Shown here: positions 1 through 43,335 of the stretch, piece by piece | Layout of the letters: every line of letters begins with the position of its first letter | Numbering within the stretch: position 1 is the first letter of the stretch | Origin: Bacteroidia bacterium | GTDB lineage: Bacteria; Bacteroidota; Bacteroidia; J057; JAIXKT01 | Length of the DNA stretch: 43,335 bases | Assembly (NCBI GenBank): GCA_026932145.1 | Contig: JAIXKT010000007.1 | Location: 14,177 to 57,511 of the forward strand | Direction: 5' to 3' | Notes under the pieces: generated by a model | Seen by the model: the letters and a program-made list of their open reading frames with translations, nothing else | Databases searched by the model: none | Told to the model about the DNA's origin: nothing | Program-made: the position numbers and the translations under genes

Positions 1-494
1 CTCTCAAGTCAAATCGGAAAGTTGCCTTGACACTGGATGATAAGCAAAACGGTCGTTACACAAGTATTAAGTCCCTGAAGCCGGAAGGGCGCACTGCGGT
101 GGTGTGGGTTGAGCAGTTGGATTTCCCAATTCTCATTGCATGCCAAATTTTCACAAACGAGAATGATACTGCTGCGCTCTATCTGGCTTCTAACGACTTA
201 AATTTGTCATACGAGCAAATCACTGCAATCTATCACAAACGATGGAAAGTAGAAGAGTATCACAAATCCATCAAGAGCAATGCTTCGTTTGCCAAATCAC
301 CTACACGCACAATAACAACACAAAAAAGTCATTTCATTGCTTCGCTGACAGCGTTTAATCGGTTTGAATTACTGAAAGTAAGAAAAAACAAAAGTCATTT
401 TGCACTGAAAAATTATTTGAACATAGTAGCACTACGAAAAGCAAAGGAAGAATTACAGCATTTATTAACACCAAGTCTTAAAAATACTACTTAA
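1..494 (+). CDS. IS4/IS701-like DDE transposase, C-terminal part (truncated by window edge)
   Basis: This is the C-terminal part of a cut-and-paste transposase. The frame is open from the first bases of the window (codons readable from position 3), so the true start lies outside; the TTG at 27 is probably not a real start. The diagnostic feature is the IS4-type signature Y-x2-R-x3-E-x6-K, seen in YHKRWKVEEYHKSIK at about codon 68 from the TTG. Its Glu is the third member of the DDE triad; the two Asp residues would be upstream. The downstream SPTRTITTQKSHFIASL stretch is typical of IS701-like members. The gene ends at TAA 492-494, and the right end of the element should lie between there and about 545, but I cannot identify its terminal repeat. 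Whether the element is intact cannot be judged. Confidence 0.85.
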   Translation, partial: LKSNRKVALTLDDKQNGRYTSIKSLKPEGRTAVVWVEQLDFPILIACQIFTNENDTAALYLASNDLNLSYEQITAIYHKRWKVEEYHKSIKSNASFAKSPTRTITTQKSHFIASLTAFNRFELLKVRKNKSHFALKNYLNIVALRKAKEELQHLLTPSLKNTT

Positions 495-544
495 TATTGC
501 GTAACATCAGTTACTTAATAGATTACTTTTTGGCTCAAAAATAC

Positions 545-1054
545 TTACACTTTCGTTTTAACAGCAGTCCAATTTTTGATTTGCCAACGCATTTTGGCCA
601 TACAAATATGATTTTGTTCAGAATCATAAATATTAATTTCTGGCTCTACATAAATAAGTTCCTGTGATTTAAGTGGTTGAAATACTTGCTGTGTTAAAAA
701 ATCCTGACTCAATGAAAATCTGGCAAAAACGTCTTGTTTTGCCTGATAATAATATTGAACCGTAAGGGATTGCATAATTAAGCGGTATTTAGATGGATCT
801 ATTTTAGAAATGAGCATCAATCCGGTAGCATATTCTGCAACGGTAGCTAAGCCGCACGCATGAAGTCCCTGAATATGATTCAAGTTTGAATTTCGGTACG
901 GCATCTTAATTTCTATATCTGTATCTGTAATCTTTGTAATCCAAAACCGGTGTGGCTTATTAAACGGTATAACCCGCAACATGATGTGGTTAAAAACCCA
1001 AAGCCAAAAAGCAGAACTTTTGGCTTTTTGGATTATAGAAGCTAATTTTTGCAT
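545..1054 (-). CDS. DUF4442 hotdog-fold protein (putative thioesterase)
   Basis: A 169-residue protein of the DUF4442 family, which adopts the hotdog fold of acyl-CoA thioesterases. Visible family features are the N-terminal helix followed by VIPFNKPHRFWI, the central block NLNHIQGLHACGLATVAEYATG, which corresponds to the hotdog helix, and a C-terminal strand ending MAKMRWQIKNW. The substrate is unknown. The gene is on its own: the transposase lies on one side and the helicase gene (ending at 1160) on the other, 105 bases upstream. I see no strong promoter before it. Family assignment is fairly sure; the enzymatic activity is inferred from the fold only. Confidence 0.75.
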   Translation of the reverse strand: MQKLASIIQKAKSSAFWLWVFNHIMLRVIPFNKPHRFWITKITDTDIEIKMPYRNSNLNHIQGLHACGLATVAEYATGLMLISKIDPSKYRLIMQSLTVQYYYQAKQDVFARFSLSQDFLTQQVFQPLKSQELIYVEPEINIYDSEQNHICMAKMRWQIKNWTAVKTKV

Positions 1055-1159
1055 AAAATGAAATTATATCTAAAAAAATAAGTACATGATAGATTAGCAA
1101 AAACCAATCATCAGAATAGAACTGCGAAAATACCAATAAAATGAGGCAATATTGATGTT

Positions 1160-2860
1160 TTAGTTTAAATCGCTGATTTCAAAGAGTTGTACATATTTTA
1201 GGGCTGCTTTTTCTGGAATAGATTCCGGCTCAGCGTCAGCATTGATTACTTGAATCAGATGTTTACGATTGTCTGTATTCGCTGGTAATGAACCATTTAA
1301 AAGCGAAATTATCGAAGAACCATATTGGTTCAAAAATTCAAATTCTTCCGGTAAAAAGTGCTGTTGATTTAGAATATCTTTTCTCCATGAAAAGTTTTGG
1401 CGATAGCAGATAACGTTTTCTGGTTCTATGGTAAAAGGGCAATTGAAGAGGAATAGCTGTTTTTCGGCACGGGTAATCACGGTGTAGCACCAGCGCAAAT
1501 AATTGCTAACTGAAACCCCGGGATAAATTGGCTCAAAGTAAACAAAGGCTTTTTCCCATTGTCCACCCTGCGCCTTGTGTCCGGTAACAGCGTATCCAAA
1601 TTTTACCTGTAAAGCCTGCAATAAGTAGTCATATTCAGTTTTTTCCTTTTTTAGGTGTTTAAATCCGGTATAAATTGCCTGTGTTTGCGCAGCCGATAAA
1701 TTTGGCTCCGCCGAGTGAAGTAAATCTAATAAAATGTAGGTATTAACCTCCACAGATTCACCTCTAATATCTTCAAAGCGGAGGTCAGCCAAAACCCATT
1801 TACTTCCGAAATACTCCTCAGTGGTTTCTCTGTATATCCGCGTTACTACACAGGTTTCACCATTTGCGATATATTCGTTAGAAAACTGAGGTATATTTTT
1901 ACTTAAAACATGATAATTGTTTTTTACAACCATTAGCAAATCCCCTTCTTGAATTTCTTCAGGCTCATAAAAAAGTAAGGAGCGAATATACTGGTTCAGT
2001 TTTAATGCTGCTTGATTGGAAAAGGTAAATAAACCGGCAGCATCCGGCCTCTCAATCAGAAAGTTTGCTTGAAATTCTTGGATAAACTCTAAGTTTGAGT
2101 TTGCTATGAATATATCCGGCTTACTTTGGTTAATGTAAATCTCTTGTAATTCAGGTAGAGTAGGCTGAGTTAGGTATTGGCGTATGCGCGTAGCGTTATA
2201 CAAAATTCCGGATTCTAAGTGCTGGCGCTTAATATCGGTCATCGTAAAGGAATAAACTGGATACCCAAAGTGCTTTAAAAGGTAAGTATCATCTAAGGCA
2301 GGGGAGTTTTCCTGACCAATAGGCGGAAGCTGTGCCGGATCTCCTACAAAAACAATTTTAAATTTAAGTTCTTTATTTTCAGGATTTTGTACATATCTAA
2401 GTAAGTCTTTTAAGATGTTTTCTCCGCCGGCTTGGGATATATCGCTGACCATTGAAGCCTCGTCTATCCAAAATATTGTAGATTGACTTTCTTGATTCTT
2501 CCGAAGTTTAAATTGATAATAACCATTGGAAGAGACGGTTGCATGGTATAAATAACGGTGAATTGTGTAAGCAGTACGTTTTGCTTTTTCGGCTAATACC
2601 TTAGCGGCTTTTCCGGTGGGTGCCATCAAAATGCATTTTGTGCCACTGCGAGAAATATATTTTATGAAATGCGTAATTAAAGTGGTTTTACCTGTTCCGG
2701 CATATCCCCGCAAGATAAATATCGAAACATTATTTGGGTTATGTAAAAACTGCGCAAAAAGTTTAGCTACCTGAAGCTGATTGGAGGTAGGTTGATGTAA
2801 AAAACCACTCAATAACTTTTTGGCCAATAGCTCGTTATCCTGTTCTGAAAAGTTACTCAT
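1160..2860 (-). CDS. RecD/Pif1-like superfamily 1 DNA helicase
   Basis: A 566-residue superfamily 1 helicase related to RecD, of the short AAA-plus-UvrD_C_2 type common in Bacteroidota. It has Walker A GYAGTGKTT (residues about 52-60), the Walker B/motif II WIDEASMVSD near 132, motif III GDPAQLPPIG near 173, and the C-terminal motifs GHKAQGGQW (about 427) and YTVITRAEKQ. RecD-type helicases unwind DNA 5'->3' using ATP. No RecB or RecC partner is present, and the protein lacks the long N-terminal region of RecD2, so it is probably a stand-alone repair helicase. A TAGGTTTA box (2861-2868, reverse strand) abuts the ATG, and the gene is divergent from the pterin dehydratase gene at 3003. Function within repair is inferred. 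Confidence 0.85.
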   Translation of the reverse strand: MSNFSEQDNELLAKKLLSGFLHQPTSNQLQVAKLFAQFLHNPNNVSIFILRGYAGTGKTTLITHFIKYISRSGTKCILMAPTGKAAKVLAEKAKRTAYTIHRYLYHATVSSNGYYQFKLRKNQESQSTIFWIDEASMVSDISQAGGENILKDLLRYVQNPENKELKFKIVFVGDPAQLPPIGQENSPALDDTYLLKHFGYPVYSFTMTDIKRQHLESGILYNATRIRQYLTQPTLPELQEIYINQSKPDIFIANSNLEFIQEFQANFLIERPDAAGLFTFSNQAALKLNQYIRSLLFYEPEEIQEGDLLMVVKNNYHVLSKNIPQFSNEYIANGETCVVTRIYRETTEEYFGSKWVLADLRFEDIRGESVEVNTYILLDLLHSAEPNLSAAQTQAIYTGFKHLKKEKTEYDYLLQALQVKFGYAVTGHKAQGGQWEKAFVYFEPIYPGVSVSNYLRWCYTVITRAEKQLFLFNCPFTIEPENVICYRQNFSWRKDILNQQHFLPEEFEFLNQYGSSIISLLNGSLPANTDNRKHLIQVINADAEPESIPEKAALKYVQLFEISDLN

Positions 2861-3002
2861 TAAACCTACTGTTGGATTTAGTAACGAAGTATAGGTATTT
2901 TTTACCGAATAATAATTATTTTTAATAGAACTTTATTTGTTTAGCTATTAAACCCGTTAAAATTTCGGTATTTTACAGATACACTTTATAGGTTTAGTTT
3001 TT

Positions 3003-3305
3003 ATGTTAAAATCATTGTTTTTCAATGAAGTAGAGATTAGGGAGAGATTAACTTTTTTGCCGGATTGGCAATATCTGGATGGTAAATTGTACCGGAAGTT
3101 AGTTTTTTCGGATTTTATACGGGCAATGTCGTTTTGTATGGCTGTAGCTTTGGAGGCAGAACGCCAAAATCATCATCCAACTTGGAGAAACAGCTATGAT
3201 ATTGTAGAAATCTGGTTGTGTACCCACGAGCCGGCTTCAGGGATTACAGAATCAGACTTTAAGTTGGCAAATGCCATTGAAAGTTATGTATTTCATTTCC
3301 GTTAA
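3003..3305 (+). CDS. phhB: Pterin-4a-carbinolamine dehydratase (PCD/DCoH family)
   Basis: A 100-residue 4a-hydroxytetrahydrobiopterin dehydratase. This family dehydrates 4a-hydroxy-tetrahydropterin to quinonoid dihydropterin, recycling the cofactor of aromatic amino acid hydroxylases; some bacterial members are thought to act in other pterin routes. The family signature is complete: E-x3-H-H-P-x5-Y-x9-H-x9-D, with catalytic HHP at residues 57-59, the second His in LCTHEP and the Asp in TESD. The length is typical. PriA follows after 31 bases on the same strand, so the two may be co-transcribed. FolE and a PTPS-like gene lie 3-4 kb downstream on the other strand. No aromatic amino acid hydroxylase gene is in the window, so the physiological substrate is uncertain. 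Confidence 0.9.
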   Translation: MLKSLFFNEVEIRERLTFLPDWQYLDGKLYRKLVFSDFIRAMSFCMAVALEAERQNHHPTWRNSYDIVEIWLCTHEPASGITESDFKLANAIESYVFHFR

Positions 3306-3336
3306 CGGCACAACGTCCGGCTTATAGTTTAAATCT

Positions 3337-5829
3337 GTGTTTGCAGAGGTCATTTTGCCATTGGCAATTCCGTGTACTTTTTCGTACATAGTTCCGCCGA
3401 TTTTAACCACAAAAATCCAATGTGGAGTTCGGGTATTGGTTAGCTTCGGAATAGGAAAAAAACTATATGCCGGTATTGTTTATTCAGTTTCAGAAGCTTA
3501 CCACAATAATATTCCGGTTTCTGCCCTTAGTTCAATTATTCAGGTATTGGATGAAGAGCCTATCATGCCTCACAATACCGTTTTGCTACTTGAGTGGATT
3601 GCGGAATACTACTGTTGCACCTTAGGTGAAGCTGTTCGGGCAGCACTCCCAACCGGCTTATCGGTAGAAAGTTTAACTTACGTACAGCGAGGTGAAGTTG
3701 TCCCGGAAGAAATTACGATGCCTTTTGACCCAGAACAAAGCCTCTTTCCTCAAGAATCAGCTAAATACGATTCAACATTAGCTCAATGCTACCAATTACT
3801 ATTAAAATCTGAACCCAGAAATAGTGTTGAATTTGCTGAAATAATTGGTAATCAAAATTATAAAAAGCAGCTGCGAGAATGGGCAGAAGCCGGATTTATG
3901 CAGTTAGTAGAAGAACCGGCATTTCGCTACAAACCTAAGATAAGATACCTTGTATCATTAGCCCCACAGCTTACAGACTTAGAGCTAATATCAACTATTC
4001 TTGACACAATACGGGGGCCTAAGCAAGAAAAAGTATTAAAAGTACTTTATCAAGCATTTATTAAAAATAAAATACTGACTATCAGTCAAGTATGTGAGCA
4101 AGCTAATTGTAGTGAATCTGTAATAAAATCTCTTGTAGAAAAACAATGGGTTGTTTTAAAGCCGGAAACAGTCAGCCGGTTGAGTGAAATAGAAGCCCAA
4201 GAGCCAAATTATAAATTACAAAAAGACCAAGAAACGGCGGTTTCTCTCATTCAAGATTCGTGGGAAAAATATCCGGTTAAACCGGTTTTGTTGGTGGGCG
4301 TTACCGGAAGCGGAAAAACATACGTTTATATGGAACTGATTCGGGAGCAAATACAAGCAGGAAAGCAATGCTTATACATTTTGCCGGAAATTTCCCTAAC
4401 GGAGCATATCGTAACTAAATTAAAACAACATTTTGGTAATCAGATGCTTGTATATCATAGCCGGATGCGTTCTGCTGAAAAAGTTGAAATCTGGAACAGT
4501 GTCAAAACAGGTGATTTTCCGATTGTGGTTGGGGTTCGGTCTTCCATATTTTTACCTTTTCAGAATCTTGGCTTGGTTGTCATTGATGAAGAGCATGATA
4601 GCTCTTTGAAGCAGCAGGAAGATGCTCCGCGCTATCATGGCCGAGATTCAGCCTTGATGCTATCCAAAATCTGGGGCGGAAGAGCTATTTTAGGCTCAGC
4701 AACACCTTCCTTAGAAAGTTATCAAGCTGCTATTAATCAGCAATATACGATGGTTCATTTGCCGCGTAAAGCGATTAACCTTCAACCGGTGGTTTGGAAA
4801 ATAGTAGATATGCGCCACCAAATTCAGCATAAGCTAAGCGTTGGGATATTTTCATCTACGTTGATAGAAGCCATTCAAGAAGCGATTCAAAAAAAAGAAC
4901 AAGTAATTCTATTTTTAAACCGGCGGGGTTATGCACCTGTTATTCAATGCAATATTTGCGGCTATGTTCCGGTTTGTCCGCATTGTGATGTTTCTTTGAC
5001 GGGGCATCTGCATAGCTATCAGATAATATGCCATTACTGCGGCTATTCTAATCCGTATTCGCAGCGTTGCCCAAAATGCCAAGCGAGTGCTTTAAATGAC
5101 TTAGGTTACGGCACAGAACGAGTTGAGGTTCATTTACAAGAGTTATTTCCTCAAATACGTATTGCGCGGATGGATTCTGACAGCATTACCAATACCCTTG
5201 ACTTAAACAACCTGATGCGCCGGTTTTCAGCACAGGAAGTTGATATTTTGATAGGTACACAAATGGTTACCAAGGGGTTGGATTTTGAAAACGTTACCGT
5301 TGCGGGGATTTTAGATGCCGATAGATTGTTATTCCAACCGGATTTTCGGGCGCAGGAATCCACCTATTCGTTGATTACACAATTAGCAGGCAGAACAGGC
5401 AGGCATCAAAAAAATGGAACTATCTTTATCCAAACGAAATGCCCGGATAATCCGATTTTTGAGATACTAACAAAACCCATTACGGTATTTTTATCTGCCG
5501 AACTTCAAATCCGAAAAAACTACTTTTACCCGCCATTTGCGCGGTTAATTCGGATTGAATTGAAGCATAAAAACGCCGAAATATTACTCAAAGCAGTTAC
5601 AGTATTACAAAGCATTCTGAATCAAATATTTGGAGGATTTATATTAGGCCCCACAACGCCGGCAATACCACGCATACAAGATCATTACCGGCAATATTTC
5701 CTGCTAAAAATCCCCAAAGACATTTCCCCAAAAATACCAAAACAAAACCTAACTCAATTACTTACAGATTTTTATGCCAAAAATAAAGATAGCACTTTGC
5801 GAATTATCATTGATGTAGATCCTCGCTAA
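3337..5829 (+). CDS. priA: Primosomal protein N' (replication restart helicase PriA)
   Basis: An 830-residue PriA, the 3'->5' helicase that recognises stalled forks and reloads the replisome. The N-terminal 3'-DNA-binding domain begins MFAEVILPLAIPCTFSY. Walker A GVTGSGKT is at about 321-328 and motif II VIDEEHDSS at about 414. The zinc-binding insertion with paired cysteines (CNICGY, CPHCD, CHYCGY, CPKC) spans about 538-590, followed by helicase motifs including GTQMVTKGLDF and QLAGRTGRH. The full domain set and usual length indicate an intact protein. The start is a GTG at 3337, which gives the expected N-terminus. It lies 31 bases after the dehydratase stop and has no obvious separate promoter. 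Confidence 0.96.
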   Translation: MFAEVILPLAIPCTFSYIVPPILTTKIQCGVRVLVSFGIGKKLYAGIVYSVSEAYHNNIPVSALSSIIQVLDEEPIMPHNTVLLLEWIAEYYCCTLGEAVRAALPTGLSVESLTYVQRGEVVPEEITMPFDPEQSLFPQESAKYDSTLAQCYQLLLKSEPRNSVEFAEIIGNQNYKKQLREWAEAGFMQLVEEPAFRYKPKIRYLVSLAPQLTDLELISTILDTIRGPKQEKVLKVLYQAFIKNKILTISQVCEQANCSESVIKSLVEKQWVVLKPETVSRLSEIEAQEPNYKLQKDQETAVSLIQDSWEKYPVKPVLLVGVTGSGKTYVYMELIREQIQAGKQCLYILPEISLTEHIVTKLKQHFGNQMLVYHSRMRSAEKVEIWNSVKTGDFPIVVGVRSSIFLPFQNLGLVVIDEEHDSSLKQQEDAPRYHGRDSALMLSKIWGGRAILGSATPSLESYQAAINQQYTMVHLPRKAINLQPVVWKIVDMRHQIQHKLSVGIFSSTLIEAIQEAIQKKEQVILFLNRRGYAPVIQCNICGYVPVCPHCDVSLTGHLHSYQIICHYCGYSNPYSQRCPKCQASALNDLGYGTERVEVHLQELFPQIRIARMDSDSITNTLDLNNLMRRFSAQEVDILIGTQMVTKGLDFENVTVAGILDADRLLFQPDFRAQESTYSLITQLAGRTGRHQKNGTIFIQTKCPDNPIFEILTKPITVFLSAELQIRKNYFYPPFARLIRIELKHKNAEILLKAVTVLQSILNQIFGGFILGPTTPAIPRIQDHYRQYFLLKIPKDISPKIPKQNLTQLLTDFYAKNKDSTLRIIIDVDPR

Positions 5830-5997
5830 TTTGGTGAATATTTGCGCTTTTGAAATAGATCTCTATCGTACTGCACAGTTGCCAAAATTTGGAAGATTCA
5901 GAATTATGTATCTTTTTTGTAGGTAATTATACATACGAAACAACTAAATAAATACTTTTTGAATAATAGTTGTGAAGCTATATTTACCGATACTTTA

Positions 5998-6417
5998 TCA
6001 ACTATAGCGATACGAAATTTGAATATCCTGAACAATATCTGGGTGTAAACTTTTGGCTACCGGGCAAGCATAGGCAATTCTTTCAACGCTATCACGCTGG
6101 TTTTCAGTTAGTTCTTTTCCAGAAAAAACAAGTTCAACTATAACTTTAGATATTCTGCGGGGAGCAGAAGCCATTTCTTTTTTGATAGAAGCCTGCATTT
6201 CCACCCCATCAATATTTTGTTGTTGTAAATGAATCCCAATGACAGTAATCATACAAGCGGCTAAAGCCGTGGCCACCAAATCTGTAGGGGAAAAAGCTTC
6301 TCCTTTTCCGTGGTTGTCTTTTGGTGCATCAGTTATGATGCTATTCCCTGATAAATAATGAGTTAGATTAGAGCGTAAGTTTCCGGTATATTGAACGGTA
6401 GCTGTTGGATCCTGCAT
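5998..6417 (-). CDS. OsmC/Ohr family peroxiredoxin-like protein
   Basis: A 139-residue OsmC-family protein. Members reduce organic hydroperoxides through two conserved cysteines, and others have unknown substrates. Both cysteines are present: one in ALAACMIT on the central helix and one in YACPVAKSLHP near the C-terminus, within the usual DLVATALAACM and VERIAYACPV contexts. The sequence KGEAFSPTDLVA is the typical lead-in. Length and residues suggest an active enzyme. It is closer to the general OsmC/YhfA subgroup than to classical Ohr. It is 41 bases downstream of folE on the same strand and may be co-transcribed with it. The 168 bases between it and the convergent priA gene contain no clear terminator. 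Confidence 0.88.
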   Translation of the reverse strand: MQDPTATVQYTGNLRSNLTHYLSGNSIITDAPKDNHGKGEAFSPTDLVATALAACMITVIGIHLQQQNIDGVEMQASIKKEMASAPRRISKVIVELVFSGKELTENQRDSVERIAYACPVAKSLHPDIVQDIQISYRYS

Positions 6418-6458
6418 ATAGTTAAACTTTTAGGCAAATTAAGGTTATTTTTGGGAGG

Positions 6459-7121
6459 TTATAGCTGTATTTGGGCGATAAATTGTTCTTGGTAAGACTG
6501 TTCTAAAAACTTTCCTAAATAGCAACTGGTAACTGTTGCGCTGGTTGTATCCTGAATTCCTCTTGAAGACACACACAAGTGGACAGCATCTACCAAAACG
6601 GCTACGTGCTGGGTCTGTAATGTTTTCGCTAAATAGTTGGCTATCTGGTTAGTAAGCCGTTCTTGTACCTGCGGGCGCTTCGCAAAATAATTTACAACAC
6701 GGTGAATCTTAGAAAGTCCGATGACGTATTGGTTTGGCACATAGGCAACATGAACTTTCCCAACAATGGGCACAAAATGATGCTCACAGTTAGAAAACAG
6801 CGTAATATTTTTTTCTACCAGCATCTGGTCATAATGATACTTATTTTCAAAAAGTGCAATTTTGGGTTCATTATGAGGGTCTAAGCCGGCAAATATTTCT
6901 TCTACATACATTTTAGCTATCCGATAGGGCGTTCCGGAGAGAGAATCATCGGTTAAATCTAAACCAAGAGTGTGCATAATTTCCCGAAAATTTCGCTCTA
7001 TGAGGGTTATTTTTTCATCATTACTCAGATGAAAAGCATCGGGACGAATGGGCGTGTCTGCACTGGTAGCTAAATGGTCATTTCCAATTTCTAAAATTCT
7101 ATTTAATGTATTGATATCCAT
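6459..7121 (-). CDS. folE: GTP cyclohydrolase I
   Basis: A 220-residue GTP cyclohydrolase I, which converts GTP to 7,8-dihydroneopterin triphosphate, the shared precursor of folate, queuosine and biopterin. The zinc ligands are visible as Cys112 and His115 in NCEHHF and Cys183 in HLCVSSRG. Other landmarks are SGTPYRIAKMYVEEIF, the VIGLSKIHRVVNYFAKRPQ block and the C-terminal SATVTSCYLGKF. The first 30 or so residues are a variable extension. The PTPS-like gene ends 24 bases upstream on the same strand, so the first two pterin enzymes are probably made from one transcript that begins at the promoter near 7590. Confidence 0.95.
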   Translation of the reverse strand: MDINTLNRILEIGNDHLATSADTPIRPDAFHLSNDEKITLIERNFREIMHTLGLDLTDDSLSGTPYRIAKMYVEEIFAGLDPHNEPKIALFENKYHYDQMLVEKNITLFSNCEHHFVPIVGKVHVAYVPNQYVIGLSKIHRVVNYFAKRPQVQERLTNQIANYLAKTLQTQHVAVLVDAVHLCVSSRGIQDTTSATVTSCYLGKFLEQSYQEQFIAQIQL

Positions 7122-7145
7122 AATGATGCTGTGTTTTGGTTAAAG

Positions 7146-7559
7146 CTATTCTCCTCGATACTCCACAAAGTTTCGTTCAGTTTCATAGAGTTTTATAGAA
7201 ACTAAGTTGTCTTTTTCAAAGTGAGGTTCTAATTGTTGCCAAATTTTGATGGCAAAATTTTCGCTGGAGCAAATTTCACCTTGCATAAAGTCCACATCAA
7301 GGTTTAGGTTTTTATGATCTACTTTTGAAATAATAACTGTTTCTAAAATTTTTTTAAGTTTTTTAAAATCCAGCACATATCCGGTTTCTGGATTAGGAGT
7401 TCCTTTGACGGTTACTTCAAGTTCGTAGTTATGGCCGTGCCAATTTGCGTTGCTACACAAGCCAAAAATAGATTCATTCTGCTCTACTGACCACACCGGG
7501 TTGTGTAGCCTATGAGCAGCACTAAAATGAACACGGCGAGTAACGTAAACAACGGACAT
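7146..7559 (-). CDS. 6-pyruvoyl-tetrahydropterin synthase / 6-carboxytetrahydropterin synthase family enzyme
   Basis: A 137-residue enzyme acting on dihydroneopterin triphosphate from FolE. Zinc ligands are His16 (FSAAHRL) and His41 and His43 (WHGHNY); catalytic residues are Cys35, Asp81-His82 (DHKNLNLD) and Glu126 (YETE). QueD (queuosine) and PTPS (biopterin) share this fold. The local pattern C-x-N-x-N-x-H-G-H-N-Y and the C-terminus LYETERNFVEYRGE resemble eukaryotic-type PTPS more than E. coli QueD, as I remember those sequences. I chose the ATG at 7559: a TTG at 7598 would add 13 residues, but a TAGTTTTG promoter box covers 7584-7591, so that longer start would not be on the mRNA. The product (pyruvoyl- versus carboxy-tetrahydropterin) is not settled. 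Confidence 0.85.
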   Translation of the reverse strand: MSVVYVTRRVHFSAAHRLHNPVWSVEQNESIFGLCSNANWHGHNYELEVTVKGTPNPETGYVLDFKKLKKILETVIISKVDHKNLNLDVDFMQGEICSSENFAIKIWQQLEPHFEKDNLVSIKLYETERNFVEYRGE

Positions 7560-7583
7560 ATCTTGCCTATAACCATTTTTCTG

Positions 7584-7591
7584 CAAAACTA
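7584..7591 (-). promoter_or_regulatory. Bacteroidota-type -7 promoter box for the PTPS-like gene and folE
   Basis: Reading the minus strand, TAGTTTTG matches the TAnnTTTG -7 element of Bacteroidota promoters. It is 24 bases before the ATG at 7559. No clear -33 TTG is seen at the expected distance. Confidence 0.45.
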
Positions 7592-7698
7592 ATTCCAAAT
7601 AATTCCTTGAATGTTAGTAAAAATAATAGAAAAATTTCTAAAGGCTATTCTCTCTTTTATCTTACGGTTTAAATTATGAAACATAAAAACTGCATATT

Positions 7699-7768
7699 AA
7701 TATCCAGAAATACGCCATTTTGGCTTTTTTTAAAATTAAAATATGGCAAAATGGCCGTTTTTGGATAT
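7699..7768. repeat. Long imperfect inverted repeat upstream of hsp20
   Basis: The left arm begins ATATCCAGAAATACGCCATTTTG and the right arm reads, reversed, ATATCCAAAAACGGCCATTTTG, so about 20 of 23 positions pair around an AT-rich loop at about 7724-7742. It lies in the divergent region between the PTPS-like gene and the small heat-shock gene. It could be a hairpin, an operator, or the remnant of a miniature element. Confidence 0.55.
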
Positions 7769-7848
7769 AAACAATATTATTTCTGCATAAAATTTGAGTT
7801 TGGCACAAAGTTCGATAGTAGAGAGGCACAACAAAAACAAAAAAATAT

Positions 7849-8280
7849 ATGACAAACTCAAAACTTCAACCGAGCAAAAACTTTTGGGGATCATTTATAA
7901 GCCCCACTTTCGAGGATTTCTTTCAGGAATTACAATCCGGTATTTCAGAACGTAGCTTCGTTCCGCGTACCGATATTGTAGAAACCGAAGATGATTATCA
8001 GATTCATGTAGAAGCACCGGGGATAGCCAAAGATGCTTTCAAGGTGGATGTTGCAGACGGCAAATTAACCGTTCGTGGAGAACGCCAATTTGAAAAAAGT
8101 GAATCCGGCAAAACATGGCACCGCGTAGAAAGAAGCTACGGAAACTTCTCACGCAGTTTCTTCTTGCCTAAAAATATCAAAAAAGAAGCTATCCAAGCTA
8201 CTTATACAGATGGAATCTTAAAATTAGTTATCCCAAAAGACAATTCTAAACCGAACGCAGTTTCAATAGAGGTAAGCTAA
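7849..8280 (+). CDS. hsp20: Hsp20/alpha-crystallin small heat-shock protein
   Basis: A 143-residue small heat-shock protein, an ATP-independent holdase that keeps unfolding cytoplasmic proteins soluble. The alpha-crystallin domain runs from about residue 43 to the end: FVPRTDIVETEDDYQIHVEAPG, then DGKLTVRGER, the RSYGNFSRSFFLP strand and GILKLVIPK. The C-terminus ends PNAVSIEVS, containing the I/V-x-I/V oligomerisation motif. It is a single-gene unit with a strong hairpin terminator at 8301-8347. The HtrA protease gene follows, which suggests a stress-related neighbourhood, but the two are separated by that terminator. Confidence 0.95.
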   Translation: MTNSKLQPSKNFWGSFISPTFEDFFQELQSGISERSFVPRTDIVETEDDYQIHVEAPGIAKDAFKVDVADGKLTVRGERQFEKSESGKTWHRVERSYGNFSRSFFLPKNIKKEAIQATYTDGILKLVIPKDNSKPNAVSIEVS

Positions 8281-8300
8281 GAAACCCTAAAATACACATT

Positions 8301-8347
8301 TTTAACTGCCAAAAACCATTGTTAAATGCTGGTTTTTGGCAGTTAAA
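8301..8347 (+). terminator. Hairpin terminator of hsp20
   Basis: A perfect 18-base inverted repeat (8301-8318 pairing with 8330-8347) encloses an 11-base loop. The arms contain AAAAACC and GGTTTTT, and a T run (8351-8356) follows closely. The A/T symmetry means it might act in both directions. It begins 20 bases after the hsp20 stop. Confidence 0.75.
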
Positions 8348-8417
8348 CGATTTTTTGGGAAATAATACAACTTGTAATGCTGTATTTACGTTATATTCAC
8401 AACAAAAACTAACTACA

Positions 8418-9884
8418 ATGAATGATTATATTAAATTAGGTTTAGCAGCTTGTTTAGGGGGGCTTTTGTCCGTAGGTATTTATAAAGTTACTACTCCAGA
8501 ACATAATGCTACTCAGTCTTTTGCAGAACGTCAGCGGGTTGCCTTTACAGATTATTTTAAAGATGATAAACCCCAAAATTGCCTTGATTTTACCGCAGCT
8601 TCACAGTTAGCCACACCGGGCGTAGTTCACATTAAGTCAATATCTACGGGGGGAAAATCATCTAATAAAAATGGTTTTCCCGAAGATGATCTTTTTGCAC
8701 CATTTCGGGACTTTTTTGGAGATAATCTTCCACAGCAATATGGCCCACGTGAAGGAACCGGATCCGGCGTTATTTTATCCCAAGATGGCTACGTAGTTAC
8801 TAATAATCACGTAGTTGAAAATGCAAATACCATTCAGGTTACGCTACATGATAACCGAACTTATACCGCTACTGTTATTGGCACAGATCCCTCTACCGAT
8901 TTAGCACTTCTGAAAATTAAAGAAACCGGACTTCCATACCTTAATTTTGGGGATTCCGATAAACTCGTAGTAGGAGAGTGGGTTTTGGCCGTAGGGAATC
9001 CTTTCAACTTAACTTCCACAGTAACTGCCGGAATTGTTAGCGCAAAAGGGCGCAGTATCAATATTTTAAATGATAAATTCAGAATAGAATCCTTTATTCA
9101 GACGGATGCAGCTGTTAATCCGGGTAATAGCGGCGGAGCTTTGGTGAATACTCGTGGAGAATTAGTGGGTATTAACACCGCCATTGCAACCCAAACCGGC
9201 TCGTATTCCGGATATTCCTTTGCCGTACCTTCAGCAATTGTTCAAAAAGTAGTAGATGACTTATTAAAATACGGTGAAGTGCAGCGCGGATTCTTGGGGG
9301 TAGTTATCAAAGATGTAGATGCTAAAATCGCCGAAGATAGCCACTTAAAAGAAGCAGTTGGTGTTTTTATAGAAGGTGTAAACGCCAAAAGTGCAGCAGA
9401 AGTAGCCGGCCTTGAAGTCGGAGACGTTATCATCAAAATAGGAGATGTCCGTGTAAACCGTACCTCAGAACTACAAGAACAAATTGGAAAACACCGCCCC
9501 GGCGACAAAGTAAAAGTTACCTACATTCGAGCAGGAAAAGAAAAAACAACCGAAGTAGTGCTGAAAAACAAAGCTGGAAATACCGAAGTAGTCAAAAAAG
9601 GTGAATCCGAAGCAACAGCCATCTTAGGTGCTGAATTTAAAGAACCAACAGAAGATGTTCTCAAAAAATTAGACCTAAATGCCGGCATCCAAGTATCCAA
9701 ATTACTGAATGGCAAACTCAAAGAAGCTGGCGTTCGAGAAGGATTCGTAATCACCCACATAGACAAACGGGAAGTTTATACCATAAAGGATATTGAACGT
9801 GCCATCGCCGACAAATCCGGTGGAATACTCATCGAAGGAAAATACCCAACCGGAACCAAAGCCTATTATGCAATTGGGTTCTGA
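8418..9884 (+). CDS. degP: HtrA/Deg-family periplasmic serine protease with two PDZ domains
   Basis: A 488-residue Do-like protease/chaperone acting on misfolded envelope proteins. An N-terminal hydrophobic segment (residues about 6-21) exports or anchors it. The trypsin-like domain has the triad His131 (TNNHVV), Asp161 (STDLALLKI) and Ser238 (PGNSGGALV). The first PDZ domain (about 285-375) starts at the RGFLGVVI strand and the second is at about 400-485. I start at the ATG at 8418 because the in-frame alternative at 8319 lies in the loop of the hsp20 terminator and would put 33 non-signal residues before the membrane segment. A terminator-like hairpin follows at 9908-9942, inside the next gene. 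The 3' end overlaps pbpC by 17 bases. Confidence 0.93.
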   Translation: MNDYIKLGLAACLGGLLSVGIYKVTTPEHNATQSFAERQRVAFTDYFKDDKPQNCLDFTAASQLATPGVVHIKSISTGGKSSNKNGFPEDDLFAPFRDFFGDNLPQQYGPREGTGSGVILSQDGYVVTNNHVVENANTIQVTLHDNRTYTATVIGTDPSTDLALLKIKETGLPYLNFGDSDKLVVGEWVLAVGNPFNLTSTVTAGIVSAKGRSINILNDKFRIESFIQTDAAVNPGNSGGALVNTRGELVGINTAIATQTGSYSGYSFAVPSAIVQKVVDDLLKYGEVQRGFLGVVIKDVDAKIAEDSHLKEAVGVFIEGVNAKSAAEVAGLEVGDVIIKIGDVRVNRTSELQEQIGKHRPGDKVKVTYIRAGKEKTTEVVLKNKAGNTEVVKKGESEATAILGAEFKEPTEDVLKKLDLNAGIQVSKLLNGKLKEAGVREGFVITHIDKREVYTIKDIERAIADKSGGILIEGKYPTGTKAYYAIGF

Positions 9885-12234
9885 CGCTAAAAATCTTTTT
9901 ATACTAACCAAAAACCTGATAGCAACGCTATCAGGTTTTTGGCTTTTCAAACCAATCAAGTTTTTACTATTACTTGCTATTTTAGGCGGGCTTTTAACAC
10001 TTATTTTAAACTACTTCTTCCCCGTTACTTACGTTTTACCGTATTCACGCCTTGTTTATGACCAAGATTCTGTACTGCTTCATGCCTATCTGGCTTCCGA
10101 TGATAAATGGCGTTTTGAAACCAACCTAAATGATTTATCCCCAGAATATTTAAAAGCATTATTGACCAAAGAAGATAATTTTTATTATTATCACTTGGGT
10201 GTTAATCCTTTAGCAGTTTTTCGGGCAGCATTTCATAATGTGCTAAGACAAAAGCGAATATCGGGAGCATCTACCATAACGATGCAAGTTGTGCGTTTAT
10301 TAGAGCCACGTGAACGCACCTGGAAAAATAAAATTATCGAAATGGTGCGGGCTTGGCAGTTAGAATCAATACTTTCTAAAACCGAAATATTAAAATTATA
10401 CATCAACTTAATCCCCTTTGGGGGAAATATTGAAGGAATTCGGGCAGCCAGCTTTTTTTACTTTCAGAAACACCCCAAAAACCTAAGTGTAGCACAATGG
10501 TCATTATTTACAGTTATTCCCAACCAGCCTAATTCTTTACGGTTGGGGAAAAATAACCAACGAATTAAACAAGCGCGGGATTTCTGGATGCGTTATTACC
10601 ATCAAAAAGGCTACATCCTAAAAGCCGATTTAGTCAATGCCTTAGAAGAACCCATAGAATCTTCGGCCATAAAGCGCCCAACATTTGCACCACATATAGC
10701 CCGCTTTTTAACACAAAAAAATACAAATCAATCTATTATCTATTCTACAATACAGCTAAAAGAGCAACAAAAAGTGGAGCAAATTGTTTCAAACTATAAA
10801 CGCCGCATCAGCCCTTTGATTCAAAATATAGCAGTATGTGTGTTAAATAACCAAACGCACAAAATTACTGCTTATGTAGGTTCCCATAGTTTTTTTGACC
10901 AAAACACTCAGGGTCAAGTGGATGGCGTTAGAGCATATCGTTCGCCGGGTTCTACTTTAAAGCCGTTTCTATATAGCCTCGCAATAGACGAAGGATTAAT
11001 TACGCCTCAAAAAAAACTATTAGACTTACCTTTTGAATATTTAGGATACCAGCCGGAAAACTTTGATGGTAACGTTTCCGGCTGGGTAACTGTCTCCGAA
11101 GCCTTGTCCCGTTCTTTAAATCTACCTGCCATTCGGCTTCTGGTCAGTTATGGACAAAATCGTTTTATAGAAAAATTATCTGACTGGAAGTTTAGCAAAA
11201 TAGCCAAACGAAAAAAAGACTTAGGATTATCTATAATCTTAGGGGGGTGCGAAGTGTCCCTCTTAGAGTTAGTAACCGCATATAGTACTTTTGCAAATCA
11301 AGGCTATTATTATCCGGTGATTTTTACGTCATCAGATTCTTTGGAAAAACCGAAACAGATAATTAGTTCGGGGGCAGCTTGGATCATTGCGGAGATACTC
11401 AGTGATGCAGATAGGCCAGATTTACCGATTCAATTTGGGGCAAAAACATTACCCCGCATTGCATGGAAAACGGGAACAAGTTATGGTAGAAAAGATGCTT
11501 GGGCGGTTGGCTTTACCCCCCAAATGACTGTTGGTGTTTGGCTTGGGAATTTTACCGGAGAAGGAATCGCTGATTTACAGGGAAATAGAACAGCAACGCC
11601 GCTGCTATTTGACCTCTTGATAGCACTCTCCCAACAAACATCAGGCGGCTGGTTCATCAAACCTGATGCCGTTATTTCCCAAAAAGTCTGTGCATTATCC
11701 GGCGAATCTATTAGTAATAAATGTAAAAGTTTCAAAACAACTTGGATGCTGGATAATGCTATCTCTACCAGTATTTGTCAATATGAACAGATTTTTAGGG
11801 TTTCAACAAATAGACAAATCCGCTATTGTAATGCCTGCTGTCCTACGCAGAATTTTATTTGGGATACAATTACAACTTACCCGCCGGAGCTAAATTCATG
11901 GTTATTAAGCCAGAATTTAACTATACCCAAAATTCCGATTCATAATCCTTTGTGTGGTAATATTGTAACTGAATCACCCCCAAAAATAGTTTCTCCGGCG
12001 GATAGAACTGTTTACACTGCTTTGTTTCAAGAAACGATTCAGCTAAAGGTTGCTGCGGCTCCTAAATCTACAGCAAATACGTATTTTTGGTATCTGAATA
12101 ACTTGTTTATTCGCCAAGCAGCAAGCCATGAAGAGTTTTTTATTTCTCCGCCGGTAGGTTCAAATACACTCACTTGTCAAGATGAGTTGGGAAATACAAC
12201 AACGGTTCAGTTTGAGGTAAAGGCTATAAAGTGA
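9868..12234 (+). CDS. pbpC: Penicillin-binding protein 1C (bifunctional transglycosylase/transpeptidase)
   Basis: A 788-residue class A penicillin-binding protein of the PbpC type, making peptidoglycan at the outer face of the inner membrane. A single membrane segment lies at about 30-50. The glycosyltransferase 51 domain has catalytic Glu102 (TKEDNFYYYHLG) and the block SGASTITMQ. The transpeptidase domain has Ser362 in SPGSTLKPF, the SRSLN motif and KTGTSYGRKDAW. A cysteine-containing linker leads to a C-terminal BiPBP_C domain ending GNTTTVQFEV. I chose the ATG at 9868; a TTG at 9793 would add residues that overlap the HtrA coding region. The start overlaps htrA by 17 bases and the early codons contain a strong terminator-like hairpin (9908-9942). 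Confidence 0.93.
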   Translation: MQLGSDAKNLFILTKNLIATLSGFWLFKPIKFLLLLAILGGLLTLILNYFFPVTYVLPYSRLVYDQDSVLLHAYLASDDKWRFETNLNDLSPEYLKALLTKEDNFYYYHLGVNPLAVFRAAFHNVLRQKRISGASTITMQVVRLLEPRERTWKNKIIEMVRAWQLESILSKTEILKLYINLIPFGGNIEGIRAASFFYFQKHPKNLSVAQWSLFTVIPNQPNSLRLGKNNQRIKQARDFWMRYYHQKGYILKADLVNALEEPIESSAIKRPTFAPHIARFLTQKNTNQSIIYSTIQLKEQQKVEQIVSNYKRRISPLIQNIAVCVLNNQTHKITAYVGSHSFFDQNTQGQVDGVRAYRSPGSTLKPFLYSLAIDEGLITPQKKLLDLPFEYLGYQPENFDGNVSGWVTVSEALSRSLNLPAIRLLVSYGQNRFIEKLSDWKFSKIAKRKKDLGLSIILGGCEVSLLELVTAYSTFANQGYYYPVIFTSSDSLEKPKQIISSGAAWIIAEILSDADRPDLPIQFGAKTLPRIAWKTGTSYGRKDAWAVGFTPQMTVGVWLGNFTGEGIADLQGNRTATPLLFDLLIALSQQTSGGWFIKPDAVISQKVCALSGESISNKCKSFKTTWMLDNAISTSICQYEQIFRVSTNRQIRYCNACCPTQNFIWDTITTYPPELNSWLLSQNLTIPKIPIHNPLCGNIVTESPPKIVSPADRTVYTALFQETIQLKVAAAPKSTANTYFWYLNNLFIRQAASHEEFFISPPVGSNTLTCQDELGNTTTVQFEVKAIK
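9908..9942 (+). terminator. Terminator-like hairpin after htrA, inside the pbpC reading frame
   Basis: CCAAAAACCTGATAGC (9908-9923) pairs perfectly with 9927-9942 around a three-base AAC loop. The nine-base core stem is followed directly by TTTTT and, shortly after, CTTTTC. It starts 23 bases after the htrA stop, where a terminator is expected, yet it is within codons 14-25 of pbpC. It may terminate or attenuate transcription into pbpC. Confidence 0.7.
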
Positions 12235-12248
12235 GTTTATAGCCTTTA
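12218..12248. terminator. Hairpin between convergent pbpC and the trypsin-like protease gene
   Basis: TAAAGGCTATAAA (12218-12230) pairs perfectly with 12236-12248 around a five-base loop that holds the pbpC stop codon. There is no strong T run on either side, so termination strength is uncertain. Its symmetric position between two convergent genes suggests a bidirectional role. Confidence 0.5.
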
Positions 12249-12280
12249 AAATAAGCTGATTAAATTAGCGGTATCAGGTA

Positions 12281-13495
12281 TTATCTTTTGGTCAGTTTGA
12301 TACTTAGTTCGTCATAATTACCTTTATAGATGTCTAACTCAACGTCCACGACATCTTCAAAGCCTTCGCAGGTTGCTCGGAAGAGATAATTTCCGGGTGT
12401 TATGGACGGGAACATGGTAAAAGAGCCGTCTATTCCGGATTTTGCGCCGGCTATATATTCCCATTTTCCGGATTTCATAATTCCTAATCCAACGTAAGCT
12501 CCTGAAATTGGTTTTCCGGAGTCTGAGTTTTTCACTAACCCGGTTACAAATACGGGGTCTTTGGATTTGGGGGCATTGGGCGTTTCTTTTTCTTTGGATA
12601 ATCCTGGCCCCTTATCGGTTCCCCCGAGGGAGAGTCCGCCTTTTCCGCCAGCCATATCCATTGTGCTGTTAGTCCGTGGAGGCACCCGCTTAGTAGCTTG
12701 ATACGCCTGAAAGCTAAACGTCAAGTCAGCAGGTTTCAAAATACCGATAGCTGTTCTAATGTCTTTGGCAATGTAGTACATATTGTTTATGCCTCCGATT
12801 AAGCCAATAAGTGTTTGCGGATAGTATCTGGTTGCTAATCCGATAACTTTGCCATTTTTGTCAATAACGGGGCCGCCGCTATTGCCAGGGGTAATTCTGG
12901 CATCAGTTATCACAAAGCCGGGTTTAAATCCAGAAACAATACCTTTGGTTACAAACAGGGGTGCATTAAAAACGGCCGTAATACCTCTGTCTATTTCTCC
13001 TTGGTCTGGGTATCCTAATACAAATAAGTCATTACCGGTTTTTAGTGCATCAGAGTTGCCGATTTGTATTGGAGAGAATTTTCGTGTAACGGGTTTACCA
13101 TCAGCAGTGCTAACAATACGCAGATAAGCTCCGTCAAAGTCTTCTTCTTTACTGTAATATTCTATTTTACACAAATACAACTCATAATCAGATGGGGAAG
13201 ATATTTTCCCGTTTTTGCGCATCACTTGGGCATAAATTTTTCCATAGCTCTCGTCTTCATCGCCCCATTCACTGCTCCCTACAACGTGGTGGTTCGTAAA
13301 TATAGCTCCGTCACTGGTTACAATAAACCCGGTACCACGACTTAAAGTGTTCTTTATTGAATCTACAATAACGATTTTAACAACCGAAGAATAATATTTT
13401 TCTATAATCTGCTCTAAGCTAAGTTGAGCATGCAATACAACCGGTGATAATAACTGTATAAAACTCAGTATGATAAATAGCCTTCTATAAGTCAT
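12281..13495 (-). CDS. Secreted trypsin-like serine protease with carboxypeptidase-regulatory-like C-terminal domain
   Basis: A 404-residue exported protease. Residues 1-23 form a signal peptide ending LHA. The trypsin-like domain carries a complete apparent triad: His70 (FTNHHVV), Asp121 (EDFDGAYLRI) and Ser206 (ITPGNSGGPV). There are no PDZ domains. A linker rich in Gly, Lys and Pro (about 270-315) leads to a beta-sandwich of the carboxypeptidase-regulatory-like type (VFVTGLVKNSDSGKPISGAYV onward), a frequent binding domain in Bacteroidota surface proteins. It is the last gene of a three-gene unit with the membrane protein genes at 13509 and 14059 (gaps of 13 and 4 bases). Cleavage target is unknown; a regulated envelope-signalling or processing role is inference. 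Confidence 0.85.
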   Translation of the reverse strand: MTYRRLFIILSFIQLLSPVVLHAQLSLEQIIEKYYSSVVKIVIVDSIKNTLSRGTGFIVTSDGAIFTNHHVVGSSEWGDEDESYGKIYAQVMRKNGKISSPSDYELYLCKIEYYSKEEDFDGAYLRIVSTADGKPVTRKFSPIQIGNSDALKTGNDLFVLGYPDQGEIDRGITAVFNAPLFVTKGIVSGFKPGFVITDARITPGNSGGPVIDKNGKVIGLATRYYPQTLIGLIGGINNMYYIAKDIRTAIGILKPADLTFSFQAYQATKRVPPRTNSTMDMAGGKGGLSLGGTDKGPGLSKEKETPNAPKSKDPVFVTGLVKNSDSGKPISGAYVGLGIMKSGKWEYIAGAKSGIDGSFTMFPSITPGNYLFRATCEGFEDVVDVELDIYKGNYDELSIKLTKR

Positions 13496-13508
13496 TGCGT
13501 AGAAAAAA

Positions 13509-14054
13509 TTAAAAAGAGATAGTATTTGAAATGAGCGTTAAATCGGTCAAAAAATTAGTGTGTTTATCGGCAGGTGCAATCAATGAAAGAACTACCTGCT
13601 TTCCGGATTGCTCGATAATCCAGTCGGTTCCCAAAAAAACGGTTGGTACTTGGGTGGGGTTTGCGTGTTTATCTATAAAGGAAAAATCAATTCGGGTGGA
13701 TTTTTCAAACTTACCTACTTTGGTTTGGCTAACTTTCATGGGTTTGTAATCCGAAAATACTTGGGAATTATGGATATTTTGGATAAAATCAGGGGCAAAA
13801 GTAGTATTTGAGCCGGCAGGGCTTACCACAACGTTGATTCGTACTTCGGGATCCCGTTTCAACATAAGAGAAATAGAATCTGCTCTATCTTCGGAAAGCA
13901 CAGTCCAAGTACCATAGTATTTGAAAAGGGTTTTTTCTTTAGCAAAATCTCTTTTACTTAAAGAAGCCTGATTTGAAAAATAGCCAATCAATAACATTAT
14001 GGCTGCCAACCCAACCACACCATAACTGACTGTTTTAAATAATTCTTTTATCAT
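13509..14054 (-). CDS. Membrane-anchored protein of unknown function
   Basis: I do not recognise this 181-residue protein. One membrane segment (residues about 10-27, VSYGVVGLAAIMLLIGYF) is followed by an extracytoplasmic domain of about 150 residues. That domain starts FKYYGTWTVLSEDRADSI and has alternating strands and a central KVGKFEKSTRIDFSF stretch. The overall pattern of a single N-terminal anchor and a small alpha/beta domain recalls PsbP- or Mog1-like folds, but I see no motif that supports either firmly. It lies between the PrsW-like gene (4 bases upstream) and the trypsin-like protease gene (13 bases downstream), so it is probably made with both and may be a substrate, inhibitor or adaptor of the protease. 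Confidence 0.75.
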   Translation of the reverse strand: MIKELFKTVSYGVVGLAAIMLLIGYFSNQASLSKRDFAKEKTLFKYYGTWTVLSEDRADSISLMLKRDPEVRINVVVSPAGSNTTFAPDFIQNIHNSQVFSDYKPMKVSQTKVGKFEKSTRIDFSFIDKHANPTQVPTVFLGTDWIIEQSGKQVVLSLIAPADKHTNFLTDLTLISNTISF

Positions 14055-14058
14055 AGGT

Positions 14059-14880
14059 CTATGTTCTGAAAGGGGATTTTTCTACTGTTGTTTTTAATAT
14101 AATGAATAAAAATGTGAATACCGAAACTACTAAAATCGTAGTGAATATCATGATATTCCATGCGTTATAGTCAATACCATGTAGTTTATTAGCAATGAAA
14201 ACCACAGATCCATTTAGGATGCAACTTACTAAGAACCCGATAGATAGGGTGCGTTCTGGATTTTGGGAGTTGAATTTTGCTTGACTGAAAAAGTAACCCA
14301 TTACACCGGAAAAAGCGGCTGAAATTAAGTAAAACTCAATGATTCTGATTGGAACAATATCCATATTCAATGATTCTAAGGAGTTTAGATACAGAAAGTT
14401 ATACATTGCGGCAAAGCCCAAACCGGTAGCTGCTCCATAGATAATGCCGTCTGCCGGCTCATTAAATTCTTTATGGTTGTATATTACGTGTTTTAACACT
14501 AAAAACTTTGTGAACTCCTGACAAACAGCTAATACACAAACGGCATTGATCCAAACACTTAGATTAGAGCGGTCTAAAAGTTCTGATTCTTTTTTAAAAA
14601 ATTGCTCTAATGGGTAGGCAAAGCCGCTTGCCGCAATAGCCGATAAAATAAAAACACCTATCAAAAGTTTCAATGGCTCTTTTTCATGCTCATCTTGATA
14701 ATAAAAAAAGATTAACCACAAAACGCCCGGCAATACACTAAAGAAAAACGAAAATATAATCCGAAATGGTACATTAGAAAACTCTAATATAACGTCCTTT
14801 AATGCCAAAGAAGTTAAGCCACCCAGTAAAATTAATACTAAAATTCCTAAGTAGCCTCGCTGTCCGATGAATTTTAACAT
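14059..14880 (-). CDS. PrsW-family membrane protein lacking most expected catalytic residues
   Basis: A 273-residue polytopic membrane protein with about eight hydrophobic segments. It has the landmarks of PrsW glutamic-type intramembrane proteases: YYQDEHEKEPL (61-70), CQEFTKFL (120-127), EPADGIIYGAATGLGFA (141-157) and SGVMGYFFSQAKF (191-203). PrsW cleaves the anti-sigma factor RsiW in Bacillus. Here most residues normally required appear replaced: the first Glu of EExxK is Gln121, the Glu of the EN motif is Tyr160, and the conserved His positions are Ser187 and Asn223. It therefore looks like a non-proteolytic relative. It is the first gene of the unit with 13509 and 12281, with a promoter at 14908-14939. 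Confidence 0.8.
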   Translation of the reverse strand: MLKFIGQRGYLGILVLILLGGLTSLALKDVILEFSNVPFRIIFSFFFSVLPGVLWLIFFYYQDEHEKEPLKLLIGVFILSAIAASGFAYPLEQFFKKESELLDRSNLSVWINAVCVLAVCQEFTKFLVLKHVIYNHKEFNEPADGIIYGAATGLGFAAMYNFLYLNSLESLNMDIVPIRIIEFYLISAAFSGVMGYFFSQAKFNSQNPERTLSIGFLVSCILNGSVVFIANKLHGIDYNAWNIMIFTTILVVSVFTFLFIILKTTVEKSPFRT

Positions 14881-14907
14881 ATAAGTTGTTTATAGCAGAT
14901 TTGATGC

Positions 14908-14939
14908 CAAATTTACAAGCAAGTTTCTTTAAAATCAAA
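14908..14939 (-). promoter_or_regulatory. Promoter of the PrsW-like/trypsin-like protease unit
   Basis: On the minus strand a TTTG (14936-14939) and a TAAATTTG (14908-14915) are separated by 20 bases. This matches the Bacteroidota TTTG-N19/20-TAnnTTTG promoter. The ATG follows 27 bases after the -7 box. Confidence 0.6.
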
Positions 14940-15068
14940 TAGGTATTATGAACAAAGACTTTTATTCCCAGAATAAACCGCCGGGTATCAATGAATGAAA
15001 ATAATTAGGATTTCTAAGTATTAGAAATTAAACTAAAAAAACAATATTAATATCTGATAATCAGCTTT

Positions 15069-16001
15069 TTATTCAGCTACAGGTTCTTCTATCAAATTGA
15101 TTTCAATTGCTACTTCTTGGCCTTTTTCATTTAAAGCTATTTTAAATTGAATGGTATCATTTTGCAGTAAGTCATTAAAATCAACATTTTCTACGCTAGA
15201 ATGATGGAAATATAGGTTATTAGGTGCGTATTTTATGAATCCATAGCCATTATGCAAGGATAGTATTTGGCTTGTTTTAAATTCATTGGATAGTAGTGTT
15301 GCTTGTCTGGTTATTTCGCGTTTGCGTTCTCGGTTGGCAGGCACAAATAAGCGTTCAAGGATAGGGTCATTATTTTTAAGGCCATTTTCGATTATGTCAT
15401 GCATAGCGATAGGGTAGCTTACCTCTTGCAGCAGCTCGTGCGATGTTCTGGTTGCCCTAAGTACTTCATTTTCATCTTTATATTCAAAGTCCCAAGAGAT
15501 AATCATAACCCGTGTGCTGAGTGTATTTAGTTTCCGAATTAAGGGCACATAATCACCATCAGAAGCAAGTAAGACTAAGATGTCAAATTTCTTGTAAAGT
15601 GTTAATTCAAAGGCTTCTAAAGCCAACCAAACGTCTATGCTTTTTTCCTGCCGAAAATTAAAACCGGCGTTTTTGATGGGTAAATAATGTGTAACGATTC
15701 CTTCGGACATCAAAATATCATCAAAAACACGGTCATAATATAATTGATTGTTTTTTTGTGAAGTATCTTTGGCATTTAACCTACTCTTAAAGTAGTGAGC
15801 ATCAACTATATGGCAAAATTGTTCCGTTGTATTTTCTCGTAAGGCTATTTGGTTTTTGATAAACCCATGTAAGCCTGAAATGCTGATTCTACTTTTTGAG
15901 GGATGGAAATAATAATAATAATTGCTAACATGATTGAAGTAGTTTCCATCATAAAACACGCCAATTCGGGTGAGATTTTTTGAGTTTGAGAGATTTAGCA
16001 T
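15069..16001 (-). CDS. NYN-domain (LabA/DUF88-like) nuclease fused to a cold-shock-like domain
   Basis: A 310-residue cytoplasmic protein. Residues about 11-190 form a NYN domain, a PIN-like fold of metal-dependent RNases: IGVFYDGNYF (Asp18), SIDVWLALEAFEL (Asp123) and LLASDGDYVPLIRKL (Asp148, Asp150), giving the acidic cluster expected of an active site. Residues about 247-302 look like a cold-shock/OB domain: GYGFIKY matches the RNP1-type and NLYFHHSSV the RNP2-type motif of cold-shock proteins. A linker of charged residues (210-245) joins them. The combination suggests an RNase that uses its own single-strand nucleic-acid-binding domain. The gene stands alone and has a near-palindrome (16038-16062) upstream. 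The RNA target is unknown. Confidence 0.82.
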   Translation of the reverse strand: MLNLSNSKNLTRIGVFYDGNYFNHVSNYYYYFHPSKSRISISGLHGFIKNQIALRENTTEQFCHIVDAHYFKSRLNAKDTSQKNNQLYYDRVFDDILMSEGIVTHYLPIKNAGFNFRQEKSIDVWLALEAFELTLYKKFDILVLLASDGDYVPLIRKLNTLSTRVMIISWDFEYKDENEVLRATRTSHELLQEVSYPIAMHDIIENGLKNNDPILERLFVPANRERKREITRQATLLSNEFKTSQILSLHNGYGFIKYAPNNLYFHHSSVENVDFNDLLQNDTIQFKIALNEKGQEVAIEINLIEEPVAE

Positions 16002-16037
16002 AGTTATGGTTTAAGATAGTTGAGTAAAGAGAGATTA

Positions 16038-16062
16038 TTTTAAAAGTAACTTACTTTTAAAA
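16038..16062. promoter_or_regulatory. 25-base near-palindrome upstream of the NYN gene (candidate operator)
   Basis: TTTTAAAAGTAA (16038-16049) pairs perfectly with TTACTTTTAAAA (16051-16062) around one C. It lies 37 bases upstream of the NYN start codon, about where a -33 region would be if TATCTTAA on the minus strand (at about 16012-16019) is the -7 box. The symmetry fits a dimeric repressor site; a hairpin is the alternative. Confidence 0.45.
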
Positions 16063-16165
16063 GTATTCAAAGGTAGAAAAAATATAGTTATTGGTATGAA
16101 ACTTAGGCTTGTTGGTTAAATGTAGGGATTAAACAAGCTATAAATGGCTACTAAAAAGCTGCTTT

Positions 16166-16924
16166 TTAAAAGAAATACTGTTTTTCTGGAGCTTGTTTAT
16201 ACAAGGGAACTGTCCAGCCTAAGCGAAATCCGTATAAAATATCTTTTCTAATTTGGGATGAATATTGTTTTAGGTCAAAGTCATAAGGTCTTCTGGCCTT
16301 TGTTTGATTATAGCTAAAGTCAAAACCTACTAAAAAGTTTATGGCGCGGCGGTTTCCAAAGAAGCGGTAGCCGGCAGAGACGAGAACGCCGCTACCGGAA
16401 GTTAAACGGTCATATCCTTTAAGATATTTTCCAACTAACATCGGGACGTTTTTATCCGTTAAAATATGAATATAATGTTCTAAAAACTGCACACCTACTT
16501 CGGTATAAACGCCGCTATTGGGGTTTTTAGTGATGAGATGAATAGGCCAGATTTTACCAAACCGTAGCGGAATGATAGTGCCTCGCTCCTGAACCCCTAC
16601 CGATGTCAAATTTCCATTTTGATTAATTAATAAGCCGGCAGAGGTTACTAAATCTTTAAATAAAGTTCGTTCCTTAACGGTTTCACCAAATAAAAATCCG
16701 GCAGTTATCGTAGCATAAAAATTTGAACGATGCTTATAGCCAGCTTCTAAGCCCACGACAGAGGTATAGCCAAAACGGTTAAGCATATCTCCGCCGGGTA
16801 GGTAGCCGCAGTAAACCGGCGAAACCATTACCAAAGATATGGTAGAATCCCGAATACTAACCTGTGCACTGAGGCTAAAAAAACAGTTTACAAAAAATCC
16901 AATAATCAAAAACCTATACCACAT
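16166..16924 (-). CDS. Predicted outer-membrane beta-barrel protein of unknown function
   Basis: A 252-residue exported protein with a signal peptide ending SLSAQ (about residue 21). The mature part consists of alternating amphipathic stretches such as VGLEAGYKHRSNFYATITAGF, RFFGNRRAINFLVGFDFSY and a final ILYGFRLGWTVPLY, which looks like the strands of a small barrel similar to many Bacteroidota outer-membrane proteins. No recognised domain. Its ATG overlaps the yicC 3' end by 11 bases, so it is translationally coupled to yicC and is the last gene of the unit. A role linked to YicC is not expected; co-transcription alone connects them. Confidence 0.72.
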   Translation of the reverse strand: MWYRFLIIGFFVNCFFSLSAQVSIRDSTISLVMVSPVYCGYLPGGDMLNRFGYTSVVGLEAGYKHRSNFYATITAGFLFGETVKERTLFKDLVTSAGLLINQNGNLTSVGVQERGTIIPLRFGKIWPIHLITKNPNSGVYTEVGVQFLEHYIHILTDKNVPMLVGKYLKGYDRLTSGSGVLVSAGYRFFGNRRAINFLVGFDFSYNQTKARRPYDFDLKQYSSQIRKDILYGFRLGWTVPLYKQAPEKQYFF

Positions 16925-17780
16925 TAGCTAACTGCTCTTTAATCTGCTCTAAGGTATCTTTCATCCCAACTACTAACTGTTGAATCTCAATATGGTTGGC
17001 TTTATTTCCCAATGTATTTAACTCGCGCCCTATTTCCTGAGCAATAAACCCTAATTTTTTACCGGCCTCGTTTTCTTTTTCCATAGTCTGCTGAAAGAAT
17101 TTAAGATGAACTGCCAGACGTTTTTTCTCTTCTGTAATATCTAACTTTTCAAGATAATAGATAAGCTCTTGTTCCAAACGGTCTCTATCGGTGCTGGTTT
17201 TCAGGTCATTAAGTTGCTGCAATAATTTGGTTTTAATAGCAGGGATTCTTTCTTGTTCCCAAATAGAGATTTGGGATAATTTTTGGGTAATATCGGCTAT
17301 TCCGGCTTTAAATTGTTTTTGGATCGAAGCTCCCTCTTGTTTTCTGGTTTGGATTACTTGCTCAAGGGCTTGATACAAAGAGTCCAAAATATAGGGAAAA
17401 GATTCCGGATTTTCTTCAGAAGTCGTTTGCGATAAATATCGGCTATCGGCTAATGTTTCCAGAGAAATAGGATAGCTTAGCTTGAGTTCTTTTTGAATAT
17501 CAACTAATTGTGTGTATAATTCTAAGAGTTTTTTTCGGTTTATTATTTCCGGATTGTTTTGGGTAGTTAGTTGGTTTATCGAAATGACAACCATAACTTT
17601 TCCCCGATGTAGCTGTTTGGCAATAATATTTCGAATATCTAATTCTAACTCACCATAGCCTTCCGGCATACGGATTATGACATCAAGTCCTTTGCTATTA
17701 ATAGATTTAACTTCGGTAGATATAAACTGTGTTGGGCTGCTGAATTTTGATTTTCCGTAGCCGGTCATAGAGTAAAGCAT
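16914..17780 (-). CDS. yicC: YicC-family endoribonuclease
   Basis: A 288-residue YicC/YloC protein, a family shown to be endoribonucleases that act on small RNAs and mRNA. The N-terminus LYSMTGYGKSKF is the family hallmark, followed by KSINSKGLDVIIRMPEGY and IRNIIAKQLHRGKVMV. The C-terminal DUF1732 region includes KLDITEEKKRLAVHLKFF and ends with GRELNTLGNKANHIEIQQLVVGMKDTLEQI-like helices, containing the conserved Glu and Asn-Thr-Leu residues. The length is normal. It is preceded by a secreted small protein gene at a 3-base gap and overlaps the downstream outer-membrane protein gene. Confidence 0.93.
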   Translation of the reverse strand: MLYSMTGYGKSKFSSPTQFISTEVKSINSKGLDVIIRMPEGYGELELDIRNIIAKQLHRGKVMVVISINQLTTQNNPEIINRKKLLELYTQLVDIQKELKLSYPISLETLADSRYLSQTTSEENPESFPYILDSLYQALEQVIQTRKQEGASIQKQFKAGIADITQKLSQISIWEQERIPAIKTKLLQQLNDLKTSTDRDRLEQELIYYLEKLDITEEKKRLAVHLKFFQQTMEKENEAGKKLGFIAQEIGRELNTLGNKANHIEIQQLVVGMKDTLEQIKEQLANVV

Positions 17781-17783
17781 AGG

Positions 17784-18143
17784 TTATTTCCCAAAAGTAA
17801 AAGAGCTTTTGGAAATAACTCCTTTATAATTCATTGTGTAGTTGTAACTTCCGGGAGTAAAAAGTATTTTTCCGCTTTTGGTTTTAATGGGGATTTTTAC
17901 GGTGGCATCACCGGATTTAGAGCGGATGTATTGCTCCCGCCAAACGCGGGTATTCTCTGCATTAAATATTTTAACTTCCACCATACCTCCCAGCGGAATT
18001 GAATAGTCAATATACACAAAATCAGGGGTTAAGCGATGTTGCTTTATCTTAAGGCTGGTATCTATGGGCTTTTTAGAGTTTTGTGCCAATAGATTGGTGG
18101 ATAGTGAAAGGCAGAAGAAAAAAGTTAGCAATATCCAACGCAT
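17784..18143 (-). CDS. Small exported protein, unknown function
   Basis: A 119-residue protein I do not recognise. A signal peptide covers residues 1-21 (ending LLAQ). The remainder forms a single small beta domain: DFVYIDYSIPLGGMVEVKIFNAE, then KIPIKTKSGKILFTPGSYNYTMNYKG. The order of strands and the GSYNYT turn resemble the FlgD/Por-secretion type immunoglobulin-like domain (an L-x-P-G-x-Y turn is typical) but it lacks the terminal sorting residues, so this is only a likeness. It is the first gene of a unit with yicC (3-base gap) and the outer-membrane protein. Probably periplasmic or surface-associated. Confidence 0.7.
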   Translation of the reverse strand: MRWILLTFFFCLSLSTNLLAQNSKKPIDTSLKIKQHRLTPDFVYIDYSIPLGGMVEVKIFNAENTRVWREQYIRSKSGDATVKIPIKTKSGKILFTPGSYNYTMNYKGVISKSSFTFGK

Positions 18144-18210
18144 AGCTTCGGTAAAGTATCTATGAAGAAAATATTCGGTAAAAATACGTTTTTTAAGAAT
18201 CCAATTGTTC

Positions 18211-18240
18211 TTTCAGTGAATAAAAATACCCGTAATTTTG
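18211..18240 (+). promoter_or_regulatory. Promoter immediately before the thioesterase gene (leaderless type)
   Basis: TAATTTTG (18233-18240) matches TAnnTTTG. A TTTC (18211-18214) lies 18 bases upstream as a possible weak -33. Only four bases separate the box from the ATG at 18245, so transcription should begin at or next to the start codon. Confidence 0.55.
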
Positions 18241-18244
18241 TTGC

Positions 18245-18766
18245 ATGACGATTATAGAGAAATCTCCTCAAGACTCATTTACCCAAATGACGGAGCTGGT
18301 TTTACCCAATGACACAAATACATTAGGGAATTTGATGGGTGGTAGGTTAATGCATTGGATGGATATTGTTTCGGCTATAGCTGCTGGCCGGCATTCTAAC
18401 CAAACTGTGGTAACGGCGGCTGTGGATTATGTAGAATTTCGCTCTCCTATTCGCTTAGGTGAGTTAGTTATTTTGAAAGCACAGGTTACACGTGCATTCA
18501 CCAGCTCTATGGAAGTCAAAATTGATGCGCTTGCAGAAAACTGGCTGACCGCCGAAACCCGCGTAGCTAACTCAGCATACTATACCTTTGTTGCCGTTGA
18601 TAAAAACGGTAAACCTCTGCCGGTAAACACATTAGCACCTCAAACAGATAGGGAAAAAAAACTGCATGAATCTGCTATGCGCCGAAGAGAGCTCCGCTTG
18701 ATTCTTGCCGGCAGAATGAAACCAGAAGAAGCAACCCTCCTGAAAAAAATATTCCTGACAGACTAA
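18245..18766 (+). CDS. Acyl-CoA thioesterase (hotdog fold, BACH/YciA type)
   Basis: A 173-residue single-hotdog acyl-CoA thioesterase. The family motif is clear: LPNDTNTLGNLMGGRLMHWMD, with the catalytic-type Asn/Asp in the NDTN turn, then VVTAAVDYVEFRSPI and the strand KIDALAENWL. The C-terminal tail has the usual HESAMRRRELR. Such enzymes release free fatty acids and CoA in the cytoplasm. A TAnnTTTG box is four bases upstream of the ATG. DUF2461 follows after 33 bases and then the RlmI-like gene overlaps it, giving a three-gene unit. Confidence 0.9.
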   Translation: MTIIEKSPQDSFTQMTELVLPNDTNTLGNLMGGRLMHWMDIVSAIAAGRHSNQTVVTAAVDYVEFRSPIRLGELVILKAQVTRAFTSSMEVKIDALAENWLTAETRVANSAYYTFVAVDKNGKPLPVNTLAPQTDREKKLHESAMRRRELRLILAGRMKPEEATLLKKIFLTD

Positions 18767-18799
18767 CCAAATCCCTGCAAATCAATCTCAAAATTCTAT

Positions 18800-19486
18800 A
18801 TGATTACAAATGAGCTTTTTACATTCTTTGAACAATTATCTCAACAGAACCATAAAGAATGGTTTACCGAAAATAAAAAGCAATACGAAGAATATGTAAA
18901 AAGACCGTTATTGCAAATAGCAGCTCAAATTATCACCGAGTTTTCTACGGTTCATCAAGATTTTCGCCAGAGACCGGAAGACTGTTTGTTTAGAGTTAAT
19001 AGAGATATTCGATTTAGTAAAAATAAAAGTCCCTACAAAACACACGCTTCAGTGTATGTAGCTCCCGGCGGGAAAAAAAGCATTCTCCCGGGATTTTATC
19101 TGCATTTGGATATCAAAGACTGTTTTTTGGCCTGCGGAAGCTACCAGTTAGAAAAAGACGCGCTGTTTTTGGTTCGCCAAGAAATATTCTATCAAGCGCA
19201 GGAATGGAATAAAATCATTCAAAATCCAGAATTTGTACAATTTTGGGGGACTTTACGGGGAGATAAAAACAAAAGGTTGCCTCCGGAATTTTCAGAATAC
19301 GCTGAAGAAACACCGGATATTTACTATAAAAGTTTTTACTTTGAGCATTTTTTTACTCGTTCTGAGGCAACCTCTCCTGATTTTATTCCGCAGATTATGC
19401 ATGGATTTCAACTTGCAGTACCACTCACTCAATTCTTAATACGCAGTTTATCAGAACTTTACGAACATGGAAGAACTATCCAATAA
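18800..19486 (+). CDS. DUF2461 / TIGR02453 family protein
   Basis: A 228-residue cytoplasmic protein of the DUF2461 family (TIGR02453), widespread and uncharacterised. Visible hallmarks are the start FTFFEQLSQQNHKEWFTENK, the block FRVNRDIRFSKNKSPYKTHASVYV near residues 65-90, the GFYLHLDIKDCFLACGSYQ stretch, and FYFEHFFTRSEATSPDFI. These residues are the most conserved of the family. No catalytic role is known. The 3' end overlaps the next methyltransferase gene by 20 bases, so translation is probably coupled. It may be involved in RNA or oxidative-stress metabolism, but I have no evidence for either. Confidence 0.9.
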   Translation: MITNELFTFFEQLSQQNHKEWFTENKKQYEEYVKRPLLQIAAQIITEFSTVHQDFRQRPEDCLFRVNRDIRFSKNKSPYKTHASVYVAPGGKKSILPGFYLHLDIKDCFLACGSYQLEKDALFLVRQEIFYQAQEWNKIIQNPEFVQFWGTLRGDKNKRLPPEFSEYAEETPDIYYKSFYFEHFFTRSEATSPDFIPQIMHGFQLAVPLTQFLIRSLSELYEHGRTIQ

Positions 19487-20666
19487 AATTTATCCCAAAG
19501 TCTATCTGCGTAAAGGCAGAGAAAAATCCGTTTTAAACCTTCATCCGTGGATATTTTCTGGCGGAATCCAAAAACAAGATAACTGTTTTGATGGAGATAT
19601 TGTAGCGGTATGCTCTGCTAATAACGAGATTTTGGGTTATGGCCATTATACCGAAAAAGCCTCAATAGCCTGCCGATTATTTCACTTTGGAAATATTGAA
19701 GGCAATCTTTTTACAAAAGAATATTGGTTTCAAAAATTCACAAAAGCACGAGAAGCTCGAAAAAAGCTAAAAAATACAGAAACAAACGCTTGGCGTTGGA
19801 TATTTGCCGAAGGCGATAATCTCCCCGGGCTAATTTTAGATGTCTATCACGACACCGCCGTAATCCAAGCCAGAACAACCGGCATGAAAAAACTACTGCC
19901 AACGCTTACAGAATGGATACAAAACCAAAATATTCAGCACATTATTCAAAAAGAAGAAAGAGGAAACTCATCACAGGCAGCTGAAAACCAGTGGATTTTA
20001 GGAAAAAAACAACTAACTCTCATTAAGGAAAACGGTTTTTCTTTTGAAGTAAATGTTGAGTTTGGCCAAAAAACCGGTTTTTATTTAGACCAACGGGATA
20101 ATCGCACACTGTTTCAGCGCTATGCACACGGACGCACTACCTTAAATCTTTGCTGCTATACCGGAGCTTTTTCAGTCTATGCTATCGCAGGCGGGGCTAA
20201 ATCTATAACGTCAGTAGATATTTCAAAAATCGCAATTGAACAAGCAAAAAAAAATATTGAAATTTATTATGACCAATTTCAAGATACGCCAATACCCTGT
20301 GAATTTCACGTTGCAGATTGCTTTGACTTCTTAAAGCAAATGCCTGAAAATCATTATGATTTCATTGTTTTAGACCCGCCCGCTTTCTCTAAAAATCATA
20401 CAGCCATTGCCGAAGCCAGTAGAGGCTATAAAGAAATAAACCTAAAAGCAATGCGCAAAATACAACCCGGCGGCATTTTGTTTACCTTCTCTTGCTCACA
20501 ACATATTGATAAAGAGCTTTTCCAGAAAATAATCTTTGCTGCTGCTGTAGATTCAAAACGAAATGTACGAATATTGCACCAATTACACCAAGCACCAGAC
20601 CACCCAATCAATGTTTTTTACCCCGAAGGGGAATACCTAAAAGGTTTTGTATTAGAGGTTTTATAA
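19467..20666 (+). CDS. RlmI-like class I rRNA cytosine-5 methyltransferase
   Basis: A 399-residue methyltransferase of the RlmI/YccW family (methylates C1962 of 23S rRNA in E. coli). An N-terminal PUA domain (about 1-85; VYLRKGREKSVLNLHPWIFSGG) precedes an EEHD-like region and a Rossmann SAM-binding domain with TLNLCCYTGAFSVYA (motif I), VDISKIAIEQAKKN and the catalytic-region DPPAFSKN (motif IV), then FSCSQHI. Length and motifs are complete. The gene overlaps the DUF2461 end by 20 bases. Whether the target site is the same as in E. coli is inferred from homology. Confidence 0.9.
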   Translation: MEELSNKIYPKVYLRKGREKSVLNLHPWIFSGGIQKQDNCFDGDIVAVCSANNEILGYGHYTEKASIACRLFHFGNIEGNLFTKEYWFQKFTKAREARKKLKNTETNAWRWIFAEGDNLPGLILDVYHDTAVIQARTTGMKKLLPTLTEWIQNQNIQHIIQKEERGNSSQAAENQWILGKKQLTLIKENGFSFEVNVEFGQKTGFYLDQRDNRTLFQRYAHGRTTLNLCCYTGAFSVYAIAGGAKSITSVDISKIAIEQAKKNIEIYYDQFQDTPIPCEFHVADCFDFLKQMPENHYDFIVLDPPAFSKNHTAIAEASRGYKEINLKAMRKIQPGGILFTFSCSQHIDKELFQKIIFAAAVDSKRNVRILHQLHQAPDHPINVFYPEGEYLKGFVLEVL

Positions 20667-20677
20667 ATTTAACTTTG
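20646..20677 (+). promoter_or_regulatory. Promoter of the metallo-hydrolase gene
   Basis: TTTG (20646-20649), a spacer of 20 bases and TAACTTTG (20670-20677) form a near-ideal Bacteroidota promoter. It starts inside the last codons of the RlmI-like gene; the ATG is at 20705. Confidence 0.6.
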
Positions 20678-20704
20678 GGTGTATCAATATAATTTGTTGT
20701 TTGT

Positions 20705-21463
20705 ATGAAAATAGTTCCCCTTTCAGAAGGTATTTATTCTATCGGATTAGACAAAAAGCTAATTCCTTTTGACCCTAAAATTGATAAAGCGGCTGATAGA
20801 AAAGGTTCGTTGATAGTTCATATCCAACCCTTTTTGGTAGATTTGGATGGTGAAACGTATTTATTTGATACTGGACTTGGTTATAGGCATGGTAATAGCT
20901 ATCATATTATAGAGAACTTACGGTTGTCCGGATATAAGCCGGAATCTATTAAGTATGTTTGTATGAGCCATTTACATTTTGATCATAGCAACGGAATGAC
21001 TGATGAAGCCGGGATGCCATTATTTCCGAACGCTCGCTATATTATTCAACGCCAAGAATTAGATGATGCTAATCAGAACCAAAATACCTATTTATTACAA
21101 AAGCTAAGTAGCTTAGAAAGAAATAATTGTCTTCTTTTAGTAGAGGGAAACGGCCATATTAATGCTCAATTATCGTATCAACATACCGGCGGGCATTGCC
21201 CGTCTCATCAATCTTTTTTATTGACAGACGGTTACAATACAGTTTATTACGGCGGGGATGTTGTGCCGGATAATATTCAAATGAACATGAATTTTATCGC
21301 AAAATATGATACAGACGGTAGAAAGTCGCAGCAAATTAGGCAGGAAGTTTTAGAGGCAGCTTGCCAAAACAACTGGCTACTGCTATTTTTTCATGCAAAA
21401 GATATGGCTGTGGGAAAAGTCGGTTCAAAAGATGGAAAATGTTTGGTAGAAAAATTTGCATAA
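20705..21463 (+). CDS. Metallo-beta-lactamase-fold hydrolase
   Basis: A 252-residue cytoplasmic metallo-hydrolase. The zinc motif HxHxDH is intact (MSHLHFDHSNG, residues about 89-99), followed by the later His in HTGGHCPSHQ, Asp in YYGGDVVPD, and a C-terminal His in LLFFHAKD. The N-terminal strand PLSEGIYSIGLDKKLIPFD fits the class that includes quorum-quenching lactonases and other MBL hydrolases, but nothing here fixes the substrate. It has its own promoter (20646-20677). The following Omp85 gene overlaps it by 25 bases in another frame, implying translational coupling. Confidence 0.9.
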   Translation: MKIVPLSEGIYSIGLDKKLIPFDPKIDKAADRKGSLIVHIQPFLVDLDGETYLFDTGLGYRHGNSYHIIENLRLSGYKPESIKYVCMSHLHFDHSNGMTDEAGMPLFPNARYIIQRQELDDANQNQNTYLLQKLSSLERNNCLLLVEGNGHINAQLSYQHTGGHCPSHQSFLLTDGYNTVYYGGDVVPDNIQMNMNFIAKYDTDGRKSQQIRQEVLEAACQNNWLLLFFHAKDMAVGKVGSKDGKCLVEKFA

Positions 21464-23946
21464 TTTTCTATAAAAATCATGAAATTATTTGGTTATCAAT
21501 CTTTTGGTTGATAATGCTATCGTCTTGTGATAATACTCGGCACTTGACTCGTGGCCAAATTTTAATCAACAAAGACCCCGTTATTCGTGGAAATCATTTT
21601 ATATCAAGTGAAATTCTACAACCCGGGATAAAAGTCCATTCAAACAAGCAAATTGTTTTTCCCAAACTGCTCTTAACGTTCTATAACTTTGGTTTAGATT
21701 TAGAAAAAAGTCGCTCTCCACTCAAAAAAATTTACAAAAAAATAGATCCTAAACAGTATTATTTATCGCCGGCTATTCGGTGGTTTCGGGATATAATAGG
21801 CGAACAGCCGAATTTAGTTGACTCTGCTTCATTAGCCAAAGATGCCAAAACACTGCAAAGTATCTGCTACGCAAACGGCTACTTAGATGCAACAGTTTCA
21901 TACAAATTATCAGAAACTATTTTTAGCAGAAACGTAGCCAAAACAAATATTGTGTATGAAGTTACTGAAAATGCGGGCTACATCATTCGGGAAATAAAGT
22001 TTAAGTGTTCAGATTCAGCCGTTAAGGCTTTGGTCAGCGAAAATAGCCTTCTGCAAGTTGGAAATTTATACAACGAAAGTACGCTGATTCAAGAACGAGA
22101 ACGAATATCCCAAAAAATGCGGGATAATGGTTACTTCAGAATGTCGGCAGCCTATATCAGCTACATTGTAGATACCAGCAACCAATTACAATACCGTAAA
22201 GACCCACCACCGTCAAATATTTTTAAGATATTCCAAAAAGCAACACCCGAAATAAAATATCTAACGATTGAAACTATATTGCCGGATAGCCAAGATGTTT
22301 ATCATATCCGTAATGTAACCCTCAAGATAAACCAAAGCTCGTTATTAACTGTAGATACGATGCTTGTTTTTCGTTCTGATTCCATAGATGATAACTTTCG
22401 CAAGACATTTAGAATCCCTATTAGAAAGCTGAAACCTGCTCCAAGTATCTACTATGAAGTTAATCACTCTGTATTTAAGTCTCTTAATATGAATTTCTTA
22501 AATCAGCGAATTTTGCTTCGGGCAGATGAACGTTATGCTTTGCAAAATGCACGGCAGACTCAGCAAAAGCTACAAGATTTGGGGATTTTAAAGCGCAATA
22601 TTTTGAGTTATGATGTTAATGATTCGCTCAATATTTTAGATGTAACATTTGATATGACCTTGCTTCCTCGTTTAGATATTCGGCTGGGTGCAGAGGTTTT
22701 TCAAACAGAAGATAAACGGCTAAACTCCAGCTTGCCCGGCATAGGAGGTAATATCCAGTTTCGCAATAAAAACCTTTTCAAAAGAGCCGAACAATTGAAT
22801 ATCAGCGGAAATGGCAATGTCAGCTTTTACAAAGTCAATCCAGAATCTCCAATAGAAGGGTTTTATCAATATGGCGGAAAAATGATTTTAACTTACCCCA
22901 GATTATTATTCCCGATAGACCCCAATAAAGATTTAAGCAAATATAACCCAATAACCAATTTCAGCTTTATCGTTAATAATGAAAATAGACGTGAGTTTCT
23001 CCGGACAAGCCTAAGTATCTCTACAAGCTATATTTGGTATCACATTCCATTTAGCTATAAAGCAAAAAGTATATTTACACCGATTAATTTCTCCATTGTT
23101 AATAGTGATTTACGCAGTGGATTTTTAGAAAACCTAAATCCAGCATTATCTAAATTAATTTTAAGGGATTTTTCACCCCGTTTAAACTCATTTTCGAGTT
23201 ATTATTTTTTTTATACAAATAAAGTTCAGAATCAACGCTTTTTTCATCATACCTTTAAAGTTGGGGGTGAACTTGGGGGGAATATTCCGTTTATCATTGA
23301 TTGGCTGCAACGGCTGCACGGAGGCGGCGATAACGAAATTCGGGATGGAAAAGTTGAAAATCACTATACTTATGGGCAGTTTTTACGCCTTAGTGCAGAT
23401 TTAAGGTTCTTTATTCCGTTAAGTAAAACCGGAGAAATTGTTATCCGAAATATGTTAGGTTGGGCGCGTGGGCTGAATTTTACCAAAATAGTTCCTTTTG
23501 AGAATCGTTTTTATTCGGGGGGCATTAACTCAGTAAGAGGCTGGCAATCAAATACTTTAGGACCCGGAAGGCTTAAATTGGATGATATAAAGTACTCTAA
23601 TTTAGTTACGCCCGGCGGAGAATATCTGTTTGAATTTAATGTAGAATGGCGGCAAGATTTGGTTAGTTTTTTAGAGTTAGCTGTTTTTACGGATATGGGC
23701 AATGTCTGGTTTTCTAAAAATGGGGGCTTTGAAGAAAGTGCCGGAAAACTCTCTGCCGAAAATCTAAAGCTCGGTATTGCCAGCGGTATCGGGCTGCGGT
23801 TTGACTTTTCTTTTTTAATTCTCAGGATGGATTTAGGGCAGCAAATTTTTGCCCCAGACCTAAACGATTTTGTAGTAAAAAAACTCCCCAAAGATATTGG
23901 CGGCAGCCGCTTTCAATACAACATTGGCATCGGCTATCCTTTCTAA
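21439..23946 (+). CDS. BamA/TamA-type Omp85 outer-membrane protein, lipoprotein-anchored
   Basis: An 835-residue Omp85-family protein. The N-terminal region has a hydrophobic stretch (WLSIFWLIMLSSC) ending in a lipobox-like Cys30 after LSS. POTRA-type repeats follow: ANGYLDATVSYK and MRDNGYFRMSAAYISYI. The C-terminal 16-strand barrel includes the diagnostic L6 loop motif GGINSVRGWQSNTLGPG (VRGW instead of the commoner VRGF/Y) and the closing strands. These proteins insert barrels or move proteins across the outer membrane. The ATG at 21439 overlaps the hydrolase stop; a longer in-frame start at 21361 would lie deep in that gene. It ends only 3 bases before the convergent DUF5686 gene. Role among Omp85 members is uncertain. 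Confidence 0.85.
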   Translation: MFGRKICIIFYKNHEIIWLSIFWLIMLSSCDNTRHLTRGQILINKDPVIRGNHFISSEILQPGIKVHSNKQIVFPKLLLTFYNFGLDLEKSRSPLKKIYKKIDPKQYYLSPAIRWFRDIIGEQPNLVDSASLAKDAKTLQSICYANGYLDATVSYKLSETIFSRNVAKTNIVYEVTENAGYIIREIKFKCSDSAVKALVSENSLLQVGNLYNESTLIQERERISQKMRDNGYFRMSAAYISYIVDTSNQLQYRKDPPPSNIFKIFQKATPEIKYLTIETILPDSQDVYHIRNVTLKINQSSLLTVDTMLVFRSDSIDDNFRKTFRIPIRKLKPAPSIYYEVNHSVFKSLNMNFLNQRILLRADERYALQNARQTQQKLQDLGILKRNILSYDVNDSLNILDVTFDMTLLPRLDIRLGAEVFQTEDKRLNSSLPGIGGNIQFRNKNLFKRAEQLNISGNGNVSFYKVNPESPIEGFYQYGGKMILTYPRLLFPIDPNKDLSKYNPITNFSFIVNNENRREFLRTSLSISTSYIWYHIPFSYKAKSIFTPINFSIVNSDLRSGFLENLNPALSKLILRDFSPRLNSFSSYYFFYTNKVQNQRFFHHTFKVGGELGGNIPFIIDWLQRLHGGGDNEIRDGKVENHYTYGQFLRLSADLRFFIPLSKTGEIVIRNMLGWARGLNFTKIVPFENRFYSGGINSVRGWQSNTLGPGRLKLDDIKYSNLVTPGGEYLFEFNVEWRQDLVSFLELAVFTDMGNVWFSKNGGFEESAGKLSAENLKLGIASGIGLRFDFSFLILRMDLGQQIFAPDLNDFVVKKLPKDIGGSRFQYNIGIGYPF

Positions 23947-23949
23947 GAG

Positions 23950-26553
23950 CTAAAAACTGATGGAAAGGTTGAATCGAATACCGAAATTATACCGATACTT
24001 ACGTATTGGTAATGGCGGGGTAGGATTGTGGTAGTTTAAACGCCACACAAAATCGGTACGTAAGATTTTTAAGATATTTTCAATTCCGACACCGGCTTCC
24101 AAATAAGGCTGTTTATCAGGAGCCTGAATCGTCTGATTATTAATGTCTTTGTTAGCTTGTGTTAAAGTTCCGTAGGCAGCTCGGAGGGATAGTACCTCTT
24201 TAAGTTTCAGTTTTCGGATTAACGGAAACTTATTCAGAATCCACCCTTCAAGGTGGTGGTCAAAGCCGCCAACAAAGTATTGGTCAGCAATAAACTCATA
24301 AAAATACATTAAATTAAACCCTACCGGATCGTAGGTGCTGGAACGATTGGAGCCGGCAACAGATGCAAGTGCGCCCAGATTTGCCCCAATAGGATCCATA
24401 GCATAAGACTGGCTGCCGCGAAATACATACAAATTAGGATAAGGCAACACCCCAAAGACTTTTCCGGCTGTAAAAGTATAGTTAATATATCCAAAACGGC
24501 CTAATTTCATCTTATCAGTCATGGATAGCGCCATTTTCTGGTAATTAAAATCGCCACCGGATAAATGCAGTTCACGTAACCTTGAATTTGAAGCATAATG
24601 CCGAACCCCAACAGCTAAATCTAAGTAAAATTGCGGGAATCTTGAACCTGTATAAACTTTGCTGCCGCCTTTCAAGATATAACTTTCTTTGAATGAGATC
24701 CTTAAAGATGTTCCGAACTCTGTGTTTTGAAATTCATGGACTTTTCTGCCTTCGGAATTTGAATAGTAAAAATCCAACTCGGAAGAAGGCGTGAAGCTAC
24801 GTACTCGAGCATAAAAGATTCCAGATAAACCACGCATAATATCTGCATATAAACGCAGATTCGTTTCTGTAAAGTAATTCATCTGCCGAAGAGGAACCCT
24901 AAAAAGTAGAGATGTCATTAAACCTGTGCCATCATTAACGAAGTTAGGGTAGCCGGCTTGCTCTATTTCTTGGGTGCGATTTACCCCTACCTGAACTTTG
25001 GGTTTTATGGAAAGCTTATAGCTTATCTCAGCATTATATTTGAGCTTCCTATCTTTCCAGCCATAAGCGATGTGCCCGCCAAAATACCATTTTTTAGAAA
25101 AAGCAGTATTGGTATAAAGCCCAACCCTGTTTCGGGGACCTTCTATTACATTAAAAGTAAATAACTGAGAATAAGGCCCTACTGAAAAATATTTGAATTC
25201 TTTTTTACCGGTAGTAACAAATTCCATTGTGTTTACCACAACAGTCCAGATACTTTTTGTTTTGAGGGTATCAATTAAGTTATAGCCAAGTTGCTCACTA
25301 TGTTCTAAGGGAGAACGTCTGCTTTCTTTCCAATATTCTTTTTGTTTATCGCCTGCTCCGGTTTCAATTTCAAGGGTTTCTTTAAAAAATTTATCGTCTT
25401 TGGGTTGGTTTAGGGTATAGTTATATTTCATAGAGGAAGTTCGGCCGATAATGCCCACTTTATTAGGGTCGTTTTTGAAATTGACTTCTACGTCGCTTAG
25501 GGTTGTAACCCAGTTACCATTTACTTCGTCAGCTTGTGCGCGAATGCGAATACCTTCTACAAAGTTAATATTCGGGTCAGTATTCATTGTAAGGTCAATT
25601 TTTCTGACTCCCCAACGTTTGTTTTCGATATACATTCTACCCTTAAAAACGGCATCAAAGGGGCGTTTGGGATAAATTTCGATGCACCAAGTAGTGTCTC
25701 GGTCGGTTACTTCAAGTCCGGTAATAAAGTATTTATAGTTTCCAAAAGCTCCGTCAGCAACCGGATTCATAAACTGTTTCCCTAAAAAAGAAATATAGTT
25801 AGCAGATAGCGTAATCTCTGTCAGTAAACTTGAAAGTAGGTTATACTCATTATTTTCAACGCCCGATGCTTGGGAGGCTGATATTACTTCTTTTCGTTTA
25901 CCCGGTTTTTTGTAATATACTTTTGAGATAGTTTCAGAAATAAAGATAGCAAATTTATATCGTTGGTTTGTATCTATGACGGCAGAATCGCCTGCGTGTG
26001 CGCGTAAAAAACCGCCAATTGGCTTTAATAAACCCTTATCTAAACGGTCTTCTTTGATATTATCTAAGGTAATGACCAATTTATTGTAAGCATCATGTTC
26101 ATAGGCTTCTAGCTTATCCATACTATTTTCGCGCCGGTGCTTAATGGCATTGCGAACGATTCTATCTGCGGGGTTTTCTCCAGGCGTAATTACGACCTCT
26201 TCCAACGTACTGGATAAGGGCTTCAGAAAAAACCTAAGTCCTGTAACGTCTTTATCCTGAACCAAAATAGTATCACGAAAAGGCTCATAACCCAAATATT
26301 TTATTTCAAAAATATATGTCCCGTTTCGTAAAGAAAAGAAAAACTCTCCGTCTAAATTGGTATTAGTTCCGGTGGGCGTGCCGGCAATCATGACCGGAAC
26401 TAAGGGCATGACCTCATCTGTAACAGAATCAATAACTACTCCGGAAACTTTGTATTTGGGTAATACTTGCGGTTGTGCATAAACAACACTTAAATAGCTA
26501 ATTATCAGTATATTAAAAACTATACTGTAATATATTTTTTTGGAAAAACCCAC
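23950..26553 (-). CDS. DUF5686 outer-membrane protein with carboxypeptidase-regulatory-like domain
   Basis: An 867-residue envelope protein typical of Bacteroidota. A signal peptide of about 27 residues (ending VYAQ) precedes a carboxypeptidase-regulatory-like domain (about 33-115; KVSGVVIDSVTDEVMPLVPVMI), seen also in SusC-type proteins. The rest matches DUF5686: RIVRNAIKHRRENSMDKLEAYEHD, then many amphipathic strands that make a large barrel and a terminal YRYNFGIRFNLSISF. The start is GTG at 26553 and its promoter box TAACTTTG (26558-26565) is 4 bases upstream. It converges on the Omp85 gene with 3 bases between stop codons. Function unknown; outer-membrane location is inferred. Confidence 0.85.
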   Translation of the reverse strand: MGFSKKIYYSIVFNILIISYLSVVYAQPQVLPKYKVSGVVIDSVTDEVMPLVPVMIAGTPTGTNTNLDGEFFFSLRNGTYIFEIKYLGYEPFRDTILVQDKDVTGLRFFLKPLSSTLEEVVITPGENPADRIVRNAIKHRRENSMDKLEAYEHDAYNKLVITLDNIKEDRLDKGLLKPIGGFLRAHAGDSAVIDTNQRYKFAIFISETISKVYYKKPGKRKEVISASQASGVENNEYNLLSSLLTEITLSANYISFLGKQFMNPVADGAFGNYKYFITGLEVTDRDTTWCIEIYPKRPFDAVFKGRMYIENKRWGVRKIDLTMNTDPNINFVEGIRIRAQADEVNGNWVTTLSDVEVNFKNDPNKVGIIGRTSSMKYNYTLNQPKDDKFFKETLEIETGAGDKQKEYWKESRRSPLEHSEQLGYNLIDTLKTKSIWTVVVNTMEFVTTGKKEFKYFSVGPYSQLFTFNVIEGPRNRVGLYTNTAFSKKWYFGGHIAYGWKDRKLKYNAEISYKLSIKPKVQVGVNRTQEIEQAGYPNFVNDGTGLMTSLLFRVPLRQMNYFTETNLRLYADIMRGLSGIFYARVRSFTPSSELDFYYSNSEGRKVHEFQNTEFGTSLRISFKESYILKGGSKVYTGSRFPQFYLDLAVGVRHYASNSRLRELHLSGGDFNYQKMALSMTDKMKLGRFGYINYTFTAGKVFGVLPYPNLYVFRGSQSYAMDPIGANLGALASVAGSNRSSTYDPVGFNLMYFYEFIADQYFVGGFDHHLEGWILNKFPLIRKLKLKEVLSLRAAYGTLTQANKDINNQTIQAPDKQPYLEAGVGIENILKILRTDFVWRLNYHNPTPPLPIRKYRYNFGIRFNLSISF

Positions 26554-26557
26554 TTTA

Positions 26558-26565
26558 CAAAGTTA
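26558..26565 (-). promoter_or_regulatory. Leaderless-type promoter box of the DUF5686 gene
   Basis: On the minus strand TAACTTTG is followed by TAAA and then the GTG start, a gap of 4 bases. No -33 TTG is clear. Confidence 0.5.
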
Positions 26566-26599
26566 ATAGGATTTAAAATTGAATAAAATAAATATATTT

Positions 26600-27238
26600 T
26601 CACAACGAAAAGCTACTGCATATTCTTACGGCTCCGGCTTCGATACAGGCGGTGGCGTTCTCTCTGGTTAGGATTTTTCCGCAGGCTTTTATACCAATAT
26701 TTTTATCTAAATACTGCGCAAGCAACTCTATTTTTTGTGGGTTAATAGTTGTTTGCAGGGTATCGGTAGAGGTTTTGATAAAATCGACTTCGGTATTTTT
26801 TGAAATTTGGCAGAGATGTTTTAGTTTTAGATCGTCCCATAAATCAAGTTCAATGATAATTGTTAATGCAATATCTTCATCATCGGTTAATTTTTTAAAA
26901 GACAAGATTTCTGATTCTACAGATTTCCAGTTATTAGCATGGATATTTCCTAAGTTCAGCATGACCTCTATTTCGTGTGCTCCGTTTTCGATAGCATCAG
27001 ATATTTCTAATAATTTAACTTGGTTAGAAACGTAACCCATTGGGAAAGAGATTACTGTGCAGACACAAACGTCAGTATCAGCGAGGTAGTTTCGGGCAAT
27101 TTGGGTAAAACTTGGCGGGATACAAACGAAGCCGTAGCGGTTTAGGTTTGCGGTGCTACATAGCAAATCTATTTCCGGTTCTATAACGTCAGCCCGAAGT
27201 AACATCAAGTCTATCTGCGCGTTTTTTAACACTTCCAC
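26600..27238 (-). CDS. deoC: Deoxyribose-phosphate aldolase-like protein (divergent DeoC)
   Basis: A DeoC/LacD-type TIM-barrel aldolase; the family splits deoxyribose-5-phosphate into glyceraldehyde-3-phosphate and acetaldehyde. The barrel blocks are present: VCVCTVISFPMGY, GAHEIEVMLNLGN, VDFIKTSTD (Schiff-base Lys position) and GIKACGKIL. Several usually fixed residues differ: the Asp of the DEID/DEVD motif is Glu, the Thr-Gly after the catalytic Lys is Thr-Asp, and the GG of the second motif is GK. The GTG at 27238 matches the usual family N-terminus; a GTG at 27295 is the longer alternative and overlaps mazG by 38 bases. It is downstream of mazG. It may have altered activity or substrate. 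Confidence 0.72.
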   Translation of the reverse strand: MEVLKNAQIDLMLLRADVIEPEIDLLCSTANLNRYGFVCIPPSFTQIARNYLADTDVCVCTVISFPMGYVSNQVKLLEISDAIENGAHEIEVMLNLGNIHANNWKSVESEILSFKKLTDDEDIALTIIIELDLWDDLKLKHLCQISKNTEVDFIKTSTDTLQTTINPQKIELLAQYLDKNIGIKACGKILTRENATACIEAGAVRICSSFSL

Positions 27239-27257
27239 AGAAATAATTCCAAAATAA

Positions 27258-28034
27258 TCAGTGTTTAGATTCTTGCCAAAGCTCTTCCATTTCACTTAGA
27301 GTAAGCTCTTTAAGTGTTTTTCCTTGTTCTAATGATTGGGTCTCCATCCACTGAAAGCGTTGCTTAAACTTTTTGTTTGTTTTTTCTAAGGCGGTGTCTG
27401 GGTTGATATTCAGGAGTCTGGCATAGTTGATGGCTGCGAATAATAAATCTCCGACTTCCGCTTCTAAGTGTTCTGTTTTTTGTTCATTTATAGCTACTTG
27501 AATTTCGGATAGTTCTTCATGGATTTTTTCTAATGCGCCATTTGCATTTGGCCAGTCGAAGCCGATAGCTGCGGCTTTTTCTTGAATGCGCCATGCTTTT
27601 AGCACTGAGGGCATTCCGTCTGGAACTCCGGCTAAAACAGATTTTTTCCCCTCTTTCAGTTTCAGTTGCTCCCAATTTTGCTTTACTTCTGCTTCGTTTG
27701 CTACCTGAACTGTTCCGTATATATGTGGGTGCCTTGAAATCAATTTGTTACATAGGTTTGTTAAGACGTTTTCTATGGTAAACTGTTGCTGTTCTGCGGC
27801 TATTTTGGCATAAAATAAGATATGGAGCAATATGTCTCCAAGTTCTTCACACACAGCGGGAGCATCTTCGGCAAGTAGTGAGTCATTGAGTTCAAAAACC
27901 TCTTCCAAAGTTAAGGGTCTGAGGGTTTGCCATGTTTGCACTTTATCCCAAGGGCATTTTTCACGAAGTTCATCAAGAATGTTTTTTAACTTAAAGAACG
28001 GATGTGCAGAGTTTTGGGTTAAAGTTTCTTCCAT
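27258..28034 (-). CDS. mazG: Nucleoside triphosphate pyrophosphohydrolase MazG
   Basis: A 258-residue MazG with two all-alpha domains. It hydrolyses (d)NTPs, including damaged or excess nucleotides, to the monophosphate. The N-terminal domain shows CPWDKVQTWQTL, the acidic metal-binding motif LEEVFEL, then CEELGDILLHILFYAKIA and SRHPHIYG. The C-terminal domain repeats the fold: EELSEIQVAI, HLEAEVGDLLFAAINYARL. Both domain signatures are complete and length is normal. Its start overlaps the preA stop by 16 bases, and it is followed by the deoC-like gene, so preA, mazG and deoC are one transcription unit of nucleotide and pyrimidine metabolism. Confidence 0.94.
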   Translation of the reverse strand: MEETLTQNSAHPFFKLKNILDELREKCPWDKVQTWQTLRPLTLEEVFELNDSLLAEDAPAVCEELGDILLHILFYAKIAAEQQQFTIENVLTNLCNKLISRHPHIYGTVQVANEAEVKQNWEQLKLKEGKKSVLAGVPDGMPSVLKAWRIQEKAAAIGFDWPNANGALEKIHEELSEIQVAINEQKTEHLEAEVGDLLFAAINYARLLNINPDTALEKTNKKFKQRFQWMETQSLEQGKTLKELTLSEMEELWQESKH

Positions 28035-29371
28035 ATTTTTTGTTTTTTAAGGTGTGTTAATGCTTGGGCGGGTTCAGGAACGTGGTGGCCGTTTCCTCCG
28101 GCTTTAGTATCTTCAAAGGTAGTTGGTATTTGGTTCGTTGCGGCTTTATGTTGCCATGTTTCGGGTTGAATACTTGGGTCATCTTTGCGTATCATGGTGA
28201 TACAATTTTCGACAGGGCAAACTAAGGAACATAAGTTACAGCCTACGCAGTTTTCTTCTTGGATAATGGGGATTCGGGTGCCTTCTTGCAGGGCAATAGC
28301 TTGGTGTGCTCCGTCTTCGCAAGCAATGTAGCATAGCTGGCAGCCAATACATTTTTCAGGATTAATGTTGGCTACAATTTTATAGTTTAGGTTAAGTTGC
28401 CCCCAGTCTTTCACATTAGTTAATGCTTTTCCTTGAAAATCAGCTATTTTACTGAATCCTTTTTGGGTCATATAGTTTTTCAAGCCGGATGTTAAATCAT
28501 CAATGATTCCGAATCCGTGGTGCATAACGGCGGTACAAACTTGAACGGTTCCGGATCCCAGCAGGATATATTCAACGGCATCTCGCCATGTTTCTATTCC
28601 GCCGATTCCGGATATAGGGAGGTTCACAGCAGGGTCTAAGGCGCAGTTTTTGACCATATTTAGCGCAATTGGCTTAACAGCAGGGCCGCAATAGCCTCCG
28701 TTTGTGCTAAGCCCATCTACGGTAGGAGTAGGCACAAAATGATCTATATCAACATTTATGATGCTTTGAATTGTGTTGATGAGCGAGATGGCGTTTGCGC
28801 CGGCTTCTTTGGCGGCAGCAGCCGGCTCGGTAATATCTGAAATATTGGGTGTCAGTTTAACGATAACCGGAATCCGAGCTACTTCCATTACCCAGCCAAC
28901 TATCGTTTTTAGTACTTTGGGTTCTTGGCCAACGGCTGAACCCATTCCGCGTTCGCACATACCATGCGGACAGCCAAAGTTGAGTTCTAAGCCGTCTGCA
29001 CCCGCATTTTGAGCATCTTTAACAATTTGATGCCACTCTTCACGGGTATTAACCATCAATGACGCAATAACGGCATGGTTCGGAAAGTGCTTTTTTACTT
29101 CTTCTATCTCCCGTAGATTTACCGATAATGGCCTGTCTGAAATCAACTCAATATTATTCAGCCCAACTAAGCGAGTCCCTCTATAATTAAAGCCCCCATA
29201 TCTACTTGAAACATTGATAATTGGAACACCAAGCGTTTTCCAGACAGCCCCTCCCCAGCCCTTATCAAAGGCTTTCATTACCTGATATCCCGAATTTGTG
29301 GGGGGCGCAGAAGCCAACCAAAAAGGATTGGGAGACTGTATGCCCGCAAAGTTTACCGATATATCTACCAT
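28019..29371 (-). CDS. preA: NAD-dependent dihydropyrimidine dehydrogenase, subunit PreA
   Basis: A 450-residue PreA. With PreT it reduces uracil and thymine reversibly. The N-terminal two-thirds are a dihydroorotate-dehydrogenase-like FMN barrel: FAGIQSPNPFWLASAPPT, NFGCPHGMCERGMGSAVGQ (Cys nucleophile) and ISGIGGIETWRDAVEYI. The C-terminal part has two 4Fe-4S motifs, CIGCQLCYIACEDG and CVGCNLCSLVCPVENC. No preT is in the window; its partner must be elsewhere. The promoter box TAGGTTTG (29376-29383) is 4 bases before the ATG, so the transcript should be leaderless. It heads a unit with mazG and deoC. Confidence 0.93.
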   Translation of the reverse strand: MVDISVNFAGIQSPNPFWLASAPPTNSGYQVMKAFDKGWGGAVWKTLGVPIINVSSRYGGFNYRGTRLVGLNNIELISDRPLSVNLREIEEVKKHFPNHAVIASLMVNTREEWHQIVKDAQNAGADGLELNFGCPHGMCERGMGSAVGQEPKVLKTIVGWVMEVARIPVIVKLTPNISDITEPAAAAKEAGANAISLINTIQSIINVDIDHFVPTPTVDGLSTNGGYCGPAVKPIALNMVKNCALDPAVNLPISGIGGIETWRDAVEYILLGSGTVQVCTAVMHHGFGIIDDLTSGLKNYMTQKGFSKIADFQGKALTNVKDWGQLNLNYKIVANINPEKCIGCQLCYIACEDGAHQAIALQEGTRIPIIQEENCVGCNLCSLVCPVENCITMIRKDDPSIQPETWQHKAATNQIPTTFEDTKAGGNGHHVPEPAQALTHLKKQKIWKKL

Positions 29372-29375
29372 AGAG

Positions 29376-29383
29376 CAAACCTA
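29376..29383 (-). promoter_or_regulatory. Leaderless-type promoter box of preA
   Basis: TAGGTTTG (minus strand) lies 4 bases upstream of the ATG at 29371. A TTTTG 16 bases further upstream may serve as a slightly close -33. The same core TATGTAGGTTTGC occurs before the GNAT gene at 37636-37643. Confidence 0.5.
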
Positions 29384-29488
29384 CATAAAAATTTAATGCC
29401 AAAATAGCACCAAACCACCGGTATTTTTAATACCAGATTTTTCTTTTACCGATAGATCCGATTAAATAAAAAATACCCCGAAATTTTA

Positions 29489-29496
29489 TATCTTTG
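29489..29496 (+). promoter_or_regulatory. -7 promoter box of the paaA gene
   Basis: TATCTTTG matches TAnnTTTG. It is 21 bases before the ATG at 29518 and covers the in-frame TTG at 29494, which is therefore not a real start. No good -33 TTG is seen. Confidence 0.45.
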
Positions 29497-29517
29497 TTCG
29501 TTGTATCAAACCAAAGT

Positions 29518-30507
29518 ATGTACGGAAATATAAGTATCGTTGAATTGGAAAATTATGGGAAACAACCCCATGAAGAAGACCAGACCAAGTTAGCTGAATT
29601 TGAAACCAGAATAAGCAAGGGAGAAAAAATTGAACCCAAAGATTGGATGCCTTATGAATATCGCCGACAATTGTTGCGAATGATAGAACAACACGCTCAT
29701 TCTGAGATAATTGGAGCATTACCCGAAGGCACATGGATAACTCGCGCACCCAACTTTAAACGTAAATTAGCTCTAATGGCTAAAGTTCAGGATGAAGTAG
29801 GCCATGCGCAACTCCTGTATGCGGCTGCTGAAACACTTGGAAAATCCAGAGAAGAAATGATTAACGACTTATTATCCGGAAAATCCAAGTATTCTAATGT
29901 TTTCAACTATCCGGCAGTTACTTGGGCAGATTCTGCCGTTATAGCTTGGCTCATTGACGCAGGAGCTATTATCAATCAAGTGATTAACTCCAAAGGCTCC
30001 TATGGTCCATATTGCCGTGCCTTAGAAAGAATTTGCTATGAAGAATCTTTTCATTTAAAATATGGCCATGATAATTGTGTGCATTTAGCTACCGGTACTC
30101 CCAAGCAGCGACAGATGCTTCAAGAAGCTCTAACCCGCTGGTGGCCACCGGTTATGCACTTTTTTGGCCCGCCCGATAAAATATCCCAGCATACCCAAAC
30201 ACTCATGAAATGGCAACTCAAATTGGCCTCTAACGACTCCATGCGCCAAGAATTTCTGAACACATACGTCCCCAAAATAGGAGAATTGAGCTTAACTATC
30301 CCTGACCCAAATCTAAAAAAAGATGCTCAAACTGGTGTTTGGACTTATACTGAACCTGACTGGGAGGAGTTTATGCGCGTTATCAATGGAGATGGCCCCT
30401 GCAATAAAGAACGTATTGCAGTGCGCCGAATGGCAGAAGAACGCGGAAGATGGGTGAGAAATGCCCTCAAAATCCCACAAGAAAAATACGTAGCTCCACT
30501 TGCCTAA
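29518..30507 (+). CDS. paaA: Phenylacetyl-CoA epoxidase catalytic subunit PaaA (orphan)
   Basis: A 329-residue ferritin-like di-iron protein, the catalytic subunit of the multicomponent epoxidase that makes ring-1,2-epoxyphenylacetyl-CoA. Iron-binding motifs are visible as [24 protein letters not shown] and [11 protein letters not shown], the two ExxH motifs being EVGH and ESFH. The [16 protein letters not shown] block is diagnostic. Normally paaA lies with paaB, C, D and E; here the next genes are cell-envelope genes and none of those subunits is nearby, so the locus is separated or the protein has another use. I chose the ATG at 29518 because the TTG at 29494 overlaps the promoter box. Family is sure; the role is not. 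Confidence 0.9.
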
Positions 30508-30691
30508 AAAACTGGTTTTAAATCAAAACGCATAAAAGCGAAAGAACCCTAAATGAAGATTTTTGGGTAGGGCATTACTGTTTTCTTATCTCTTAAAAAG
30601 ATAGGATTTAGCATCGCTTTAAGCGATAAGTTATCAACAGTCTTGTATAAAAAAACCGATATTGTTGATTATTTCTTTATGTGAAAACAAC

Positions 30692-30699
30692 TATATTTG
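30692..30699 (+). promoter_or_regulatory. -7 promoter box of the wecA-like gene
   Basis: TATATTTG matches TAnnTTTG and overlaps an in-frame TTG at 30697. The start at ATG 30763 is therefore preferred. A TTG lies 25 bases upstream, a little far for a -33. Confidence 0.45.
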
Positions 30700-30762
30700 T
30701 GGAGACATTTTACCTCTCAAAAAGTATCGACTGAATTTTACCTCTCTTATGCTTATTCAACT

Positions 30763-31935
30763 ATGTTGGTAGATTTATTCCCTATAGGACTTGGAGGAGG
30801 GGTTCGTTTTGGGGTGATTATGTTCATTTCTATGTGTTTTTTAGCAGGCTTTTCGTACGTAATCAATCTTATATTTATTCGTTTTTCCCAGAAGCTTGGA
30901 ACCAATAATTACTCAGCAGTTTCCCAAGATCGTTGGTCAAAGATGCCCAAACCTATTGTAGGAGGGCTTTCTTTCTATTTGATTTTTTTGATTTCATCTC
31001 AATTAGCTGGAATATTCGGTTTTGGGTATTTTTCAGATAATCAATTCTTAGCTCTGGTGTTATCTGCTTCGGTAGGTTTTTTTGTTGGTTTGCAAGATGA
31101 TGCCTATAATACACGCCCATTCATTAAATTTTTAGGCCAATTTTTATGTGGCTTGATTTTAATAATCTTTGGAAATAGTATTCATTTAACGGATAATATT
31201 ATACTTGATTCATTACTAACGATTTTTTGGGTAGTTGGAATCATGAATTCGATTAATATGCTGGATAATATGGACGGTATTACGGCTAGTGTTTCACTTA
31301 CCATTTTAGCGGCAGTATTATTGATTAACTACTCATCTGGTGGCGGTTTTGGGCTTATTGAATGGACAATCTTGGCTACTATTGCTGCTTTAGCTGGCTT
31401 TTTGATGTTAAACTACTCACCATCAAAATTATACATGGGGGATACCGGCAGCCAATTTTTAGGAGCATTATTAGCTTTTGCGGGCATTAAATATCTTTGG
31501 AATCAGCCACTTATTAATTGTGATTTTGCTGCAATCCATCAATTATTACTTCCGGTACTTATCTTTTTAGTGCCTATAATGGACACTTCTTTTGTTTCTG
31601 TTGCGCGAATAAAGCGTGGCCAGTCTCCTTTTGTGGGCGGAAGAGACCATACAACGCACCACCTACATTATTTTGGAATTACAGAAAAATTAATACCGAT
31701 TACTTTGTCTGCTATCACAATTCTATCAACCATAATAGTAATAGCAATACAACTCGCCGGTTCTCAATGGCAGATTAGTTTATACTTGTTTGGAGCTATC
31801 TTTATTATTATTGTAGTGCTAACAATGTTGTATTTTTATCAGAAAGGATTGATAATTAAGCAACAAGAAGCAGAATCCAATTATTCAAATCAAAATAACT
31901 CTACCTCTTCATTAACTTCGGCAGTGCTGAACTAA
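30763..31935 (+). CDS. WecA/TagO-type undecaprenyl-phosphate glycosyl-1-phosphate transferase
   Basis: A 390-residue polytopic membrane protein of glycosyltransferase family 4 (MraY/WecA). It starts lipid-linked glycan synthesis by putting a sugar-1-phosphate (probably GlcNAc-1-P) on undecaprenyl phosphate. Catalytic loops are seen as GLQDDAYNTRPF, NSINMLDNMDGI, LYMGDTGSQFLGALLA and the C-terminal HHL-type motif GRDHTTHHLHYFG, which separates WecA-like members from MraY. About ten or eleven hydrophobic segments. The ATG at 30763 is preferred over TTG 30697 because of the promoter box. A family 4 glycosyltransferase gene follows within 15-20 bases. Confidence 0.88.
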   Translation: MLVDLFPIGLGGGVRFGVIMFISMCFLAGFSYVINLIFIRFSQKLGTNNYSAVSQDRWSKMPKPIVGGLSFYLIFLISSQLAGIFGFGYFSDNQFLALVLSASVGFFVGLQDDAYNTRPFIKFLGQFLCGLILIIFGNSIHLTDNIILDSLLTIFWVVGIMNSINMLDNMDGITASVSLTILAAVLLINYSSGGGFGLIEWTILATIAALAGFLMLNYSPSKLYMGDTGSQFLGALLAFAGIKYLWNQPLINCDFAAIHQLLLPVLIFLVPIMDTSFVSVARIKRGQSPFVGGRDHTTHHLHYFGITEKLIPITLSAITILSTIIVIAIQLAGSQWQISLYLFGAIFIIIVVLTMLYFYQKGLIIKQQEAESNYSNQNNSTSSLTSAVLN

Positions 31936-31949
31936 AAGATTTTAAGGCT

Positions 31950-33176
31950 ATTCGGATACTGTATTTACATCAATATTATTGTCCGGCAGGTGGCTTTGGA
32001 AATAATCGTTCATTTGAGTTAAGTGAAGTTTGGGCAAAACAAGGCCATAATGTTTGGGTACTTACCTCGGTAGCACAATTTCCTAAAGAACATCCGGCGC
32101 ACCAACGGAAAATATACTCCTATCAAACACAAAGCGGAGTAACTGTTGTCGTTTTAAATGTCCCGTACTCTCATTTTATGTCAAATCTCCAAAGAATGTG
32201 GGCTTTTTTGAAATTCTTATGCACCGCCTTTTTTTATTTACTATTTAAAGTTTCAAAATTTGATATAGTTTACGCATCTTCTACCCCACCTTCAATCGGT
32301 ATTTTAGCCTATTGCTTAACGGTTTTTAATAAAGTTCCATTTGTTTTAGAAACCGTTGATGTATGGCCGGATGTTCCAATTGGAATGGGAATTATCAGAA
32401 ATAAATTTATTATCAATATATTAAATTTAGGAATGAACTTAATATATCGGCGAGCGAAAAGAATCATTGCACTTTCTCCGGATATGAAAAGCCAAATTTG
32501 CACACATGGTATTCCGGCAGAAAAGGTTTTCGTAAGTTTTAATGGCACAAATACTACCTTATTTAAACCAGATTTTGCACAGAATTACACACAAAATAAA
32601 AGCAAAATTATTTTTTTGTATGCAGGAACAATCGGTAAGGCAAATCAGCTTACGCAGATAATTCCGTTGGCAAAAGAATTTATTAAGCACAATTTTTCTG
32701 TTGAGTTTAGAGTTATTGGAGCAGGAAATAAACAAGCAGATTTTGTGGATTCTCTTAATCAAGAAAAAATCCCTACAATAGTTTTCAAAAAATCAGTTCC
32801 GAAGGAGCTTATTATCAGTGAGATGCAAGACGCAACGTTTGGAATAGTCTGTTTTGCTCCCTATGAAGTCCTTGCAGCAAATAGTGCGAATAAGTTTTAT
32901 GATTATTTAGCTTGTGGCTTACCCGTCCTAATCAACTATGGCGGATGGCAGGCTTCTTGGCTAAAAAAATATGATTGTGGTATCTCAGGAGACTTTTTGA
33001 ACCCAAAAGATATGGTAGTTCAACTGATAGAAATAATTTCGGATAGTGAAAAGTTGTTACGAATGCGCCAAAATGCACGGCAACTTGCCGTTGAAAAATT
33101 TGACCGTGCCGATATTGCCAACAGTTTAGCCGCTATTTTTGAACAGATAATTAGCCAAAAAGCTAATTACCATTGA
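31950..33176 (+). CDS. Family 4 glycosyltransferase (WbuB-like); non-standard start, N-terminus upstream of first ATG
   Basis: A GT4-type glycosyltransferase of about 408 residues. The first ATG is at 32178, but the frame is open back to a TAA at 31896 and its upstream part reads like the family N-terminus: from 31950 it gives a start I-R-I-L-Y-L-H-Q-Y-Y-C-P-A-G-G-F-G-N-N-R, matching the M-R-I-L-Y-L-x-Q-Y-F pattern of the WbuB-like enzymes. The C-terminal part has ILFLYAGTIGKA-like Rossmann residues, AANSANKFYDYLACGLPVLI and GGWQASW (donor-binding). No ATG, GTG or TTG occurs in frame between 31896 and 32178. ATT at 31950 is the likely start, or a sequence error hides it. It ends in a 10-base overlap with convergent fabH. 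Confidence 0.8.
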   Translation: MRILYLHQYYCPAGGFGNNRSFELSEVWAKQGHNVWVLTSVAQFPKEHPAHQRKIYSYQTQSGVTVVVLNVPYSHFMSNLQRMWAFLKFLCTAFFYLLFKVSKFDIVYASSTPPSIGILAYCLTVFNKVPFVLETVDVWPDVPIGMGIIRNKFIINILNLGMNLIYRRAKRIIALSPDMKSQICTHGIPAEKVFVSFNGTNTTLFKPDFAQNYTQNKSKIIFLYAGTIGKANQLTQIIPLAKEFIKHNFSVEFRVIGAGNKQADFVDSLNQEKIPTIVFKKSVPKELIISEMQDATFGIVCFAPYEVLAANSANKFYDYLACGLPVLINYGGWQASWLKKYDCGISGDFLNPKDMVVQLIEIISDSEKLLRMRQNARQLAVEKFDRADIANSLAAIFEQIISQKANYH

Positions 33177-34150
33177 ATTGCGGCAGATGCCCAAGTGAAT
33201 CCGGAGCCAAAAGAGGCTAAGATAATCTTATCTCCGGGCTTTATTTTTCCCTCACGTTTTGCTTCTGCTATGCAAATAGGGATGCTTGCAGCCGTAGTAT
33301 TGCCGTATTTATGAATATTTGAAAAGAACTTTTCCATTGGGATATTCATAATTTCAGCTACTTTTTGGGAAATTCGTAGGTTAGCTTGGTGCGGCACAAT
33401 CAAGTCAATGTCGTCATTAGACCAATGATGTTTTTCCATAGCTTCTCTGATAACTTCCGGGAAGCGGGTAGCAGCGTGGCGAAATACCTCACGGCCATTC
33501 ATATATGCGTGGAGACCTTTTCCGCCAGGAGAAACTTTGGGGTTACGTGTAGAGGTAGGTTCCGGCACACAGAGTTCTTTGGCATATTTACCTTGTGCGT
33601 GCAAGTGTGTAGATAGAATACCGCCCGGTGTATCTTTGGCAGAAACTACGACTGCGCCGGCACCATCTCCAAACAAAACGCCAACAGTGCGCCCTTCTGG
33701 GCTGGTGTCAATAGTCGTAGATTGAACCTCCGCGCCAACGACTACAATGTGCTGAAAAACTCCGTTTTTGATATACTGCTCGGCAATAGATAATCCATAA
33801 ACAAAACCGGTACATTGCTGGCGAATATCAATAGCTCCAATATTCGGGAAGCCCATCTTAGCCTGCAAAAAACAGCCTGAGCCGGGAAACCAACATTCCG
33901 GTGATAAAGTTGCAAAGACCAGTAAATCAACATCTTCCTTAGTAATTCCGGCTTCTTCTAATGCCATTTCAACAGCAGGTATGGCTAAGTCAGAAGGGCC
34001 TAACTCTCCCTCTATAAACCTACGCTCTTTGATGCCGGAACGCTCTACTATCCATTCATCAGAGGTGTCATAAATCTTAGACATATCGTCATTTGTAACG
34101 ACTTTTGGGGGAAGGTAAAAACCAGTCCCGGTGATATGTGCATACGGCAT
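33167..34150 (-). CDS. fabH: Beta-ketoacyl-ACP synthase III (FabH)
   Basis: A 327-residue condensing enzyme that starts fatty acid synthesis by joining acetyl-CoA (or a branched starter) to malonyl-ACP. The triad is visible: Cys in QQCTGFVYG, His in VPHQANLRI and Asn in KYGNTTAASIP. The thiolase fold and overall length are normal; SGSGFTWASAAIQW is the conserved end. Starter specificity cannot be told. The gene is 3 bases after the leucine-rich-repeat gene's stop, so both share a transcript. Its stop codon overlaps the glycosyltransferase gene's 3' end by 10 bases. Confidence 0.95.
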   Translation of the reverse strand: MPYAHITGTGFYLPPKVVTNDDMSKIYDTSDEWIVERSGIKERRFIEGELGPSDLAIPAVEMALEEAGITKEDVDLLVFATLSPECWFPGSGCFLQAKMGFPNIGAIDIRQQCTGFVYGLSIAEQYIKNGVFQHIVVVGAEVQSTTIDTSPEGRTVGVLFGDGAGAVVVSAKDTPGGILSTHLHAQGKYAKELCVPEPTSTRNPKVSPGGKGLHAYMNGREVFRHAATRFPEVIREAMEKHHWSNDDIDLIVPHQANLRISQKVAEIMNIPMEKFFSNIHKYGNTTAASIPICIAEAKREGKIKPGDKIILASFGSGFTWASAAIQW

Positions 34151-34153
34151 AGT

Positions 34154-34678
34154 TTATTTTTTTTCGTTAGGAGTACCTAATAAATCTATTTGGCAATTGG
34201 GAAGTGCTTTACGAATGTATGATATTTCGTAAAGAGTTAAGTTATTGTTAGTTAAATCCAGATAGCGTAGTTTCCTTAAATTAACGATTTCGCGAGGAAA
34301 TCCCTCTAACTGGTTTTTACCTAAATAACAAGATTCTAATCTCGTTAATTCACAAAACTCTTTGGGTAGATGTACTAACTTATTCTTGTAAAGACTTAGC
34401 TCCCGAAGATTTTTTAGCGTAGAAATATCGGCAGGTAACTCTTTGATTTTATTACGATTCAAATTTAGCACTTGTAGATTCTTAAAAACCAATATCTCTT
34501 TGGGAAATTCAGTGTATTTCTTATCAGAAAGACTGAGTTTATAAACTTTTTCCGGAGACTTTAAGGCTTCATCTAAATCATAAAACCATGGCTGAGAATC
34601 TAAATTAGTTTGGGCAGATAGCGACAAATAACAGCCCAAAGTGAACAATAACAAAAATTTGGAAAACCAAAATTTCAT
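34154..34678 (-). CDS. Secreted leucine-rich-repeat protein
   Basis: A 174-residue exported protein. The ATG at 34678 gives a signal peptide of about 23 residues (KFWFSKFLLLFTLGCYLSLSAQ); an earlier in-frame ATG at 34729 puts 17 residues before it and is unlikely. Residues about 45-155 are four or five leucine-rich repeats of 23 residues with the pattern LxxLxLxxNxLxxLPxxI (for example LQVLNLNRNKIKELPADIS and LRELSLYKNKLVHLPKEFC). Such repeats bind proteins. It is the first gene of a unit with fabH, an odd pairing that may be simple read-through. No anchor or sorting signal is apparent. Confidence 0.85.
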   Translation of the reverse strand: MKFWFSKFLLLFTLGCYLSLSAQTNLDSQPWFYDLDEALKSPEKVYKLSLSDKKYTEFPKEILVFKNLQVLNLNRNKIKELPADISTLKNLRELSLYKNKLVHLPKEFCELTRLESCYLGKNQLEGFPREIVNLRKLRYLDLTNNNLTLYEISYIRKALPNCQIDLLGTPNEKK

Positions 34679-35129
34679 GTACAAAACGTTTAAGGGCGTA
34701 AATATACAGATATTCGCAGCAATACACACAATTTAATAAAAAAACGACCTGTTATCTATAAGTTACGGCTTTTTGCTGTTCTAAGCCATAATTTACTTTT
34801 AGTAATGAGAATTTTATTAAATTTCAAAAAATCAAAGTCTTTTTGAAAATTATCTCAACACGTATTCTCATCATAGCCTCCGTACCTACTAAATTGAAGA
34901 AAGTTCAGGTGTCCTTTTTATACCAAGGAAAAGATGAGAATAATGAATTTTATCCTTGACTTATCAATTGGCACATTCATTTGTGAAATTACCGATATTA
35001 TGCTACTTTTAACCTCGGATAAATGTTGATTTTGTTTTGATTACAGATAAATATACTAAAATCAACATTTTATCCAATTTCTAAGCACTTAAAATTAGAT
35101 ACTTAGATTAAAGATTACGAAGTATTGAT
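34679..35129. other. Non-coding stretch between the LRR gene and the small secreted gene
   Basis: About 450 bases without a convincing gene. It contains an AT-rich hairpin (about 34821-34851, ATTTCAAAAA...TTTTTGAAAAT) and a long inverted repeat at 35017-35075. No promoter of the TAnnTTTG type precedes the LRR or 35130 genes clearly. No recognisable RNA family. Confidence 0.5.
35017..35075. repeat. Inverted repeat with 17-18 base arms
   Basis: GGATAAATGTTGATTTTG (35017-35034) is the reverse complement of AAAATCAACATTTTATCC (35058-35075) except for one extra A in the right arm and an end mismatch, with a loop of about 23 bases. It may be a hairpin RNA, an operator, or the remnant of a small mobile element. 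Confidence 0.55.
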
Positions 35130-35474
35130 ATGAAATATTATAATTTAATTTTAGTAAGCGTTTTTACATTATTTATCAGTAATCGCTCTTATTCACAGCC
35201 CGATTCGTCTGTAATAAACAAACAAGTAAAAATATATTATGCAAAAAAATCTCTTGCCGATGGCTCACCGACTTACAGCATCGAAAATATAAAAATTATC
35301 GAAATCACTATATCTTCCAAAGATACTTTTCTGGTAAAAGTGAATGTCAGCGGAACATATCAGAATCACTCAATACCCGATGAAGAAAGAGAACACGATT
35401 TTGAGCACAAACGCATTTTTATCTTCTATCAAAATTCAAAAAAAAACTGGGAGTGTGAGTTACAATATGAATAA
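35130..35474 (+). CDS. Small secreted protein, unknown function
   Basis: A 114-residue protein I do not recognise. A signal peptide covers residues about 1-23 (ILVSVFTLFISNRSYSQ). The mature part is hydrophilic with alternating strands such as IKIIEITISSKDTFLVKVNVSG and has an acidic patch (DEEREHDFEH). It ends KKNWECELQYE. There is one Cys, so no disulphide within the chain. It has no close neighbours on its strand and no clear promoter; a lone small exported gene of this kind is often lineage-specific. Gene reality is supported by the signal peptide only. Confidence 0.6.
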   Translation: MKYYNLILVSVFTLFISNRSYSQPDSSVINKQVKIYYAKKSLADGSPTYSIENIKIIEITISSKDTFLVKVNVSGTYQNHSIPDEEREHDFEHKRIFIFYQNSKKNWECELQYE

Positions 35475-35726
35475 AAAAACACTTAATTTTACAAAATCTC
35501 GGTAAATTCTTTAAGGTAAAATAGTTCATAACCTGCAATATTTTTAAACTCATTTTTTAACATAATCAGCCGAAAAAATAATATTATTAATAGAAACTAT
35601 GAGTAAAAGATTTTTAAAAAAAACACTGTTGAAAATCAGATAGTTAATTCTATATAAACTTATTATTCATGATGTCTATTATTGCCAAAAAATTCATCAT
35701 ACTTTCATAGTCAGAATTTTTAGAAA

Positions 35727-36305
35727 ATGGAAAAAAAACAAAAAACAGAAGAATCCTCATGGTTTTGGATATTTAGAGGAGGACTTCTTATTTTCATAAC
35801 TACTCTTGTTGTTACGATACTATCGTGTGTGGTTGCTGGAATTATATATAGCGATACGTTTATGCACTGGATTATTTTGGTAAGTACACCTTTAATTTCC
35901 GGACTTATTCTTGTTCCCATAACACGTTTATTCCTAACAAAGGGTGAGGAATCAAGGAACTTTTGGGCACATTTTACCATTAATACTTTAGTATTTGGAA
36001 CTTTCATAACTGCTGCTTTTCTGACAATTAATCGCTATTTTCCTACAGGTGTATCAAGAAAAATCAAAACAAAAATCTTTAATATTGAATATGTTGATAG
36101 AATTGGGCACGATAGTAAAGGAAGAGCCGAACGCATTTGCCATACTACATGCACGGTGTTAATTGATGGGAAAGAACAAGATTTGCTATTTAAGTGTGGT
36201 ACAAATCTTGACATTGTACCTGATATGTACATTACGCTACAAAAAGGATATTTTGGCTTTGAAGTTATTGTTGATACAGATCCTCCTAGATTTCCTTATA
36301 GATAA
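35727..36305 (+). CDS. Small integral membrane protein, unknown function
   Basis: A 192-residue protein I do not recognise. Three hydrophobic segments are visible: about 17-42 (GLLIFITTLVVTILSCVVAG), 47-66 (HWIILVSTPLISGLILV) and 88-104 (NTLVFGTFITAAFLTI). A soluble C-terminal domain of about 85 residues follows with Cys residues in CHTTCTV and FKCGTN. The C-terminal part resembles a small beta domain (RKIKTKIFNIEYVD...). It lies alone, 250 bases after the preceding gene. A short hairpin (36348-36364) lies after it. The coding status is supported by the clear topology and length. Confidence 0.62.
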   Translation: MEKKQKTEESSWFWIFRGGLLIFITTLVVTILSCVVAGIIYSDTFMHWIILVSTPLISGLILVPITRLFLTKGEESRNFWAHFTINTLVFGTFITAAFLTINRYFPTGVSRKIKTKIFNIEYVDRIGHDSKGRAERICHTTCTVLIDGKEQDLLFKCGTNLDIVPDMYITLQKGYFGFEVIVDTDPPRFPYR

Positions 36306-36347
36306 AGACTATCAAAAGAAGTTCGAGAAAAGAATAAAACACAGTAT

Positions 36348-36364
36348 AGCTATTGGTAATAGCT
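36348..36364. terminator. Weak hairpin between convergent genes
   Basis: AGCTATT (36348-36354) pairs with AATAGCT (36358-36364) around a GGT loop, followed after some bases by a T-rich stretch. Its place between the convergent ends of 36305 and 36390 suggests a terminator; the stem is short. Confidence 0.35.
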
Positions 36365-36389
36365 GAGGTTACTTTTATTGTTTTATTTC

Positions 36390-37616
36390 TTATTGTGTGT
36401 CTGTGAGTTGGTCTCTGGTGTCTGTTGGGATAATAACGGATCGGGAAATGGTAACGTTTGGGTCTATGGCGATTCGGTAGGTGTGGTGTTTTTTTCCAAA
36501 AGTTGCTCCGGTATTTTCGTGTAGTTTTTGCATTTTGGGGTTAAAGTCTCCCACCCAACTGAGTTCAATTTCTTTGAAACCTAATGCTCTGACTTTTGGC
36601 ATGGGGTGCATAATCAGCCCGGATTCGAGGCCATAGCGTTGATACTTAGGGCGGATTCCCATGATAACGACTCTTCCGCGTGTGAGTTGCCCATTTTTAC
36701 GATACCATTCAAAGCCATTACGCTTGCGCCACAGAAATTTAACGGCTTCCAAGATTCCAAATTTCCCCTTCAAGGGTTTGAATATTTGGTTGAGGTCTGG
36801 CAAGCACAGCACAAAGCCGGCGGGTTCATTTTGTTCATAGGCAAAGCAAATCATATCTGGAATGATGATGGGCTTTAATTCATTTATTAAGGTATTTAAA
36901 GCTTCTTGGGTCATTTCTTGAAAGTTTTCATGAAATTGCCAAGCATCATTATAGATTGTTCTGAAATCTTCGCTATATTTTGCTATTTTTTTCATATCAA
37001 AGCTTTCAAAGTGAAAGCCTCCTTTTCTCATAATCCATTCGGATATTTTTTGGAATCGTTCGGGTAGTTCTTTGGTAATGTCGAGATGTTTTGAAAATTG
37101 TTCAAAAAACATTTGGAAGCCATAGGTTTCAAAGAGTTTTTGGTAATACGGTGGGTTATAGGGCATTCCATAGCCGGGGTGTGTAAAGCCCTCTACCAGC
37201 AAGCCCCAGTAGCGGTCGTTTTCTCCGAAGTTTACCGGGCCGTCTATTACCTGAGCATTCTGCTTTAGCAACCAATCTTTGGCAATATCAAACAACGTGT
37301 TGGCAATAGATTGGTCATTAATACATTCAAAAAAGCCGATTCCGCCGATTTTAAACTTTTCACCCCGAGCCTTTTTGTTGTTGATAAATGCTGCGATTCT
37401 TCCAATATAATTTCCTTGATTATCAGTTAGATACCAACGTTGAGCGATGCCGTTTCCGGTAACTTTGGCACTCTTTTTAGGGTCAAATATATTCCGAATC
37501 TCCATATCGAGCGGGCACACCCACACGGGATCGTTTCGGTACAAATAACGTGCGACATCCAAAAAGTGGCTTTCTGTGCGTTTGTCGGTTACTATATGAA
37601 TATTACAATTAGACAT
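36390..37616 (-). CDS. GNAT-like N-acetyltransferase domain protein (Bacteroidota-type)
   Basis: A 408-residue cytoplasmic protein of the GNAT fold, a long two-lobe variety common in Bacteroidota. N-terminal features: RYLYRNDPVWVCPLDMEIRNIF, AAFINNKKARGEKFKIGGIGFFEC, then a QVIDGPVNFGENDRYWGLLVEGF block. The C-terminal lobe holds the acetyl-CoA-binding-like part: RGRVVIMGIRPKYQRYGLESGL, a variant of the Q/RxxGxG/A loop, and KEIELSWVGDFNPKMQKLHENTGA. The substrate is unknown. A promoter box TAGGTTTG (37636-37643, minus strand) is 19 bases before the ATG. It is a single-gene unit. Confidence 0.75.
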   Translation of the reverse strand: MSNCNIHIVTDKRTESHFLDVARYLYRNDPVWVCPLDMEIRNIFDPKKSAKVTGNGIAQRWYLTDNQGNYIGRIAAFINNKKARGEKFKIGGIGFFECINDQSIANTLFDIAKDWLLKQNAQVIDGPVNFGENDRYWGLLVEGFTHPGYGMPYNPPYYQKLFETYGFQMFFEQFSKHLDITKELPERFQKISEWIMRKGGFHFESFDMKKIAKYSEDFRTIYNDAWQFHENFQEMTQEALNTLINELKPIIIPDMICFAYEQNEPAGFVLCLPDLNQIFKPLKGKFGILEAVKFLWRKRNGFEWYRKNGQLTRGRVVIMGIRPKYQRYGLESGLIMHPMPKVRALGFKEIELSWVGDFNPKMQKLHENTGATFGKKHHTYRIAIDPNVTISRSVIIPTDTRDQLTDTQ

Positions 37617-37635
37617 AACACGTTGTTTAAAGGCG

Positions 37636-37643
37636 CAAACCTA
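37636..37643 (-). promoter_or_regulatory. -7 promoter box of the GNAT gene
   Basis: TAGGTTTG on the minus strand, 19 bases before the ATG at 37616. The same TTTTATGTAGGTTTGC-type context is found before preA. Confidence 0.5.
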
Positions 37644-37786
37644 CATAAAATTTTAGGTTGCGGTTCAGATTTTTTGAAACTCCCTTGTTGGTAGTCAAAT
37701 AACATTACATAGCTATTGGTTGATTTATAGGCTTAAACTTCGTGGGTAAAGTAAAAAAATCAGATAAGTTATGCGTTAATTCATTG

Positions 37787-37794
37787 TACTTTTG
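37787..37794 (+). promoter_or_regulatory. Leaderless-type promoter box of gldF
   Basis: TACTTTTG matches TAnnTTTG and lies 6 bases before the ATG at 37801. It overlaps the in-frame TTG at 37792, so that codon is not a usable start. Confidence 0.5.
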
Positions 37795-37800
37795 CAAAAA

Positions 37801-38547
37801 ATGAGAGAACACATTCAAAATATAGCTGTTATAGCTGCCAAAGAAACCGCTTCTTTCTTTAACTCATTGATTGCCTACGTAGTTATGACTGTTTACTTGC
37901 TGGGAGTTGGGTTATTCTTGTGGGTATTTCCGGGAAATGTGTTAGAAACCGGCTTTGCCGAAATGAACACGTTGTTTAATATGGGGCCTTGGCTGTTTTT
38001 ATTTTTAATTCCGGCAATTACGATGCGTTCTTTTTCTGAAGAATTTAAGACTGGAACTATCGAACTCCTATCTACTAAGCCGGTTACTAACCTCCAAATT
38101 ATTTTGGGGAAATATACTGCCGCTGTGTTTTTGGTTAAATTTACCTTGATTCCAACTATTATCTTTGTGATTTCGCTTTCTGTAATATCTGAGCAGACAT
38201 GGAGTTTGGATTACGGAGCAATTATCGGTTCTTACGTAGGGTTAGTTGGCTTAGGGGCAACTTTTGCTGCCATCGGGTTATTTTGCTCATCTATTACTGA
38301 TAATCAGATAATTGCGTTTATCGTTTCGGTTTTTGTCTGTTTTTTTGCTTACGCTGGCTTTGATTATATCGCAGATATGGAATTTCTGACTGCTGTCAAT
38401 GGAGAAGTCTTGAATATTGGCTTAATAGAGCATTACCGAAGTGTTTCCAGAGGCGTTTTAGATACTCGGGATTTACTGTATTTCTTGACGGCTATCACAA
38501 TTTTTATCTTAGTTACCTACTACACGCTGCTGAATAAAAAGAAATGA
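37801..38547 (+). CDS. gldF: Gliding-motility ABC transporter permease GldF
   Basis: A 248-residue inner-membrane permease with six hydrophobic segments, the GldF subunit of the Gld ABC transporter. Together with GldA (ATPase) and GldG, it is required for gliding in flavobacteria. Family landmarks are KETASFFNSLIAYVVM, MGPWLFLFLIPAITMRSFSEEF, the EELLS-like KTGTIELLSTKP and YYTLLNKKK at the end. The ATG at 37801 is preferred to TTG 37792 because of the promoter box. gldG follows with a 4-base ATGA overlap. gldA is not in the window. Many non-gliding Bacteroidota also keep gldFG, so gliding is not proven. Confidence 0.93.
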   Translation: MREHIQNIAVIAAKETASFFNSLIAYVVMTVYLLGVGLFLWVFPGNVLETGFAEMNTLFNMGPWLFLFLIPAITMRSFSEEFKTGTIELLSTKPVTNLQIILGKYTAAVFLVKFTLIPTIIFVISLSVISEQTWSLDYGAIIGSYVGLVGLGATFAAIGLFCSSITDNQIIAFIVSVFVCFFAYAGFDYIADMEFLTAVNGEVLNIGLIEHYRSVSRGVLDTRDLLYFLTAITIFILVTYYTLLNKKK

Positions 38548-40238
38548 AACTTTCATTCATACAACTGTTTCTCATTGTTGCGATTTTAATTACTTTAAAC
38601 TTAATTAGTTCTGGTTTTTTCTATCGTTGGGATTTAACGGCAGAGAGGAGATATTCCATATCTCAGGTTTCTCAACAGACGGCAGATTCTTTGGAGTCTG
38701 TTTTAACGGTTAAAGTTTACTTAGAGGGAGATTTTCCGGCTCCGTTAAAGCGGTTTGCTGATGCTGTTCGTACCACTTTAATCGAGCTAAAAGTCTATGC
38801 AGGGAGTAACTTGCAGTATAAATTTATCAATCCGGGTAAAAATCCAGACTTGATGAAGCTCTTTAATGAGCATGGAATTTCACCTTTACCGGTAAATGTG
38901 CGTACTTCGGAGATGGAATCTTCACGCCAATATGTTTTTCCGGTGGCTGTAGTTTCTTATCAAGGTAAAGATGAATATGTAGATTTGATTAAAGGTTCCA
39001 GTTTTCCCAATGGTCAAGTAGATTTAATTCGTGCGGAGCAAGATATTGAGTATAAGTTAGTTTCTGCAATAAAGCGGCTAATGACTACGGAGCCGCGAAT
39101 TGTGGGATTATTGCGGGGGCAAAGAGAGTTTAACCGCAACGTAATGGCAGAATGGATTCAAGAGATGAGCCAGTTCTACACTATTTTAGATGTCCGTGCT
39201 GATAGCGGGCAATCTATTGCGCCTTCAAAACGTTTTTTACCGGATACAATAGCCCAAAAGTTAGCCGGACGAGGGGTAGATGTGCTCGTCGTTGCCCAGC
39301 CGGATACTGCCTTTTCTGAAAGAACAAAATATGAAATTGACCAATATCTAATGCGCGGCGGCAGAATCCTATGGATTGTTGACCAAGAAAAAGTAGATGT
39401 CTCCAATGGCCCTTCGCTATCCATAATGCGGCAGCTAAACCTCGATGATTTGTTCTTTAAATACGGTTTTAAGATAAATTACGATTTAGTACAGGATGTT
39501 AGTTGCGGACGTTTAGACGTTATTCGGGGGTTCAATGACGGGCCGGTTTGGAGTTCCGAAAAGTGGTTGTATTATCCGGCTGTCTATAACCTACCAGACC
39601 ACCCCATTAACCGAAATATTGATGGCTTATTGCTCCGCTACGTAAGCACCATTGACACAATACCCAGAAACGGTGTCAAGTTTACACCCTTTGTTTTTAC
39701 CTCTGCTTATAGCAGAACCCTCAACGGAAACGTTATGATAGACTTAAACAAAGAACTAACAAACCCGCCACCGGTAGAAGTGTTTCGTTACAAAGGAAAT
39801 AAAGTTGTTGGTTTACAGTTAGATGGAAAATTTGAATCTTTATTTGCCGGAAGAACACCCCCCGTTGATACCAAAGCACCTAACCCACCAACTGCCAAAT
39901 TTATAGCCCAAAATATATTCCCAACCGAAATGCTTGTTGTGTCAGACGGCCAAATAGCCCTTCCCGAAGACTACCGAGGAAGACCCGGCACAATGCCATT
40001 GGATAACAAAACTTTCTTGATGAACTGTCTTGACTTACTTATGGGAAATCAAGCTATTACCCAAATCAGAGCTAAGGAGGTATCTATAAAGCAATTACAT
40101 AAAGAAACTGTTGTTCAAAATAAAATCTTAATACAACTTTTGAATGTACTTTTCCCTGTAATTCTAATCCTTTTATTTGGTATTGCTCGCCACCAATTGC
40201 GTGTTCGAGAGAACCAGAAAAAAGCTGTTATCACCTGA
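38544..40238 (+). CDS. gldG: Gliding-motility ABC transporter substrate-binding protein GldG
   Basis: A 564-residue GldG. It is anchored by an N-terminal membrane segment (about 5-23, IQLFLIVAILITLNLISSG) and a C-terminal one (about 530-550, LLNVLFPVILILLFGIA), with a large periplasmic part between. The ABC_transp_aux and related regions include VDLIRAEQDIEYKLVSAIKRL and MRGGRILWIVDQEKVDVSN. Length and topology match the family. It overlaps gldF by 4 bases (ATGA), giving translational coupling. Its exact contribution to transport is unknown. The downstream wzy-like gene follows after 93 bases. Confidence 0.92.
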   Translation: MKLSFIQLFLIVAILITLNLISSGFFYRWDLTAERRYSISQVSQQTADSLESVLTVKVYLEGDFPAPLKRFADAVRTTLIELKVYAGSNLQYKFINPGKNPDLMKLFNEHGISPLPVNVRTSEMESSRQYVFPVAVVSYQGKDEYVDLIKGSSFPNGQVDLIRAEQDIEYKLVSAIKRLMTTEPRIVGLLRGQREFNRNVMAEWIQEMSQFYTILDVRADSGQSIAPSKRFLPDTIAQKLAGRGVDVLVVAQPDTAFSERTKYEIDQYLMRGGRILWIVDQEKVDVSNGPSLSIMRQLNLDDLFFKYGFKINYDLVQDVSCGRLDVIRGFNDGPVWSSEKWLYYPAVYNLPDHPINRNIDGLLLRYVSTIDTIPRNGVKFTPFVFTSAYSRTLNGNVMIDLNKELTNPPPVEVFRYKGNKVVGLQLDGKFESLFAGRTPPVDTKAPNPPTAKFIAQNIFPTEMLVVSDGQIALPEDYRGRPGTMPLDNKTFLMNCLDLLMGNQAITQIRAKEVSIKQLHKETVVQNKILIQLLNVLFPVILILLFGIARHQLRVRENQKKAVIT

Positions 40239-40297
40239 CACTGCTTATGAGCTATGTGCAAATAATGTTGTATCTCATTCTTTTTTATTCGGTTAAA

Positions 40298-40314
40298 TTA
40301 CTATCGCATAGTAA
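40298..40314. promoter_or_regulatory. Small palindrome before the wzy-like gene
   Basis: TTACTAT-CGC-ATAGTAA forms a perfect 7-base inverted repeat 17 bases before the ATG at 40332. It may be an operator or hairpin; the match is too short to be sure. Confidence 0.25.
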
Positions 40315-40331
40315 ATACCCAAACTGACGAT

Positions 40332-41663
40332 ATGCAAAGAACTGTATTTCATATTCCTGCCATAGCGTTATTACCAATATTGATTATAGCTTTTTCCAGC
40401 TTAATATTCGTTACTTTTTCAAAGATTCTACAGAATTATGATATTAGTTTTGTATGGAATCTGATTTACGTTGCTGGGGGAGCTTACATTATTCAACGGG
40501 TTAAACGTGGCTATCTTTATGAGCCAATAGTCTTAGTAGGAGGTAGTTATCTATCTGCTTTGGTAATTGGGGAATTAATGTACACTTTTTTCAAAGATCG
40601 GGATTATGGTTTTTTGGGGTTAAATTATACTGGTTTAGGATTTGCATCTTTTTTATTGGGGGCATACATTACCCAAAAGTATAACTTTATATTTAGCAAG
40701 CAAGGATTAGTTACAAAGCCGTTTACATTTCATCCTGCTGCTAATTATCGTCTTTTGTGGGGAGTTGCGGCTGCTTGTCTTGTGATTACGGTAACCTTAT
40801 TTGCCCGTGCGGGAACAATTCCTATTTTATCATCTAATCCGGCTCAGGCCAAAATGAATTTTTTTGCGGGGAATGGCCTATTTTCTGTATTTCTAAAAGG
40901 AATCCCGTTCATTTGCATTGCGTTATTATATGATAGCTTAGTGGCTCCCAAACCCGGCAAATTTTTTCGGCTAAATATTTTAACCGGAATTTATATATTC
41001 ATAACCGTTTTAATTGGATTTAGGAGTACCATCGTTGTTTTTTTAGTTCAGTATATCAGCGTTTATTGGATGTTTAACCGCAAGACTATTCCGGTATCGC
41101 TTATTCTTTCCGCCATTATTGGGCTACTGATTTTAGTTTCGTTAGTAGGTGCGTTTAGACGAGGAAGTTTAACGTTGGCTGATTTTACCCACGAAATAGG
41201 GATTACCTTAGTAGCCCGCCCAGTCGTTTTTGAACTAATATTAAAGAATTATAATGAAGACAAATTTGCTTACGGGGCAAGATATTTAGAAGACCTAAAA
41301 AAATTGCTCCCCGGAGAACAAACAGGAGCTAATGTAGATTTAAAATTTGAAATTTTTAAAGGTTTTGCAGATATGCCGGATACCGCAGGGATTACGCCCA
41401 GCATCATTGGCGAAGCATATATTAATTTTGGCCATTACGGTATTATGGGAATCTGTTTAGCTTGTGGGCTAATAGCCAGCTATTTCTACACACGTGCCAG
41501 AAAAAAACCTAACTTCTTTTATATCTGTTTTTTAACTCATATAACACTCTTTTTGGTAGTTTCAATTATATCCGGTATTGGCACTGCACTTATCAATTTT
41601 ATGATTGGGCTAATTTGGACCATTTTTTTATCAGTATTGTATGAACATAAAATCAAATTATGA
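40332..41663 (+). CDS. O-antigen/oligosaccharide repeat unit polymerase (Wzy-like)
   Basis: A 443-residue inner-membrane protein with about 11 or 12 hydrophobic segments and a long periplasmic loop near residues 310-360 with LLPGEQTGANVDLKFEIFKGF and TPSIIGEAYINFGHYGIMG. These features, including the polymerase loop motif TPSxxGExYxNFG, are those of oligosaccharide repeat unit polymerases, which join lipid-linked repeats into a polysaccharide. There is no flippase or ligase nearby, so the pathway is scattered, with the WecA-like and GT genes 8 kb away. It overlaps ribD by 4 bases. Polymerase identity is inferred from topology and the loop motif. Confidence 0.75.
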   Translation: MQRTVFHIPAIALLPILIIAFSSLIFVTFSKILQNYDISFVWNLIYVAGGAYIIQRVKRGYLYEPIVLVGGSYLSALVIGELMYTFFKDRDYGFLGLNYTGLGFASFLLGAYITQKYNFIFSKQGLVTKPFTFHPAANYRLLWGVAAACLVITVTLFARAGTIPILSSNPAQAKMNFFAGNGLFSVFLKGIPFICIALLYDSLVAPKPGKFFRLNILTGIYIFITVLIGFRSTIVVFLVQYISVYWMFNRKTIPVSLILSAIIGLLILVSLVGAFRRGSLTLADFTHEIGITLVARPVVFELILKNYNEDKFAYGARYLEDLKKLLPGEQTGANVDLKFEIFKGFADMPDTAGITPSIIGEAYINFGHYGIMGICLACGLIASYFYTRARKKPNFFYICFLTHITLFLVVSIISGIGTALINFMIGLIWTIFLSVLYEHKIKL

Positions 41664-42703
41664 AAGATACTGATTTTAAGCAGAATATATCCCATGATTT
41701 TGATAAATACTATTTAACCAGAGCACTTCAGCTTGCTTATCAAATCCCGTTATCTTCGGTAAAAACAAATCCACGTGTAGGTGCCGTAATTGTGAACGCC
41801 GGAAAAATCATCGCTGAAGGAGCGCACCAGCAATTTGGAGGCGAACACGCAGAAGTTACCGCTTTAAAGCAGCTTAAAGATTCTGATATTTCTACCGAAA
41901 CAACTCTATATGTAACCTTAGAGCCTTGTAACCATTTTGGAAAAACCCCGCCCTGCACAGAGTTAATCATAGAAAGAAAAATAAGCCGTGTGGTAATCGG
42001 CTGCTTAGACCCCAACCCCTTAGTAGCCGGAAAAGGTGTACAACGATTGCAAAACGCTGGTATTCAGGTAGTTGTTAATGATAATCAATATGATTTTCAA
42101 ACATTAATTAAGCAATTTTGGGTGAACCAAACCCTCAATCGCCCTTTTATCATCTTAAAATGGGCGCAAAGCCGTGATGGGTTTATTGCAAAAATAGGGC
42201 AAAAAACAACCATCAGTAGCTATGAAAGCCAAATACAAACACATTATTTAAGAAGCCAAGCAATGGCTATCCTTGTTGGCGGAAATACGGCCAGAATTGA
42301 TACACCAATTTTAAATAATAGATTCTTTATCAATAATTTAACACAGCCGATAATTTATTCAGCTTCCCAAAACTTCCCGACACAACAATTCCATATACCG
42401 CCAATTATCGTTCCTAATAATCCACAATTACTTAAAGCCGGTTCAGAAGAAACTATTGAGTGGTTACAGCAATTATTAAAAACACATCATATCGGTTCTA
42501 TTTTGGTAGAAGGTGGCACTCAAACCCTCAATCAATTTGTTTCAGCCAGCTTGTGGGACGAAGCCTACCGAATTACGGCTCCAATTTCCTTAGAAAACGG
42601 CATAAAAGCACCCAACGCAGAATCACTTTCTTGGAAAAAAATAGCCTTAATCGGAGAGGATTGCTGGGAAAAAAGCACCAATTCCACCAGAGTTAACAAA
42701 TAA
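41660..42703 (+). CDS. ribD: Bifunctional riboflavin biosynthesis protein RibD
   Basis: A 347-residue enzyme doing the second and third steps of riboflavin synthesis: deamination and reduction of the pyrimidine intermediate. The N-terminal deaminase has the zinc motif HAEV (GGEHAEVTALKQL) and EPCNHFGKTPPC; the C-terminal reductase begins FIILKWAQSRDGFIAK and contains GSILVEGGTQTLNQF. Both domains are complete. It overlaps the polymerase stop by 4 bases, so the pair is translationally coupled, though functionally unrelated. A T-rich hairpin terminator follows (42767-42800). Confidence 0.95.
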   Translation: MKDTDFKQNISHDFDKYYLTRALQLAYQIPLSSVKTNPRVGAVIVNAGKIIAEGAHQQFGGEHAEVTALKQLKDSDISTETTLYVTLEPCNHFGKTPPCTELIIERKISRVVIGCLDPNPLVAGKGVQRLQNAGIQVVVNDNQYDFQTLIKQFWVNQTLNRPFIILKWAQSRDGFIAKIGQKTTISSYESQIQTHYLRSQAMAILVGGNTARIDTPILNNRFFINNLTQPIIYSASQNFPTQQFHIPPIIVPNNPQLLKAGSEETIEWLQQLLKTHHIGSILVEGGTQTLNQFVSASLWDEAYRITAPISLENGIKAPNAESLSWKKIALIGEDCWEKSTNSTRVNK

Positions 42704-42766
42704 ATTATTGGACAATTATTGAAAATAATATAATTTATCATTTTTTTGGCAATTAACAAAATCACT

Positions 42767-42800
42767 AAAATCACAAAAAATATTTTTTTTGTGATTTTTT
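42767..42800 (+). terminator. Terminator after ribD
   Basis: AAAATCACAAAAAA (42767-42780) pairs with TTTTTTGTGATTTT (about 42785-42798) around a short TATT loop. A T run follows. It is 64 bases after the ribD stop; A/T symmetry would let it act in both directions. Confidence 0.6.
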
Positions 42801-42853
42801 ATTTAGAATAATTCTAATATCTAAATATTGACATTTTTTGTTAAATCGAGATA

Positions 42854-42883
42854 TTGACAATGTTATTCTTTGACGTAATTTTG
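42854..42883 (+). promoter_or_regulatory. Promoter of the phasin-like gene
   Basis: TTG (42854-42856), 19 bases and TAATTTTG (42876-42883) give an exact Bacteroidota promoter. The sequence ATATTGACA occurs twice, at about 42825-42833 and 42851-42859, the second forming the -33. This leaves a 41-base leader before the ATG at 42925. Confidence 0.7.
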
Positions 42884-42924
42884 TCGTGTAATTAAAATTA
42901 AAAACAACACAAAAAATCAAAATC

Positions 42925-43221
42925 ATGAAAAATCCATTCATCAACGCCACAGAAACTTTCCGTAAAAATTTTCAGGAAACCACAGAATTAACTACAGAAA
43001 CATTTAACACTGTTGTTGATTCTATCAACACCCAAATTCAGTTAGGCTTAGATACTAACCGTAAAATGGTAGAACTATTTAACCACCAGTTAAATACACT
43101 TGCTAAAACAAATCTTGACTTAATGCACAAAATGTCAAGCACAGCAAACAACCAAATTGAAAAAGCTACTAACTTCGTGAAAGAAGAAGTTGCTAACGCT
43201 ACCAACGCTACCAAGAAGTAA
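42925..43221 (+). CDS. Phasin-like small helical protein
   Basis: A 98-residue protein without signal peptide or membrane segment. It is nearly all amphipathic helix, with heptad-like spacing of hydrophobic residues and many Thr, Asn and Lys (for example TTETFNTVVDSINTQIQLGLD). The start KNPFINATETFRKNFQETTELTTETF and the final Ala/Asn/Lys-rich tail resemble small phasins that coat polyhydroxyalkanoate granules, but length is short and no PHA synthase is in the window. It has a strong promoter and its own terminator, so it may be highly expressed. Phasin assignment is a likeness only; an apolipoprotein-like or nucleoid-associated role is possible. Confidence 0.6.
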   Translation: MKNPFINATETFRKNFQETTELTTETFNTVVDSINTQIQLGLDTNRKMVELFNHQLNTLAKTNLDLMHKMSSTANNQIEKATNFVKEEVANATNATKK

Positions 43222-43253
43222 TTCTCTCAACAGATAAATCTATTTGGGTAAAT

Positions 43254-43282
43254 AAAAAAGCCACCTATCAGGTGGCTTTTTT
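43254..43282 (+). terminator. Intrinsic terminator of the phasin-like gene
   Basis: Left arm AAAAAAGCCACCT (43254-43266) pairs with right arm AGGTGGCTTTTTT (43270-43282) around a three-base ATC loop. The GC core with A and T tracts forms a strong bidirectional terminator 32 bases after the stop codon. Confidence 0.9.
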
Positions 43283-43335
43283 ATGAGCCTGTTGCACGAC
43301 AAAAAGAATAAAAATATTTAACTATTTGATTTTGA

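Follow-up and report, generated by a model that had tools for sequence, protein, structure and literature searches.

ORF3, a membrane protein from a poorly known Bacteroidota lineage, belongs to the PrsW family but has lost its catalytic residues and is very probably dead as a PrsW protease. The gene lies in a stretch of 43,335 nt (hereafter the window) from a Bacteroidia bacterium (GTDB J057; JAIXKT01), assembly GCA_026932145.1, contig JAIXKT010000007.1, positions 14,177–57,511. Among the open reading frames of the window, ORF3, ORF2, and ORF1 are consecutive and all on the minus strand (Table 1). A first-pass annotation of the sequence had placed these genes correctly and had described ORF3 as a PrsW-like protein with most catalytic residues changed. 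A loss of catalysis with retention of the family fold is strongly supported. The four substitutions on which it was based, Q121 of QEFTK, Y160 of YN, S187, and N223, are all correct by alignment, and they go beyond what chance would give, as shown below.

Table 1. Positions of genes, motif codons, and a candidate promoter in the window.
Feature	Position	Strand	Basis
ORF3, PrsW-family membrane protein without catalytic residues, 273 aa, nine predicted helices	14059..14880	-	PF13367 E 1.4e-23; residue census; AlphaFold2 pLDDT 87.2
Q121 codon of ORF3, first position of EExxK	14518..14520	-	Glu in 152/152 listed class homologues
E122 codon of ORF3, second Glu of EExxK, retained	14515..14517	-	alignment
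Y160 codon of ORF3, Glu position of the EN motif	14401..14403	-	Glu in 152/152 listed class homologues
S187 codon of ORF3, first His position	14320..14322	-	His in 151/152 listed class homologues
N223 codon of ORF3, His of HGxYD	14212..14214	-	His in 152/152 listed class homologues
ORF2, 181 aa, one N-terminal transmembrane helix (residues ~5–27)	13509..14054	-	hydropathy, coding-like codon use; without Pfam/NCBIfam match
ORF1, 404 aa, secreted trypsin-like serine protease with C-terminal CarboxypepD_reg-like domain	12281..13495	-	Trypsin_2 E 1.4e-23
Catalytic S206 codon of ORF1 (GNSGGP)	12878..12880	-	alignment
Possible Bacteroidota-type promoter (TTTG, 20 bases, TAAATTTG)	14908..14939	-	position ~28 bases before the ORF3 start codon

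Catalytic residues of ORF3

ORF3 is the sole PF13367 protein of its genome. Its profile score of 83.9 bits (E 1.4e-23) is over the cut-off of 23.5, and its score against the equivalog model NF033739, 97.2 bits, is below the cut-off of 225. PrsW is the site-1 protease of RsiW in Bacillus subtilis. ORF3 is related in sequence to this family (PF13367, NF033739) over residues 48–248, with the helices and structural residues kept, but the leading Glu of EExxK, the EN Glu, both His residues, and the final Asp are missing from it. The EExxK motif reads QEFTK, in which the first Glu is absent and E122 and K125 are retained, and the EN motif reads YN, in which the Glu is absent and N161 is retained. 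In HGxYD, the Tyr and Asp are also lost (V226 and V227), besides N223. Q121, Y160, S187, and N223 thus occupy the positions of the family Glu, Glu, His, and His, respectively. A His in TMH5 and an HxxxD motif in TMH6 are given as defining features of PrsW (PMC4602095); both are absent from ORF3, which has S187, N223, and V227 instead. The family Gly at position 80 is absent as well. The four His residues of ORF3 (65, 131, 136, and 234) all lie outside the motifs. Relocated catalytic residues were considered and rejected: the alignment is unambiguous at QEFTK, MYNFLY, SAAFSG, and LNGS, and it places no catalytic Glu or His elsewhere in the protein.

These positions are nearly invariant in other genomes. 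A first alignment comprised 22 relatives of ORF3 from the same order and class. The class census was then made from the listed PF13367 matches, with 143 of the 395 class genomes having one; it comprises 152 complete rows among the 155 non-window rows of the matches listed, and two broken loci were left out. Among these matches, both Glu and the Lys of EExxK, the EN Glu, and the second His each occur in all 152 rows, and the only deviation at the four positions changed in ORF3 is a single Tyr in the column of the first His. All catalytic residues are likewise kept in the 80 of 80 named homologues from GTDB genomes, a sample collected with two scan patterns, one of which included the first His. 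A first scan of the named genomes with ORF3 alone gave no match. The phylum check covered 60 listed places outside the class set, taken lowest-scoring first, and three loci from a search. Of these 63, 61 were aligned automatically; both Glu of EExxK, the Glu of EN, and the last His are present in them without exception (61/61), and His187 in 58/61. The three loci without an aligned His187 do have a His in this stretch, shifted out of register, and the two that were not aligned automatically look intact by eye.

The pattern of loss is selective. Among the matches listed for the class set, 12 columns are conserved at a level of at least 95%; ORF3 loses exactly four of them, all catalytic, and keeps the other eight (E122, K125, D144, G155, F156, N161, Y164, and R179). 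Over these columns, 137 of the 153 listed rows show no loss, 13 show one, two show two, and only ORF3 shows four. The overall identity of ORF3 to its homologues is ~18–33%. Such retention of eight positions at low identity, alongside the loss of both His residues and of two of the three Glu, is not the pattern of random decay. A loss targeted at catalysis, in a protein that is otherwise maintained, is strongly supported, and ORF3 is probably both maintained and functional.

The two loci left out of the class census hold PrsW genes that look broken: L155 (genome G148) is split by an internal stop and so makes up two rows, and L197 (genome G151) is truncated, with its gene in two pieces.

Gene neighbourhood of ORF3

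The intergenic gaps are 4 bases between ORF3 and ORF2 and 13 bases between ORF2 and ORF1, and this spacing suggests that the three genes lie on a common transcript. Codon use is coding-like in all three: the in-frame value is 0.26–0.31 bits per codon, and the remaining frames give negative values. ORF3 is separated by 188 bases from the next upstream gene, which encodes an NYN and cold-shock-domain protein, and a penicillin-binding protein 1C-like gene ending at 12234 meets the cluster head-on, tail to tail with ORF1. The putative promoter upstream of ORF3 follows the Bacteroidota-type promoter motif. This motif has 2 matches in the window versus 2.5 expected by chance; position alone speaks for the match upstream of ORF3, which was noticed after the fact and is only suggestive. 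Scans for sigma-70 promoters and terminators gave chance levels only, and no sigma or anti-sigma family was found among the scanned neighbours of ORF3.

Two further features of the surroundings are worth recording. The upstream gene at 15069–16001 fuses an NYN domain to a cold-shock domain and is kept at 41–60% identity in several genomes of the order. On the plus strand, 7849–12234 encodes in a row an Hsp20, a DegP/HtrA-type protease with PDZ domains, and the penicillin-binding protein 1C-like protein, so that two distinct trypsin-like proteases (the DegP/HtrA-type enzyme and ORF1) occur within ~5 kb.

ORF1 has a signal peptide-like N-terminus followed by a Trypsin_2 domain (E 1.4e-23). Its catalytic triad is intact, as the first-pass annotation had stated; it consists of H70, D121, and S206, and the same residues are found in four aligned homologues. 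The C-terminal stretch matches CarboxypepD_reg with an E value of 3.4e-7 and 31.0 bits, just below the cut-off of 32.3. Assignment of ORF1 to HtrA/DegP was rejected, as there is no PDZ match and the best score against an HtrA model is 55.8 bits versus a cut-off of 416. Ten of the 394 other class genomes contain relatives of the protease part (E 1e-12 or better). These relatives are mostly frames of ~570–640 aa, and those that were read differ from ORF1 in the C-terminal part. Four such relatives of ~600 aa (L359, L360, L367, and L368) occur as close same-contig pairs in genomes G204 and G145, which suggests tandem copies.

ORF2 consists of its N-terminal helix and a domain of ~150 aa, which probably lies outside the cytoplasm, in the periplasm. 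No family match was found in Pfam or NCBIfam, no match among solved structures (best E 0.083), no relative on plasmids, and no believable relative in the 394 other class genomes (best E 8.2e-4). The weak class matches were taken as chance; the four examined are aspartate-kinase-like and other unrelated proteins. A single-sequence model of ORF2 has a pLDDT of 42 and is not usable. A likeness of ORF2 to PsbP/Mog1-like domains is no more than an impression.

The first-pass annotation had proposed a search for the same three-gene order in other Bacteroidota, and the order was not found at the loci examined. No ORF1-like gene, ORF2-like gene, or GNSGG-type protease motif was found at 100 PrsW loci (20 near relatives and 80 named records), and no PrsW-like or ORF2-like gene was found near ORF1 homologues at 12 loci with short flanks. 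Loci of the order likewise gave no sign that the cluster is syntenic with the adjacent NYN and YicC genes, a weak test given that the loci carry only ~1.5 kb of flank. The first-pass annotation had named homologous loci with the three genes apart as a refutation of its idea; the PrsW and ORF1 homologues are indeed found apart, and this refutes the idea only weakly. So far, the ORF3-ORF2-ORF1 arrangement is unique among the genomes examined. As the compared loci hold an intact PrsW or differently built proteases, the result shows that the arrangement is peculiar to the source lineage, not that it is meaningless. The link among ORF1, ORF2, and ORF3 consists solely of their adjacency in one genome.

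Fold of ORF3 and comparison with non-cutting relatives

The AlphaFold2 model of ORF3, computed from an alignment of 48 sequences, has a mean pLDDT of 87.2 and a pTM of 0.85 and contains nine helices. An N-terminal extension of ~35–45 residues (14778–14880) contributes one or two additional hydrophobic segments, which are absent from most aligned PrsW relatives, and the confidence of the model is low in this part.

Sequence searches found no relative of ORF3 in the PDB, and a plain Foldseek search of the model against the PDB gave nothing at an E value of 0.001 or below. The structural matches described here come from a second comparison, VIA-align 2. The best is APH-1 of human γ-secretase (5a63_C), with a Z of 16.3 over 201 residues and an rmsd of 4.2. 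This value exceeds the helical-bundle background and indicates a membrane-core fold common to ORF3 and APH-1. The second match is 7tm3_6, a 224-residue subunit of the multipass translocon (Z 16.2). From its length of 224 aa, chain 6 of 7tm3 is probably TMEM147. Two APH-1B entries follow (Z 15.2 and 14.9), and there is then a gap down to 9.2. SpdC from the SagB–SpdC complex (6u0o_A) is a moderate match with a Z of 8.3, which is within the range of the helical-bundle background. PrsW, CAAX-type proteases, and APH-1 are known to be related (PMC4602095, PMC6588880). An APH-1-like fold is common to the superfamily as a whole, and the match is therefore by itself no proof of a scaffold function for ORF3.

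The first-pass annotation had likened ORF3 to iRhoms, and the comparison is apt in kind: iRhoms are inactive relatives of intramembrane proteases that bind transmembrane clients. They belong to the Rhomboid family, whose fold is unrelated to that of PrsW. Nearer precedents exist in the superfamily of ORF3 itself, namely APH-1, TMEM147, SpdC, and Abx1.

APH-1 is a non-catalytic subunit of human γ-secretase, and ORF3 is predicted to be non-catalytic. A common origin of APH-1 and the PrsW/CAAX-type proteases, with catalysis lost in APH-1, has been proposed (Pei et al. 2011, cited in PMC4602095 and PMC6588880). Its first motif is QExxR, as compared with EExxxR in the proteases (PMC6588880). The change from Glu to Gln in this motif is common to APH-1 and ORF3, which has Lys in place of Arg (QEFTK). 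The likeness specific to APH-1 lies in this motif (QExxK resembling QExxR) and not in the fold. Two differences are evident, however. APH-1 keeps two conserved His, whereas ORF3 has S187 and N223 at the PrsW His positions, and the client of APH-1 is nicastrin, whereas ORF2 is similar to no known protein. The Nicalin–TMEM147 pair has been modelled on nicastrin–APH-1 (PMC7505659); unlike ORF3, TMEM147 is eukaryotic and part of the translocon.

Two bacterial members of the CAAX-protease-like superfamily, SpdC and Abx1, function through binding, as proposed here for ORF3. SpdC of Staphylococcus aureus is reported to be a scaffold for the membrane-associated hydrolase SagB (PMC10581084) and to bind the kinase WalK (PMC5854430). 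Abx1 of Streptococcus agalactiae regulates the kinase CovS by binding, and its function survives alanine at all four catalytic positions (PMC3578759). Both belong to the Abi (PF02517) branch, whereas ORF3 belongs to the PrsW branch, and Abx1 keeps its catalytic residues though they are dispensable, whereas ORF3 has lost them. Members of the superfamily that do not cut work through the binding of membrane helices.

Possible role of ORF3

Our preferred reading, to which we would give an even chance, is that ORF3 is a pseudoprotease that acts as a scaffold, with ORF2 as the likeliest partner and ORF1 as the effector. ORF3 would keep the family fold and structural residues but be unable to cut, and it would bind the transmembrane segments of partner proteins, as do APH-1, TMEM147, and SpdC. 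The first candidate client would be the adjoining single-pass ORF2, whose outer domain might bring ORF1 to the membrane, restrain it, or present a client to it. The lost catalytic residues, the retained fold signature, the APH-1-like predicted fold, and the close gene spacing are results of the analysis; the production of ORF3, its action as a scaffold, and its partnership with ORF2 and ORF1 are inferences. A partnership with ORF2 and/or ORF1, suggested by analogy with APH-1, SpdC, and Abx1 and by adjacency, is in our estimate somewhat short of evenly balanced. A complex of all three proteins is plausible by the same analogy and otherwise by adjacency in one genome. The locus might even be a bacterial counterpart of APH-1/nicastrin of independent origin within PrsW, in which a single-pass receptor-like protein is held in the membrane by a dead PrsW and thereby coupled to a dedicated periplasmic serine protease, all within one operon, but we put this forward tentatively and consider it rather unlikely.

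The chief alternative retains the loss of catalysis and the usefulness of ORF3 and dissociates it from its neighbours: ORF3 may have nothing to do with ORF1 and ORF2 beyond a shared operon. The absence of the gene order from the other genomes examined agrees with this, as does the finding that SpdC and Abx1 each have a histidine kinase as a known partner (PMC5854430, PMC3578759). The tight gene spacing argues against it, however, and the one-helix form of ORF2, as judged by hydropathy, resembles the known clients of such scaffolds; we regard unrelated neighbours as a rather unlikely explanation. A decaying gene is less likely still. Under this explanation, PrsW has become useless in the lineage and ORF3 is on its way out. 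In its favour, a PF13367 match is present in 15 of the 22 genomes of the order, source genome included, and missing from 7, the class contains the two broken PrsW genes described above, and the ORF3 branch is long (3.02 changes per column versus a median of 0.31, with an unsure tree placement). Yet ORF3 is an uninterrupted frame of 273 codons whose codon use is normal, all eight non-catalytic columns of at least 95% conservation are kept, and the model folds with high confidence. The source genome is the only representative of its family-level group in the data examined; thus, selection is not measurable with close relatives. This point and the long branch also tell against the preferred reading.

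An enzyme with an altered active site, built from E122, K125, Y160, N161, or other polar residues, seems very improbable. The pocket would stay polar, since E122, K125, N161, and R179 are kept, and esterase activity has been reported for DidK, a relative of CAAX proteases with D203 in place of Glu as the first residue (PMC10811503). However, ORF3 has neither of the two His, only one of the three Glu, and no His at any motif, so that neither mechanism proposed for the family (metal or glutamate) has its residues.

Inactive relatives within the superfamily are already known, and a search of the open literature yielded no described inactive bacterial PrsW. A bacterial PrsW that has lost catalysis independently and with the same change in the first motif would be a natural replay of the APH-1 step. 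It would also provide a small testable system and show that the PrsW fold has uses other than cutting. A profile match alone is insufficient for naming a protein a "PrsW family protease". Many PrsW domains in the class and phylum are located in much longer open frames, of up to ~740 aa, and fused forms seem to be common.
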